Positions 1 through 64,000 of a DNA stretch of 64,000 bases are shown in pieces (the stretch's first letter is position 1; each line of letters begins with the position of its first letter). The notes below the pieces were generated by a model, which was given only the letters and a program-made list of their open reading frames with translations, was not told where the DNA came from and did no database searches. The stretch is from Cepaea nemoralis (lineage: Eukaryota > Mollusca > Gastropoda > Stylommatophora > Helicidae). The position numbers were made by a program, and so were the translations under genes. Where the stretch lies: the NCBI GenBank assembly GCA_014155875.1, contig JACEFZ010011667.1:96001-160000 (forward strand), in the 5' to 3' direction.

Positions 1-46
1 CGTACACCCAGACAAACGGGAAGCATGATTTGGGACAAGCAAAACT
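1..46 (+). mobile_element. RTE-like element relic, left half
   Basis: This is the short left piece of an RTE-like non-LTR retrotransposon, split by the family A insertion at 47-4284. Its wording (a run resembling 'aagcatgattgggacaagc') resembles the corresponding stretch of a second RTE relic at 33500-33540. The coding sense is plus. The right half resumes at 4298. The join is inferred from the shared duplication GACAAGCAAAACT at 34-46 and 4285-4297. Confidence 0.55.
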
Positions 47-58
47 GTTGTTTGTCCA

Positions 59-190
59 TCAAGAATGATGATGACCATTCATTTCATCCGGTGGGGTTGA
101 AAGTATGGAGCCGTGAGTTCTAAGATGGCTGATAAGGCCTATTTTGGCTCGAAATGTTCTTTGACAATGTGGACAAAGAATGCTTGACGT
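59..190 (-). pseudogene. C-terminal C2H2 finger of non-LTR copy A1
   Basis: The C-terminal tail of the element protein contains one C2H2 zinc finger: CPHC, 12 residues, H, three residues, H. Copies A2 and A3 keep it fused to RT. Here it is disconnected from RT by the 97-bp insert described at 230-330. A related but diverged finger closes family B at 59307. The role is not established; nucleic-acid binding during target or template selection is a reasonable inference. Confidence 0.75.
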
Positions 191-210
191 TTCTGGAGGA
201 GGATTTTCTG

Positions 211-349
211 CAGTGTTCTGTTCTGCCTTCTGTTTTGGTAAGGTCAATGAAAGTGGAGAACATTTCGCAGTTCCGTTCCTGACATTTCTCTTGCAGCTGC
301 CTTGCAGCGAAAATCATGTCAACAGTTCCACAGTGTTCTGTTCTACCTT
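211..349. repeat. 97-bp internal RT segment re-inserted near the 3' end of A1, with 19-bp flanking duplication
   Basis: Positions 235-331 repeat 1514-1610 of the same element almost base for base. I saw one difference, a C for a T in the 'cagttc-gttcc' region. The insert is absent from A2 and A3. It is flanked by CAGTGTTCTGTTCTGCCTT (211-229) and CAGTGTTCTGTTCTACCTT (331-349), a 19-bp direct duplication with one mismatch. This looks like a tiny insertion with target-site duplication rather than simple tandem duplication. Confidence 0.8.
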
Positions 350-2325
350 TTCTTCACAGCTCTTGCAGTCCTGGTTGCCTCACAAGTGACTGCGCCCTTG
401 CGTAATGATGCACGCCACGAATTTCGGTCTCTGGCTGCAGTCTCCCAGGTGTCATGATGAATTCCAAAAGCATTCAGTGAGATTTTCAGAGTGTCTTTAA
501 AGCGTTTCCTCTGGCCGCCTTGGGAGCGTTTACCACAACGCAACTCGCCGTAAAAAATTCGTTTAGGGAGCCTGTGATCTGGCATGCGAGTCAAGTGACC
601 AGCCCAGCGAATCTGATTCTTCATTAGTAGAGAGTGGATACTGGGCATGGACGCTCTTTCTAGGACTTCAGTGTCTGGGATCTTGTCTTGCCATTTAATC
701 TTCAGTAACTTCCTAAGGCAGACTGTGTGGAAGTGGTTTAATTTCCTAGCGTGTCGCTGATAAACAGTCCAGGTTTCACAAGCATATAGCAGTGTGGATA
801 ATACAACTGCTTTGTAGACTTTCAGCTTTGTTTGCAGGCTTATTCCATTTCTGTCCCATACATTCTTGTACAGTCTGCCAAAGGCCGCGCTGGCCTTGGA
901 GATTCTTGCATTCACTTCATCATCAATTGTGGCAGCTTGTGACACAGTGCTGCCAAGATAGGTGAATTTGTCCACAACACTTAGACTATGACCATTCACT
1001 TTGATATTCGGCACAGTGTGATTATTCCCTGGAGCTGGCTGGTACATAACTACAGTCTTCTCCAAATTGATATTGAGCCCAAAGTTGGCACAGGCATGTG
1101 AGAAAGCTGAAACATTATGTTGCATGTCCGCCTCTGAGTTGGCGTATAGAGCGCAATCATCAGCAAACAGGAGCTCTCTGACGGTGTCGCTGTCAATTTT
1201 GGTTTTAGCTTTCAGCCTTCTGAGATTGAATAACTTTCCATCCATGCGGTAGTTGATGTCTATTCCAATGTCGTTGTTCTCGAAGGCATTCGTCAACATA
1301 GCTGAAAACATGAGGCTGAACAGTGTTGGTGCCAGGACACATCCTTGTTTCACTCCATTGGTGACAGGAAAGGGCTCAGACAGTTCACCATTTTCCTGTA
1401 CTCTTGCCTGCATGCCATCATGAAATAGCCGCACTATTTGGACAAACTTTCGTGGACAGCCATATTTTGCCATAATCTTCCACAGTCCTTCTCTGCTGAC
1501 TGTATCAAAAGCCTTGGTAAGGTCAATGAAAGTGGAGAACATTTCGCAGTTCTGTTCCTGACATTTCTCTTGCAGCTGCCTTGCAGCGAAAATCATGTCA
1601 ACAGTTCCACGTTCTTTTCTGAAGCCACACTGGCTCTCGGGAAGAAGACCTTGATCGAGATGGGCCGTGAGGCGATTGAGAAGAATTCTGGCGAGTATCT
1701 TCCCTGCAATTGAAAGCAAGGAGATGCCTCGGTGGTTGTCACAGGATTGGCGGTTTCCTTTTCGTTTGTAAAGGTGGACTATTGACGCGTCCTTGAAATC
1801 TTGTGGCATGGTCTCGTTCACCCATATGTTTGTAAAGACTTGGTGAAGCTGCTCTGTTAGGACCGGCCCACCTGCCTTGTATATCTCTGCCGGGATGGAG
1901 TCCGGACCAGGTGCCTTGCCGCTGGAGAGTTGCTGGATGGCTTTGTTTACTTCCACTATGGTTGGCAGGTCATCAAGTGTATCATTGATGGGAACTTGAG
2001 GAAGGCAGTTGATGGTTTCATCATCGAAGAAGGAAGTTGCATTTAAGATGTTGCTGAAATGTTCTGCCCAGCGCTGAAGGATGTCTTTCTTATCGGTGAC
2101 CAATGTTCCCCCATCTGCACTGAGGAGGGGAGCTGTGCCTGGTGATGTAGGACCATAGACCGCTTTCAGTGAGTCGTAGAAGTTTTTCATATCATGTCTG
2201 TCAGCAAAGCCTTGAATTTCATCAGCTTTGCTGCTCAGCCAGGAGTCCCGCATGTGCCGAAGTTTCTGCTGCACTACTCTCTGAATGTTCTTGAAGGCAT
2301 CTTTTTTATGTTGACTTCGGGTCAT
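343..2325 (-). pseudogene. Reverse transcriptase of non-LTR copy A1
   Basis: About 660 residues of non-LTR reverse transcriptase in one open frame. RT blocks in order are GKAPGPDSIPAEIYK, a Y-K-R-K-G-NRQSCDNHRGISLL block, [43 protein letters not shown] and LLFADDCALYA, whose DD pair is part of the catalytic triad. A thumb/connection region follows, with YACETWTVYQRH and IRWAGHLTRMPDHRLPKR. The frame ends at a stop just before the C2H2 finger, which is in a different frame beyond an extra insert. It is the longest uninterrupted RT frame in the window. Confidence 0.9.
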
Positions 2326-2689
2326 TCAAATGTGCCTTGAGGAGAAGATGTTTCTCGGCCAGCAATTGGTTGATGTCTTCGGAATTTTCATCAAACCAGT
2401 CTTTATGCTTTCGGGGGGTTGGACCCAGGATTTCCATAGCAGTGTTGTAAATTATGTCCTTTAGGGCTCTCCACTCTGTTTCTGTATCCTGTTTAGCTGC
2501 AGCATTGGGCTTGAGGCGGTCTTCCAGCATATTTTCAAACGACAGCTGCATTTTCTTGCTGTTTAGGCGGGTGACATTTAGTTTTTTTTTTTTTGCATTT
2601 TCACCCCTTGAGGACGCCGTGGTGGTTTGATGTGAATGTTTATTTTCGAGATAATGAGACGATGGTCTGTCCAACATTCGGCACCACAC
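2306..2689 (-). pseudogene. Linker between endonuclease and RT, copy A1
   Basis: This carries the lysine-rich linker that joins the endonuclease to the reverse transcriptase (motifs KMQLSFENMLEDRL, HKDWFDENSEDINQLL). In copy A2 the equivalent region is continuous with RT. Here it is out of frame on both sides, separated from the endonuclease by the T12 slip and from RT by an indel near 2306-2325 beside another T-run. It has no independent function. Confidence 0.75.
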
Positions 2690-3492
2690 ATGGATTTTGT
2701 CACCCGAACGTCTTGTCTGTCACTCCTCCTGACGATGACATAGTCAATGAGGTGCCAGTGTTTCGATCGAGGGTGCATCCACGATGTCCTGTTTCTCATG
2801 GGGAGACGGAAAATTGTGTTGGTAATCAGGAGATCGTGTTCGGCACATGTCTGAAGAAGGAGGAGTCCATTGCTGTTACAATTTCCGACTCCGTGCTTTC
2901 CAATAATGCCACTCCAAGAGGTGGTGTCCGTGCCTACTCTGGCATTGAAATCCCCAAGGAGTATAAGTTTGTCTCCTTTGGGAACAGATGTTAATACATT
3001 GTGCAGGTCCTCATAGAACTTGTTCTTGACATCATCTTCATTGGTCATAGTTGGTGCGTAGACACTCACAATGGTTGCATGCTTCCTTCCATTCAGCAGG
3101 GGCAATTTAATGGTCATGAGCCTGTCGTTTATAGCCTTTGGAAATCCAGCTAGTTTGCCGACCAGGGCCGACTTAATGGCAAATCCCACACCGGATTGGC
3201 GTCTTTCCTCGCTTTTCCTTCCACTCCAGAAAAATGTGTAGCCGGCACCTATTTCACAGATTTGGCCTTCTTCTGCAAGTCGTGTCTCGCTCAAGGCTGC
3301 AATGTCGATGTTGTACCTGCCCAGCTCTCTCCCAATCAGTGCTGTTCGTCTCTCTGGACCCGACGCGCCATCTCTGTCAAGTAGGGTGCGTACATTCCAA
3401 GTTCCGATTGTTAAGGGAATATGGTTTGCTCTTTTAGCTTTACCTGTTTTTTCTTTGTTTGTATGTCGACCGCAGTTTAGGGTACCCACCAA
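2578..3492 (-). pseudogene. AP-like endonuclease domain of non-LTR copy A1
   Basis: About 300 residues of exonuclease-endonuclease-phosphatase (EEP) fold, which nicks the target DNA to prime reverse transcription. Visible family motifs, in order, are GTWNVRTLLD near residue 30, a SETRLAEEG segment (the usual metal-binding E), VYAPTM, LLGDFNARVG (the catalytic D-x-N), and a terminal CWTDHRLI containing the DH pair. All expected catalytic residues seem present. The frame is lost at a T12 run on the plus strand (2581-2592), where the reading frame leaves the linker. In copy A2 the same junction is open, so this is a homopolymer slip in A1. Confidence 0.85.
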
Positions 3493-4284
3493 CCGCGGCT
3501 AGCTGGTTAGGTAGTGATGGAGCAGACAATGTTTAGGGCACCTTTTCTAGCCCCTTCCTCATGCTATGGAGGTGAGCAGTGTGTTCCTATAGAGGGCTGC
3601 TCAGTCGCTCAGGGGGCTGCCGAATCCCACTGCTGCTCCGGTCAGTAGAAGACGACCATATGGCCTGAGCCGCCTGTGTGCAGGTCTGCGACTACGGCTG
3701 CCAGCGTACCCACGCCTGCCGCTTCGCCGCTCGCCCATCGCCACAGGGCTTGAAGGTGATATATGACGTTGGATGAAGAATGACTTGCGCGATGAATTGG
3801 ATTAAAGTGAGGAAGAGTTGCGCAATTCGTCGACCTCACTCTCTCGCCTGAGTCCATCTGAATCCAGTGGCAGGACAAGTCAAGACGACTGGAGACGAAT
3901 ACAGGTGCAATGGATGACCAGGGCGCTCTACGTGCCTTGCCGTGCTCATTACGTTCCACAACGCTTTGCAGGTAAACGCCGTCTTGCCCGTTGAATCAGG
4001 AATGATTTCTTCCGCGCAGTCTGCCGGATCCTGTCTTCACATGCTGGGTAGGCATACCCTAGTTCACCGCTTGGTTTGACACCAAATCGGCTACCCGCGC
4101 CTGGTTTAGCCAGCCTCTCACAGCTGTTGCCCGGGGGGTGGCCGCTGTCGCATGCTGACAGCTACTAGGAGCCACAGGCGTGAGCTGGGTGTCAGGCTTG
4201 GACCAGTGGGGGATGGGTCCTGAAAAGGACATGAGAGTCATCCTTACCAAAGGTGCTACCAATGCCTGACACCCCGTACCCCCC
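3493..4284 (-). promoter_or_regulatory. 5' leader of non-LTR copy A1
   Basis: A GC-rich stretch upstream of the endonuclease frame and inside the target-duplication boundaries, so it is element sequence. It starts with a G-run (minus strand at 4284). It contains two short minus-strand open frames (4059-4289 and 3642-3959) with no recognisable domain. Internal promoters are usual in this position for non-LTR elements, but no motif is diagnostic here. Confidence 0.5.
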
Positions 4285-4297
4285 GACAAGCAAAACT

Positions 4298-4860
4298 ATT
4301 GTCCAGTCTAATGAAGATTATGTCACGCAATAAATCTTTGTCATTGGAAGTTAGAAAATGACGTCTTGCATTTTACATAGAAACCAGTTCTAACATCCAT
4401 ACGAATCCTGGACAATTTAGTAAATGGTTGAAAAAATCCATGGAAGCCTTATAGGTGTGGTTTTATATAAGAATGCTGACAATTGATTGGCCAGCCATAA
4501 CAAGTGATCTGGACATTCTGAGGGAGGCTAAGTAGCAACGACAGATTATCACAAACATCAGAAATAGTTATTCATCATTATTTGACCACATTATGTGAAG
4601 ACAAAAACTACAACATGTTGTGACAACCGTTAAGATGTATGAAACAGAGATAGAAGAAAAAAGCGAGAGGAAATTCTTGACAGTCTAGTGTCATGACACG
4701 AAGGGAAATCAACACAGGAATTGATTCATGCCGTTAGAGATCGCAATTTGCGGAAAGGCATGATCACTCACGCTAGTCGGCAAGGCACTTCTGAGAAATT
4801 ATAAGCACGAGCAGGATAAAGCTCCCGGCCACGCCGACCTCTGTCGTATTAATTATTGGG
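4298..4860 (+). mobile_element. RTE-like element relic, right half (RT C-terminus and 3' end)
   Basis: This continues the RTE copy split by A1. With stops and frameshifts ignored, the plus strand reads like the RT C-terminal region: a SLEVRK block, LDILREAK, a QRQIITNIR segment, a FGHxMRRQKLEHVVTTVK-like region and a final RNLRKGMITHASRQGT. The same order is seen at 33560-34100, 13890-14290 and 53240-53460, so these are four relics of one family. Frame breaks show it is long dead. Confidence 0.7.
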
Positions 4861-5167
4861 ACGCAGAGGTGTTTCCAAGGCACCAGGGCCAGGTTCTATA
4901 CTGGCCAAGACCTATTAACACGTCCTCGTCGTGCGTCCTGGGCAACAAGTCGCTTTGGGGTCCTGGCTAACGTAGTAGGATCGCTGATTCTTCCGAAGTA
5001 CGAGGGTATCTGCCTGCACAGCGAGGAACCCCCAGTCTGCACACCAATAATCCAGATATGGGACAATGGATACTCACGCAAACCTCAGGTCCGGTATGAC
5101 ATCACACTGATCCGACATACAGGACTTCACGATTGAGTTCACAGCCAGCGAAAGCAAGCAAGCAAGC
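4861..5167. other. Unassigned spacer
   Basis: About 300 bp between the RTE relic and the dispersed repeat. A short AAGC run (5150-5165) is visible; otherwise nothing recognisable on either strand. Confidence 0.5.
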
Positions 5168-5645
5168 AGTATTAGTTATTAAACAGGATCGTTATTATTT
5201 CATTCCGAGCAGGTTTATAGGTGTTCTGATCTCCTCCTTAACCATCGCCTCCAGCGCATATCAACAAATCGCACCAGTTCTATGTTGATTAATCAAACGT
5301 TCAAGTGTAGCGGAAAGTGCATGCTCAGAAAAATGGCGGCCGGCCCGCCGTCACTGAACTAACTGTGTTGCCTTATGCAGTAATGTGTGGCTGCTGGTTT
5401 TAAAGTGACTGTTGCTTCCATCGACGATGACCTTGCAATTGTGTGGCGAAGTTTTGTGTTGGCATTCTGTCAGCGGCATTATACATAGTCTACATGTGCG
5501 GGCTGTTGGTTTGTCGAGACTCCTGTCTGTTCCACTTTTCACTTGGGACAGTGAGGAGCATTTTATGTGATATTCACTGGCAGAGGAACGAAGCATAATG
5601 GGGCGATCCTTTGCCGTGAACTTGTAACCGCAACTAAGTTTGGTT
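5168..5645 (+). repeat. Dispersed repeat R450, copy 1
   Basis: A roughly 450-470 bp unit found again in the same orientation at 34470-34935. Shared anchors include GATCGTTATTATTT / GATCATTATTATTT, 'tctgatctcctcctta', 'tgttgattaatcaaa', 'agtgcatg-tcagaaaaatgg' and 'tcgagactcctgtctgttcc'. Both copies follow a tetranucleotide run and both lie a few hundred bases downstream of an RTE relic, so they may be the tail of one larger composite element. It has no coding capacity and no inverted termini were noticed. Confidence 0.75.
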
Positions 5646-5811
5646 TGGCTGTTGCATCGGATGACTGAGCACTCATAAAAATGTCCACTGTGCAGTGACA
5701 GAAAAGACACATGTTCTCACAAGTGTTAATTTCACTTGTTGTATGATGTTCTGCCACATTTCCTTTATTCTCTACATTTATATTTCCTATGGCCCGTCTT
5801 ATTGTGAACAC

Positions 5812-6398
5812 TCAAGATTGGTGCTGATTATAGAGCCAAGACATTCAATGTTTGCGACATTGTTGATTATAGAACTAAGACATTCAATGTTTGTAACATC
5901 AATTTCCTTAATATTGTTGATTATAGAACTAAGACATTCAACGTTTGTAACATCACATTCCTCAATATTGTTGTTTATAGAACTAAGACAGATCAGCATT
6001 TGTAACATCAATTTCCTCAGTATTGTTGATTATAGAAATAAGACATTCAATGTTTGCGACATTGTTGATTATAGAACTAAGACATTCAATGTTTGTCACA
6101 TCATTTTCCTCAATATTGTTGATTATAGAACTAAGACATTCAATGTTTGTCACATCAATTTCGTCATTGTTGTTGGTTACGGAGCTAAGACATTCAACGT
6201 TTGTAACATAAATTTTCTCAATTTGTTGATTATAGAACTAAGGCATTCAACTTTTGTAACATTAATTTCGTCAATATTGTTGATTATAGAACTAAGACAT
6301 TCAAAGTATGTAACATCAATGTCTTCAAGTTGTTGATTATGGGGATAAGACATTCAAAGTTTGTAACAGCAATTTCATCAATGCTGGATGTGATTCTT
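5812..6398. repeat. 54-bp minisatellite (about 11 copies)
   Basis: Tandem units built around GATTATAGAACTAAGACATT, then 'caatgtttgtaacatcaattt'. The full unit is 54 bp. Several units are shortened by loss of the 'aacatcaatttcctcaata' portion, giving a mixed-period array. Because 54 is a multiple of three, one plus frame stays open through much of it; that frame is a by-product, not a gene. Confidence 0.9.
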
Positions 6399-6489
6399 TG
6401 TTGGTATTCAGTTTCGTCCGTGGGCATGACATTTATTTTGTTTTATTTCCTGCTCTTTGACTTAAAGGAAGCGGACACGTGTCATAATT

Positions 6490-6724
6490 CCCCGACAAAT
6501 TGGGTCGAGGGGCTGAAGGTTGCTGTAGAAGTTATTCCCCGACAAAGTGGGTCGAGGGGTTGAAGGTTGCTGTAGAAGTTATTCCCCGACAAAGTGGGTC
6601 GAGGGGCTGAAGGTTGCTGTAGAAGTTATTCCCCGACAAAGTGGGTCGAGGGGTTGAAGGTTGATGCAGAAGTTATTCCCCGACAAAGTGGGTCGAGGGG
6701 TTGAAGGTTGCTGTAGAAGTTATT
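6490..6724. repeat. 47-bp minisatellite, 5 copies
   Basis: Five nearly identical 47-bp units starting with CCCCGACAAAGTGGGTCGAG. Each contains a short inverted repeat (CCCC-GAC ... GTC-GA-GGGG), so every unit can form a small hairpin. The first unit differs (CAAATTGG) and the fourth has GATGCAG in place of GCTGTAG. Confidence 0.92.
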
Positions 6725-9131
6725 TTAAAATGTTGTTGTGTTCACTTGCCTTGAGCTCAAACGTGGTTCATACATGTGCTTCTAGTACACTGGGCTGATT
6801 TTTGCTTTTGGGTTGGCTTTTCCTATTTCTAATATCTGTAGCAATAGTCCCTGGGGTGAGGGGAGATATTACCACATTGTATACGTGGGATAAGTCTTGG
6901 ATCTGGGTACAGGTGCTTTCCGTCTACCAACCCCTCCGATTTCTAGACTCAACTTTCTTCCCCTCTCTCAACCAATAGGCCCTAACCTCTAGTGCTCCAT
7001 CCAGACGTTCAACTCGGGTTTATTAACAAAACAATAGGAATGACTGTATTGTACAAAAGAGCGTCAAGGGAGATAGATATAGATAGAAGTAGGCAGTTAG
7101 AGTCTAGATAGGCACCAGATCAGCAGGGTAGGATCACAGCTCTCATCATTAGGCTGTGCATGTTTCGGTCCACCCTGTCCGCGTCGTCTTACCCGGCCGC
7201 GGCAGAACCTCCCTGGAATGGTCCGGACTAGGCTGCAGTTGCCGGCGTGTTCACCAATTATGATAGCATGAAGGTCGTGTCATCCATAATATCATCGTGC
7301 TAGGCGAATGTTCACAACAAGTCTCTAGAATACCCATGGATGCACCGCCTCAAGTCGTACTCGGTTTGAACACAGTTGATCAAAGAGTCTTCAATCACAG
7401 GACTCCGATGTCTTGAGTCAAAACCACATAACTCCGTTCATCACACAATGTCAATTAGCAGCAGGGCCAGAAACATCATGATACTGTGAATTATATAACA
7501 TCTCGCCCGCCCTGGCTTGAGATAGCAGGATACTATGAACTGGTACCTGACTGAGGTATAGGGGATAGGTAGTGCTGGCTGTTACGTGGCTGATACTGGA
7601 CAGTTGGGCTGCCCGGCGAAGACTCTAGGCGGTGACAATTTATTCCACTGGAACGACTGAGTGCTACCTGCCTTATCTAGGAAACTCTCGCCGACACTGG
7701 CTTCTTGTCGCTCCATGTTCCTCTCTCCTGCCTGGCCTAAGCTGGTCTGGTCAGCACACACTCCGAGGTAGGCTCTGCAAAGAAACGACCTAGTAATAGC
7801 AACGTGTAACAGCATTCTGCGCGCAACCAAACATGGGGTTACGCCATCAGATACAAAGGATACATTAAATAAACAATATATATGTTCCTGTGACCTTTCT
7901 CATCTTCTATGGCGTGGACTGGGATAAACCTGGACTCTCATCCGTCAGACAGCTCCCGGAACCGCTACGTCACTCAAGACTGGGATGCAGCTCGGACAAG
8001 TCTCGTCGGTCAGTCATAGGTGAGATGCAGGATTCCCTGTAAAAGTCTCAGTCTTTCATTGCATGAAAGGTTAGGCATTAGTATTAGGAGTAATGACCCC
8101 GTTGGAGGGATATTCGACGACTCTGCCGAACCCTTCTCTGTTCTTCTCACTTCTCGTTTCTCTCTGGGCTCTCAATTCCATATATCTGCAAACCCCTCTC
8201 ATGTATCCACTCTTGCCCCATCTTCCCTGTAGGCCAGGTGTACCTCCAATCTAGTCAACTGCCGTCGTCAGGTAAATACATTGGTTCCACCTCCATGTAG
8301 CAGGTGACCTTGCTCCTAGTTGAAATGCATGGTCTGTCCTCCATGTAGCAGTGATATCCCACCCAATCTCTCACCCTTTTCTAATCAGGTGAGTAGTTAA
8401 AACCGTGTCGCTGTTCACTGGAACAGCAGTATAAATTACTGAACGTTATCTGCCCCCTCGGTTCCACTTCGTTCACTGTACCTAACAGTAATAAATACCA
8501 TCCATTCCGAATATTCCCCCTCAGGAACTAAGTAGGTATACGTCAGTTAAGAGGAAAGTGGAAACAGAAAATCCAGTAGCCGTCATAAATTACGGAGACG
8601 GCCTTCATCATCTCTGCCGATCGTCCGACACTTCTGCCGACACTCGCAAACGCCGTCGTTCGGTCCCACCCCTTCCCTTTCAATCGAGGTATCATTCGAT
8701 AGGGTTTAGGTGTCGCCCTGACTCGCGCCGTCGCCCGCCGTGTTCCCCGGATGTACTTGTTGCACCTATCCACCATGCCGACTACATCTGACGATTACCA
8801 TCATGAAGCCAGGTCAAGCATATATTCTTTTTAAAGGCCTGAATGACATGAGTCTATATTTTCAATTCTTAAGTTGGTATCTTATAGCTGCTAACATCTA
8901 GGATGCGATTTAATCTTAGATTGCACAGCCGTCCTGCCCACGCCTGAATTCGGCTGTGTCCCACCTAATCAGGTCTCGTTAATATGCTTGAACTAACTTT
9001 ACACGACGCCTAAACTGTCTGCGCGGAGCTCTCGGACGCTCAAGCACATCAACACTTAACTACTATAACAATAAATTCAATTACCTTCATTACACAGAAA
9101 TAACTATAACTTGGTCAGCATGCTGGAGAAA
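6725..9131. other. 2.4 kb with no recognised feature
   Basis: Mixed-composition DNA with only short open frames and no homology I recognise on either strand. A 'gggtttattaacaaaacaa' segment near 7016 could be a reversed polyadenylation or LTR-like trace, but no paired long repeat was found. Confidence 0.5.
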
Positions 9132-9329
9132 CTGTAGGGCAGGGGTGGCCAACCTTTTCAGCAGGCGGGCCAAATTTCGAAAATAATATTTCCTACCGGG
9201 TCAAGCACCTAATTATTTTTTTTTTATTGTTGTTATTAATTAAAGTAAATAAGCAAGCCTGCTACAACTTCGACCACATAGTCGCTTCCTGGTAGGTGAG
9301 ATCGTGCTCAAACGCTTGCCTGGTTTTAT

Positions 9330-10955
9330 TTAAACCAAAAAAAAATATATCTTGTTAATTAATTTACCTCTCCCTTGTAGATGAGTATTAACGTCATTTA
9401 GGTGGCTAGTTATATCGACCAGAAATGCAAAGTCGCAAATCCACTCTTTGTCTTCAAACTCTGGGATACTTTTCGACTTGCTTGCAAAGAATGATTGTAT
9501 TTCGTGTTGCAAATCAAACACTCTTTTCAACAATTTGGCACGGGTCAGCCATCTTACTTTTGCATAAAATGTAACGTCATGATAATCTGAGTCCAAAGAC
9601 TAGAAATTCTTGGAACTGACGGTGATTAACCCGTTCGACTTCATGAAGATCACTATTTTGACGACTACTTTCATGACATGGTCCATTTTGAGGGCCTTCG
9701 AACATAAATTCTCCTAATGATTAATGCAAGGAAACTTTAGCATTGAAGTGTTACCTACTTTGGAGGCCTCATTTTCAATCAATTTTACTAAACCTTCGGG
9801 TTTCCCAACCATTGCTGGGGCACCATCCGTTGTTAAGCCCGATAAGTTGTTAAGTTGTAACAAAAAGCAATTCAATGTCGATGTAACTGCTTCTAACAAA
9901 TCTCGTAACTTAGTAGTGTCCTTAGGTGGATACAGAGCCGCTAATTCTTCTGTCTTTTTAAAATGGATGTCAACTATTATGCTATTATCAGACAGACTGT
10001 GGGATCAACACCTTGTGCCACATTTATTGAAAGACAGAAGATCAAGTGGTTTGGCCATGTTGTTAGAATGCAACACCAGCAACTACCATCACTGGCCTTA
10101 CATCAAAGATCATCTGCGACGAGACCAAGAGGACGTCCAAGAAGAAAATGGATTGACGACATCAAAGACATTGTACAGCCACACGGAATGACACTATCCA
10201 GTGCCGCCCACCGGGCGCTGGAACGCAAATTATTCCTCCCCACGACGTTTGACGGCAGAAGTGGAAGAAGATGGATGATGATGATGATGATGATCAACAC
10301 CCACGATAAAAATTGCCAGTTGGGCAGTATCTGCCATATATGTGCTTTCATCCACTGCTAGAGCATAAAATATAAACTCTGGATGCTCGACTTTTCAAAT
10401 TATCTTCAATATATTTTCCAATGTCGTCCACACGTCCTAGTAATAGCCTGACGAGACAGACTTATTTTTTAAGAAATCCTTCTTCTTTTCTGGACACAGA
10501 GTTTCAACGACGCTCTCCAAACATCCCTTAACCATTTCATCATCTGAATATGGCTTCGTTTTTTTTATACCGCATAACTAGCTTTTACATAGCATGTTGA
10601 CTCTGAACCCGCTCTAGTAATTATCCTTTGTTGTGCAGAAATGTTTTTTTTTAAAGTCATTTACTTGGTCTTGTCGAAATTGCCCTTTGTACTTATAAAA
10701 CTTATTTGCATGTTTAATCTCGTAGTGCCGTTTGATGTTATTCTCTTTCAAGACAGAAACAGGTTCGTTGGATATCAAGCATATGAGCTTTGTTTTAATT
10801 TCCACGAAAAAATAGTATATAGTCCACCTGTCTTGAATACTTCTTAATTCTTCTGTGATTCTTCTCTTCTTTGGTCCAACGTCTTTACTAGTTGACGCCA
10901 TGGTTACGTAATACCTCAAATACACATAATGAATATTCACATAACAAAAACCCAC
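9330..10955 (-). pseudogene. hAT transposase relic (ZBED5/GTF2IRD2-like)
   Basis: Read on the minus strand, the pieces follow the order of ZBED5/GTF2IRD2-like hAT transposases. The N-terminal part at 10955-10614 has YFFVEIKTKLICL and NIKRHYEIKH; the second cysteine of the expected C-x2-C pair appears replaced by S. Next are 10560-10300 (EKKKDFLKNK, ALAVDESTYMADTAQLAIF), 9961-9714 (KTEELAALYPPKD, LTTDGAPAMVGKPEGLV) and 9596-9330 (KVRWLTRAKLLKRVFDL, DFAFLVDITSHLND). Stops and frameshifts separate the pieces, and the RTE insertion at 9975-10290 interrupts it between the VDEST and KTEELAAL blocks. The C-terminal dimerisation region is missing. Confidence 0.85.
9975..10290 (+). mobile_element. RTE-like 3' fragment nested in the hAT transposase
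   Basis: The plus strand encodes the RT C-terminal signature IKWFGHVVRM, then RPRGRPRRKWIDDI, and ends in (GAT)n/(ATG)n at about 10273-10290, the short microsatellite tail typical of RTE elements. The left boundary is approximate. Transposase codons resume cleanly on both sides (GVD / FKKTEEL), with at most a short TCAAC-like duplication. Confidence 0.82.
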
Positions 10956-11174
10956 ATCAAAATAATATTAATAATCTATATTAATCATACCTTTCTCGCT
11001 GATGTTCTCAGCCAATATCCAACCAATATTATTTCTTCCTTCAACAACATCCACTCAGAGAAATATCAGGAACAGAGAGTTTATATCTAATACCACAAGG
11101 TCTTTTCACAAACTAAACCACCATGGTTCCTACAGTCTATGGTCCATAATATTCCCTTTACGAATGTTCATGTT

Positions 11175-11690
11175 CAAGTCACTGGAGTAGAACTAGCCAG
11201 GTTAATAAGTTCCCAAGGTGCACATATTCATTCTGCTAAATGTTCCGGATTTGGGAGTATCCAGTGCAATATTCATCAAGCGGTGAAATATACCTGATAA
11301 TAAATTTCCTCAGAAGTATGAATATCCACAGGGCAGATTAACATCAGGAGTTATAAATGGCCATAGTTCAGATAAAGTTCAAACTTTATAAATATCCAAA
11401 GGGCATATAAACTTCAGGAGTTATACACATCCATAGGGCAGATAAACTTCAAGAGTCATAAATATCCATAATGATACTAGTCAAGGATGGAAATTATCCA
11501 TACATGATAAACGACGGGCAGTAATAAGTTTCAGGCGGTGAAAAATATCCACGATGATGCCGTTCAGGTTTTCAAAATGTCCTCATAGATAAAGTTCAGG
11601 TTTTAAAAATGTCCAGTGGAAACAATCCATGTTTTGTAAATGTCCATCTGGATAACTGCCAGGTTTCGACAATGTTCATAACCCTTCTCC
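11175..11690. repeat. Degenerate minisatellite in the hAT right arm
   Basis: About a dozen diverged units of roughly 35-40 bp around 'ataaacttcaggagttataaatatccatag'-like wording (split here by variation). It lies entirely within the hAT boundaries, so it belongs to the element and not the host. Subterminal repeats are common transposase-binding regions in hATs; whether this array serves that role is not shown. Confidence 0.7.
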
Positions 11691-12604
11691 TGAATTTAAC
11701 AACTAGCAATGAAGGGAGGACTCAGCCGGTGCATTTACTTGAGTAGTAGATACATTGGTGTTGGCCAGGCCATCCTCTTATATACATTGATCATTCACTC
11801 AATGGACTTCTGTAATGTTGAGGTTGCCTTAAACTTGGAGAGCAAATAATATTAAGGAAATTCTGCTCTTACAGCAATATGAAGGCGAATCCTTTTTATC
11901 CTGTGCCGATGAATCAGCCACTCCACATGAGAGCTAGAGCATTTGTACTATGCTTCATGTTCGGCTAAGGCACAGTCCACCATCCTGGCAAGAACCCACT
12001 GTATGCAATACGGAAAATACAGCTAGAAAAGCATTTTTCAGACTCCTTACAGTTCTCAATGTCACCCCTTAAAAACTTCTCAATTCAATCCATCCCACTC
12101 GATTTATTTTAATGTACCTATCCTAGGCGCACTTTTAGCACGGAACATGACAGCTTGATGGGGATGGTGTCTCGGAAAGGGCCGGGCTGGAGAAAGAGAG
12201 AGAGATGGGGAGGGGGGGGGCAGTAGTGTTGCCATCTCCCGTCTTCTTGTCACCCACAAGATGGTCACATGTGTTCTGTTCCTATGTCGTGTGGACGCAG
12301 TTTCCAACTCCTGTCAACTTCAAACGTCCCGGCGGCTTAAGTGTTATGGTTAGAAAATTGGGCTTGGCCTCGAATTAACATTGTGACCTCTGAATACACA
12401 GTTTAATAGGGAATCCAAGTGTCGTTGATAGGCATAAAATATTGGAAATATGTCACAACGACTCATGATGTAATGTTCTTTTGGTGATATGTACAATAAA
12501 GTTAACATTTATGTTCATTTGACCTAGCTCCGCGGGCCGCAACATAACCCCCGGTGGGCCGCATGCGGCCAGCGGGTCTCATGTTGGCCACCCCTGCTGT
12601 AGGG

Positions 12605-12839
12605 CTTCTTTAAACAACATGCATAAGGTAACTCAACCACTATCAACGACGTCCTGCGAATAGCACAGCTGCACTTCAGCTGGCTTCGCTAGCCAGTTGA
12701 CCTTCGATCGTCAGCCCGACTACAACTTCGCTTACACTCTAAGCGACCTTCCCCGTGCTGTCCGTGCGGTGGCTAGTAACTGTGCCGTAATGCAGAGCAA
12801 GGTTCGCGAATCTAGACGATTCTAAACGATTCTCGATGG
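12605..12839. other. Host or unassigned DNA flanking the hAT
   Basis: This short stretch continues the pre-insertion target. It contains no recognisable gene or repeat. Confidence 0.4.
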
Positions 12840-13137
12840 TAACAAGGGAGGCAAGTCAACTACGTGGGTCCCTCCGGCGAGAAATCGCTCAGTGGTTTCC
12901 CTTTGACCATAAGCCGCGAGACTAATCTCCCGCCGTCTTGTGACGGTGTTCCTCGGCATCAGGTGAACCCGCTCCGACTTCAGAGGAAGTTGTAATTTAC
13001 GCCCCCAAGTTAAGGATGAGAAGTCAACAGTTTTGTCCAACTGTCTGGTGTACGGGGTCGAACCCGCTACCTCGAAATCAGCACACCGGATGTTTAATAA
13101 CAAACGTTCTTTTCCATTCGGTCATACTGACCACCCG
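12840..13137 (-). mobile_element. tRNA-derived SINE, copy 1
   Basis: On the minus strand a tRNA-like head has an A-box-like GACCGAATGG (around 13111-13133). A B-box GGGTTCGACCC follows (13056-13066, about 45 nt away). Then comes a body also present at 23100-23303 ('acagttggac', 'gtaaattaca', 'ttcgcctgatg'). The spacing and boxes support internal Pol III promotion. A third head may lie at 58857-58880. Confidence 0.7.
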
Positions 13138-13209
13138 TAGACGAATCGGAAGCAGACCGTCTTGCAGTGATTTCGATGGTATGGCATCGTGTTTAGTTTA
13201 AATTGTTAT

Positions 13210-13310
13210 ATCCCGCTGGAATAAGTCGCTGTCCTTGAAAGTTAGAAAAAGGATTCTTGCATGTTACAAAGAACCATTTTTAACGCACGTCTGCGAATCC
13301 TGGACAATTA
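13210..13310 (+). mobile_element. RTE-like relic, left half of a mariner-interrupted copy
   Basis: The plus strand contains the LKVRKRILACY and CESW blocks of the RT C-terminal region, then stops at TA (13309-13310), where the mariner-derived insert begins. The family match is to 4298-4860 and 33420-34100. Confidence 0.65.
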
Positions 13311-13888
13311 CGAGGGTAAGTTAATAAGTAAGTCACAGATGGCTGTAGAATAATAACTAAATATGATAACAACTTGAAACCAGTTTATTTTTATACATAC
13401 ATTGCCCTTTTATTCCTCAACATAATTTCCACCAACATTGATGAACTTATCCCATAGTTTTATCAGTTCTCCCATACCGGCTGTATAGAACTGCGCGCTA
13501 TGTTTTCTAAACCATGTTTTCACTTCACATTCAACTTCGGCGTCATTCGCGAAATGTCTCCCGCCAAGGTGGGTTTACAGTGGACTTAGCCCCTAGCGAT
13601 TTCCAGTAAAGCGGTGCATAGCTGGGTAGAAAAAGTTACGAGGGCGAGTCAATAATTAAGTCACGCAGTTCTGTGGGATGGCAGGTAAATGAGAACACGC
13701 CATCCCGATCTATGCAGTCGGTTTTGAGAGAACTGATAAAACTATGGGATAAGTGCATCAATGATGGTGGAAATTATGTTGAGAAATAAAGCGACAATGC
13801 ATGTATACAAATAAACTGGTTTCAAGTTGTTATCATATTTAGTTATTTTTCTACTACCATTGGTGACTTACTTATTAACTTACCCTTG
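13311..13888. mobile_element. Mariner-derived compound insert with TA target duplication
   Basis: A 578-bp insert flanked by TA. The outer ends are inverted: CGAGGGTAAGTTAATAAGTA on the left and its complement (CAAGGGTAAGTTAATAAG) on the right. Both arms carry the same transposase C-terminus. The left arm is on the minus strand (DAEVECEVKTWF, GELIKLWDKFINVGGNYVEE). The right arm is on the plus strand (ELIKLWDKCINDGGNYVEK, then stop) and has its own 5' end at 13640 (CGAGGGCGAGTCAATAATTA). It is therefore an inverted pair of mariner 3' ends, one of them a deletion derivative. Similar end sequence recurs at 48998-49130. Confidence 0.8.
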
Positions 13889-14290
13889 TAGTAAACACGT
13901 GGAAACGTCCCTGGAGACATTGGAGATGTGGTTTTAAAGAATTCTGAAAATTAATTGGACAGCCAAAATGAGCAATAATAACGTTTTAATGGAAGCTGAG
14001 TCTCAAAAGTTAACGTATCACAAACATCAGAAAGCGACCGTCATCTTTTTTTTTTTTTTGGCCACAGTATGAGAAGACAAAAACTGGAACGTGCTGTGAC
14101 ATTTGGAAAGATTTGCGAAAAGAGACAGAGGATGACAGTGTGAGAACATTCTTGATAGTCTTTTGTTATAACAGGGAAGGGGGTCAACACACGGATTGAT
14201 CCATGACTTCGGAGTGCAATTTGAGCAGAGGCATGATCATCCACGCCATCCACCAAGGCACTGGATGAAGATGCTGATATCCTGTTGCAA
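13889..14290 (+). mobile_element. RTE-like relic, right half
   Basis: This resumes the RTE C-terminal region after the mariner insert: an IGQPK block, ITNIRKR, then a FGHSMRRQKLERAVTFGKI-like run around the T13 tract at 14046-14058. It ends in a GATGAAGATGCTGAT tail near 14263-14278. Multiple stops. Confidence 0.7.
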
Positions 14291-14574
14291 CCGTTGCTTT
14301 TGTATTGTAACTGACCAAGCTTCAGATGGGTTTGTCTGTTTCAGAGGTGCTCTCCATCCCAGACGTCAGAATGAATGGTTTGCCTAACACGTGCTTCAGG
14401 AAGAAAGTCTTTACCGTTAGCGACGAAGTTCACATCTTCTGTAGCTCGGCCGTCGTCATACCCATGTTCGAGATCCGTGGTTTCATAGTCCAATTCATCT
14501 GCGCAATCCACGTCAGCGGAGGTAAGTCGGCAAGATTATCTTCATGCATGTAAGAACGACATCCATCGCCGAGA

Positions 14575-14812
14575 TGTTAATTTCTTCTTCTTTGTCTTCT
14601 CTCCTTTTCTTCCCGACACACAGGAGTGATTGCTGGAGCTTCGAGTATATGAACAATTCTTCTTCGTCTTCTCTTTTTTTCTCCTTGACCCAACGTAGAC
14701 GTTGCTAGAACTGCAAGAATATGAACAATCAATCTTCTCCATCATCTCCTCTTGTATTGTTTACCTATAGCAGTAGCTGCTGGAGTTAGGAGTTTATGAA
14801 CTGTCAGAAGTC
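14575..14812. repeat. Degenerate outlier units of the 75-bp satellite
   Basis: About three diverged units share 'gaacaattcttcttcgtctt', 'cgttgct-gagtt' and 'gagtatatgaac' blocks with the regular array at 17267-17831, 2.5 kb downstream. They represent an older or seed portion of that satellite. Confidence 0.7.
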
Positions 14813-14819
14813 GGGGTGC

Positions 14820-17260
14820 CCCACTGGCTAGATGAAAGTATTATTCACTGGCGAGAAACCCCAAATAATCAGAAACTGACTAGGGACAAAATCTATATGG
14901 CTGAACTATAGATTAGGCCCATGAATATCCAACGTACAGCTCTAAGTGGCTCGTTACAAAATTGAAATGAACTGTGCTGAATATTCGCCAAGGAATAGGA
15001 AAGAGAAGGTTAGCTAGGATAGATTTTAAAGTCTGAATTAAAGTTTAAGGACAACTATCCTAGTACAGGTTTTTCTCCCTGACTGCTCCTTTCCTTGGTG
15101 TGTAAGTGAACCCCCACCAATGTACACACAGAACACGTATGGACAATTGGAAAAAAATATAATGACAGAACTATGAGTTACAATACTACAACATTTATTT
15201 ACTAATCATATTAAACATTGGATGTTATTCAAAATGATGATGATGATATCATATAGATAGTGATGAGAAACATAAATTTGTTACTTGATCTATCTGGATC
15301 TGTGGTCCAGATCCCCACTCTCCAGTAGACTCAAAAAAAAAAAAAAAAACAGCTTGCCGGTATTCTGACCCTGTCAGTCCTAGCTCTACCTAGTCGTCAC
15401 TCGTTCTTGAGATCTGTAACATAGGTGCACCTTGTGAGAGCTTTGAAGAAAGTCAAGAATGTGTTATATCTAGTTCTACATCAGTGAAATCCTAAGTAAT
15501 ACATATCATAACACAAACATATCCAATGACCAGTCTGGCCAAGTTTATCTTCCAGCTCTACTGCGTTCACCATCCTCCTTCTCTCTATTGTCTTAGTCTG
15601 GGACGGATTTTCAATTATCTCACACGCCTTTAATGATTACATTTCTGCCGCCCCATGTCCATGTCGCTAATACAGAAATTCTGTGTCGTACAGCCGCTCC
15701 GTCCAAAGTTGGTTTAGCAGCTCACAGGGTCGGTAATGGTATTATAATAATGCCTGATCATCCGGGCTTACAAGCCGTGACCAGTATCTGTGCCAGAATT
15801 CCGTGAATTACCGTCCACCATACGATGAAAAAGGTTTAGCACCATATACCCCATAACAATTGTGGTTAATGTCTGTACCATTACACCTCCGTTTCCAACA
15901 CAATCGATGGCCAGTGTGTCCATGCGAACACAATAGCACAACGCCAACTTATTCTTAGTGAGTTACCATATAACAAATCACATCAAATAAATCTAAGGTA
16001 TACGAATACAAAATAGCATATAAGGCTATTCTTTCTTACATTGTATAATGCAAAAAAGTAAGTAATATCCTTATCTACAACCAACCGGGAAACATAGTTT
16101 CCATATACGTTACAGAACATATACACAAATTATGCATATGACAATTCAACTATATCAACCTCCGATATACATACATTATATTACTTCAAGATAGACATAT
16201 AATGATACTCAACATAATAGCATAAGGCATTATTAATGAGTAATAATATTGTATACCTACAAAATGAGATATACAACAAGTCCAATTTAAGTGACCACAC
16301 AGACCAGCTATATTGCGGATCTGTCCGGTTTAGTCACCACTGCTGTGGTAAGAATTAAAGTATAGTCAGTTGACTATATTCTGTACAACAAATGCACACA
16401 CAAGTAAAGGCAACTAGGATAGTGTACAAAGAAATGACAAGAATCTATCAAGACCCCTAAAAGTATACTTAGACAATGATATTTATTGAAATAACCTATG
16501 TCAGATATAGACTAAAAATCAGTACATACATCTACAAGACTTAAGATAGTTACTAAGAAATAATTCTCCTAGTGAAATCTAGCAACATAAGAATCATACA
16601 TATGACTACAAATATTGAGCTGGCTGTCTACTTGTTCAGAGATTTTTTCATTTCTAACATGACCAGAGCTAACAGCCTATTTAACTAGTTTCCCAAATGC
16701 AATTAACATTCCTTCAGTCCAGACACATTATCTCCCAGCATGTCAGTCATAAATCTTTCTGCATGCACACTAGCTCTCACACCTGTGAGTGACAATTTTT
16801 AGCCCCCTGAGTCTTATCAGTGATTTCACACCTTGCACCTCTAGTCTGTTTCAGATTGAGGTCAGCCATCGCGGTTGGGCGATTTCCTAGCTATGCTTAT
16901 CAGGTGTCATGTCAAAGGAGCAATTAGGTTCTCATGGTCAGCTGCCAGATTACAACTCTGTTAATAAACAAGGTTTGCTTGCGTCATGCCTGGTTGGTTT
17001 TAATTACCATTCAGTCCCCTGAGTCTGCCCTCCAGTCTGGCTGGATTGATAACCTCTGGGGGTGACCGGTACTGGTGTCAAATTAACTTCCCAAATAGAA
17101 AGCCATCTGTGTTGGTTTGTTTACTTGCAGGCTTTGCAAGCTTACGTCAAGACTATATAGCCTTGAATATAGAGAAAACAGTTTTGTTCGTCTGTTGATC
17201 CTCTACATGGCTCATCAAAAGTGAACCGAAAATTGTTCTGGGAAGTAAAGGCTGCAAATT
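14820..17260. other. 2.4 kb AT-rich DNA with no recognised feature
   Basis: It has only an A-run at 15332-15349 and a GAT run near 15237-15246. I see no gene, no known element and no paired repeat. Confidence 0.5.
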
Positions 17261-17266
17261 CGTGAC

Positions 17267-17831
17267 ATGAACAATTCTTGTTGTTCGTCTTGTCTTCTTT
17301 TCTTCCTAACCCAAGGTAATCGTTGCTGGAGTTACGAGTATATAAACAATTCTTCTTGTTCGTCTTGTCTTCTTTTCTTCCTAACCCAAGGTAATCGTTG
17401 CTGGAGTTACGAGTATATAAACAATTGTTCTTGTTCGTCTTGTCTTCTTTTCTTCCTAACCCAAGGTAGTCGTTGCTGGAGTTACGAGTATATAAACAAT
17501 TCTTCTTGTTCGTCTTGTCTTCTTTTCTTCCTAACCCAAGGTAATCGTTGCTGGAGTTACGAGTATATAAACAATTCTTCTTGTTCGTCTTGTCTTCTTT
17601 TCTTCCTAACCCAAGTTAGTCGTTGCTGGAGTTACGAGTATATAAACAATTCTTCTTGTTCGTCATGTCTTCCTTTCTTCCTAACACAAGGTAGTCGTTG
17701 CTGGAGTTAAGAGTTCATGAACAATTCTTCTTGTTCGTCCTGTCTTCCTTTCTTCCTAACACAAAGTAGTCGTTGCTAGAGTGACGGGTTTATGAATAAA
17801 TCATGTTCGTCTTGTCTTCCTTTCTTCCTAA
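17267..17831. repeat. 75-bp satellite, about 7.5 copies
   Basis: Head-to-tail 75-bp units (for example starting at 17345 and 17420) around TTCTTGTTCGTCTTGTCTTC and 'cgttgctggagttacgagtata'. The period equals 25 codons, so a plus frame with a repeating YINNSSCSSCLLFFLTQ-type peptide stays open for 147 codons. The repeat explains the open frame. Degeneracy rises toward the right edge. Confidence 0.93.
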
Positions 17832-18221
17832 CAAGATAGAGCTATTAGAGATAATGTTAGAGAAGCCTTGTCACGGGTCTCTAGGAAGGAGGACTGTGAG
17901 ATTAAAGTGGAGGACATTAGACGGGTACTGAAACGGGCTAAAGACACAGCGCCAGGTCCAGATGGGGTGATGTACTCTCATATGAGGAACATAAATGATG
18001 GGTACTTGGAGGAGATGGCTCTTTGTTTCAACCTAAGCATCAATACGGCGGAAACACCCCACAATTGGCTGCATAGCTACCTGGCCCCACTCCCAAATCC
18101 AGGTGTAGCACCACTCCAGACTTAATGGATACCGAATCACAACCCTGCAAAACACGTATAGCAAAGTCCTCGAAAAGATAGTAGCACGCAGGCTCCAGCA
18201 ACATGTGGAAAGTCGTAACTG
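17832..18221 (+). mobile_element. Non-LTR reverse-transcriptase scrap
   Basis: The plus strand has the RT fingers region: a KEDCEIKVEDIRRVLKRAK lead, DTAPGPDGVMYSHMRNI, then SYLAPLPNPG. After a frameshift near 18115 come NGYRI and a YSKVLEKIVARRLQQHVES run. The style differs from families A, B, RTE and CR1. It may belong with the RNase H-bearing scraps at 24393, 34195 and 57616. It is truncated where the heptamer satellite starts. Confidence 0.75.
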
Positions 18222-18231
18222 ATTTTCATTT

Positions 18232-21200
18232 GTCTCATTCTCTTGTCTCATGTCCGTTGCCTCGTGTCTTATACTCTTGTCTCATGTCTCTTGTCTCTTG
18301 TCTCTTGTCTCATGTCGCATGTCTCTTGTCTCTTGTCTCTTGTCTCATGTCGCATGTCTCTTGTCTCATGTCTCTTGTCTCATGTCGCATGTCTCTTGTC
18401 TCTTGTCTCTTGTCTCTTGTCGCATGTCTCTTGTCTCATGTCTCTTGTCTCATGTCTCTTGTCTCTTGTCTCATGTCCCTTGTCTCTTGTCTCATGTCTC
18501 ATGTCTTTTGTCTCCTGTCTCATGTCTCTTGTCTAATGTATCTTGTCTCATGTATCTTGTCTCATGTATATTGTCTCATCTCTCATGTCTCATGTCTCTT
18601 GTCTCATGTATCTTGTCTCATGTCCCTTGCCTCGTGTCTCATGTCTCATTCTATTGTCTCTTGTTTCATGTCTCCTATCTCTTATTTCATGTCTCTTGAC
18701 TCATGTGCCATTACCTCTAGTCTCATGTCTCTTGTCTCATTGTCTTGTCTCATGTCTCTTGTCTCATGTCTCTTGTCTCATGTCTCTTGTCCATTGTCTC
18801 ATGTCTCTTGTCTCATGTCTCTTATTTCAGGTCTCATGTCTCATCTCTCTTGTCCCTTCTCTCATGTCTCTTGTCTCATGTCTTACGTCTCTTGTCTCAT
18901 GTCTCTTGTCTCATGTCTCTTGTCTCTTGTCTAATGTCGCTTATCTCTGTGTTTTATGACTCTTGTCTCATGTCCCTTGTCTCTTGTCTCATGTCTCTTG
19001 TCTCATGTCTCATGTCTCATGTCTCTTGTCTCATGTCTCTTGATCTCATGTCTCTTGTCTCATGTCTCTTGTCTCATGTATCTTGTTTCATGTCCCTGTT
19101 CTCATGTCTCTTGTCCCATGTCCATTGCCTAATGTATATTGTCTCATGTCCTTTGTCTTATGCCTCTTGTGTCTCTTGTCTCTTGCCCCGTGTCTCTTGT
19201 CTCATGTTTCTTGTTTCTTGTACCGTGTCTCATGTCTCTTGACTCATGTCCATTACCTCTTGTCTCATGTCTCTTGTCTCATTGTCTTGTCTCATGTCTC
19301 TTGTCTCATGTCTCTTGTCCATTATCTCATGTCTCTTGTCTCATGTCCTATGTCTCTTGTCTCATGTCTCTTGTCTCATGTATTTTGTTTCATGTCCCTG
19401 TTCTCATGTCTCTTGTCCCATGTCCATTGCCTCATGTATATTGTCTCATGTCCCTTGTCTTATGTCTCTTGTCTCTTGTTTCTTGCCCCGTGTCTCTTGT
19501 CTCATGTCTCTTGGTTCTTGTACCGTGTCTCATGTCTCTTGTCTCATGTCTCTTGTCTCATGTCTCTTGTCTCATGTCTCTTGTCGCATGTCTCTTGTCT
19601 CATGTCTCTTGTCTCATGTCTCTTGTCTCATGTCTTTTGCCTCTTGTCTCATGTCTCATGTCTCATATCTCTTGTCTCTTGTCTTATATCTCATCTCTCC
19701 TGTCTCTTCTCTCATGTCTCTTGTCTCATGTCTCTTGTCACATGTCCCATGTCTCTTGTCTCTTGTCTCTAGTCTCATGTCTCTTGACTCATGTCTCATG
19801 TCTCTTGTCTCATGTCCTTTGTCTTATGTCTCTTGCCTCATGTCTTACCTCTCTTGTCTCTTACCTCATGTCTCTTGTCTCATGTCCATTGTCTAGTGTC
19901 TTTTGCCTTATGACGCTTGTCTCTTGTCTTATCTCTCTTGGCTCTTGATTCATGTGTCGTGACTAATGTATCTTGTCTCATGTCTCATTTATAACGTCTC
20001 TTATCTAATGTCTCTTGTCTCATGTCTCTTGTCTCATGTCTCTTGTCTCATCTCTCTATCTTGTCTATTGTCTCTTCTCTCATGTCCCTTCTCTCATGTC
20101 CCTTTTCTCTGTTTTCTCGACTATCTTGTCGCATGTCTCTTGTCTCATGTCTCGTCTCATGTCTCTTGTCTCATGTCTCTTGTCTCTTGTCTCATGTCTC
20201 TTGTCTCATGTCTATTGCCTCATGTCTTATCTCTCTTATCTCTTGCCTCATGTCTCTTGCCTCATGTCCCTTGTCTAGTATCTCTTGTCTCATAACGCTT
20301 GTCGCATGTCTTATTTTTCTTGTCTCTTGTCTCATGTCTCTTGTCTCTGGTCTCATGTCGCTTGTCTCATGTCCCTAGTCTCATTTCTCATGTCTCTTGT
20401 CTGTTTACTCATGTCTCACATCTCATGTCATATGTCTCATATCTCGTGTCTCTTGCCTCATTCTCTTGTCTCATATCTCATGTCTCTTGTCTCATTCTCT
20501 TGTCTCGTGTCCACTGCCTCGTGTCTTATGTCTCTTGTCTCTTGTCTCATGTCTCTTGTCTCATGTCCCCTGTCTCTTGTCTCATGTCGCATGTCTCTTG
20601 TCTCATGTCCCTTGTCTCATGTCTCATGCCTCTTGTCTCTTGTCACATGCCCCTTGTCTCTTGTCTCATGTCTCATGTCTTTTGTCTCTTGTGTCATTCT
20701 CATGTCTCATGTCTCATGTCTCTTGTCTCATGTCTCTTGTTTCATGTCCCTTGCCTCTTGCCTCATGCCTCTGGTCTCTTGTCTCATGTCGCTTGTCTCA
20801 TGTATCTTGTCTCATGTCAATTGTCTCATCTCTCAGGTCTCATGTATCGTTTCTTGTATCTTGTCTCATGTCTCTTGTCTGATGTTTCATGTCTCCTGTC
20901 TCTTGTTTTATGTCTCTTGTCTCATGTCCGTTATCTCTTGTCTCATGTCTCTTGTCTCTTTGTCTCATGTCCCCTGTATAATGCTTCATGTCTCTTGTCT
21001 CATGTCTCTTGTCTCATGTCCCTTGTCTCATGACTCATGTCTCATGTCTCTTGTCTCATGTCTCTTGTATATTGTCACATGTCTCTTGTTTAATGCCCCT
21101 GTTATCATGTCTCTTGTCCCATGTCCATTGCCTCATGTCTTTTGTCTCCTGTCCCTTGTCTTATGCCTCTTGTCTCTTGTTTCTTGTCCCGTGTCTCTTG

Positions 21201-22364
21201 TCTCTTGTCTCATGTCTGTTGCCTCTTGTATCATGTCTCTTGTCTCATGTCTCTTGTTTCATTTCTCGTGCCTCTTGTCGCATGCCTCTTGTCCCATGTC
21301 TCTTGTCTCATATCTCATCTCTCTTGTCTCATGTCTATTATCTCATTTCCCTTGTCACACGTCTCATGTCTCTTTTCTTACGTCTCTTGTCTCACGTATC
21401 TTGTGTCTTGTCTCATATCTCATATATCTTGTCTCTTGTCTCTTGTCTCATGTTCTTGTCTCATGTCTCGTGTCCATTGTCTCATGTCTCTTGTCTCTTG
21501 TCTTATGTCTCTTGTCCATTGTCACATGTCTCTTGTCTCATGTCTCTTGTTTCATGTCTCTTGTCTCATGTCTCATCTCTCTTGTCTCTTCTCTCGTGTC
21601 TTACGTCTCTTGTCTCATGTCTCTTCTATCATGTTTCATGTCTCTTGTCTCTTGTCTCATGTCGCTTGTCTCTAGGTCTCATGTCTCTTGTCTCTTGTCT
21701 CCTGTCTGTTGTCTCTTGTCTCATGTTTCATGTCTCTTGTCTCATGTCTCTTGTCTCATGTCTCTTGTCTCATGTATCTTGTCTCATGTTTCATGTCTCT
21801 TATTTCATGTCTCTTGTCTCATGCCTATTGTCTCTTGTTTCATGTCTGTTGGCTCTAGGCTCTTATCCCTTTTCTCTTGTTTCTTGTCCCTTGTTTCTTG
21901 CCTCTTGTTTCTTGTCTCATGTCTCATTTTTCTTGTCTCAGGTCTCATATCTCTTTTCTCTTGCATCTTGTCTCATGTCTCTTGTCTCTTGTCTCATTTC
22001 TTATGTCTCTTGTGTCATGTCTCTTGTCTCATGTCGCATTTCTCATGTCTCTTTTCTCTTGTCTCTTGTCTCAATTCTCTTGTCTCTTGCCTCTTGTCGC
22101 ATGTCTCTTGTCTCATGTCTCTTGTCTCATGTCGCATGTCTCTTGTCTCTTGTCTCTTGTCTCTTGTCTCATGTCTCTTGTCTCATGTCTCTTGTCACAT
22201 GTCTCATATCTCTTGCCTCTTGTCTCATGTCTCTTGTCACATGTCTCATATCTCTTGCCTACTTGTCTTATGTCTCATATCTCTTGCCTCTTGTCTCATG
22301 TCTCCTGACACATTTCTCTTGTCTCATATCTCTCGCATCATGCCTCTTGTTTCTTGTCTCGTGT

Positions 22365-22368
<4 letters not shown>
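18232..22368. repeat. Heptamer satellite (TCTCWTG)n, about 4.1 kb
   Basis: Roughly 590 tandem heptamers, nearly all TCTCATG or TCTCTTG, with scattered single-base variants (TCTCGTG, TCTAATG, TCCCTTG). Seven is not a multiple of three, so all three plus frames cycle through the same 21-bp register and all stay open for long distances (peptides rich in MSLVSCLMSHVSCL). The minus strand meets TGA in every frame. These long frames are repeat artefacts with no start context or domain. Confidence 0.97.
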
Positions 22369-22429
<61 letters not shown>

Positions 22430-22532
22430 AAGAAGAAGAAGAAGAAGAAGAAGAAGAAGAAGAAGAAGAAGAAGAAGAAGAAGAAGAAGAAGAAGAAGAA
22501 GAAGAAGAAGAAGAAGAAGAAGAAGAAGAAGA
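22369..22532. repeat. (TC)n followed directly by (GAA)n
   Basis: About 29 TC units (22369-22427) join about 34 GAA units (22429-22532). The plus strand switches from all-pyrimidine to all-purine within one or two bases. It caps the heptamer satellite and ends about 100 bp before the first host exon. Confidence 0.95.
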
Positions 22533-22629
22533 TAGATGAGGAGACGAGGAATAATAATTTAAAAAAATAATTGTAGTAGGTTTCTCAATGACGTCACGTG
22601 ACTATCTTCTATCACTACTCGTGTCAAAG

Positions 22630-22803
22630 GCCGCAGCTTGGCCCACGTCGCTAATGGAACAGACAAGGCCAGCCCAATCCTTCACAACACTACCGAAACG
22701 GACAACTGTACCATCCGCCCTAATGGTGCTGATGGCAATGATTGGAACATGACTTTCAGCGTCCATGTTATCCTGCACAGAGTCAGGGTGTACCAACGAC
22801 TCA
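22630..22803 (+). CDS. Host gene exon: galactose-binding-like domain, first half
   Basis: A 174-bp exon (58 codons, phase 1-1) encoding the N-terminal half of a discoidin/F-lectin-like beta-sandwich of a MEGF/scavenger-type receptor. Visible features are SLAHVANGTDKASP, an N-glycosylation sequon NTT and another NCT, DNCTIRPNG, DWNMTFSV, and the RVRVYQRL strand, which corresponds to the conserved (V/I)YNR of this domain class. The donor A|GTAAGT is excellent. The acceptor is less certain: AAAG|GC at 22629/22630 gives phase 1, while CCGCAG at 22636 would give phase 2. Joined to 32709, the frame continues without a stop (RL-N-HTNQGF). The preceding exon and signal peptide were not found. Domain assignment is by motif; the gene model is inference. 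Confidence 0.72.
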
Positions 22804-22909
22804 GTAAGTATTCCCGTTCTGGTATCTGGCCCTTTAAGATCGTGTGTGTAATGTGTAAGAACAGATACACCGTCATTGCCTGAAGAGACTGTTGCGGCAG
22901 GGAGTGATC

Positions 22910-23090
22910 TGAGGGTCTGATCGAAACTCAGTATTGATAAGAAAGGTCAGACGGACACATAATCAGATCGTAAAGGTACCATTAGTATTGTGACTCGTCG
23001 CTAGTTGTTGCAGATTAGGACGCAGCACGTATGGGAATGACCCGATTGCTGTGATTTTGGTTCTTGAGTCAACTTGCATTAATTTGTTAT
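22910..23090 (+). mobile_element. Scrap of RNase H-type non-LTR C-terminus
   Basis: Wording such as 'acataatcaga', 'tgctgtga' and 'ttcttgagtcaa' matches 34330-34445 and 57750-57900 on the same strand. There a C-terminal CPECCDVGS-like cysteine motif can be read. Heavily degenerate here. Confidence 0.55.
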
Positions 23091-23099
23091 AACATGTTC

Positions 23100-23303
23100 C
23101 TACTGTGTGTGGATTAGCTTTACATATTACCATTGCCCTTCGCCATCAGGCGAACGCTGAAATACCTGTAATTTACGTCCCACGTCAAGGAAGGGAAGTT
23201 ACAATTTTAGTCCAACTGTCGGGTGTAGGGCCTGAACGCGCTACCTCGTCATTAGTACACATCATGTTTAAGAAAGAGCGCTCTTATTCATTCGGTCACG
23301 CTG
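23100..23303 (-). mobile_element. tRNA-derived SINE, copy 2
   Basis: Minus-strand A-box-like GTGACCGAATGAATAAG (around 23283-23300) and a B-box-like GCGTTCAGGCCC (around 23228-23240), followed by the same body as at 12840-13137. Copy 2 is a few dozen bases shorter and diverged. Confidence 0.68.
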
Positions 23304-23382
23304 ATTTCCTGATACAGTATTTAATAAGACGAGACACCGGTCTGTGCATGGAGACAGCAGACAGATCTTCTACCTCTTAGAC

Positions 23383-24388
23383 CATCTACGTACTTTTACC
23401 TATTGTAAACTCGCATATTCCATCCAGGCAGAGCTTTTAAGTACTTTTACCTTTTGTAAACTCGCCTATTCCATCCAGGCAGAGCTTCTACATACTTTTA
23501 CCTTTTGTACACTCACCTCTTAGACCATCTAGGCAGAGCTTCTACATACTTTTACCTTTTGTACACTCACCTCTTAGACCATCTAGGCAGAGCTTCTACA
23601 TACTTTTACCTTTTGTACACTCACCTCTTAGACCATCTAGGCAGAGCTTCTACGTACTTTTACCTTATGTACACGCGCCTCTTAGACCATCATGACACAG
23701 TTTATACATACTTTTACCTTTTGTACACTCGCCTCTAAGACCATCCAGGCAGAGCTTCTGCGTACTTTTACCTTTTGTAAACTCGCCTATTCTATCCAAG
23801 CAGAGCTTCTACGTAATTTTACTTGTTGTAAACTCACCTCTAAGCCTATCCAGGCAGAGCTCCTACATACTTTTACTTTTGTAAACTCACCTCTTAGACC
23901 ATACAGACAGAGCTTCTACGTACTTTTACCTTTTGTAAACTCCCTCTTAGACCATACAGACAGAGCTTCTACGTACTTTTACCTTTTGTAAACTCGCCTA
24001 TTCCATCCAGGCAGAGCTTCTACAAACTTTTACCTTTTGTAAACTCGCCCCTAAAACTATCCAGGCAGAGCTTCTACGAACTTTTACCTTGTGTAAACTT
24101 GCTTCTAAGACCATCCAGACAGAACTTCTACGTACATTTACCTTTTGTAAACTCGTCTCTAAGACCATCCAGGCAGAGCTTCTACGTAATTTTACCTTTT
24201 GTAAACTCGTCTCTAAGACCATCCAGGCAGAGCTTCTACGTAATTTTACCTTTTGTAAACTCGCCCCTAAAACTATCCAGACAGAGCTTCTATGTACATT
24301 TAACTTTTGTAAACTCGCCTCTAAGACCATCCAGGCAGAGCTTCTAAGAACTTTTACCTTTTGGAAATTGACCTCTTACACTATCTTC
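23383..24388. repeat. 54-bp minisatellite, about 18 copies
   Basis: Tandem units of TACTTTTACCTTTTGTAAAC, 'ctcgcctctaagaccatcc' and 'aggcagagcttctacg'. The period is 54 bp (for example 23493 to 23547), with some shorter units lacking part of the 'cctctaagacc' block. It is a multiple of three, which explains open frames on both strands. It is unrelated in sequence to the other 54-bp array at 5812. Confidence 0.93.
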
Positions 24389-24392
24389 ACGC

Positions 24393-24960
24393 TTGACAGG
24401 CGGTGCTGAGAGCAGAATGCCTGCTGCAATCATTGCAGAGGTCCACGCTCTCATCGGTGAGCATCGAGATGATTCCGATGTGCTCATGTATACAGACTTG
24501 TTATACATATTATACAGCAGCAGAGAAGCTTGTGGACATTCACGGCACGTTCAGCGGGCCGAACCACACAAGAAGCCAGTGGTGGCCACTCTATGACCAC
24601 GAGCCGCATGGCAGACGATGGAGTTGATGGCAGTAACACGGGCTTTCATATGGCTGGAATCGCATAATTTTACCACCGTTTGTGCACCAAGTGATTCAAT
24701 GAGCAGTATCCGAAAGATTGAGGAGGGTTCTGTACGTAGATAGTGGACTGAATCGTTGCGGAGGTCTGTTGTCCGTAGAGTCACCTTCGACTTCGTCCCG
24801 GGACATGCGGGAGTTGAGGGAAATGAACGAGCTTGTGAACTTGCTGGCTCTTCATCCCCTGAAGATGACCAGCCTTCCGAAATTGTTAACGCCCTTAGAA
24901 AGATGTCAATAGCGGAAGACGTTGATACTAGTGAATCCACATGGTTGATTAGAATGAGAG
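24393..24960 (+). pseudogene. RNase H domain scrap of a non-LTR element
   Basis: Across two frames the plus strand reads as a retroelement ribonuclease H. MYTD corresponds to the first catalytic Asp (the usual YTDGS). TMELMAVTRAFIWLE carries the conserved Glu, and a DSMSSIRKIEEG block carries the second Asp. It ends FVPGHAGVEGNERACELAG, with the conserved H and N. A frameshift near 24600 and an in-frame stop near 24743 break it. Related scraps are at 58140-58417 (minus) and probably 34195-34445. Confidence 0.82.
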
Positions 24961-25383
24961 ACTTTAGTAATGCGTTATGCCTGTTTATAGCAGAGCTGCG
25001 ATATTTGCGCTTATCGGACATATACGACTTTTTCAGGCATTTGTTGACCGGGTTAACATTCCCGGGTATATCGACATTTTATAATGGTAGCATAGGATGT
25101 GTGTGAATATGCTATTTATTATCAGTCATTTGCGACGATTTGTATATTTTGATTTTACAGAATAGGTGACAGTTGATATATAAACGCATTTGCTCTCTGC
25201 CATCCGACAAATGACAACAAAGCACAAAGACAAAAGGGAAGCAATTAGTAGAAGTTCAGGAAAGGGGTGACAATTAGAAATGTAATTAGTGGGACGGCAA
25301 TTGGTTTAGCAGCCAGCTTCCTCAGCCAGACGCGAGGCGTCGAGTTACACAATTGTCGAGTACACAACAATGAAACAGATGAG

Positions 25384-25386
<3 letters not shown>
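24961..25386. other. Unassigned spacer
   Basis: AT-rich DNA between the RNase H scrap and a TA microsatellite; no gene or element recognised. Confidence 0.45.

Positions 25387-25387
<1 letters not shown>

Positions 25388-25474
<87 letters not shown>
25388..25474. repeat. (TA)n microsatellite
   Basis: About 43 uninterrupted TA units. Long TA tracts extrude cruciforms readily. Open frames of alternating Y and I over it are artefacts. Confidence 0.97.
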
Positions 25475-25475
<1 letters not shown>

Positions 25476-25799
25476 CTTCATGTAGAGTTGTTTTATATAG
25501 TTGTATTATTGAATATGTCTCCCTGGCCGAGGATTTAACGTCTTTCTTCCACGCGAGGAACGTAACCTGCGCGAGAAACGGTAGCGGTTCTCGCCGCGTT
25601 GGTCATTTACGGGGTATGTGAGCCGGTCGCTCAGAAAGATCAAGTGAGCTGAAAGATGCTGATGTTGACAGCGATGTCCTGTAATAATAGGATATGCAAC
25701 ACACCCCCCCCCCCCCCTCCGCAAAAAAAAAATAATAAAATAAAATAGTGAATGTGTGTTTGTGTGCTGACCAAAGATTTAGTCGCAATGTCCATTTTG

Positions 25800-26065
25800 T
25801 CACCTGTGATTGTGGTACTTAAAGAACACCATATTAAATGGTTTGGCCACCTCACTATAATTCCATGGTACCATTTGCCGCAAAGAACAACATTGAAGAA
25901 ATATAATGGATTCAGGACAAGGGAAGATCACGTAACAGATGGAGTGATGCTGTCAAGAACAACAGGGAAATAAATACCAGCTTACAAAGAGCATTAGACA
26001 GAGCAAGGAAAAGATCTTTATATCTTCCTCCAACCAACTCTTCACTGAGGTAAATGGAGGAAGAG
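25800..26065 (+). mobile_element. RTE-like 3' fragment
   Basis: The plus strand contains HHIKWFGHL, YHLPQRTT, a KYNGFRTR block and, in another frame, RSLYLPPTNS followed by an A/G-rich end. This is the same C-terminal scheme as at 9975-10290 but a diverged copy. Confidence 0.7.
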
Positions 26066-26074
26066 AAGAAGTAG

Positions 26075-26200
26075 GAAAAGAACGAATGAACGAAAGAACT
26101 TTATTTTCAAAGTGTCACAAATTGGGAACGAAGGCCCGTCTTACATTCGGTCCTTCCAATCACTCATCTTTCGTACATCAAAATACTATTTTGCATGCTA
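26075..26200 (-). mobile_element. CR1-like 3' terminus, solo copy
   Basis: A severely 5'-truncated 3' end. It shares 'ctttattttcaaag', 'aattgggaacg', 'cccgtctt' and the GAACGAA-type tail with 26341-26480 and 34981-35100. The tail lies at the left edge, so the element is on the minus strand. Confidence 0.65.
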
Positions 26201-26258
26201 CATTCACAAAGAAAAACATAACGTTGTCAAATAAAAGTTGCGAACATAAACAGTGTTA

Positions 26259-26260
<2 letters not shown>

Positions 26261-26289
<29 letters not shown>

Positions 26290-26340
26290 AAGAAGAAGAA
26301 GAAGAAGAAGAAGAAGAAGAAGAAGAAGAAGAGGAAGAGG
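26261..26340. repeat. (GAA)n tract
   Basis: About 23 GAA units, then interrupted GAG/GAC units, abutting the (GAAC)n tail of the CR1-like scrap at 26341. One of five long GAA/TTC tracts in the window. Confidence 0.95.
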
Positions 26341-26480
26341 AGGACGAACGAACGAACGAACGAACGAACGAATAAACGAAAGAGCGAACGGACTTTATTT
26401 TCAAAGGGTAACAAATTTGGCACGCAGGCTCGTCTTTTATTCGGCCCTTCCAATCCCTCATCTTTCGTTCATCAATAGTG
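26341..26480 (-). mobile_element. CR1-like 3' terminus with (CGTT)n tail, solo copy
   Basis: On the minus strand this reads the 3' untranslated end with AATAAAG and then a (CGTT)n tail (plus strand 26342-26370, ACGAACGAACG...). It matches the 3' end of the element at 34981-36090, which defines the tail of that family. 5'-truncated to about 140 bp. Confidence 0.72.
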
Positions 26481-26489
26481 CATTCATAT

Positions 26490-28190
26490 AGAAAAAAAAA
26501 ACATTGTACCCCATCCACCCAGACACCCCCCACCCAACCACACACACACACCTCAGGAAAAAATACATTCCCCCACCAGACACAACCCCCACCCACGCAC
26601 ATCCCTCACCTACACACATCTCCCTACCCACACACATATCCTCCACCCATCCCAGAACCCACCAACAATCACCAACGCACATACCCTCTTCCACCCACAC
26701 ACCCCGAACCACCCAGCCAAAACACATCCCCCAACCACACATCCACCACCCACACACACACCTCCCCGCCAAGTCACATATCCCGCACCTACCCACACAC
26801 AAATCCCGCATCCACCCGCACAATCTTCCGCTGCCTACCCACACATCCTGAACCCACCCACACATGCCCACCATCTCCCAACCTACATACACTCACCCAT
26901 CCAGACATCCTCCACCCACGCGCACATTCTCCACCCACACAGCCTCCACCCACTCATCCCTCAACCACAAATCCCTTAACCACACATCTCTTAACCACAC
27001 ACCCCCACCCATACACAGACATTCCCACTCACATTCACATCTCCCCACCCATACACACATCCATCACACACATCCCCACCCACCAACACATCCTCCATCC
27101 ACAAACACACACCCCAACACCCACACATACCCCACCCACACACCCATCCTTCACCCATACATCTATCCCCTCACATATTCCCCACTCACGTACTTATTTT
27201 TGAACCACTCACACCCACACATCCCCCAGCCAATCATGAGCACTTAAATCTCCCATCTACCCACCCACTCACACACCCCAACCACCCAGCCAAACAATCA
27301 TCCCACCCTAACACACATCTTTCACCCCCCCCCACCCCCGCACATCCACACCCAAATACACCCACCACCCACCTACACACATCCCTCACACACACCCTTC
27401 TCCCCTCCCAACAACACCCAACCCATATACACATCACCCAACCACAAATACATCCACCACACACATCACTTACCCACACATCTCCTACCCACGCAACATT
27501 CCCCACATACAAACACCATCACCACCCACCAATATATCCTCCACCCACCCACACTTACCCCGCACACACGCACATCACCACACCCATCCCCAACCCAAAC
27601 ACATCCCCACACCACCACACACCCATTCACCCACACATCCCTCACCCACCCACTGACACACACAAATTCTCCACCCATACAACCTCCACCCACCAACACC
27701 TAAATATTTCCAACCATCCACCCAAACATCTCAAACCCACACACACACACACATCCGTCACCCACACACACACATTCCCACACCCACCCCCACAACACAC
27801 ATCTCCCCACCCAGTCACACATCCCACACACCCACATCCCCACTTCCCCCACTAACCGACACACACACACACATCCCAGGCACACATACATACCCCCACC
27901 CACACATCCTCCACCCAAACACAACCCCCACCTACACACATATCCCACACCATTCCCATAACCCACCATCAATCACCCACCCACATATCCTCCTCCACCC
28001 ACTCACCCCCAACCACCTAGCCAAACACACATCCCCCAACCACACATCCTTTACCTACACATATCTCCCCGCTAAACCACACATACTGCACTTACCCACA
28101 CACAAATCCCGTACCCACCCACACAATCTCTCTCCACCCACTCACACATCCCGAACCCACCCACACACACACATCCCCCACCATCCCCAA
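26490..28190. repeat. C/A-rich, almost G-free simple-sequence block, 1.7 kb
   Basis: The plus strand is built almost only of C, A and T words such as CCCACCCACACACA and 'acatcctccacccac'. G is rare for long stretches, so the minus strand is correspondingly G/T-rich. No fixed period; it is a cryptically repeated CCCA/ACAC/CATC mixture. Open frames on both strands (P/T/H-rich on plus, W/G/V-rich on minus) are compositional artefacts. Confidence 0.9.
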
Positions 28191-28194
28191 ACTT

Positions 28195-30015
<1,821 letters not shown>

Positions 30016-30017
30016 AT

Positions 30018-32400
30018 GATGCATGATAGTGAAAAATGACACCAGTAGGTGGCTTATGGGGTAATATAGTCGGTTTGGAGCAAGTATTGAAAGAGTTTTC
30101 GGTTGAATGTGTAGGGACTCATTGGAGTTTTCAGATCAGGTGGAAGGCTATTCCACAGGTGAGCACCAGAATACGCGAAACATGTTTTGTATAATTCTAA
30201 TCTAGGCCTCGCAACCTGCAATAAATTTGAGCGCTTACTGTTCATTGCATTAGATTGAATTAACGGTAGAAGATACTCTGGGATATTTTCAGATATCATT
30301 TTGTTCACTAATTTGGCTTTGTTGAAAGAAGGAAGCGTTTTTGAAGTAGTAGAAGTCTTAGATGACTGTATAACTTATTACTTTCAACGTGCTTTATGCC
30401 AGAAACTAGACGTATAGCGCAGTTTTGAAGTGAACACAGTCGTTTCATATTACATTTAGGGCAACCATCCCAGGCTGTGGAACAATAATCGATAGGTGAT
30501 TGGATATAGGATGTATAGAATATTTATCGTGTGCTTTCGTCCAGAAAGTGCTGAATGTTAGCAAGTTGGTAAACTTTTTGTGCTGTTCTCTTGGTGAGGA
30601 CGTGAACATGAGAGCTCCAGTTTAAATGTCTGTCAATTAAAAGACCTAATGTTTTGTGTTCATTTATATGACACTATAGGCGACGTATCCACATGGACCT
30701 CGAGGGGTGCCCCAGTTATGGCTAAGGTCTGTAGTTTTTGTCTGGTCGTTATTAGCATGGATTTGGTTTTGTCGATGTTAATTTGCATGCGGCTTTCATT
30801 GCTCCATCTACTAAGGTTATTAAGTTCGTTTTGTAAAGAGCTCTCTATGTCATACCGGTTCTCTTGATTATTGTATATAGTGCAGTCGTCTGCAAATAGA
30901 TCACACAAAGTATTGAGATATAAAGGAATATCGTTAATATAAACTGCAAAAAGCAGCGGTCCTAGATTGAGCCCTGGGGCTCACCAATATTAAGTTGTGT
31001 TAGTCTTGATAGACAGTTATTGAAGGACACTATTTGTTGTCTGTCGGATAAAAATGACGTAATTAGGTTCACCATATTGGTGCTAGTCTTCATTTGTTTT
31101 AATTTTCTAATTAAAATATCATGATCTACGATATCAAAAGCTTTTTTAAAGTCTTTAAATATTGCTCCACAAATGTTGCCATTGTTAATACAACGATGCC
31201 AGTTAGCGGTCATATTTGTTAAGGCACTGTGGCAAGAATATATAGGTCGAAACACAGATTGACTACCCATTATTAAATCGTTGTTAATTAAATGATGTAA
31301 ATTTATTTTATGTAAGTGTTTTTCTAATGGCTTTGATAGTGACGATAGTAAGGAAATAGGTCTATAATTACCCAGGACGCTATTATCAGTTGAGCCCTTT
31401 TTAAGTAGAGGATAAACTTTAGCAATTTTAAAGGCAGATGGAAAGTAGTTTTTGGACAGGCACTGGTTATATATGAACGTTAAGGACCCATTAATAATTG
31501 CTGCAGCACACCGAATAATTCTATTACTGATACCATCTAGGCCTTCTGAATTTGTTGCTTTGAGATTTGAGAGATATTTATATACTTCTGCAACAGACAT
31601 CAAGGGGATCTCAGAAGGAATATTACTAGCGCACTTTCCCTCACAGAATGATGACAGTGAACTTAAATTACATACTGAGTCTGGTATTGGGGACTTTAGA
31701 TTCTCTATTTCTGATTGAAAGAAACAACTGAAATCCTCGCATGTTATTGTGCTTGGCATAGCTAACTCTAAAGAGTGTTTCTTGTTGGTTAGCGAGTTAA
31801 TAGCCTTCCACATATTTGTGTTGTTTGATTTATCTAGAATCAAATTTTTGAAATGATCTTTCTTTATCCTACGAATTCATATTTAACTTTATTTCTTAGT
31901 CTGCGGTAATTGATAAAATCTTTATTTTTGTTTGCTGTATCTCATGATTTCGAGATCTTCGCTTGTGACCCAAGGGGATTTATGTTGATTCTTCACTCGA
32001 ACTTCTTTGACTGGCACATGTTTATCAAACACACTGTAGACTGTTTTTGTCCTGTAAGCTAGTGCATCATCCGGATCAGAAAGTTGGTAAACATGTTCAA
32101 AAGCTGCATTTTTTAAGTCGTCTAATAGTAAATTTTGGTTGCGAGCTTTAAAATTTCTAAATCTGATGCTTAAATGTTTATTTTTAAGAGTTTTGATCCC
32201 AATCTTCGACCATGTACAACATATTGGGGTACTGGTCACTAACTGCACTAACAGAAACAGAACATTCAATAATATTAACTGGACAAGTAACATATATATG
32301 ATCAACTATAGTTGAGGAGGTGTCTGTAACCCTTGAGGCACGTTTTATTAGATGTTTGAAATTGTAGGATAGAATGATATCGTCCCATGTCTGGTTGGAT
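30018..32400 (-). mobile_element. CR1-like non-LTR retrotransposon, 5'-truncated
   Basis: A minus-strand element of about 2.4 kb. It starts inside the endonuclease C-terminus (DTSSTIVDHIYVT near 32310), where it abuts a (GAA)n tract. It continues through the linker and RT, and ends with the conserved LLQTDYITP C-terminus at about 30060. There are several frameshifts. A sister copy of the 3' third lies at 34981-36090 and ends YLRTDYMHP. Confidence 0.85.
30054..32305 (-). pseudogene. CR1-like endonuclease/RT polyprotein relic
   Basis: Open pieces on the minus strand run from 5' to 3'. The first, 32305-31922, has a FRNFKARNQ segment, VPVKEVRVK and SPWVTSEDLEIM. The second, 31843-30962, has MWKAINSLTNKK, SNLKATNSEGLDGIS, FKIAKVYPLLKKG, NYRPISLLSSLSK, DFKKAFDIVDHDIL and IGEPQGSI. 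The third, 30908-30660, has LFADDCTIY, the catalytic FADD box, and QINIDKTKSM. The last, 30308-30054, has RPRLELYKTCFAYSGAHLWN. RT motifs are complete except that VF replaces the usual GF before RP. Frame breaks lie near 31900, 30950 and 30650. Confidence 0.85.
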
Positions 32401-32412
32401 TTAGTAATGTCT

Positions 32413-32556
32413 AAGAGAAGAAGAAGAAGAAGAAGAAGAAGAAGAAGAAGAAGAAGAAGAAGAAGAAGAAGAAGAAGAAGAAGAAGAAGAAGAAGAAGAA
32501 GAAGAAGAAGAAGAAGAAGAAGAAGAAGAAGAAGAAGAAGAAGAAGAAGAAGAGGG
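32413..32556. repeat. (GAA)n tract in intron 1 of the host gene
   Basis: About 47 GAA units, almost pure, 150 bp upstream of the second host exon. It separates the CR1-like element from host sequence. GAA/TTC tracts of this length are known to form triplexes and slow transcription. Confidence 0.97.
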
Positions 32557-32708
32557 AGAAGAATAAGTAGAAGAAGATCGCGTTATAATAAAACCTACCG
32601 ATTATTCTTCTAGTGTCTTGTTTATTCTCTGACAGTAAAGGACACACAACTAACTATCGATGCTTTTGGCCTTGTTTATTTATCGATGTATTTTGTGTTT
32701 GTTGTCAG

Positions 32709-32912
32709 ATCACACAAACCAAGGTTTTATCCTCTCGCTGATGAGCTACATGGACGAACCCCTCGACATCTACAGATTCAATATATCATCACCCTACGTG
32801 GACATTCCCATCAGCACATCGGAGCCCGTGGATTTCATAAACATCCACGCAATGACACAACTGCAACCTGGGGAGCGATTCATGTTGTTATGTAAGGTGG
32901 AGGCATTTGGTG
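32709..32912 (+). CDS. Host gene exon: galactose-binding-like domain, second half
   Basis: A 204-bp exon (68 codons, phase 1-1) completing the discoidin/F-lectin-like fold begun at 22630. Segments are NQGFILSLMS, DIYRFNISSPYV (with an N-x-S sequon), DFINIHAMTQLQPGERF and LLCKVEAFG. The last is the closing L-x-(I/L)-C-(E/K)-V-E-(V/A)-F-G strand that in this family is directly followed by EGF repeats. The acceptor TTGTCAG|AT is preceded by a T-rich tract. The donor GGTG|GTTAGT keeps phase 1. Joining to 48316 reads AFG-D-VSCPLNKYG, with no stop. Carbohydrate or other ligand binding at the cell surface is family knowledge; binding residues were not identified. Confidence 0.8.
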
Positions 32913-32969
32913 GTTAGTGGCTTTCGTTTGTTTCTAAGATTACAGATGACGTCGTATGGAAGCTTGGGC

Positions 32970-33270
32970 GATGTACAGTTGAATCAAGATAGTGCCCATT
33001 CTTTTCTTTGTCCCGTTTCTTCGATGTACAATAGAGTCAAGTTACTGTCCACTCATATAAATATAAATATTTATATATAGATATATTATATCATTATCTA
33101 TATTAAAGATATATTATAGTAAAGTTACTGTCCAATCTTTTCCCCGTCCTGTTTCCCGGATGTACACGAGTCAAGTTACTGTCCACTCTTTTTCCCGTCT
33201 TGTTTCTGCGATGTACAAGAGTCAAGTTACTGTCCACTCTTTTCCCTATCCTGTTTCTCCTTCTTCTGAT
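32970..33270. repeat. Short tandem array of 54-60 bp units
   Basis: Four to five units around GAGTCAAGTTACTGTCCACT, 'cttttcccgtcctgtttc' and 'cgatgtaca'. It is interrupted once by an AT-rich patch (33055-33120). It lies just 3' of the second host exon. Confidence 0.8.
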
Positions 33271-33419
33271 TAGCAATGTGTTTTAATGTTGGCTCGCTTT
33301 CATTGTACGCACGTTCTACAACTACTAGTTGTTGCTTCTACTGGTAGCTACTAGTTGCTTCTACCCTGCGCTGTTCTAGCGTGAGGATTTCCCTATTACC
33401 AGTGTCCATCGTCATCACG

Positions 33420-34100
<681 letters not shown>

Positions 34101-34194
34101 CAGCTGCGGTCATCGATAAATTTTAAACACAGCAGGTTAAATCTCTAGGCCACGCCAACCTCTATCCTATTAGTGATTAACGAGGATCAGCAGA

Positions 34195-34445
34195 CGTTGT
34201 TGCGGCCTTGTGGGAGCACGTGTACACCTCGGAGGAGCAAATGAATCACCATGGTCTGGCAAGAATGCGACAGCGAGGGGTTACGAGGGGATCTGGCCAA
34301 CGATCGACGCTCAGACGAAAGGCGAGACGGACATATAATCAGATTGCTACTGGTACTATTAGTGGTGGAACTCTTCGCTGGCTGCTGAGGATGGGGACGG
34401 AGCGCTTATGCGAATGCCCCGAATGCTGTGATGTCGGTTCCTAAG
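34195..34445 (+). pseudogene. Retroelement C-terminal region with cysteine motif
   Basis: An open frame of 78 codons: VWEHVYTSEEQMNHHG, RRKARRTYNQIATG, TLRWLLRMG and a terminal ECPECCDVGS, then stop. The same tail can be read at 22940-23070 and 57750-57900. The arrangement resembles the region after RNase H in I-like non-LTR elements. The family is not certain. Confidence 0.6.
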
Positions 34446-34469
34446 TCAATCAATCAATCAATCAATCAA

Positions 34470-34935
34470 TCAAACCGAGGATCATTATTATTTTACTCCG
34501 AGCAGGTTCAAAGACGTTCTGATCTCCTCCTTATCATCGCCTCCAGCCCATATCAACTGATCGCACCTGTTCTGTGTTGATTAATCAAATGTTCAAGTGT
34601 AGTGGAAAGTGCATGTTCAGAAAAATGGTGGCCGGCCGGTGGCTGAACTAACTGGGTTGGCTTATACAGTAATATATGGCTGCTGGCTTTCTAGTGACTG
34701 CCGTTTCCATCGACGATGAACTGTACTTTAAGTGGCGGACTTTGTTGTTGTCATGCTGGCAGCGGCATTATGCATAGTATACCTATGCGGACTGTTGGTT
34801 TATCGAGACTCCTGTCTGTTCCTCTTGCCACATGGGGCAGTGAGGAGCATTTTGTGTGATAATCACTGGCACAGGAACGGAGCATAATAAGGCGACGCTT
34901 CACGGAGAAGTTGGAACCCGACTAAGTAATCAGAT
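34470..34935 (+). repeat. Dispersed repeat R450, copy 2
   Basis: The direct partner of 5168-5645. It is preceded by (AATC)n (34443-34470), as copy 1 is preceded by AAGC repeats. About 80-85 percent similarity is an estimate by eye. Non-coding. Confidence 0.75.
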
Positions 34936-34980
34936 ATTCATGTCTGACGACTCCGCGCTTCATCCCCATCTCCCTCACGC

Positions 34981-36090
34981 TGGAACGAACGAACGAACGA
35001 ACGAAAATCTTTATTTTCAAAGGGTTAAGAATTGGGCACGCAGGCCTGTCTGACATTCTGCCCTTCTTCTCTATTTCCTCTCATACATTCTTTCATTCAA
35101 CATCTCTTATGAAGCAATTCTTTGACAACAAAAGAACATTTAAACGCAATAAAAATAATCAATAATACATGATTCGTTGAGGCAATGTTTAACATGGGCA
35201 TCATAAATACCCGAGGCGGGTGTAACGTGCCACACATATGGGAATGTTTTTTTTTCTGGCTAATTGTCGTTGGAGATAATTTACCATTATTATTGCCTTT
35301 GTTGCTGTTTTTTAAGGGTGCATGTAGTCTGTTCTGAGGTAGTGTTCAAACAGGTTGCGACTGTATGTATAATGGTTAGTGGTGTCTTTGATTTCTTGTG
35401 GAAGATTATTCCCCAACTGAGTGGCAGAGTATGCTAAGCTTGTTTTATATAAGTCTATCCTAGGTTTAGGGACATGAAGTATATTTAGTCGTTCACTATG
35501 TCTTGCGTTATATTTAAACAATGGCCAAAAGTAGCTTGGGGCATTTTGAAATAGGATTTTGTGAGTTAGTTTAGCCTTATTAAAAAGTAGGCGTTTGAGG
35601 AGTGGCAGTAACTGAAGACGTTCATGTAGGTTAGAATTGTCTGTAAACTTATCACCATTGATTAGACGCACTGCCCTTTTCTGGAGCGAATAAAGGCGTT
35701 TTGTTATTGATGTGGAGCATCCATCCCAGATTGTGGAGCAATAATCATTATGTGTTTGTATGTGGGAAGTATAGAATATCTTTCTTGTGTTTTCGTCGAG
35801 GAAGTTTTTAATTTTGGCAAGTTGGTATACTTTTTTGGCTATTTGTTTCAACTAGAGCATGAACATGGGAATTAAAGGATAGATTTTGATCTATGATAAG
35901 ACCCAGTGCCTTGTGTTCGGTTACACTTTCTATAGGCGTGCTACCAATGTGCAGCTGAAGAGTTCCCTGCGAGTTTAGAGTGTGAAGTCTTTGCCTCGTT
36001 CCTATTAACATAGATTTTGTTTTAGAAATGTTAATTTACATGCGGTTTGCATGACTCCAGTTAACTACATTATTTATTTCCTGTTGCTGG
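34981..36090 (-). mobile_element. CR1-like element, 3' third, with (CGTT)n tail
   Basis: A minus-strand, 5'-truncated copy about 1.1 kb long. It starts in RT palm/thumb (ISKTKSMLIGTRQRL near 36020), continues through EHKALGLIIDQNLSF, IKNFLDENTRKIFYTSHIQ and RPRIDLYKTSLAYSATQL, and ends YLRTDYMHP at 35312. A 3' untranslated region of about 330 bp follows and ends in AATAAAG and a (CGTT)n tail (plus strand 34984-35005). One frameshift near 35830. It is the best copy for defining the family 3' end. Confidence 0.85.
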
Positions 36091-36551
36091 ACAAGCAAGC
36101 AGATACCCAACTGTCCTTAAAGCCATCTGTTCGTCCATCTTTCAGTATGGCAGTGATAATGTCTGGCCCAGCCGCAGTCCTCCTGTCCTCTATTATCGCC
36201 ATGTCTGCAAAGCGATAGCTTTACTCTTTGCCTTTGACGTTTGTGTGCCCCAGTACCTAAATGAGAAGCAAACCTCTTAGTGAATTTAAACTCAGAAGCC
36301 CGCAACCAATATGTTTCATTACCGTGAGGCCTTAGCAATTAAGTGGTTCCAGCCGATTTTGTGCAAACAAATGGAGCAATACCCGTTACTATGTCTTTTA
36401 ATTATTTCAACTTCAGTGTTATTCACTTCACATGTTATATAACCCTGCATACTTGTACTCACGAGATGTAGCAAAATATACCAGGCAATAAAACGTGCAA
36501 TATATTGTTTGTTGTTTCTGTGTTTATAAAATAGAGACAGTTAGTTTAGAC
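36091..36551. other. Unassigned spacer
   Basis: No gene or element recognised. It ends with GTTTAGAC (36544-36551), a candidate target duplication for the adjacent hAT end. Confidence 0.4.
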
Positions 36552-38612
36552 CAGGGGTCACCAAACTACGACCGGCAGGCTGGATCCGACCCGCGACGAC
36601 AGTTGATCGACACTCAAATTTACTTGATAAAACGTATGGAACATGGAGACGTTGTGATACAATATAAATTTAAATATTATGTTCACAATAATTAGAGATC
36701 TTCACTCGTGCGGAGACCTCCTGGCTGCTATGTGCCGTACATTTACTATCTTCGATTTTAAATTATTGTTTCTAGAATTTTTGTGGGGTTTATTTTAATG
36801 TTTGTTTATTTCGCGCCATCCCTTGTCCTTCCCCGGCAGGTGGTAGCTTCGTCTACGCTCTGACGTTACCATGGTTTCAATGGCAACACACACAAAAACG
36901 CTTCTTTCCCGCCCCAAGATGCATCAGACTGTCAAAATAGGTCCGACGCTCCTGAAGTATTTACTTCTTTTTACCTGTCATTCATTTTATGTGTATGTAA
37001 CAAGGATTTCTTTGTTTGACAGTGATAGGTAAATGAACAATAAGTGTGAATAGAGGCAATAAAGTAGCAAATAGAAGCCATAAAAAATCCAATAGAAGAG
37101 TTTCAATGAAGTATAGGGAGTAAAGTACTTCTTTGTGGAAACAAAGGACCAGAAAACCAGTTGCGTAATATGCAGTGAAAGTGTTGCCCTTTTTGAAAGA
37201 GTACAAACTTCGGCGTCTCTATGAAACAAAACATATATCAACATATTAAAAGTTTTCTGGAAAGTTACGCTCTGAGAAATATGAGTCCATGAAACGTGGT
37301 TTAAAAACACAAAGAAATCTCTTCACGATAAACTTTGTTGAGAATGAATCTGTCACTCGTACACGTTGTATAATAGTGCATAAGATGGCAGAACGAGGAA
37401 AACCCGTTTACTGATGGCAACTTCATCAAAGAATGTATGACGGAAGCAGCAAATGACTTGTGTCCTGGGGAAACCTATTTTTATTTTGGAACTATCAGTC
37501 TTTCGACAACTTCAGCTGAGCTGAGAGCAGAAGAACTTGGTGACAACATTATGCTACAGATACGCGAGAAATATAGGAACTTATTGTGGTATTCTCTGGT
37601 GCTGGATGCGTCTACTTATCTCTCGAATACGTCACAAATTCTCGTTTTCATTCGTGGTGTCAATTCGAACTTTCAGATAACAAAAGAGTTGGCATCCGTT
37701 TGCAGAATGCATGGATCAATAACTGAAAAAGACATTTTCGTGGATGTGAAAAATATTTTTCATGACTTTTACCTTCAGTGGAATCAGCTTCGAGGTGGTA
37801 CAGTTGATGGCTGGATTGAGGAAGGGTCTGATGGGGCAGATCAGGACTCAGTTGGAAGATTTGCAACTTCCGGGCGCACTGTTCATACACTGCATCATGC
37901 ATAAGCAAGCACTCTTTACGAAAGACTTAGATATTTCTTGTGTACTGAAGCCAGACGTTTCTGATGTGAACCTAATTCGGGGACATGCACTCTATCACCA
38001 TCAGTTCCAGGCTTTTCTTAAAGAAATTGATTCTGAGCTCTGTGACTTGCCTAATCACACATCAGTGAGGTGGCTCAGCTGCGATAAAGTCATGTTTCGT
38101 TTTTACAAGCTCCGAAACGAAATATATGTTTTCCTTACTGAAAAAAGATAGAGCTGATCCACACCTATCAGATCCTTCCTGACTGTCAAAGTTGTTTGTT
38201 TTGGTCAACATCACATCCCACATGAATTAACTGAACTTGAAACTTCAGGGAAAGATAACGTCGTCTGTGTTATTGTTTGAAGCACAGCTGGAAGGAAAAT
38301 ACGTTTATAATTTTCACTGCTTTTCGCTACAATCATCCGAAGATGTTAACCTCATTAACAAATATATTTGTGACTTGACGAAGCAATCTTTGGAGAGATT
38401 TTCTGATCTTGACAGAACTGAGATTGACATTCTTCTGTTCCAGAATCCATTTGATTGTAACGCTGATAATGTGACAGTTGCACTACAGTTGGAGCTCATT
38501 GATTTGCAAGCAAATGACATGTTGAAAGAGAAGCACATAGAAGGAAAATTTGTTGAATTTTACCGCTGCTTACCTGATGTTGAGTTTCCGAAACTAAGAA
38601 ATTTTCCGCTTG
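36552..38612 (+). mobile_element. Second hAT transposon, 3' end lost to an RTE insertion
   Basis: It starts with a hAT terminus CAGGGGTCACCAAACTACG at 36552, similar but not identical to the element at 9140. It carries a plus-strand transposase relic (37400-38612). The right terminus is missing: sequence switches to an RTE at about 38613 and does not return to hAT after it. Confidence 0.8.
37437..38612 (+). pseudogene. hAT transposase relic (GTF2IRD2/EPM2AIP1-like)
   Basis: Three frames read in order. The first (37437-37780) has WYSLVLDASTYLSNTSQILV, the catalytic-region strand with D, IRGVNSNFQITKELASVC and HGSITEKDIFVDV. The second (37790-38151) has LFIHCIMHKQALFTK, VLKPDVSDVNLIRGHAL and NHTSVRWLSCDKVMFRFYKL. 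The third (38237-38612) has LEGKYVYNFHCFSL, a RFSDLDRTEIDILLFQNPF block, LQLELIDLQANDMLKEK and FYRCLPDVEFPKLRNF. The first frame loses register near 37780 and the second stops near 38151. The last dimerisation segment is cut by the RTE insertion. It is closely related in plan to, but distinct from, the one at 9330. Confidence 0.85.
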
Positions 38613-38659
38613 TATGGCATCAATACTCCAGACCGTCATCAAGGCGACTGAGTGCAAAA

Positions 38660-39318
38660 GAATATCAACATTGAAAGTAGGAACTTGGAATGTGAGAACT
38701 ATGAGTGGGGATGGACAATTTGATAACATTAAGACTGAAATTAGAAGATTAAATATTAACCTGTTAGGTATATGTGAGACCAGATGGACAGGAATGGGCA
38801 TTATAACATCTGACGAATATAGAATAATCTATTCTGGTGTAGAGAAACTACAGCGAGGAGTAGCAATTATAATGGATAAAGAGAGAGCAAAATCGATTAA
38901 AGGATATTAGACTGTATCAGACAGAGTGCTACTGGTGAAGTTGAGTGGAAGACCTTTTGATGTCAACATCAAACAAGTTTATGCACCAATAGCAGATAGT
39001 GGTGATGACAGTATTGATGAATTTTATAATGATTTAGAGAAAGCCTTCAATAAATGCAAGAATTCTGAAGTAAATATCATAATGGGTGACTTGAATGCCA
39101 AAGTTGGAAATCAACAGGACGGATGCATAGTAGGCAAGTATGGACTAGGGGAACAGAATGAAAGAGGTTGCAGTCTTGTACAGGGGGCAAAAGAGCATGC
39201 TTTGATTATTGGAAACACCTGGTATCAACAGAACCCAAGGAGATTATGGATATGGAGGAGTCCTGATCATAAGATCAGAAATCAGATTGATTACATTATC
39301 ATCAACAGAAGATTTTGA
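38660..39318 (+). pseudogene. RTE endonuclease domain
   Basis: An EEP endonuclease in two pieces split by one stop at about 38908. Motifs are LKVGTWNVRTM, LLGICETRWTGMG (metal-binding E), VYAPIADSGD, IIMGDLNAKVG (D-x-N) and a IRNQIDYIIINRRF block. The final SDH-like motif is seen only as SADCYSDYRLI after another stop. This is the classic RTE/BovB-type endonuclease that vertebrate databases often label craniofacial development protein 2-like. Confidence 0.85.
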
Positions 39319-39699
39319 AATGCCTTAAAAGTCGCAAAAACTCTATCAAGCGCAGACTGCTACAGCGACTATAGATTAATCTTAAGCAATTTACATATAA
39401 AATTAAAGAAAGTCAAATATTCACCACCAAGAAACACAAAATTTGATCTACAGGCACTGAAGAGTGAGGAAATAAAAGATAAATTCAACGTAGAGGTAAA
39501 GAACAGATTCGATGCATTGTCCGATATGGAAATATTATTTCAAGACGTCAGTGACCAATGGGAAATATTAAAGAAATCAGTCAACCAAGCTTCAGAAACA
39601 ACCATCTCAAAAATAAAGATAATAGGACGCAAGAAATGGATGACGAAAGACATCTTAAAACTCATGGAAGTAAGATGAAATAACACAAGTAACAAAGAA

Positions 39700-40590
39700 A
39701 AATATGAAGAAATTCACATGAAAATTAGGAAGCTATGCAAAAAGGCAAAAGAAACATGGCTTGAGGAAAACTGCAAGGAAATTGAAAACCAACACAACAC
39801 CCGGAATACCAAATTAATGCACACAATAATTAATGACATCACTAACAAAAGAACACACACATCAATGGGTTGCCTAAAAACCAAAGACGGCAAAATCATA
39901 ATCGAAAAAGATCAGATTTTACATGCATGGTCAGATTATGTGAAAGACCTTTATGGTGGCACAAGAGAAGAACAATATGATCATCGGAATAATAATGAAG
40001 GACCATCAATTTTGAAGATGGAAGTTCAGAATGCTCTTAACCAAATAAAACTGGCAAGACCCCGGGTACAGATAACATCACAATATAAATGATCAATTCC
40101 TTAGAAGAATATGGAATAGACCAAGTCACCAGACTACTGAACGCAGTATACGATACTGGAGATTTACCCCCTGAATTATGTAATTCTATATTTATTGCAA
40201 CCCCGAAGAAATCAGGAGCCTTGGAATGCGATCAACATCGAACAATTAGTATAATGAACCAAATCACGAAGATTCTGCTGAGAATTATCATGCAAAGAGT
40301 CAGGAAGAAAATACAATCCGAAATAGAAGAACAATGTGAGGTTGTAGAAGGCAAGGGTACAGTAAATGCTGTGTATATACTGATAACAGTAACTAACCGT
40401 TCTATAGAAGTAAACAAAGATCTATATCTTTGCTTTATTGACTACACAAAGGCTTTCGATAAAGTGAGACATGTCGACATGATAAGGATGCTTGAAGATC
40501 TACAAATTGATGGAAAAGACCTTAGACTTGTAAAAAACATATATTGGAAACAACAAGCTGCCATCCGAATTGATAACAATGTAGGTCAAT
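39700..40590 (+). pseudogene. RTE reverse transcriptase, N-terminal half
   Basis: Linker KLCKKAKETWLEENCKEIE, then RT fingers ARPRVQITS (degenerate A-x-GPD), IFIATPKKSGALECDQHRTI and YLCFIDYTKAFDKVRHVDMI, with the first catalytic Asp. It stops at NNVGQ where A2 is inserted, before the FADD box. Broken near 40090. Confidence 0.82.
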
Positions 40591-40605
40591 GTTGTTGTTT
40601 GTCCA

Positions 40606-41721
40606 TCAAGAATGATGATGACCATTCATTTCATCCAGCGGGGTTGAAGGTGTGAAGCCGTGGGTTCTAAGATGTCTGATAAGGCCTATTTTGGCTCGAA
40701 ATGTTCTTTGACAATGTGGACAAAGAATGCTTGACGTCTCTGGAGGAGGATTTCCTGCAGTGGTTTTTCTGTCCTGCCTTTTCTTCACAGCTCTTGCAGT
40801 CCTGGTTGCCTCACATATAACTGCACCTTTGCGCAATGATGCACGCCACAAATTTCGGTCTCTGGCTGCAGCCTCCCAGGTGTCATGATGAATTCCAAAA
40901 GCATTCAGTGAAATTTTCAGAGTGTCTTTAAAACGTTTCCTCTGGCCACCTTGGGAGCGTTTACCACAACGCAGTTCGCTGTAAAAAATTCGTTTAGGGA
41001 GCCTGTGATCTGGCATGCGAGTCAAGTGACCAGCCCAGCGAATCTGATTCTTCATCAGTAGAGTGTGGATACTGGGTATGGATGCTCTTTCTAGGACTTC
41101 AGTGTCTGGAATCTTGTCTTGCCATTTAATCTTCAGTAGCTTCCTTAGGCAGACTGTGTGGAAGTGGTTTAATTTCCTAGCGTGTCGCTGATAAACAGTC
41201 CAGGTTTCACAAGCATATAGCAGTGTGGATAATACAACTGCTTTGTAGACTTTTAGCTTTGTTTGCAGGCTTATTCCAGTTCTGTCCCATACATTCTTGT
41301 ACAGTCTGCCAAAGGCTGCACTGGCCTTGGAGATTCTTGCATTCACTTCGTCATCGATTGTGGCAGCTTGTGACACGGTGCTGCCAAGATAGGTAAATTT
41401 GTCCACAACACTTAGTCTATGATCATTCACTTTCATATTCGGCACAGTGTGATTATTCCCTGGAGCTGGCTGGTACATAACTACAGTCTTCTCCAAGTTG
41501 ATATTGAGCCCAAAGTTGGCACAGGCATGTGAGAAAGCTGAAACATTATGTTGCATGTCCGCCTCTGAGTTGGCGTATAGAGCGCAATCATCAGCAAACA
41601 GGAGCTCTCTGACGGTGCCACTGTTAATTTTGGTTTTAGCTTTCAGCCTTCTGAGATTGAATAACTTTCCATCCATACGGTAGTTGATGTCTATTCCAAT
41701 GTCAGTCGTTCTCGAAGGCAT
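40606..41721 (-). pseudogene. RT C-terminal part and C2H2 finger of A2
   Basis: A 371-codon open frame: LLFADDCALYA, YACETWTVYQRH, IRWAGHLTRMPDHRLPKR, then KKRQDRKTTAGNPPPETS and the C2H2 finger (CPHC ... H-LRT-H). It ends at the natural stop just before the 3' tail. It shows that the finger is a genuine in-frame C-terminal domain of the family. Confidence 0.88.
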
Positions 41722-43072
41722 TCATCAACATGGCTGAAAATATGAGGCTGAACAGTGTTGGTGCCAGGACACATCCTTGCTTCACTCCATTGGTGACAGG
41801 AAAGGGTTCAGACAGCTCACCATTTTCCTGTACTCTTGCCTGCATGCCGTCATGAAATAGCCGCACTATTTGGACAAACTTTCGTGGACAGCCATATTTT
41901 GCCATAATCTTCCACAGTCCTTCTCTGCTGACTGTATCAAAAGCCTTGGTAAGGTCAATGAAAGTGGAGAACATTTCGCAGTTCTGTTCCTGACATTTCT
42001 CTTGCAGCTGCCTTGCAGCGAAAATCATGTCAACAGTTCCACGTTCTTTTCTGAAGCCACATTGACTCTCAGGAAGAAGACCTTGATCGAGATGGGCTGT
42101 GAGGCGATTGAGAAGAATTCTGGCGAGTATCTTCCCTGCAATTGAAAGCAAGGAGATGCCTCGGTGGTTGTCACAGGATTGGCGGTTTCCTTTACGTTTG
42201 TAAAGGTGGACTATTGACGCGTCCTTAAAATCTTGTGGCATGGTCTCGTTCATCCATATGTTTGTGAAGACTCGGTGAAGCTGCTCTGTTAGGACCGGCC
42301 CACCTGCCTTGTATATCTCTGCTGGGATGGAGTCAGGACCAGGTGCCTTGCCGCTGGAGAGTTGCTGGATGGCTTTGTTTATTTCCACTATGGTTGGCAG
42401 GTCATCAAGAGTCTCATTGGTGGGAACTTGAGGAAGGCAATTGATGGTTTCATCATCGAAGAAGGAAGTTGCATTTAAGATTTTGCTGAAATGCTCTGCC
42501 CAGCGTTGGAGGATTTCTTTCTTATCGGTGACCAATGTTCCCCCGTCTGCACTGAGGAGGGGAACTATGCCTAGTGATGAAGGACCATAGACCGCTTTCA
42601 GTGAGTCGTAGAAGTTTTTCATATCGTGTCTGTCAGCAAAGCCCTGAATTTCATCAGCTTTGCTGCTCAGCCAGGAGTCCCGCATGTGCCGAAGTTTCTG
42701 CTGCACTACTCTCTGAATGTTCTTGAAAGCATCTTTTTTTGATGTTGACTTTGGGTCATTCAAATGTGCCTTGAGGAGAAGATGTTTCTCGGCCAGCAAT
42801 TGGTTGATGTCTTCGGAATTTTCATCAAACCAGTCATTATGCTTTCGGGGGGCTGGACCCAGGATTTCCATAGCAGTGTTGTAAATCGTGTCCTTTAGGG
42901 CTCTCCATTCTGTTTCTGTATCCTGTTTTGCTTCAGCATTGGGCTTGAGGCGGTCTTCCAGCATATTTTCAAACGACTGCTGCATTTTCTTGCTGTTTAG
43001 GCGGGTGACATTTAGCTTTGTTTGCATTTTTGCCCCTTGAGGACGCCGTGGTGGCCTGATGTGGATGTTCAT
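41702..43072 (-). pseudogene. Linker and RT N-terminal part of A2
   Basis: A 456-codon open frame continuous from the endonuclease C-terminus (INIHIRPPRRPQG) through the linker into RT. It includes GKAPGPDSIPAEIYK, HLYKRKGNRQSCDNHRGIS, DLTKAFDTVSREGL and [13 protein letters not shown]. It loses register at 41703-41712, where one extra base relative to A1 precedes the FADD region. In A1 the same linker is split by homopolymer slips, so A1 and A2 were inactivated independently. Confidence 0.85.
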
Positions 43073-43124
43073 TTTCGAGACAATGAGACGATGGTCTGTC
43101 CAACATTCGACACCACATATGGAT

Positions 43125-43406
43125 TTCGAACGTCTTGTTTGTCACTCCTCCTGACGATGACATAGTCAATGAGGTGCCAGTGTTTCTAGCGAGGGTGTAT
43201 CCATGATGTTCTATTTCTCGTGAGAAGACAGAAAATTGTGGTGGTGATCAGGAGATCGTGTTCGGCACAGGTCTGAAGGAGGAGGAGCCCATAGCTGTTA
43301 CAATTTCCGACTCCGTACTTTTTAATGATACCACTCCATGAGGCGGTGTCCTTGCCTACTCTGGCTTTGAAGTCCCCAAGGAGTATAAGTTTTGTCTCCT
43401 TTGTCA
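43125..43406 (-). pseudogene. Endonuclease remnant of A2
   Basis: Contains TKLILLGDFKARVG (catalytic D retained, N changed to K), GNCNSYGLLLLQTCAEHDLL and a trailing RNRTSWIHPR. It is truncated at the 5' boundary of the copy. Confidence 0.78.
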
Positions 43407-43533
43407 TATAATATCTAGAGATTAACATTACAACGTTGCAGATTTACAAGTATGCTTGCACTGAATGCCGTACATGTACAAGGACACGTGATATCTGCAA
43501 AGTGACATGGCGAAGTTACAGATTTACAAAAGA
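43407..43533 (-). repeat. Inverted relic of EGF exon head plus splice acceptor
   Basis: Read on the minus strand, this is an intron tail 'gtaaatctgtaactt', then TTTGCAG, then an exon head resembling 48316-48360 (GTACGGCATTCAGTGCAAGC). It runs straight into a second intron tail ('acttgtaaatctgcaacgttg', 'atctctagatattatatga'). It is about 1.5 units of the 81-bp repeat that precedes the real EGF exon 4.8 kb away. A one-base deletion breaks the reading frame of the relic. Confidence 0.78.
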
Positions 43534-43749
43534 AATCACGGTTACTGCAGGATATAACAATAGGAAATAAAAACAGGTATATTTAATTCCTGTGAAAAAA
43601 TTAGAGATACTGAACACAGACACAGTGTACATACCTTACAGCGGACTCCACAATGGTGAATACAAATAACAATGATTGAAATCACCAAGAATAACATAGT
43701 AAAAATTTAAATTAAAAAAAAAGAAAAAGAAATACGTATACTACGACAC

Positions 43750-43790
43750 AACTAACGACGTTTCGGTAATAATTATCTTCATCAGCAATG
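43750..43790 (-). other. Penelope/hammerhead-like motif trace
   Basis: The minus strand reads CTGATGA (43785-43779), a weak A/T stem with one mismatch, then CCGAAACGTCG. CUGAUGA and GAAA are the two conserved boxes of the type I hammerhead core, known in Penelope-like element termini. A convincing stem III and cleavage site were not found, so this is at most a decayed trace. Confidence 0.3.
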
Positions 43791-43794
43791 AAAC

Positions 43795-43900
43795 AACACA
43801 AACAGATCTAAATACAGCGAATGCCGTACGTGTTCACTCGACACATTACATCCGCAGATTGACATGGCACAGTTACAGATTTACAAGTAGTGTGCTGACA
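43795..43900 (-). repeat. Second inverted relic of EGF exon head plus acceptor
   Basis: The minus strand reads 'acttgtaaatctgtaactg', 'ccatgtcaatctgc', then GGATGTAATGTGTCGAGTGA and ACACGTACGGCATTC. This parallels 48280-48355 closely. The acceptor AG is mutated to GG here. It is an 81-bp-unit relic separated from the first by about 260 bp of other DNA. Confidence 0.75.
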
Positions 43901-44545
43901 GCCGCAGTAAATGAATGCCTAGACAACTCTCTACCCGCCCCGTGATCTCAGGTTCGGATCTACATCGGGGCGGACTTTTACAGCTGACCTGATCTCCCGA
44001 GTGGATTCAGCCTAAAATGGGTACCAGAAAATGGCTTGGATAGTAAAATCGGCATGCAATATATTTACCACATTCAAAAAGAAGTGCCGATTGGTGTGAA
44101 CATATGGATTTAGCACCGTAGGCCAATCCAGATAGTTAAAAGTTATTTGCATATCCTTTGTAGGACATCACATTCAACCATAGAATTTCTTGGCTGTTTT
44201 CTATTTCTTAGCAAGTTTACGTTCAGGTGTTTGTCATTGTTTTCTAAACAAACGGAATTCATAACATTGTATTTAAAATCAAGGCAAAGACGTCTGCGGC
44301 CAAATCGCCCGCAGCTTTGTTTCGAATGAGGTATGCGAGACTACGAATTGGTCCGTAACCCATTCGCAACAGAGCCTGATAACCTAGATAGACACGTCTA
44401 AGCTAGTCTTGGGAAGTTATTGCAGCAGATGTGATACTAACTACATCACTTAGCGAGGATCAATTGTTCTATTCAATTATGCGTTTACCAGAATATGGGA
44501 AATATACACCCAAGGTGTGTCAAATAAAGTCCTTTACTTTTCTTC
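43901..44545. other. Unassigned spacer
   Basis: No gene or element recognised. A short 'tctcaggttcggatct' near 43950 resembles a B box but has no partner A box. Confidence 0.4.
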
Positions 44546-45018
44546 CAGGGGTCCCCAAACTTTTTTTTTTTTTCACAGTTGGCAAGATAAGTGACAAAAT
44601 GACGAGCGAGGGCCGCATAATCATTATGTACAATACTTGCAAGCCAGAACGAAAGCTCTGGGGGAATAAAGACGAAAAACTAAGTTTAGCATACCATGGC
44701 AATCATGTGTGAGTGGCGTGCAACGCACAAGACAACCAACATATTTATTTAGTTTTAAAAAAAAGTTATCAAAGGAGGCGACGTTAGCAAAATGATAGTT
44801 ACATTACATCTAATGTGTACATATCCGAATCTCACTAACTAAGCAGCAAACAAGATTAGTGAGTGTGAAACTGACGTTTGGCTTTCAAGATTTTATCAAT
44901 ATTTGGTGTGGAATTGCTGCATCCAATGAAGAGAATTGCTTTCAAATGTTCATCAGTCAATCTCGTTCGATGTTTTGACTTCGCATGCTTCATTTTTGAA
45001 AATGTTTGCTTACGTTGT
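44546..45018 (-). mobile_element. hAT element 3' end (terminus and transposase C-terminus)
   Basis: Terminus CAGGGGTCCCCAAACTTTTT at 44546, then non-coding arm with 'gagggccgcataatc'. The C-terminal end of a hAT transposase follows on the minus strand (about 45010-44870: KMKHAKSKHRTRLTDEHLKA, a KQFH-like end). The rest was removed by the RTE-like piece at 45020. Candidate target sequence TTTTCTTC (44538-44545). Confidence 0.75.
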
Positions 45019-45019
45019 T

Positions 45020-45650
45020 CCAAACATTGATGCCATTCATCCATCATGTGCCATGCCGATAAGCGTGGGCGGTCATGTACTGCCATGTCACTCGATCACC
45101 AGAGTCGTGTTCCTGTCTCGACCATGCCACATGGCCAAGCCATCCAGGTATTTACTTCTCGGTCTTCCCTTGGTCTCTTCCCTTCGATCTTGCCAGTCTT
45201 CACCAATTTCTCCAATTCATTTCTTCTCATAACATGCCCAATAAATTGTGACTGTCTACGTCTAATGTCTCTAATCAGTTTACGATTTTTTATTTGTTTC
45301 TGAAATGACTGGTCCATTAGTTTTTCTGTCTGTCCATGGTATTCTTTGCATTGTCCTCAGAAACCACATTTCCACAGCCATCAGCTGTTTTTCATCTTGA
45401 CTGCTTATTGTCCACGTTTCACATCCATACAAAAGAATAGGTTCTATGTAGCACTTCAACACCCCTTTTCTCGTTTCAATTGATATCTTTTTATTGGTCA
45501 GTATGTTTGTCATCTTGCAAAAGGCTACCTTCGCAATGGCAATTCTTGTTCTAATCTCTTCAAGGCATCTCCCATCAGATGTTATGACTGTGCCGAGATA
45601 ACTGTATCGAACATATTCAGTTATCTCGAAAATAAACATACATATCAAAC
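45020..45650 (-). mobile_element. RTE-like RT C-terminal fragment
   Basis: The minus strand has VRYSYLGTVITSDGR, CLEEIRTRIAIAKVAFCKM, IETRKGVLKCYIEPILLYGC and ETWTISSQDEKQLMAVEMWF; then, in another frame, IRDIRRRQSQFIGHVMRR, a KIEGKRPRED block and an ATG/GAT-rich tail near 45040. Orientation is opposite to the RTE at 38613. Confidence 0.8.
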
Positions 45651-45876
45651 AGCACAAAAATGCAGCTGTCGTTTGAAAACATGCTAGAAGACCGCCTCAA
45701 GTCAAATGCTGCAGCTATACAGAATGCGGAAACAGTGGAGAGCTCTAAAGGACATGATTTACAACACTGCTATGGAAATCCTGGGTACAGCCCCCCTCCC
45801 CCCCCCCCCGAAAGCATAAAGATTGGTTTGATACATCTTCTCCTCAAGGAGCATTTGAATGACCCGAAGTCAACAT

Positions 45877-46021
45877 CCAGCATGGATGGATTGAGACTGT
45901 GGATTGAGACAGTTGCATGGAGGAATATCATCAGCAGAGTTGATCCAGAACACCAAAGACCGAGATCTGTGGAGAGCCATGAACGCCTACGCCAGCCAGC
46001 AGGGCACTTGATGATGCTGAT
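45877..46021 (+). mobile_element. 145-bp RTE-like 3' end nested in A3
   Basis: Flanked by an 11-bp target duplication GAAGTCAACAT (45866-45876 and 46022-46032). The insert reads the end of an RTE-type RT (DRDLWRAMNAYASQQGT, then stop) and finishes in a GATGATGCTGAT tail. It is a very short 5'-truncated insertion, and A1 and A2 lack it. Confidence 0.88.
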
Positions 46022-46089
46022 GAAGTCAACATTTAAAAAAAGATGCCTTCAATAACATTCGGAGAGTAGTGTAGCAGAAACTTCGGCAC

Positions 46090-47300
46090 ATGCGGGACTC
46101 CTGGTTGATCAACAAAGCTGATGAAATTCAAGGTTTTGCTGACAGACATGATATGAAAAATAATTCACTGAAAGCGGTCTACGGTCCTCCATCACAAGGC
46201 ATAGTTCCCCTCCTCAGTGCAGATGGGGGAACAATGGTCACCGATAAGAAAGAAATCCTTCAACGCTGGGCAGAGCATTTAAGCAACATGTTAAATGCAA
46301 CTTCCTTCTTCGATGATGAAATCATCAACTGCCTTCCTCAAGTTCCCACTAATAATACATTTAATGACCTGCCAACCATAGTGGAAGTAAACAAAACCAT
46401 CCAGCAACTTTCCAGTGGTAGGGCGCTTGGTCCTGACTCCATCCCAGCAGAGATATACAAGGCAGGTGGGTCTGTTTTAATAGTGCAGCTTCGCCAAGTC
46501 TTTATAAAAATATGGGTGAACGAGACCATGCCACAAGATTTCAGGGACGCGTCAATAGTCCACCCTTACAAACGTAAAGGAAACCGCCAATCCTGTGACA
46601 ACCACCGAGGCATCTGCTTGCTCTCAATCGCAGGGAAGATACTCGCCAGAATTCTTCTCAATCGCCTCACAGCCCATCTCGATCAAGGTCTTCCTGAGAG
46701 TCGATGTGGCTTCAGAAAAGAACGAGGAACTGTTGACATGATTTTCGCTGCGAGGCAGCTGCAATAGAAATGTCAGGAACAAAACTCTGAAATGTTCTCC
46801 TCTTTCAGTGACCTTACCAAGGCTTTTGATACAGTCAGCAGAGGAGGACTGTGGCGAAATATGGCTGTCCACAAAAGTTTGTCCAAATAGTGCGGCATAT
46901 TTCCTGATGGTATGCAGGCAAGAGTACAGGAAAATGGTGAATTGTCTGAGCCCTTCCCTGTCACCAATGGAGTGAAACAAGGATGTGTCCTGGCACCGAC
47001 ACTGTTCAGCCTCATGTTTTCAGCGATGCTGACGAATGCCTTCGAGAACAATGACATTTGAATAGGCATCAACTACCGCATGGATGGAAAGTTGTTCAAT
47101 CTCAGAAGGCTGAAAGCCATAAACCAAACTAACAGCGACACCGTCAGAGAACTGCTGTTTGCTGATGATTGCGCTCTATACGCCAACTCAGAGGCAGGAC
47201 ATGCAACACAATGTTTCAGCTTTCTCACATGCCTGTGCCAACATTGGGCTCAATATCAACTTGGAGAAGACTGTAGTTATGTACCAGCCAGCTCCAGGGA
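46090..47300 (+). pseudogene. RT N-terminal and palm region of A3
   Basis: Linker LINKADEIQGFADRHDMK; RT fingers GRALGPDSIPAEIYK (the conserved K changed to R and the P to L); YKRKGNRQSCDNHRGICLL. A stop follows after RQLQ (46766), then a degraded DLTKAFDTVSRGGLW and [13 protein letters not shown], and LLFADDCALYA in a second frame (47080-47304). More decayed than A1 or A2. Confidence 0.82.
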
Positions 47301-48151
47301 ATAATCACACCGTCCCGAATATCAAGGTGAACGGTCATAGACTAAGTGTTGTGGACAAATTCACCTATCTTGGCAGCACTGTGTCACAAGCTGCCACAAT
47401 TGATGACGAAGTGAATGCAAGAATCTCCAAGGCCAGCGTGGCCTTTGGCAGACTGTACAAGAATGTATGGGACAGAAATGGAATAAGCCTGCAAACAAAG
47501 CTGAAAGTCTATAAAGCAGTTGTATTATCCACACTGCTATATGCTTGTGAAACCTGGACTGTTTATCAGCGACACGCTAGGAAATTAAACCACTTCCACA
47601 CAGTCTGCCTTAGGAAGCTATTGAAGATTAAATGGCAAGACAAGATCCCAGACACTGAAGTTCTAGAAAGAGCGTCCATGCCCAGTATCCACACTCTACT
47701 AATGAAAAATCAGATTCGCTGGGCTGGTCACTTAACTCGTATGCCAGATCACAGGCTCCCTAAACAATTTTTTTACGGCGAGCTGCGTTGTGGTAAACGC
47801 TCCCAAGGCGGCCAGAGGAAACGCTTTAAAGACACTCTGAAAATCTCACTGAAAGCTTTTGGAATTCATCTTGACACCTGGGAGACTGCTGCTAAAGACC
47901 GTAATTCGTGGCGTACATCATTACATAAGGGTGCAGTCACTTGTGAAGCAACCAGGACTGCAAGAGCTGTGAAGAAAAGGCTGGACAGAAAAACCACTGC
48001 AGGAGATCCTCCTCCTGGAACGTCAAGCATTCTTTGCCCACATTGTCAAAGAACATTTCGAGCCAAAATAGGCCTTATCAGCCATCTTAGAACTCACGGC
48101 TCCATACTTTCAACCCCACTGGATGAAATGAATGGTCATCATCATTCTTGA
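47159..48151 (+). pseudogene. RT C-terminal region and C2H2 finger of A3
   Basis: A 330-codon open frame from just after the FADD box: INLEKTVVMYQPAPG, VVDKFTYLGSTVSQAA, YACETWTVYQRH, IRWAGHLTRMPDHRLPK, then a CPHC...H-LRT-H C2H2 finger. One frameshift separates it from FADD at about 47190. Its length and openness suggest a fairly recent insertion. Confidence 0.85.
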
Positions 48152-48184
48152 TGGACAAACAACAACATATGCCTTGTGAAGAAG

Positions 48185-48315
48185 CGCGGTATTCAGTGAT
48201 TATAAATCTGTAACGTTGCAATGTTAATCTGTAGATATTATATGCCCAGTGAAGACGTTCGGCATTAAATGTGAGCACACTTGTAAATCTGTAACTTTGT
48301 CATGTCAATCTGCAG
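48185..48315 (+). repeat. 81-bp tandem unit spanning a 3' splice site
   Basis: The intron tail and exon head of the EGF exon are duplicated upstream with an 81-bp step (48235 to 48316). The upstream unit reads 'tctgtag', ATATTATATGCCCAGTGAAG, 'acgttcggcattaaatgtgagcac', 'acttgtaaatctgtaac'. It mirrors the true acceptor plus exon start and then re-enters intron tail. A partial third unit begins at about 48185 ('cggtattcagtg'). The upstream exon-head copies do not run on into the rest of the exon, so they are decoys. Confidence 0.8.
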
Positions 48316-48552
48316 ATGTCTCGTGCCCATTGAACAAGTACGGCATTCAGTGCGAGCAAACGTGTGCTTGTTCTTCCTCTAACTTATGCCAGGTCACCAC
48401 GGGGATGTGCAGTGGCGATTGTCCGTTGGGGTTCTACGGCAGCCGGTGTCAGCAGCATTGCCCCGTACACTGCCTCAACAAGCAGTGTCATCAAACCTCG
48501 GGAGACTGCTTCCAGTGCTCGCCTGGCTACTTGGGGGACAGATGTCTCGATG
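48316..48552 (+). CDS. Host gene exon: EGF-like repeats (1.75 modules)
   Basis: A 237-bp exon (79 codons, phase 1-1) encoding MEGF/laminin-type EGF modules. Cysteine landmarks are SCPLNKYGIQCEQTC, then CSSSNLCQVTTGMCSGDC, PLGFYGSRCQQHC, PVHCLNKQC, SGDCFQC and SPGYLGDRCLD. The GF/Y-G-x-x-C turns between the last cysteines are diagnostic. Acceptor TCTGCAG|AT, donor GATG|GTGAGA. The split codons complete as D at the start and E when joined to 49650 (RCLD-E-CPMDKYG). Extracellular adhesion or scavenging is the family role. The preceding 81-bp duplications offer competing acceptors. Confidence 0.88.
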
Positions 48553-48639
48553 GTGAGATGTGGGTGGTCTCTCTTTCTGGGTGATACTTTCTTTAATGTC
48601 TTGGGGTTTACGCTAAATCAACAAGATGAACAATTGATA

Positions 48640-48703
48640 AAGAGAAGGAGAAGAAGAATAAGAAGAAGAAGAAGACGAAGAAGAAGAAGAAGAAGAAGAA
48701 GAA

Positions 48704-48735
<32 letters not shown>

Positions 48736-48760
48736 AGAAGATGGCGAAGAAGGAAGAGGA
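48640..48760. repeat. (GAA)n tract, interrupted
   Basis: About 120 bp of GAA with occasional GAC/GAG/ATG units, 90 bp downstream of the EGF exon, within the 1.1-kb intron. Confidence 0.93.
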
Positions 48761-48882
48761 ATAAGACAACCCAGAATGATCAAATGTTTTCCTAAAACTA
48801 CAGTAATATATTATATAATGTTTTGGACTTAAGCACGGCCTAATGAATAAGGGTGCTCGCTCTTAAACTTTCTCTTTAAATA

Positions 48883-49130
<248 letters not shown>

Positions 49131-49649
49131 CTCTGTGTTCATAAAGCAGAATGTCCTGTGTGTTCATATAGCAGAATATCATCTGTGTTCATATAGCAGA
49201 ATGTCCTCTGTGTTCATCTACCAGAATGTCCTCTGTGTTCATCTACCAGAATGTTCTCTGTGTTCATATAGCAGAATGTCCTCTGTGTTCATATAGCAGA
49301 ATGTCCTCTGTGTTCATATAGCAGAATATCCTCTGTGTTCATATAGCAGATTGTCCTCTGTGTTCATCTACCAGAATGTCCTCTGTGTTCATCTTCGAGA
49401 ATGTCCTCTGTGTTCATCTACTAGCATGTCCTCTGTGTTCATCTACGAGAATGTTCTCTGTGTTCGTATAGCAGAATGTCCTCTGTGTTCATATAGCAGA
49501 ATATCTTCTGTGTTCATATAGCAGAATGTTCTCTGTGTTCATTTACCAGAATGTCCTCTGTGTTCGTATAGCAGAATGTCCTCTGTGTTCATATAGCAGA
49601 ATGTCCTCTGTGTTCATATAGCAGAATGTCCTCTATGTTCTTTTACCAG
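49131..49649 (+). repeat. 25-bp minisatellite carrying a splice acceptor in every unit, about 21 copies
   Basis: The unit is CTGTGTTCATATAGCAG followed by AATGTCCT, period 25 bp. Variants end CTACCAG instead of ATAGCAG. The last unit (TTCTTTTACCAG, ending 49649) is the actual 3' splice site, and its AATGTCC is the first part of the EGF exon at 49650. The array is therefore a tandem expansion of an acceptor junction. Using an upstream AG would add 25n bp; the unit read through in the exon frame reaches a stop (ATA-TAG) within 16 codons unless n is a multiple of three. Confidence 0.9.
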
Positions 49650-49781
49650 AATGTCCAATGGACAAGTACGGGAACAAGTGTGAGTCGACATGCAGCGCCT
49701 TCTGTGCCTACAACACCTGTGACAATGTCTCTGGCAACTGCTCCGCGTGTACAGTAGGTCACACAGGGATCAAGTGCCAAG
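49650..49781 (+). CDS. Host gene exon: one EGF-like module
   Basis: A 132-bp exon (44 codons, phase 1-1) coding one laminin/MEGF-type EGF module: ECPMDKYGNKCESTC, SAFCAYNTC, DNVSGNCSAC, TVGHTGIKCQ. It has the eight-cysteine spacing and an N-glycosylation sequon NVS. Acceptor TTTTACCAG|AA, donor CAAG|GTATGT. Length and phase are identical to the next exon at 58663. The acceptor is embedded in the 25-bp minisatellite. Confidence 0.88.
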
Positions 49782-49912
49782 GTATGTGTTCTGTCTCTTA
49801 GTCTTCTCTGGTGTGTCTTTGTCTTTGAAGTTGTATATGAGTTGCTTTGGTAAGTTGATGAGGAGCATCTAGGACTCAAATTCAAGAATCCTCGGTCAGA
49901 TGACGGATTTTT

Positions 49913-50057
49913 TTTCTTCTTCTTCTTCTTCTTCTTCTTCTTCTTCTTCTTCTTCTTCTTCTTCTTCTTCTTCTTCTTCTTCTTCTTCTTCTTCTTCTTC
50001 TTCTTCTTCTTCTTCTTCTTCTTCTTCTTCTTCTTCTTCTTCTTCTTCTTCTTCTTC
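49913..50057. repeat. (TTC)n tract, about 48 units
   Basis: Pure TTC on the plus strand (GAA on the minus), 130 bp downstream of the EGF exon. It is the only long tract of this family in TTC orientation relative to the host gene. Confidence 0.97.
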
Positions 50058-50164
50058 AGCTTTCCGAGCCATTGAGGTTCTTTGCTGCAAATACAATCTA
50101 AGGCTTAAAAAAAAAAACCATTTCCTACACCGGGAAGTAATAGGCAGTAAGGACAGTCGTTGTT

Positions 50165-50745
50165 GACAGATGACTTGCTTTCATATGCGGTGTATGAGAC
50201 GAATACTTGGTATTACTGAGTATATAAGATCACAAATACCGAAGCATTGGGCAGATCGGGTGGTGTGACAGTTTCTTACATGAAAATTAATTGTATACTT
50301 CAATGGATGGACACATTAGGAGTATGGACGGTGGTGAAATATTAAAAGATGTCTGTTTTTGGTGATTGGTCGGCCTCTACAACATTAGACATATTTATGT
50401 AAGAGGGACATGATCGATACAGGCATTGATATTTCATCTTGGGAGAAAGTCGCCACTGATCCTGTTCATGGAGGGGAAAGATAGGAATGAAATAAAGACA
50501 AAGGACAACATGATTGCAGATAGGTCAGACACTGAGCGTTTGAGATTTAAGATAGTGCGAGATAGTGGAAATGACCATGTGTTCACATGCATCCATTGTG
50601 AACGAACATTTTCAGCGCGAATTGGTCTTATTATTTACATTCACTACCGCCATGGTTTGTAGTTATTCTGCCTTTTTGAAGCACAGTGTAACAAACTATC
50701 GTCTGTCAAGACGGCAAGGGCCAGTCAAATGTGAATGAGTAAGAG
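50165..50745 (+). mobile_element. Family B non-LTR 3' fragment, copy B2
   Basis: A plus-strand relic matching the 3' part of B1 (59239-63230). It has FHMRCMRRILGIT, then degraded RT thumb, then open code DRNEIKTKDNMIADRSDTER, HVFTCIHCERTFSARIGL and a final HYRHGL (the C2H2 finger). The shared 3' untranslated end has 'cctttttgaagcaca' and 'tatcgtctgtcaagacgg'. 5'-truncated and frame-broken between 50220 and 50440. Confidence 0.82.
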
Positions 50746-51124
50746 AAATACCATGATGATCTCAACTCTGTGAAGGGAGATCCTTAAATACACCTCCAAG
50801 TGGTTGAGCCTGGGTTAGTCAGATCTAAGCGTGTGAAATTTCTATGGGATAAGATGGCATCATTGACTTAATCAGGACAGGACAATCACTCAGCTTGACA
50901 GGCGGAAGTTAAGTATTAAAAGTGAAAGTCACAAACTATACAAATTAATGGTGAAGTCAAGAGGAATCCTCAATACAGCCTTTTCAGATTTCAGCACCAC
51001 ATGCTTACCATTGTTGAGGTGGGCTAGTATAGATTATCAGGCTGATGAATAAAAGTCGCCATATATGGTCTTCTGTTTCAGTCGACTCGGCGCGTTATCT
51101 AGATCACGTCGCCTTATCGGATAA
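50746..51124. other. Unassigned spacer
   Basis: No recognisable gene. A short (CA/GT-poor) mixed sequence leads into the ORF1-like relic and may be its 5' leader. Confidence 0.4.
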
Positions 51125-51132
51125 CGCAGAGG

Positions 51133-51582
51133 ATGCCTCGCGTTAATGGTGCCGCGCAGAGACATGCGCTATATGCAGCCGGGAAAAAGAAGATAGAAGC
51201 GAGGAAGGCTACTACCTCTGCTGAGCCTATATCTACGAGCAGCAGTCAGGCTCCTAAACCAGTAGAAACCGTCCCAGTTGAAGATGAAACCACAACTGAA
51301 ACCAGCAGCAGCCGGGAAGTTCCAACCAGCACGAGGACGATGCAGCCCAATCTTCCAGTGACCTCCACACAGGAGGAAACAGCAACATCTGAGGACTTCA
51401 CCAGCAGAATACTGCTTAAACAGACAAGCGTGGGAGAAGATAAACTGTTGGCGATACCAACAGACAAGGTAATCAGTATGCTGGAAAACGAGCTGGGAAG
51501 ACACAGCATCAACCAGCTGCGCAAGACACACGAGGGAGTAGTAGCCTCCCTCAACAAAACCCAAAGACCACAGCACTTATGA
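51133..51582 (+). pseudogene. ORF1-like N-terminal part
   Basis: 149 codons starting MPRVNGAAQRHALYAAGKKK: a basic N-terminus, a long low-complexity S/T/E/P region, then DEDKLLAIPT-like sequence and a helical ISMLENELGRHSINQLRK. It runs out of frame at 51575 in an A/C-rich stretch. It is probably an RNA-binding ORF1 start, but no domain is certain. Confidence 0.55.
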
Positions 51583-51719
51583 AGAAGATAATACAAGATG
51601 AGAAAGCCACCATACAGCTTCACCACAGCATAGTATTGGAAGCCGCCAGACGCAGCATGATGAAACGATGAGTCATTAAACGAGCCAAGACCCATCTCTC
51701 CAACGACCAGATCAGGGAG

Positions 51720-52300
51720 ATGCTGACAAGGGAGATCAAGAAACTCAAGATCACCAGCGCTGAGAGGATCATCAGAAAGAACAACATCCCCTCCACAGTC
51801 GTCATAGTAACATCGGAGGACCGAGTGATTCCTCAATACATCAGATGGGACAAGAGAGACCAAGTTTCAGAGCACTACATACCGAGAGTGCTGCAGTGCT
51901 CTATATGCCAGAAGGTTTAGAACACCCGTGCCACCTGCAAGAGTGAGGTTGCAGTTTACAGATATTGGTCTGGACCTCATCCATACAGCCAGTGCCAGCA
52001 TGCAAAGATCGACACCACGGCGCCAGGTACCTCGGCTGCCCCTGCCACCAAAACAGCAAGGAAGCCATGAAGACCGCTATCAAGACTAACCTGCCCTATA
52101 AAGAAGCTAGGAGGCAGCACGAGGCCACCAATCGACTCACAAAAAGCGACAAAGCGCAACTGAAAGACCTGCGATCAAAGTTCAACAGCTTGGAGGAAGG
52201 AAAAGACAAGACACAAGAGACTCAGATTGCAGCCGCTCAGCGCATCCTGGACGAAAGAAGCAAGTTCAGCAAAAGATTGAGCAGGATGTCGCTCGAATGA
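51720..52300 (+). pseudogene. ORF1-like zinc-knuckle and coiled-coil part
   Basis: A basic segment REIKKLKITSAERIIRK leads into a cysteine cluster, LQCSICQK ... RATCKSE ... HPYSQCQHAK, split across frames by a stop after KV (51918). A second cluster LGCPCHQN follows. The spacing suggests two degenerate CCHC knuckles. The downstream KTNLPYKEARRQHEATNRL is helical and charged. Confidence 0.6.
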
Positions 52301-52930
52301 CTGCTGTGAAGGCCGAGACAGAAGCAAGGCTATCAAGCATGGTAGAAGAAAAAGATAAGAAGCAGGAAACAAAGATAACGGCCGTTCAGCGCATCCTGGA
52401 CGAAATGAAGCGAAGTTCAGCAGAGAATAGAGCAGGATCTCGATCGAATGACTGCTTTAAGGGATTAGAATGAAAAACAAGCTAATAGCTATACAAGATG
52501 TGAAACGAAAGACAGAAGACACTTTTCATGAGATTTTTGACCTGCTCAAGACCCAGACAGCCACACCCGAACCAGAAGATGCAAGAACACAAACAGAAGA
52601 AGAAGCAACAGAGGAAGGACGCTACCGCTCATCCTCAAGATCCGACTGGCGAACACCGAGAAGATTCGAAGGCAACCCACGACGGGGAAATAGGAGGAAC
52701 ACCAAGAGAGACGACAACTGGTAAAGCTCCCTGAAGGAAACAGCACCATAAGACGGGGTGGGACCACAATACGCCGGGCCTCAACAAGTGCGCGACTCTG
52801 TCCAGACATGAAAAACCTCATCAAGAAAGTAACGAACGCAATCAACCCATCAGAAGCCGGGAAGCTGACAACAAGCAGCCCAAAATACGAAAGACAAACG
52901 TCAAGCTACACCATAAACACTCCTACATAG

Positions 52931-53239
52931 CGAAGTCGAAAACTCGAAAGCTGAAAAGGGGGTACTCGTAGCGAAAATTGGAATTGGAATTGGAGTCTTC
53001 TGTTTTCTCCTTGTACCAACCATTGGGGCATAGACTCCACCAACTCACTCCAACCCCTCCGATCCGTAGCTACTCCACACCGCTTCGTCCACGTCCTCCC
53101 TATATTGACGATGTCTGCCTCTAATTCTTCTCTCCGTATGATTTTGATTTTTCTCTGATTTTATTTTGCCGCGCGGTTTCTTTGCAAAGGCCATTTTAGT
53201 TATATTACACCCATGTGTCCCCAGCATCAGGAAGAGGCA
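52931..53239. other. Unassigned spacer
   Basis: Contains the probable 3' end of the ORF1-bearing element (GGAATTGGAATTGGAGTC near 52980) and otherwise nothing recognised. Confidence 0.4.
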
Positions 53240-53460
53240 GACGTAATTTTTTTGGGGGCCACATTATCAGAAGATAAAAATATTTTGTGACAACTAGAAA
53301 GATTTGTGGAAACAGATATAAAGGAAGACAGCGTGAGAACATTCTTGACAGTCTTGTCTCATGGCACAGAATTGAGTCAAGACACGAATTGTTTCATGCT
53401 GTTAGGCGTCAAGAAGCATAATCGCCAAACCAGTCAGTAAGCCACAATGCGAATAGAAAA
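53240..53460 (+). mobile_element. RTE-like 3' relic
   Basis: Plus-strand homology to 4590-4770 and 33790-34080: a TTTTTTT-GGGGGCCAC start, an 'aagatttgtggaaacagat' portion, 'gaagacagcgtgagaac' and 'attcttgacagtcttgt'. It corresponds to the last RT codons and beginning of the 3' end. Confidence 0.68.
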
Positions 53461-53594
53461 ATCGAAAAGAATCGTGTAAGCTACCTTTTCTTCACAACAC
53501 ACTGGGAAAGATGAAGATGGACATGCTTCGTGCAGTAAGGCTATCTTCAGTTCCATAATCACAAATAGGGAGCAACTGTTGGAACTTTTCCCGA

Positions 53595-56500
53595 GGGAAT
53601 GTTGGTGAATTTTGAAACGAGCCGGCGGGCAGATTGGCTGGGTCTGCACAGTTGGGCGGGGTATTGGAGGATTGGCTTGGTCTGCACAGTTGGGCGGGGT
53701 ATTAGTGGATTGGCTGGGTCTGTACAGTTGGGAGGGGTATTGGTGGATTGGTTGGGTCTGCACAGTTGGGAGGGGTATTGGTGGATTGGCTGGGTCTGCA
53801 CAGTTGGGAGGGGTATTGGAGGATTGGCTGGGTCTGCACAGTTGGGCGGGGTATTAGTGGATTGGCTGGGTCTGTACAGTTGGGAGGGGTATTGGTGGAT
53901 TGGCTGGGTCTGCACAGTTGGGCGGGGTATTAGTGGATTGGCTGGGTCTGTACAGTTGGGAGGGGTATTGGTGGATTGGCTGGGTCTGCACAGTTGGGAG
54001 GGAGGGGTATTGGTGGATTGGCTGAGTCTGCACAGTTGGGAGGGGGGGGGGGTATTGGGGGATTGGCTAGATCTGTACAGTTGGGAGGGAGGGGTATTGG
54101 TGGATTGGCTGGGTCTGTACAGTGGGGGGGGGGGGGTATTGGTGGATTGGCTAGATCTGCACAGTTGGGAGGGGTATTGGTGGATTGGCTAGATCTGTAC
54201 AGTTGGGAGGGAGGGGTATTGGTGGATTGGCTGGGTCTGTACAGTTGGGAGGGAGGGGTATTGGTGGATTGGCTGGGTCTGTACAGTTGGGGGGGGGGGG
54301 GGGTATTGGTGGATTGGCTGGGTCTGTACAGTTGGGAGGGAGGGGTATTGGTGGATTGGCTAGATCTGTACAGTTGGGAGGGAGGGGTATTGGTGGATTG
54401 GCTGGGTCTGTACAGTTGGGAGGGAGGGGTATTGGTGGATTGGCTGGGTCTGCACAGTTGGGGGGGGGGGGTATTGGTGGATTGGCTAGATCTGTATAGT
54501 TGGGAGGCAGGGGTATTGGTGGATTGGCTGGGTCTGTACAGTTGGGAGGGAGGGGTATTGGTGGATTGGATGGGTCTGCACAGTTGGGAGGGGGGGGGGG
54601 TATTGGTGGATTGGCTGGGTCGCACTAGTTGGGAGGGAGGGGTATTGGTGGATTGGCTAGATCTGCACAGTTGGGAGGGGGGTATTGGTGGATTGGCTAG
54701 ATCTGCTACAGTTGGGAGGGAGGGGTATTGGTGGATTGGCTGGGTCTGTACAGTTGGGAGGGAGGGGTATTGGTGGATTGGCTGGGTCTGCACAGTTGGG
54801 AAGGGGGGGAGGTATTGGTGGATTGGCTGGGTCTGCACAGTTGGGAGGGAGGGGTATTGGTGGATTGGCTGGGTCTGCACAGTTGGGAGGGAGGGGTATT
54901 GGGGGATTGGCTAGATCTATACAGTTGGGAGGGAGGGGTATTGGTGGATTGGCTGGGTCTGCACAGTTGGGAGGGAGGGGTATTGGGGGATTGGCTAGAT
55001 CTGTACATTTTGGAGGGGGGTATTGGGGGATTGGCTGGGTCTGCACAGTTGGGAGGGGGGGGGTATTGGGGGATTGGCTAAATCTGTACAGTTGGGAGGG
55101 AGGGGTATTGGTGGATTGGGCTGGGTCTGCACAGTTGCGGGGGGGGGGGGGTATTGGTGGATTGGCTGGGTCTGCACAGTTGGGAAGGAGGGGTATTGGG
55201 GGATTGGCTAGATCTGCACAGTTGGGAGGGGTATTGGTGGATTGGCTGGGTCTGCACAGTTGGGGGGGGGGGGGTTATTGGGGGATTGGCTAGATCTGCA
55301 CAGTTGGGAGGGGTATTAGTGGATTGGCTGGGTCCTGCCACAGTTGGGAGGGAGGGGTATTGGTGGATTGGCTGGGTCTGCACAGTTGGGAGGGGTATTG
55401 GTGGATTGGCTAGATCTGCACAGTTGGGAGGGGTATTGGTGGATTGCTTGGGTCTGCACAGTTGGGAGGGGTATTGGTGGATTGGCTGGGTTGCACAGTT
55501 GGGAGGGTATTGGTGGATTGGCTAGATCTGCACAGTTGGGAGGGGTATTGGTGGATTGGCTGGGTTCCTGCCACAGTTGGGGGGGGGGGGTATGGTGGAT
55601 TGGCTGGGTCCTGCACAGTTGGGAGGGAGGGGTATTGGGTGGATTGGCTGGGTCTGCACAGTTGGGAGGGAGGGGTATTGGTGGATTGGCTAGATCTGCA
55701 ACAGTTGGGAGGGGTATTGGTGGATTGGCTAGATCTGTTACAGTTGGGAGGGAGGGGTATTGGTGGATTGGCTGGGTCTGTACAGTTGGGAGGGAGGGGT
55801 ATTGGTGGATTGGCTGGGCCTGCCACAGTTGGGAGGGGGTATTGATGGATTGGCTGGGTCTGCACAGTTGGGCGGGGTATTAGTGGATTGGCTGGGTCTG
55901 CTACAGTTGGGAGGGGTATTGGGTGGATTGGCTGGGTCTGCATTGGGAGGAGGGGTTGGGAGGCTGGGTCTGCACAGTGGAGGGGGTTGCACAGTGGGTG
56001 AGTGGGGGGGAGGGGGGATTGGGGATTGGCAGTCTGTACAGGGGGGAGGGGTATTGGTGGATTGGCTGGGTCTGTACAGTGGGGGGGGGGTATTGGGGAT
56101 TGGCTGATCTGCACAGTTGGGAGGGTATTGGTGAATTGCTAGATCTGACAGTGGGGGGGGGGTATTGGTGGATTGGCTTGGGGGATTGGCTGGGTCTGCA
56201 CAGTTGGGAGGGGGGGGGGGTATGGGGGATTGGCTAGATCTGTACAGTTGGGAGGGATGGGTATTGGTGGATGGCTGGGTCTGCACAGTTGGGGGGGGGG
56301 GGGTATTGGTGGATGGCTGGATCTGCACAGTTGGGAGGGAGGGGTATTGGGGGATTGGCTAGATCTGCAGTTGGGAGGGGTATTGGTGGATTGGCTGGGT
56401 CTGCACAGTTGGGGGGGGGGGGGGATTGGGGGATTGGCTAGATCTGCACAGTTGGGAGGGGTATTGGTGGATTGGCTGGGTCTGCACAGTTGGGAGGGAG

Positions 56501-57615
56501 GGGTTATTGGTTGATTGGCTGGGTCTGCACAGTTGGGAGGGGTATTGGTGGATTGGCTAGATCTGCACAGTTGGAGGGGTATTGGTGGATTGCTTGGGTC
56601 TGCACAGTTGGGAGGGGTATTGGTGGATTGGCTGGGTCTGCACAGTTGGAGGGGTGTTGGTGGATTGGCTAGATCTGCACAGTTGGGAGGGGTATTGGTG
56701 GATTGGCTGGGTCTGCACAGTTTGGGGGGGGGGGGTATTGGGGGATTGGCTAGATCTGCACAGTTGGGAGGGGTATTGGTGGATTGGCTGGGTCTGCACA
56801 GTTGGGGGGGAGGGGGTATTGGGGGATTGGCTAGATCTGCACAGTTGGGAAGGGGTAATGGTGGATTGGCTGGGTCTGCACAGTTGGGAGGGGTATTGGT
56901 GGAATGGCTGGGTCTGCACAGTTGGGAGGGAGGGGTATTGGTGGATTGGCTGGGTCTGCACAGTTGGGAGGGAGGGGTATTGGTGGATTGGCTGGGTCTG
57001 CACATTTGGGAGGGAGGGGTATTGGTGGATTGGCTGGGTCTGCACAGTTGGGAGGGAGGGGTATTGGTGGATTGGCTGGGTCTGCACAGTTGGGAGGGAG
57101 GGGTATGGTGGATTGGCTGGGTCTGCACAGTTGGGAGGGGTATTGGTGGATTCGCTAGGTCTGCACAGTTGGGAGGGAGGGGTATTGGTGGATTGGCTGG
57201 GTCTGCACAGTTGGGAGGGAGGGGTATTGGTGGATTGGCTGGGTCTGCACAGTTGGGAGGGAGGGGTATTGGTGGATTCGCTAGGTCTGCACAGTTGGGA
57301 GGGAGGGGTATTGGTGGATTGGCTGGGTCTGCACAGTTGGGAGGGGTATTGGGGGATTGGCTAGATCTGCACAGTTGGGAGGGAGGGGTATTGGTGGATT
57401 GCTTGGGTCTGCATAGTTGGGAGAGGTATTAGTGGATTGGCTGGGTCTGCACAGTTGGGAGGGGTATTGGTGGGATTTCGCTAGGGCAAGTGGGAGGGTT
57501 ATTCGCTAGGTCTGCACAGTTGGGAGGGGTATTGGTGGATTGGCTGGGTCTGCACAGTTGGGAGGGGTATTGGTGGATTGCTTGGGTCTGCACAGTTGGG
57601 AGGGGTATTGGTGCA
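53595..57615. repeat. 38/42-bp G-rich minisatellite, about 4 kb
   Basis: Roughly 100 units of TTGGCTGGGTCTGCACAGTT followed by GGGAGGGGTATTGGTGGA (38 bp) or GGGAGGGAGGGGTATTGGTGGA (42 bp). G-runs expand to 8-13 in several units. Two sub-variants alternate (GGCTGGGTCTG and GGCTAGATCTG). Each 42-bp unit has four closely spaced G-runs. Period mixing makes open frames drift through W/G/L-rich peptides on plus and P/N/S-rich peptides on minus; none is a gene. Confidence 0.97.
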
Positions 57616-57905
57616 GCCAAAGGCAGATGTTGTCGGGGCTCTTTGGAATCGTGCGGATGAACAGATAAAACATAAATGACTGTCTGGAGAGAATGGAGTG
57701 ACAGGAAGTGACCAGAGGATCTGGCCGACACTCATTCCTCCCAGGAAATGTCCGATGATCACATAATCAGACTACAGCTGGTAACATTGGTACTGGTTCT
57801 CTTCACTGATTGTTGAAAATGGATTCCTTTTGAAAATGAGGAATGAGCACTATGGGGATGTCCCGAGTGCTGTGATGTAGGCTCTTGACTCAACTGAACT
57901 CGTTC
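57616..57905 (+). mobile_element. Retroelement C-terminal scrap
   Basis: The plus strand, frames mixed, has GALWNRADEQIK, then a VTGSDQRIWP-type segment, DHIIRLQ and, at the end, CPECCDVGS. The last two blocks match 34195-34445. It lies tail-to-tail with the minus-strand RNase H scrap that follows. Confidence 0.6.
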
Positions 57906-57959
57906 AACAGCCACCGAAGAGTCATGCTACTTATATTGCCATCTGTGTTATAGCTCTCC

Positions 57960-58417
57960 TGGTCTTCCCGCTCAGTTTTAAGATTTTTCCAGAAATTTTA
58001 CGCCATATCATTCTTTCCACATACGGATTTTCAATCTGTTTTCCCCCGCCCTCTCCACCTGGTCCAACAGGCGCGCGAGCACCTCTCGCTTATCCAGGGG
58101 TAATCTACAAACGAGAGGTGTATTCATACCAGCCTATTAGCCTGTTCATTCCCCTGCACTTCCACATGACTAGGGCAGAAAATCCATAAAATTCTCGCAA
58201 TCTGTGACCTCTGAAGCGAGGCAAACCATTATACACGAAACATCCCTTTCTCCACCTTATTGAGCATCTTGCACTCCGTGATTCCGGTTACCTCCAACCA
58301 TCGAAAGGCTGCCGTTACTGCTTTCACCTCCATTCTAATGCTAGAGGTTGTGGTCTCATATACCAGTCTAATTTTTTCAAGATCATTCATTAGCTTTCGC
58401 AATGAAACCCCAGCCAC
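57960..58417 (-). pseudogene. RNase H scrap of a non-LTR element (minus)
   Basis: The minus strand has IRMEVKAVTAAFRWLEVTG with the conserved Glu, then a KMLNKVEKGMF block, a frameshift, and ILWIFCPSHVEVQGNEQANRL in place of the usual PGHAGVxGNExAD. The position of the second catalytic Asp is changed (KMLNKVE rather than DSMSxL). Related to 24393-24960 but more decayed, and in opposite orientation. Confidence 0.72.
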
Positions 58418-58662
58418 TACGTCTGTTTCTCACCCCTGACCCATTGGTAGTAGATCATTATGTCACCCTTGACGTGTATTGCCCTGGATCAGGTGTTGTA
58501 CATCGATTAATAAAAATTAAAAAGAATCGCCGCCGGAGCAACGGAGTGTGTGCTCTGTGTTCGATACCCTTTATAGCCCAACTTAACTCGACCTTTTCAT
58601 TTTACCTTATAGTCAGCTTGGCTTACAGTGACTTAACGATTTCTGTTGGTGTACTATTTCAG

Positions 58663-58794
58663 ATTGTCCAATTGGTAAATTTGGAATGGCGTGCTCACAA
58701 CCCTGCTCCCGTTATTGCAAGAACAAAACGTGTGACTACAACAGCGGTAAATGCATGGGATGCAGAAATGGTCATATAGGGGATACCTGTACAG
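58663..58794 (+). CDS. Host gene exon: one EGF-like module
   Basis: A 132-bp exon (44 codons, phase 1-1): DCPIGKFGMACSQPC, SRYCKNKTC (with sequon NKT), DYNSGKCMGC, RNGHIGDTCT. It is the same length and cysteine pattern as 49650-49781, consistent with exon duplication. Acceptor GTACTATTTCAG|AT has a good pyrimidine tract. Donor ACAG|GTGCGT. No tandem array is seen at this acceptor, unlike the two upstream EGF exons. Later exons (more EGF, transmembrane) are not found before the window end. Confidence 0.88.
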
Positions 58795-58849
58795 GTGCGT
58801 CTATCCACAGTCAGCATTCATTGACCTATATTCCCTAGTTCTGGTTCTG

Positions 58850-58895
58850 TGACGGGGGCCAGTGTGGCCGAATGGATAAGAAGACAAGCTATTAC
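58850..58895 (+). mobile_element. Possible SINE head
   Basis: AGTGTGGCCGAATGGATAAG is an A-box-like sequence matching the heads of the SINEs at 12840 and 23100, here on the plus strand. No B box or body follows, so it is a truncated copy or chance. Confidence 0.35.
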
Positions 58896-58969
58896 ATAGG
58901 AACAAGACTTTGTCAAATGGAGTTTGTGAACATAAACATGCATATTACCATGTTATGAGACAAAAATAG

Positions 58970-59238
58970 ACACACCCACACACGCACATTCATAAACACA
59001 CGTACACATGTGCATACATACTTACATCATTTGCACAAACTCTCACAGTTATGCACACACTCAATAACATACAAATACACACTCCCTCGCATACATGCAT
59101 ACATAAACACACAAACATATATACATACATACACGAACATACATACACATATACATACATACATATATACACATACATACACACGTACAAACCCATACAC
59201 ACACAAACATATATACATACATACACGAACATACATAC
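58970..59238. repeat. ACAC/ACAT-rich array, 93-bp higher-order unit
   Basis: A CA/TA-rich microsatellite in which a 93-bp arrangement (ACGAACATACATAC ... ACGTACAAACCC) starts at about 59132 and again at 59225. The second unit is interrupted at 59238 by element B1 and continues at 63231. Confidence 0.8.
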
Positions 59239-59306
59239 TCTCATTGGCACCTTTCCGTCTTGACAGACGATAGTTTGGTACATTGTGCTTCAAAAAGGCT
59301 TAATAA

Positions 59307-60779
59307 CTACGATCCATGGCGGTGGCAAGTGTGGCTGGTAAGGCCAATTCTTGCTGCAAATGTTTGCCCACAGTAGGTGCATGTGAAAACATGGTCACTT
59401 CCACCATTTTGCACCATCTTACGTCTCTCACGCTCTGTGTGTGCTTTATCTGCAATCATTTTCTCCTTTGTCTTTATTCCATTTCTGATAGTTGCCCTCC
59501 ATGCAACACATTCAGCGGCGACGTGCTCCCAATGTGCATTATCAATGCCTGTATCAATCATGTCCCGCTTACACACATCTTTGTATCGTAGTAGAGGCCG
59601 ACCCTGAGATCTCCTACCCGTCTGTAATTCACCAAAAAAGATGTCCTTTGGTATTCTACCATCATCCATCCTCCTAACGTGTCCTATCCATCTAAGTCTA
59701 CTAAGACTGAGCATGGAATACACCGTCACACAACCTGATCTTTCCAATACTTCAGTATTTGTGATTTTGTCTTGCCACTTAATACCAAGTATTCTTCGCA
59801 GACACCGCATATGAAAGCTGTTTAAACGTTTCTCTTGGCGTGAGTAAGTTGTCCAGGTTTCACTGCCATAAAGAAGAGTACTAAGGACACAGGCTTGGTA
59901 GACGAGGACTTTTGTTTTGGCAGTAAGCTTCCTGTTCTCCCAGACTCTTTTTGCTAACATGTTCATTGTTGTTGCTGCCTTGCCAATCCTGATGTTGATT
60001 TCCTGATCGAGGGATAATTTGCTATTTACCTCTGATCCTAGATATGTAAAATGGTCTACTATCTCCAGTTCGGCGTCGTCAATAAAGATTGATGGTACAC
60101 CATGTGCACCTTGTGACATAATCTGTGTCTTCTTTTTGTTAATTGTTAAACCAAATTCAGAACAAGCATTGGAGAATGCAGATAGTAGATGTTGTAATTC
60201 TTCCTCAGAGTGGGTCGTAATCGCAGCATCATCCGCAAAAAGCAACTCTCTGATTAGTACCCTGCTAATTTTGGTCTTGGCCTTCAATCTCTGAGCATTA
60301 TAGAGGCCACCATCTGAGCGTGAGTGAATGTATATACCGTCATCCTGATCACGAAAGGCATATTTCAGTAGAAGTGAAAAGTATATCCCAAAGAGGGTGG
60401 GGGATAGTACACAACCTTGCTTAACTCCACTCTTGATTTCAAACTCTTCTGAAGTTGAGCCATCAAACTTGATTATACCCTTCATGCCTGTGTGGAACGA
60501 TTCCACAATGGACAGAAGAGTTGGTGGACAGCCAATCTTCTTTAGTGCTTTGAACAGACCCTCACGACTGACCAAATCGAATGCCTTTGTGAGGTCGATG
60601 AAGGCAATAAACAGTGGCTGATTTTGTTCCCGGCATTTTTCTTGCATCTGTCGCAATGAGAATATCATATCAATGGTAGACCGTTTCTGACGGAAGCCGC
60701 ACTGTGATTCGGGGTAGACTTGATCTCCCAGGACTTGAAGTCTGTGCAAGACAATTCTGGAAAAATACTTTCCCAACAA
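59307..60779 (-). pseudogene. RT palm, thumb and C2H2 finger of B1
   Basis: A 490-codon open frame: [65 protein letters not shown] (catalytic DD), LYGSETWTTYSRQE, IKWQDKITNTEVLERSG, LRWIGHVRRMDDGRIPK, GRRSQGRPLLRYKD, and a final FTCTYCGQTFAARIGLTSH finger closing C-HRHGS. The two zinc-binding histidines are H and the H of CHRH. The long intact frame suggests relatively recent activity. Confidence 0.88.
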
Positions 60780-62010
60780 TACACAGAAGTGAGATACCCC
60801 TATAGTTGTTACAGTCGCTCCGATCTCCCTTGTTCTTGTACAGCGTTATGATGTTTGAATCTTTGAAATCCTGTGGGACTTGTCCTTCTCGCCAGCATAG
60901 CTCTATTAGCTGGTGGATCTGTAGAGCGAGGGTGTCTTGCCCACTCCTGATTACCTCTATTGGAATCCCATCCTTACCTGGAGCCTTGCCAGATGCAAGC
61001 TCATTTATAGCACACTTAACTTCTGTTATAGTGGGAAGTGTGTCCAGGTGGTCAAGAGTTGGCAGGGCCTCTATGGCGTTGAGAGCATCATCCGCTAGCT
61101 TCGTCTCACTTGAGTAAAGCTCTAAATAGTGCTCGACCCATCTATCCATCTGCTGTTTCTTATCAGTGATGATTTCTCCAGTCAAGGTTTTCAGCGGTGC
61201 ACTTCTTTTGATCATTGGACCACAGGCTTTCTTTATCCCTTCATACATGCTTCTGATGTTTCCCTTATCACTTGCGATTTGAATGGACTCACATAACTTG
61301 ATCCAATAGTCATTCGCACACTGCCTGGCAGCCTTTTGTACAGCCTTCCTCGCTTGCTTCAGCTCACTCAGAGTGGTACGTGTTGGTCTTTCCTTGTTTC
61401 TTAAGAGAGCTATCTTCTTTTTATCAATCAAGGGCTGCAGTATCTGGCTGTTTGCCGCAAACCAGTCCTGCCTCTTATGATCCACAGTGCCGTAAACCCC
61501 TACCGCTGTTTTATAAATAGTTTCCTTAAGTTTACTCCATTTATCATTTACTATACAATTTTCTGATGTATCATTGAAAGCGTCTTCAAGTTGCTGTTGA
61601 AATTCAAAGCACTTTCCAGGATCGTGAGTGTTAGTAATATTAATCCTGGGGCTAGACTTGTGTTTAGCTGTGTAGATTCTCTTTGGTCTCAGTCTAACCC
61701 TTGCAACAACCAAAGAATGATCTGTATCACAGTCAGCACTGTGGTAACTTCGAGTTAATGATGTATGGTTCAGATGTTGTCTCCGTGTGATAATGAAGTC
61801 CAGCTGATGCCAATGGCTGGATCTTGGATGTTTCCATGTGACCTTATGCATCTCTTTTGTTTTAAAATAGGAGTTTGTAATACATAGGTCATTTCTAGTG
61901 CAATGCTCCAGCAGCCTTTGCCCATTATCATTCATGCGACCGATGTTGTATTTTCCAAGGCACACTGGCCATGAACTCGAGTCCTTGCCCACACTGAGCA
62001 TTGAAATCAC
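60670..62010 (-). pseudogene. Endonuclease C-terminus, linker and RT fingers of B1
   Basis: Continues the endonuclease (KYNIGRMNDNGQRLLEHC, WKHPRSSHWHQLDFIITRR, SADCDTDHSLV with the terminal DH). The linker follows (QDWFAANSQILQPLIDKKK), then RT fingers (GKAPGKDGIPIEVI, ITLYKNKGDRSDCNNYRGIS). It loses register near 60740 at a T/G-rich spot within GKVF. Confidence 0.85.
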
Positions 62011-62447
62011 CGAGCATATAAATGTAGTCGGATTTTGGAACTGCCTTGATCGCAGAGTCTAGCTGCTCATAGAACGTATCCTTCACATCATCAGAGGAAG
62101 CGAGTGTCGGTGCATATGCAGTGAGAATGGTGGCAAATCCACAAGAGGTTGCCAAGCGCAGTGATAATAATCTTTCATTACCTCCAGCAGGGATATCAAT
62201 CATTCCCAGTAGCGAATTCTTCACTGCAAAGCCCACACCATGTTGCCTTTTTTTCTGCCTGCCCTCTTCCCTTCCAAAAAAAGGTGTAATTGTTTTCCCT
62301 GAGTGACCCTTCCTCAGCGAGGCGAGTCTCCTGCAGGCCAGCAATATCAATGTTAAGACGATTGAGTTCAGCATCAATCACAGCCGTTTTTCTCACATCG
62401 TCAATATTTGTCAAGTCAGTGGAAAATCCTGGACACATGGTTCTCAC
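61928..62447 (-). pseudogene. Endonuclease N-terminal part of B1
   Basis: Begins near the MRTMCPGFSTDLTNIDDVRK segment, followed by LNIDIAGLQETRLAEEGSL (metal-binding E), QHGVGFAVKNSLL, ILTAYAPTLASSDDVKDTF and IYMLGDFNAQCG (D-x-N). It leaves frame near 62000, just after the D-x-N motif, and the rest of the domain continues in the next frame. Confidence 0.83.
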
Positions 62448-63230
62448 GTTCCAGGTTGCAAGCCGTAGCTTGAGGTTTCTATTCTTTTTATTAGTACCTG
62501 GTGCATTGGTTTTACAGCCTGCGATTCAGATTTTGTCCTAGCCCCAAGCACCCATTGAAGCAGGCAGGCTGTGGCAGATCAGCACCCAATTGGCTGGGGG
62601 CTGCCCAGCTTGAGGCGGGCGGTAGCTGATCAGTGACTCCTGTAGGTGTCTCCCGTCAGAGGCAACGCGTGGCGCCCCATGTCTACGCCAACTGACAAGG
62701 ACTTATAAACCGTAACAGTTGCCTCTCGCTTTGATTCCGAGACCGGTTAAGACCAGGGATGGAGTTATTGCCTCTCCATAGCACAAAGCCTTGGCTAAAA
62801 TAAAGAAACCATGTGTTGCCCATGCAGCATGATCCCTCTCTCGGCCTGCCTAGTTCACTCCAGAGGAAAGTTGATACCTATAATCTGGAACAAGACAAGC
62901 TACAGAAGCTGCCGGATCAGCAAAGCAATGCTCTAACTGTCCGCCTGTCGGAGCTTCGATCCTAGACCAGCTGCCAACCAAGGCTTAGGGCCTGGTCTGC
63001 TCTGACATGACTTATTTTGTCTTTGGGTTGCATTTCCTGGCACCAGGATAAGGCTAGTACCCTCCCAATTGCGCTCTTCCGCCCGAAGCCGTTGGCACAA
63101 TGTGGGGTGTCGGGTTTGGTAAGCGCCGCCCAACATTCGGCGCTGACAGAAAGCAGGTAGTACCGTCTACTGTCATACGGTAGCTCAGTCATATCTGACT
63201 AAGACCAGACTCATAGGAACAAACAAACAT
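62448..63230 (-). promoter_or_regulatory. 5' leader of B1
   Basis: GC-richer than the flanks, with short minus-strand open frames of no recognisable domain (62933-63192). It contains a B-box-like TCGATCCTAG at 62957-62966 on the plus strand, without a matching A box. An internal promoter is expected by analogy only. Confidence 0.45.
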
Positions 63231-63355
63231 ACGAACATACATACACATATACATATACACACATACATACACACGTACAAACCCATACACACACATATAC
63301 ACACTCACACGTATACACACATGCACACACATACACACACAAACACGAAAAACAT
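63218..63355. repeat. ACAC/ACAT-rich array, right part
   Basis: Continuation of the array at 58970-59238 after the B1 insertion, including the shared ACGTACAAACCC word (63270-63281). Confidence 0.85.
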
Positions 63356-64000
63356 AAAGTCTAGTGTGATTTTTGAGAACGTTAAAAACTCTTTGGCAGA
63401 AGAAAATCGCAAAGAGTAGGCCGTGACCCTACCGTCTTGGCAAAGTTGTCAGGGAAGAAACCCAAAAAGGGGTAGGTAGAGCCCAGATAGGATCTGTTTA
63501 GAGAAACCCACTAAAAGGTAGGTAGAACCGGATACCTTGGATAGGAACTGTTTAGATGAACCCACCAACGGGTAGAGTCTGTTTAGAGAAAACCACCAGC
63601 GTGTAAGTAGAACCCGCTACATTGTGTAGGATCTGTTTAGAGAAACCCACAAAAGGGTACGTAGAGCCCGGATAGGACCTGTTTAGAGAAATCCACCAAT
63701 GGTACGTAGAGCTCGGACAGGATCTATTTAGAGAAACCCACCAAAAGGTAGGCAGAGCCGGGTACCTTGGGTAGGATCTGCTTATAGAATCCCAGCAATG
63801 GGTAGGTGGAACCAGCTACCTTGAGTATTCTCTGTTTAGAGGAGCCCACCAACGGGTATGATCTGTTTAGAGAAATTCACCAACGGGTAGGTAGAACCGG
63901 GCACCTCGAGTAGGATCTGTTTAGAGAAGCCCACCAAAGGGTATGATCTATGTATAGAAACCTACCAAAGGGTATGATCTATTTATAGAAACCTACCAAA
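63356..64000. repeat. Degenerate minisatellite running off the window
   Basis: About 12-13 units of variable length (roughly 35-55 bp) around GGATCTGTTTAGAGAAACCC, 'accaa-gggtaggtagaacc' and 'ggataccttgggta'. Unit shortening increases to the right edge. No coding potential. Confidence 0.88.

Follow-up and report, generated by a model that had tools for sequence, protein, structure and literature searches.

A probable mirage-type 25-bp minisatellite across the acceptor of an EGF exon in the land snail Cepaea nemoralis

Minisatellite-like tandem duplications that cover an intron/exon boundary, known as mirages, have been described in amphioxus, in Adh3, the globin genes BflGb6 and BflGb9, troponin C and PGBD5; many of their units, though not every one, hold a decoy AG (PMC3087553, PMC3902484). 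BflGb6 haplotypes have six versus three units, the edges of mirage clusters are spared from homogenisation, and regular splicing is reported to proceed undisturbed by mirages (PMC3087553, PMC3902484). In human segmental duplications, exon-intron boundaries can carry variable internal tandem repeats, whose expansion may alter splicing; these average ~4 units of 30 bp and half are in coding exons (PMC2812944). The human CBS gene has a 31-bp VNTR, c.1444_1467+7(16_21), that is described as length-polymorphic with 16-21 copies and as crossing a splice boundary (PMC2630376). By its name, this VNTR crosses a donor (24 nt of exon and 7 nt of intron), whereas the array described below crosses an acceptor. 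The CBS repeat is reportedly linked to reduced enzyme activity, to judge from the title of a paper. Our searches of an open-licence library turned up acceptor mirages in amphioxus only.

We analyzed a window of 64,000 nucleotides (the whole stretch of DNA introduced above) from Cepaea nemoralis. It contains a 25-bp array that is probably of the mirage type, a kind already described in amphioxus; what is new is its place in a large EGF gene family. Like the amphioxus mirages, the array spans a boundary, has decoy AGs, and differs in unit number between probable haplotypes, and its unit is within the range of 10-72 bp given for Adh3. Unlike them, it is in another gene family, its 21 and 40 units exceed those of BflGb6, and it is known from sequence alone. 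The amphioxus genome is far smaller than the 3.47-Gb assembly used here. In contrast to the repeats in human segmental duplications, every decoy product here is closed by a stop.

Table 1. Exons, repeats and acceptor-spanning duplications at the array and at one related locus.
Feature	Position	Strand	Description
Truncated dispersed repeat with inverted ends	48998..49132	+	90-93% identical to 13313-13446 and 13886-13753 (inverted)
Second acceptor-spanning tandem duplication	48203..48365	+	TRF: 81-bp unit x2, 76% matches; before exon 48316
Preceding EGF exon	48316..48552	+	237 nt, two EGF repeats, phase 1-1; SCARF1 match over query residues 3-91
25-bp minisatellite	49131..49656	+	TRF: 21.0 copies, 90% matches, score 800
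Last unit, presumed real acceptor (...ATGTTCTTTTACCAG)	49625..49649	+	Longest pyrimidine run (7) among the 21 units
EGF exon behind the array	49650..49781	+	132 nt, phase 1-1, donor GTATGT; frame and cysteine pattern common to sister exons
Next EGF exon	58663..58794	+	132 nt, phase 1-1
Third acceptor-spanning duplication	L052 1403-1512 (contig C25868:382639 exon)		53-bp unit, 2.1 copies

Judged by its EGF exons, through which it is known here, the gene is of the scavenger-receptor/MEGF type. The three exons in the window join into one open frame of 167 residues, with repeated EGF units of ~43 residues on phase 1-1 exons, as in scavenger-receptor class F and MEGF-type genes. The best solved relative was scavenger receptor class F member 1 (SCARF1; E 3.1e-7). 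Pfam returned only a weak EGF match below the cut-off, and a search of the three-exon protein against a database of 5.8 billion proteins gave 2 candidates, none at E <= 0.001. Scanning for promoters and terminators yielded nothing useful. A profile search found a fourth EGF exon ~9.4 kb beyond the third, outside the window at contig position 164172 (E 1.9e-10); the profile was built from the first three exons, exon 49650 among them, and so lends that exon no independent support. At two further loci in the genome, the match is confined to query residues 77-123, the part that comes from exon 49650 (47% identity), and this favours a genuine exon unit. Counting second copies, these exons have at least 154 matches in the snail's own genome (3.47 Gb, 26,579 contigs), indicating that the gene belongs to a large family. 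One of them (L042, C10802:194131-194268) is a copy of exon 58663-58794, situated ~39 kb further downstream on this contig and 93% identical to the query protein in that span. We found no acceptor duplication at exon 58663-58794.

Each unit of the array holds an intron end, an AG and an exon start. The 25 bp consist of AATGTCC, the 7-nt exon head, and TCTGTGTTCATATAGCAG, the 18-nt intron tail. Divided into units that line up with the real acceptor AG (49648-49649), the array has an AG at the end of all 21 units, 12 of which end in ATAGCAG, 3 in CTACCAG, 2 in TTACCAG and 4 in other sequences, and AATGTCC or a variant of it with one or two changed bases heads units 2-21. With tandem units in the range of ~10-100 bp and a variable unit number, the array is a minisatellite (VNTR). 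The last unit has 14 pyrimidines in 17 positions and no second AG nearby. The word TTCAT, which we take to be branch-point-like (yUnAy), is present in 18 of the 21 units, with its A 33 nt before the AG that ends the following unit, and it may serve as a branch point. The homology to the dispersed repeat breaks off at ~49132, where the array begins. An earlier note on this DNA had described about 21 tandem copies of a 25-bp acceptor unit (intron tail, AG and exon head) offering about 20 upstream decoys to the exon that itself begins with AATGTCC. The TRF result, the register of the AGs, the count of 20 decoys and the open frame that this phase 1-1 exon forms with its neighbours all agree with that description. 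The note had let the feature run to 49781; the array in fact stops 7 nt inside the exon and sits at the boundary whose sequence it repeats.

Use of any decoy would ruin the message. A decoy k units upstream lengthens the exon by 25k nt, and all 20 decoys lead to a stop, in the exon through a frameshift for k=1 and 2, and at a TAG within the array for k=3 to 20. That every third decoy keeps the frame, as the earlier note had it, was correct as arithmetic and without effect, since the six in-frame decoys (k=3, 6, 9, 12, 15 and 18) all meet a TAG inside the array, which rules out longer in-frame isoforms. In the 40-unit copy of the array (below), all 39 upstream unit ends likewise lead to a stop; the AG is kept in 35 of these 39. 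Because the upstream unit ends of both copies meet stops, neither copy is predicted to yield a longer receptor isoform. The array itself does differ in length between the two assembled copies.

We scored the decoys with a matrix made from 21 acceptors of the same EGF family, exon 49650 being left out. The real site scored 8.25 and the decoys 2.6-11.5; it was equalled by one and exceeded by 15 of the 20 decoys, so that 16 reach its score. The matrix is built on few sites and discriminates loosely (its training sites scored -3.8 to 12.0 when left out, 3 of 21 below 1), includes some uncertain and some related acceptors, and ignores branch points and exon signals. Among 695 intronic AGs, the 99th percentile was 7.63, and the decoy median was above 99.7% of them. 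The inner TAG of TAGCAG units scored low (-2.2 to 2.0). The decoys had been called pyrimidine-poor; by the standard of the family they are not. We also asked whether the decoy AGs are under selection. Across 25 distinct inner units, the AG columns had 1.0 changes per column, compared to 1.6 in columns 1-18 and 5.4 in columns 19-23, where ATAGC and CTACC alternate. The AG columns are barely less changed than columns 1-18, so that there is no clear sign of decoys being kept.

A second copy of the region has a longer array. Contig C13181 is collinear with contig positions 86,001-174,384, in blocks of up to 24 kb that are 98.3-99.4% identical outside arrays and 93.5-95% identical where blocks cross arrays, with two gaps of ~2.5 kb; its array has 40 units versus 21. 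From this level of identity, C13181 is probably the other haplotype; less probably, it is a segmental duplication of recent origin. Both arrays run through their variant units in one order, D E B B F A ... G H I J A K in the 5' part and L C A A M at the 3' end, and the additional units of the longer array, with private variants, are internal. We compared seven large arrays between the two copies: four agree in copy number, one is a single unit off, and strong differences are seen in two, the 25-bp array and a 42-bp array (97.7 vs 141 units). The 42-bp array, at 53632-57604, occupies much of the next intron. Another array, of 4 kb with pyrimidine-rich 14/21-bp units (TGTCTCTTGTCTC...) at 18231-22389, is of nearly equal length in both copies.

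Two other acceptors in the family are spanned by tandem duplications. The 81-bp unit before exon 48316 again comprises intron tail, AG and exon head; its upstream AG is at 48233-48234, 10 of 30 boundary bases are changed, and splicing at the upstream copy would keep the frame, meet no stop and add 27 residues. Further copies of this unit, inverted, are present among repeats 4-5 kb upstream (43405-43526 and 43819-43883). The 53-bp unit is at another EGF exon of the family, and its decoy copy leads to a stop. Together with the 25-bp array, these make 3 of the 21 EGF exons with an acceptor among the best 30 of at least 154 loci. For the remaining 18, the 700 nt of upstream sequence that were compared held nothing closer to the boundary than 13 mismatches in 30, the background level.

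Arrays were not enriched on acceptors. With up to 10 mismatches in 30 allowed, repeats covered 243 of 1200 positions drawn at random upstream in these loci, compared to 3 of the 21 exons; with up to 6, the numbers were 207 of 1200, 64 of these from the two loci of the 25-bp array itself, and 2 of 21. The 30 loci (L037-L066) are the best-scoring matches and no random sample; six second copies (L038, L040, L043, L047, L062 and L065) and three matches within long open frames (L044, L050 and L054) were dropped to reach 21. L046 and L047, which share no more than 89% identity over 1 kb, may be paralogues. The 21 include related loci (L039/L042; L055/L057/L060; L058/L066). The choice of acceptor is uncertain for L049, L051, L055, L056 and L057; TRF, which is independent of that choice, found no array across the exon starts of these five. 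Tandem arrays of period 8 or more make up 22% of the window. As acceptors are captured at about the chance rate, a repeat-rich genome suffices as explanation, and the interest of the captured acceptors is in their being tolerated, not in their frequency. Arrays were also seen near donors: at L046/L047, L052, L053 and L064, arrays with units of 14, 41, 52 and 123 bp start 12-17 nt behind the donor and look as if they fill introns up to the splice signals. The 14-bp unit is present in 13.6 copies at L046 and 30.6 at the similar locus L047.

Based on these results, we think it likely that the array is a mirage-type minisatellite in which the exon's own acceptor region was copied in tandem, that it is mostly neutral, and that the acceptor closest to the exon is used. 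A 25-bp segment covering the end of the intron and 7 nt at the start of the EGF exon would have been duplicated by slippage or unequal exchange, the array would have grown upstream as far as the truncated repeat element, and internal turnover of units would have produced the difference of 21 vs 40. The copying probably went from exon to array, as suggested by the exon word: AATGTCC encodes the E-C-P start for which sister exons use ATTGTCC and ACTGTCC, and since this word is common to the exon family, the simplest assumption is that it entered the array from the exon. The reverse order, in which the minisatellite came first from a dispersed repeat family and the last unit became an acceptor by chance or by recruitment, appears improbable. 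It would fit the position of the array against a repeat-element remnant and the presence of arrays that share words with the 25-bp unit at 14 other loci, mostly with periods of 20-28 (e.g., TGTTCATATAGCAG in L014 and CCAGAATGTCC in L022); in the 11 of them whose 3' flank was covered (all but L017, L018 and L020), a simple cysteine-pattern scan and reading of the flank found no EGF exon adjoining the array. If these loci are one dispersed family, the array might be the older. Against this order, nothing in the 3.47 Gb matched the array better than these 14 loci, at 65-76% identity. The coding of E-C-P by the 7 exon nucleotides, spelled slightly differently in sister exons, and the 81- and 53-bp duplications, which indicate copying from exon boundaries, also speak against it. 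That the array or its copy numbers were mis-assembled is very improbable. Tandem arrays in general are prone to mis-assembly, and the two copies of this one place are unequal in length; against this, the order of variant units is the same at both ends, the private variants are inside the longer array, and copy number agrees in four of the seven large arrays.

Under the preferred reading, the last acceptor would be used because it is nearest to the exon; it has the longest pyrimidine run, and counting against its use is its rank on the small matrix, where it is not the best site. Transcripts spliced at a decoy, all stop-bearing, should be destroyed, and the array would be mostly neutral load. 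It is unlikely, in our opinion, that the decoys instead compete with the real acceptor and divert transcripts to decay, with array length setting the output of the gene. The high decoy scores, the stops behind all 20 decoys and the twofold length difference between copies speak for such an effect. The scores nevertheless come from a matrix with the weaknesses described above, the AG columns (1.0 changes) are little more constant than columns 1-18 of the unit (1.6), the AG is lost in 4 of the 40 unit ends of the longer copy, and amphioxus mirages are reported without disturbance of splicing (PMC3087553, PMC3902484). A broader proposal, that splice boundaries of this family repeatedly seed arrays (25, 81 and 53 bp; three acceptors) and that the number of units at 49131-49656 sets the loss of transcripts to decoys, we consider quite doubtful; if true, the array would be an allele-length dial on a receptor gene.

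We conclude that the array is probably harmless to this gene, even though any decoy that was used would be destructive. It places 20-40 nearly equal acceptors in front of one exon, in two lengths and with every decoy closed by a stop. It thereby offers a natural experiment on spliceosomal choice between equal AGs and on the ways in which new introns or exons may arise.
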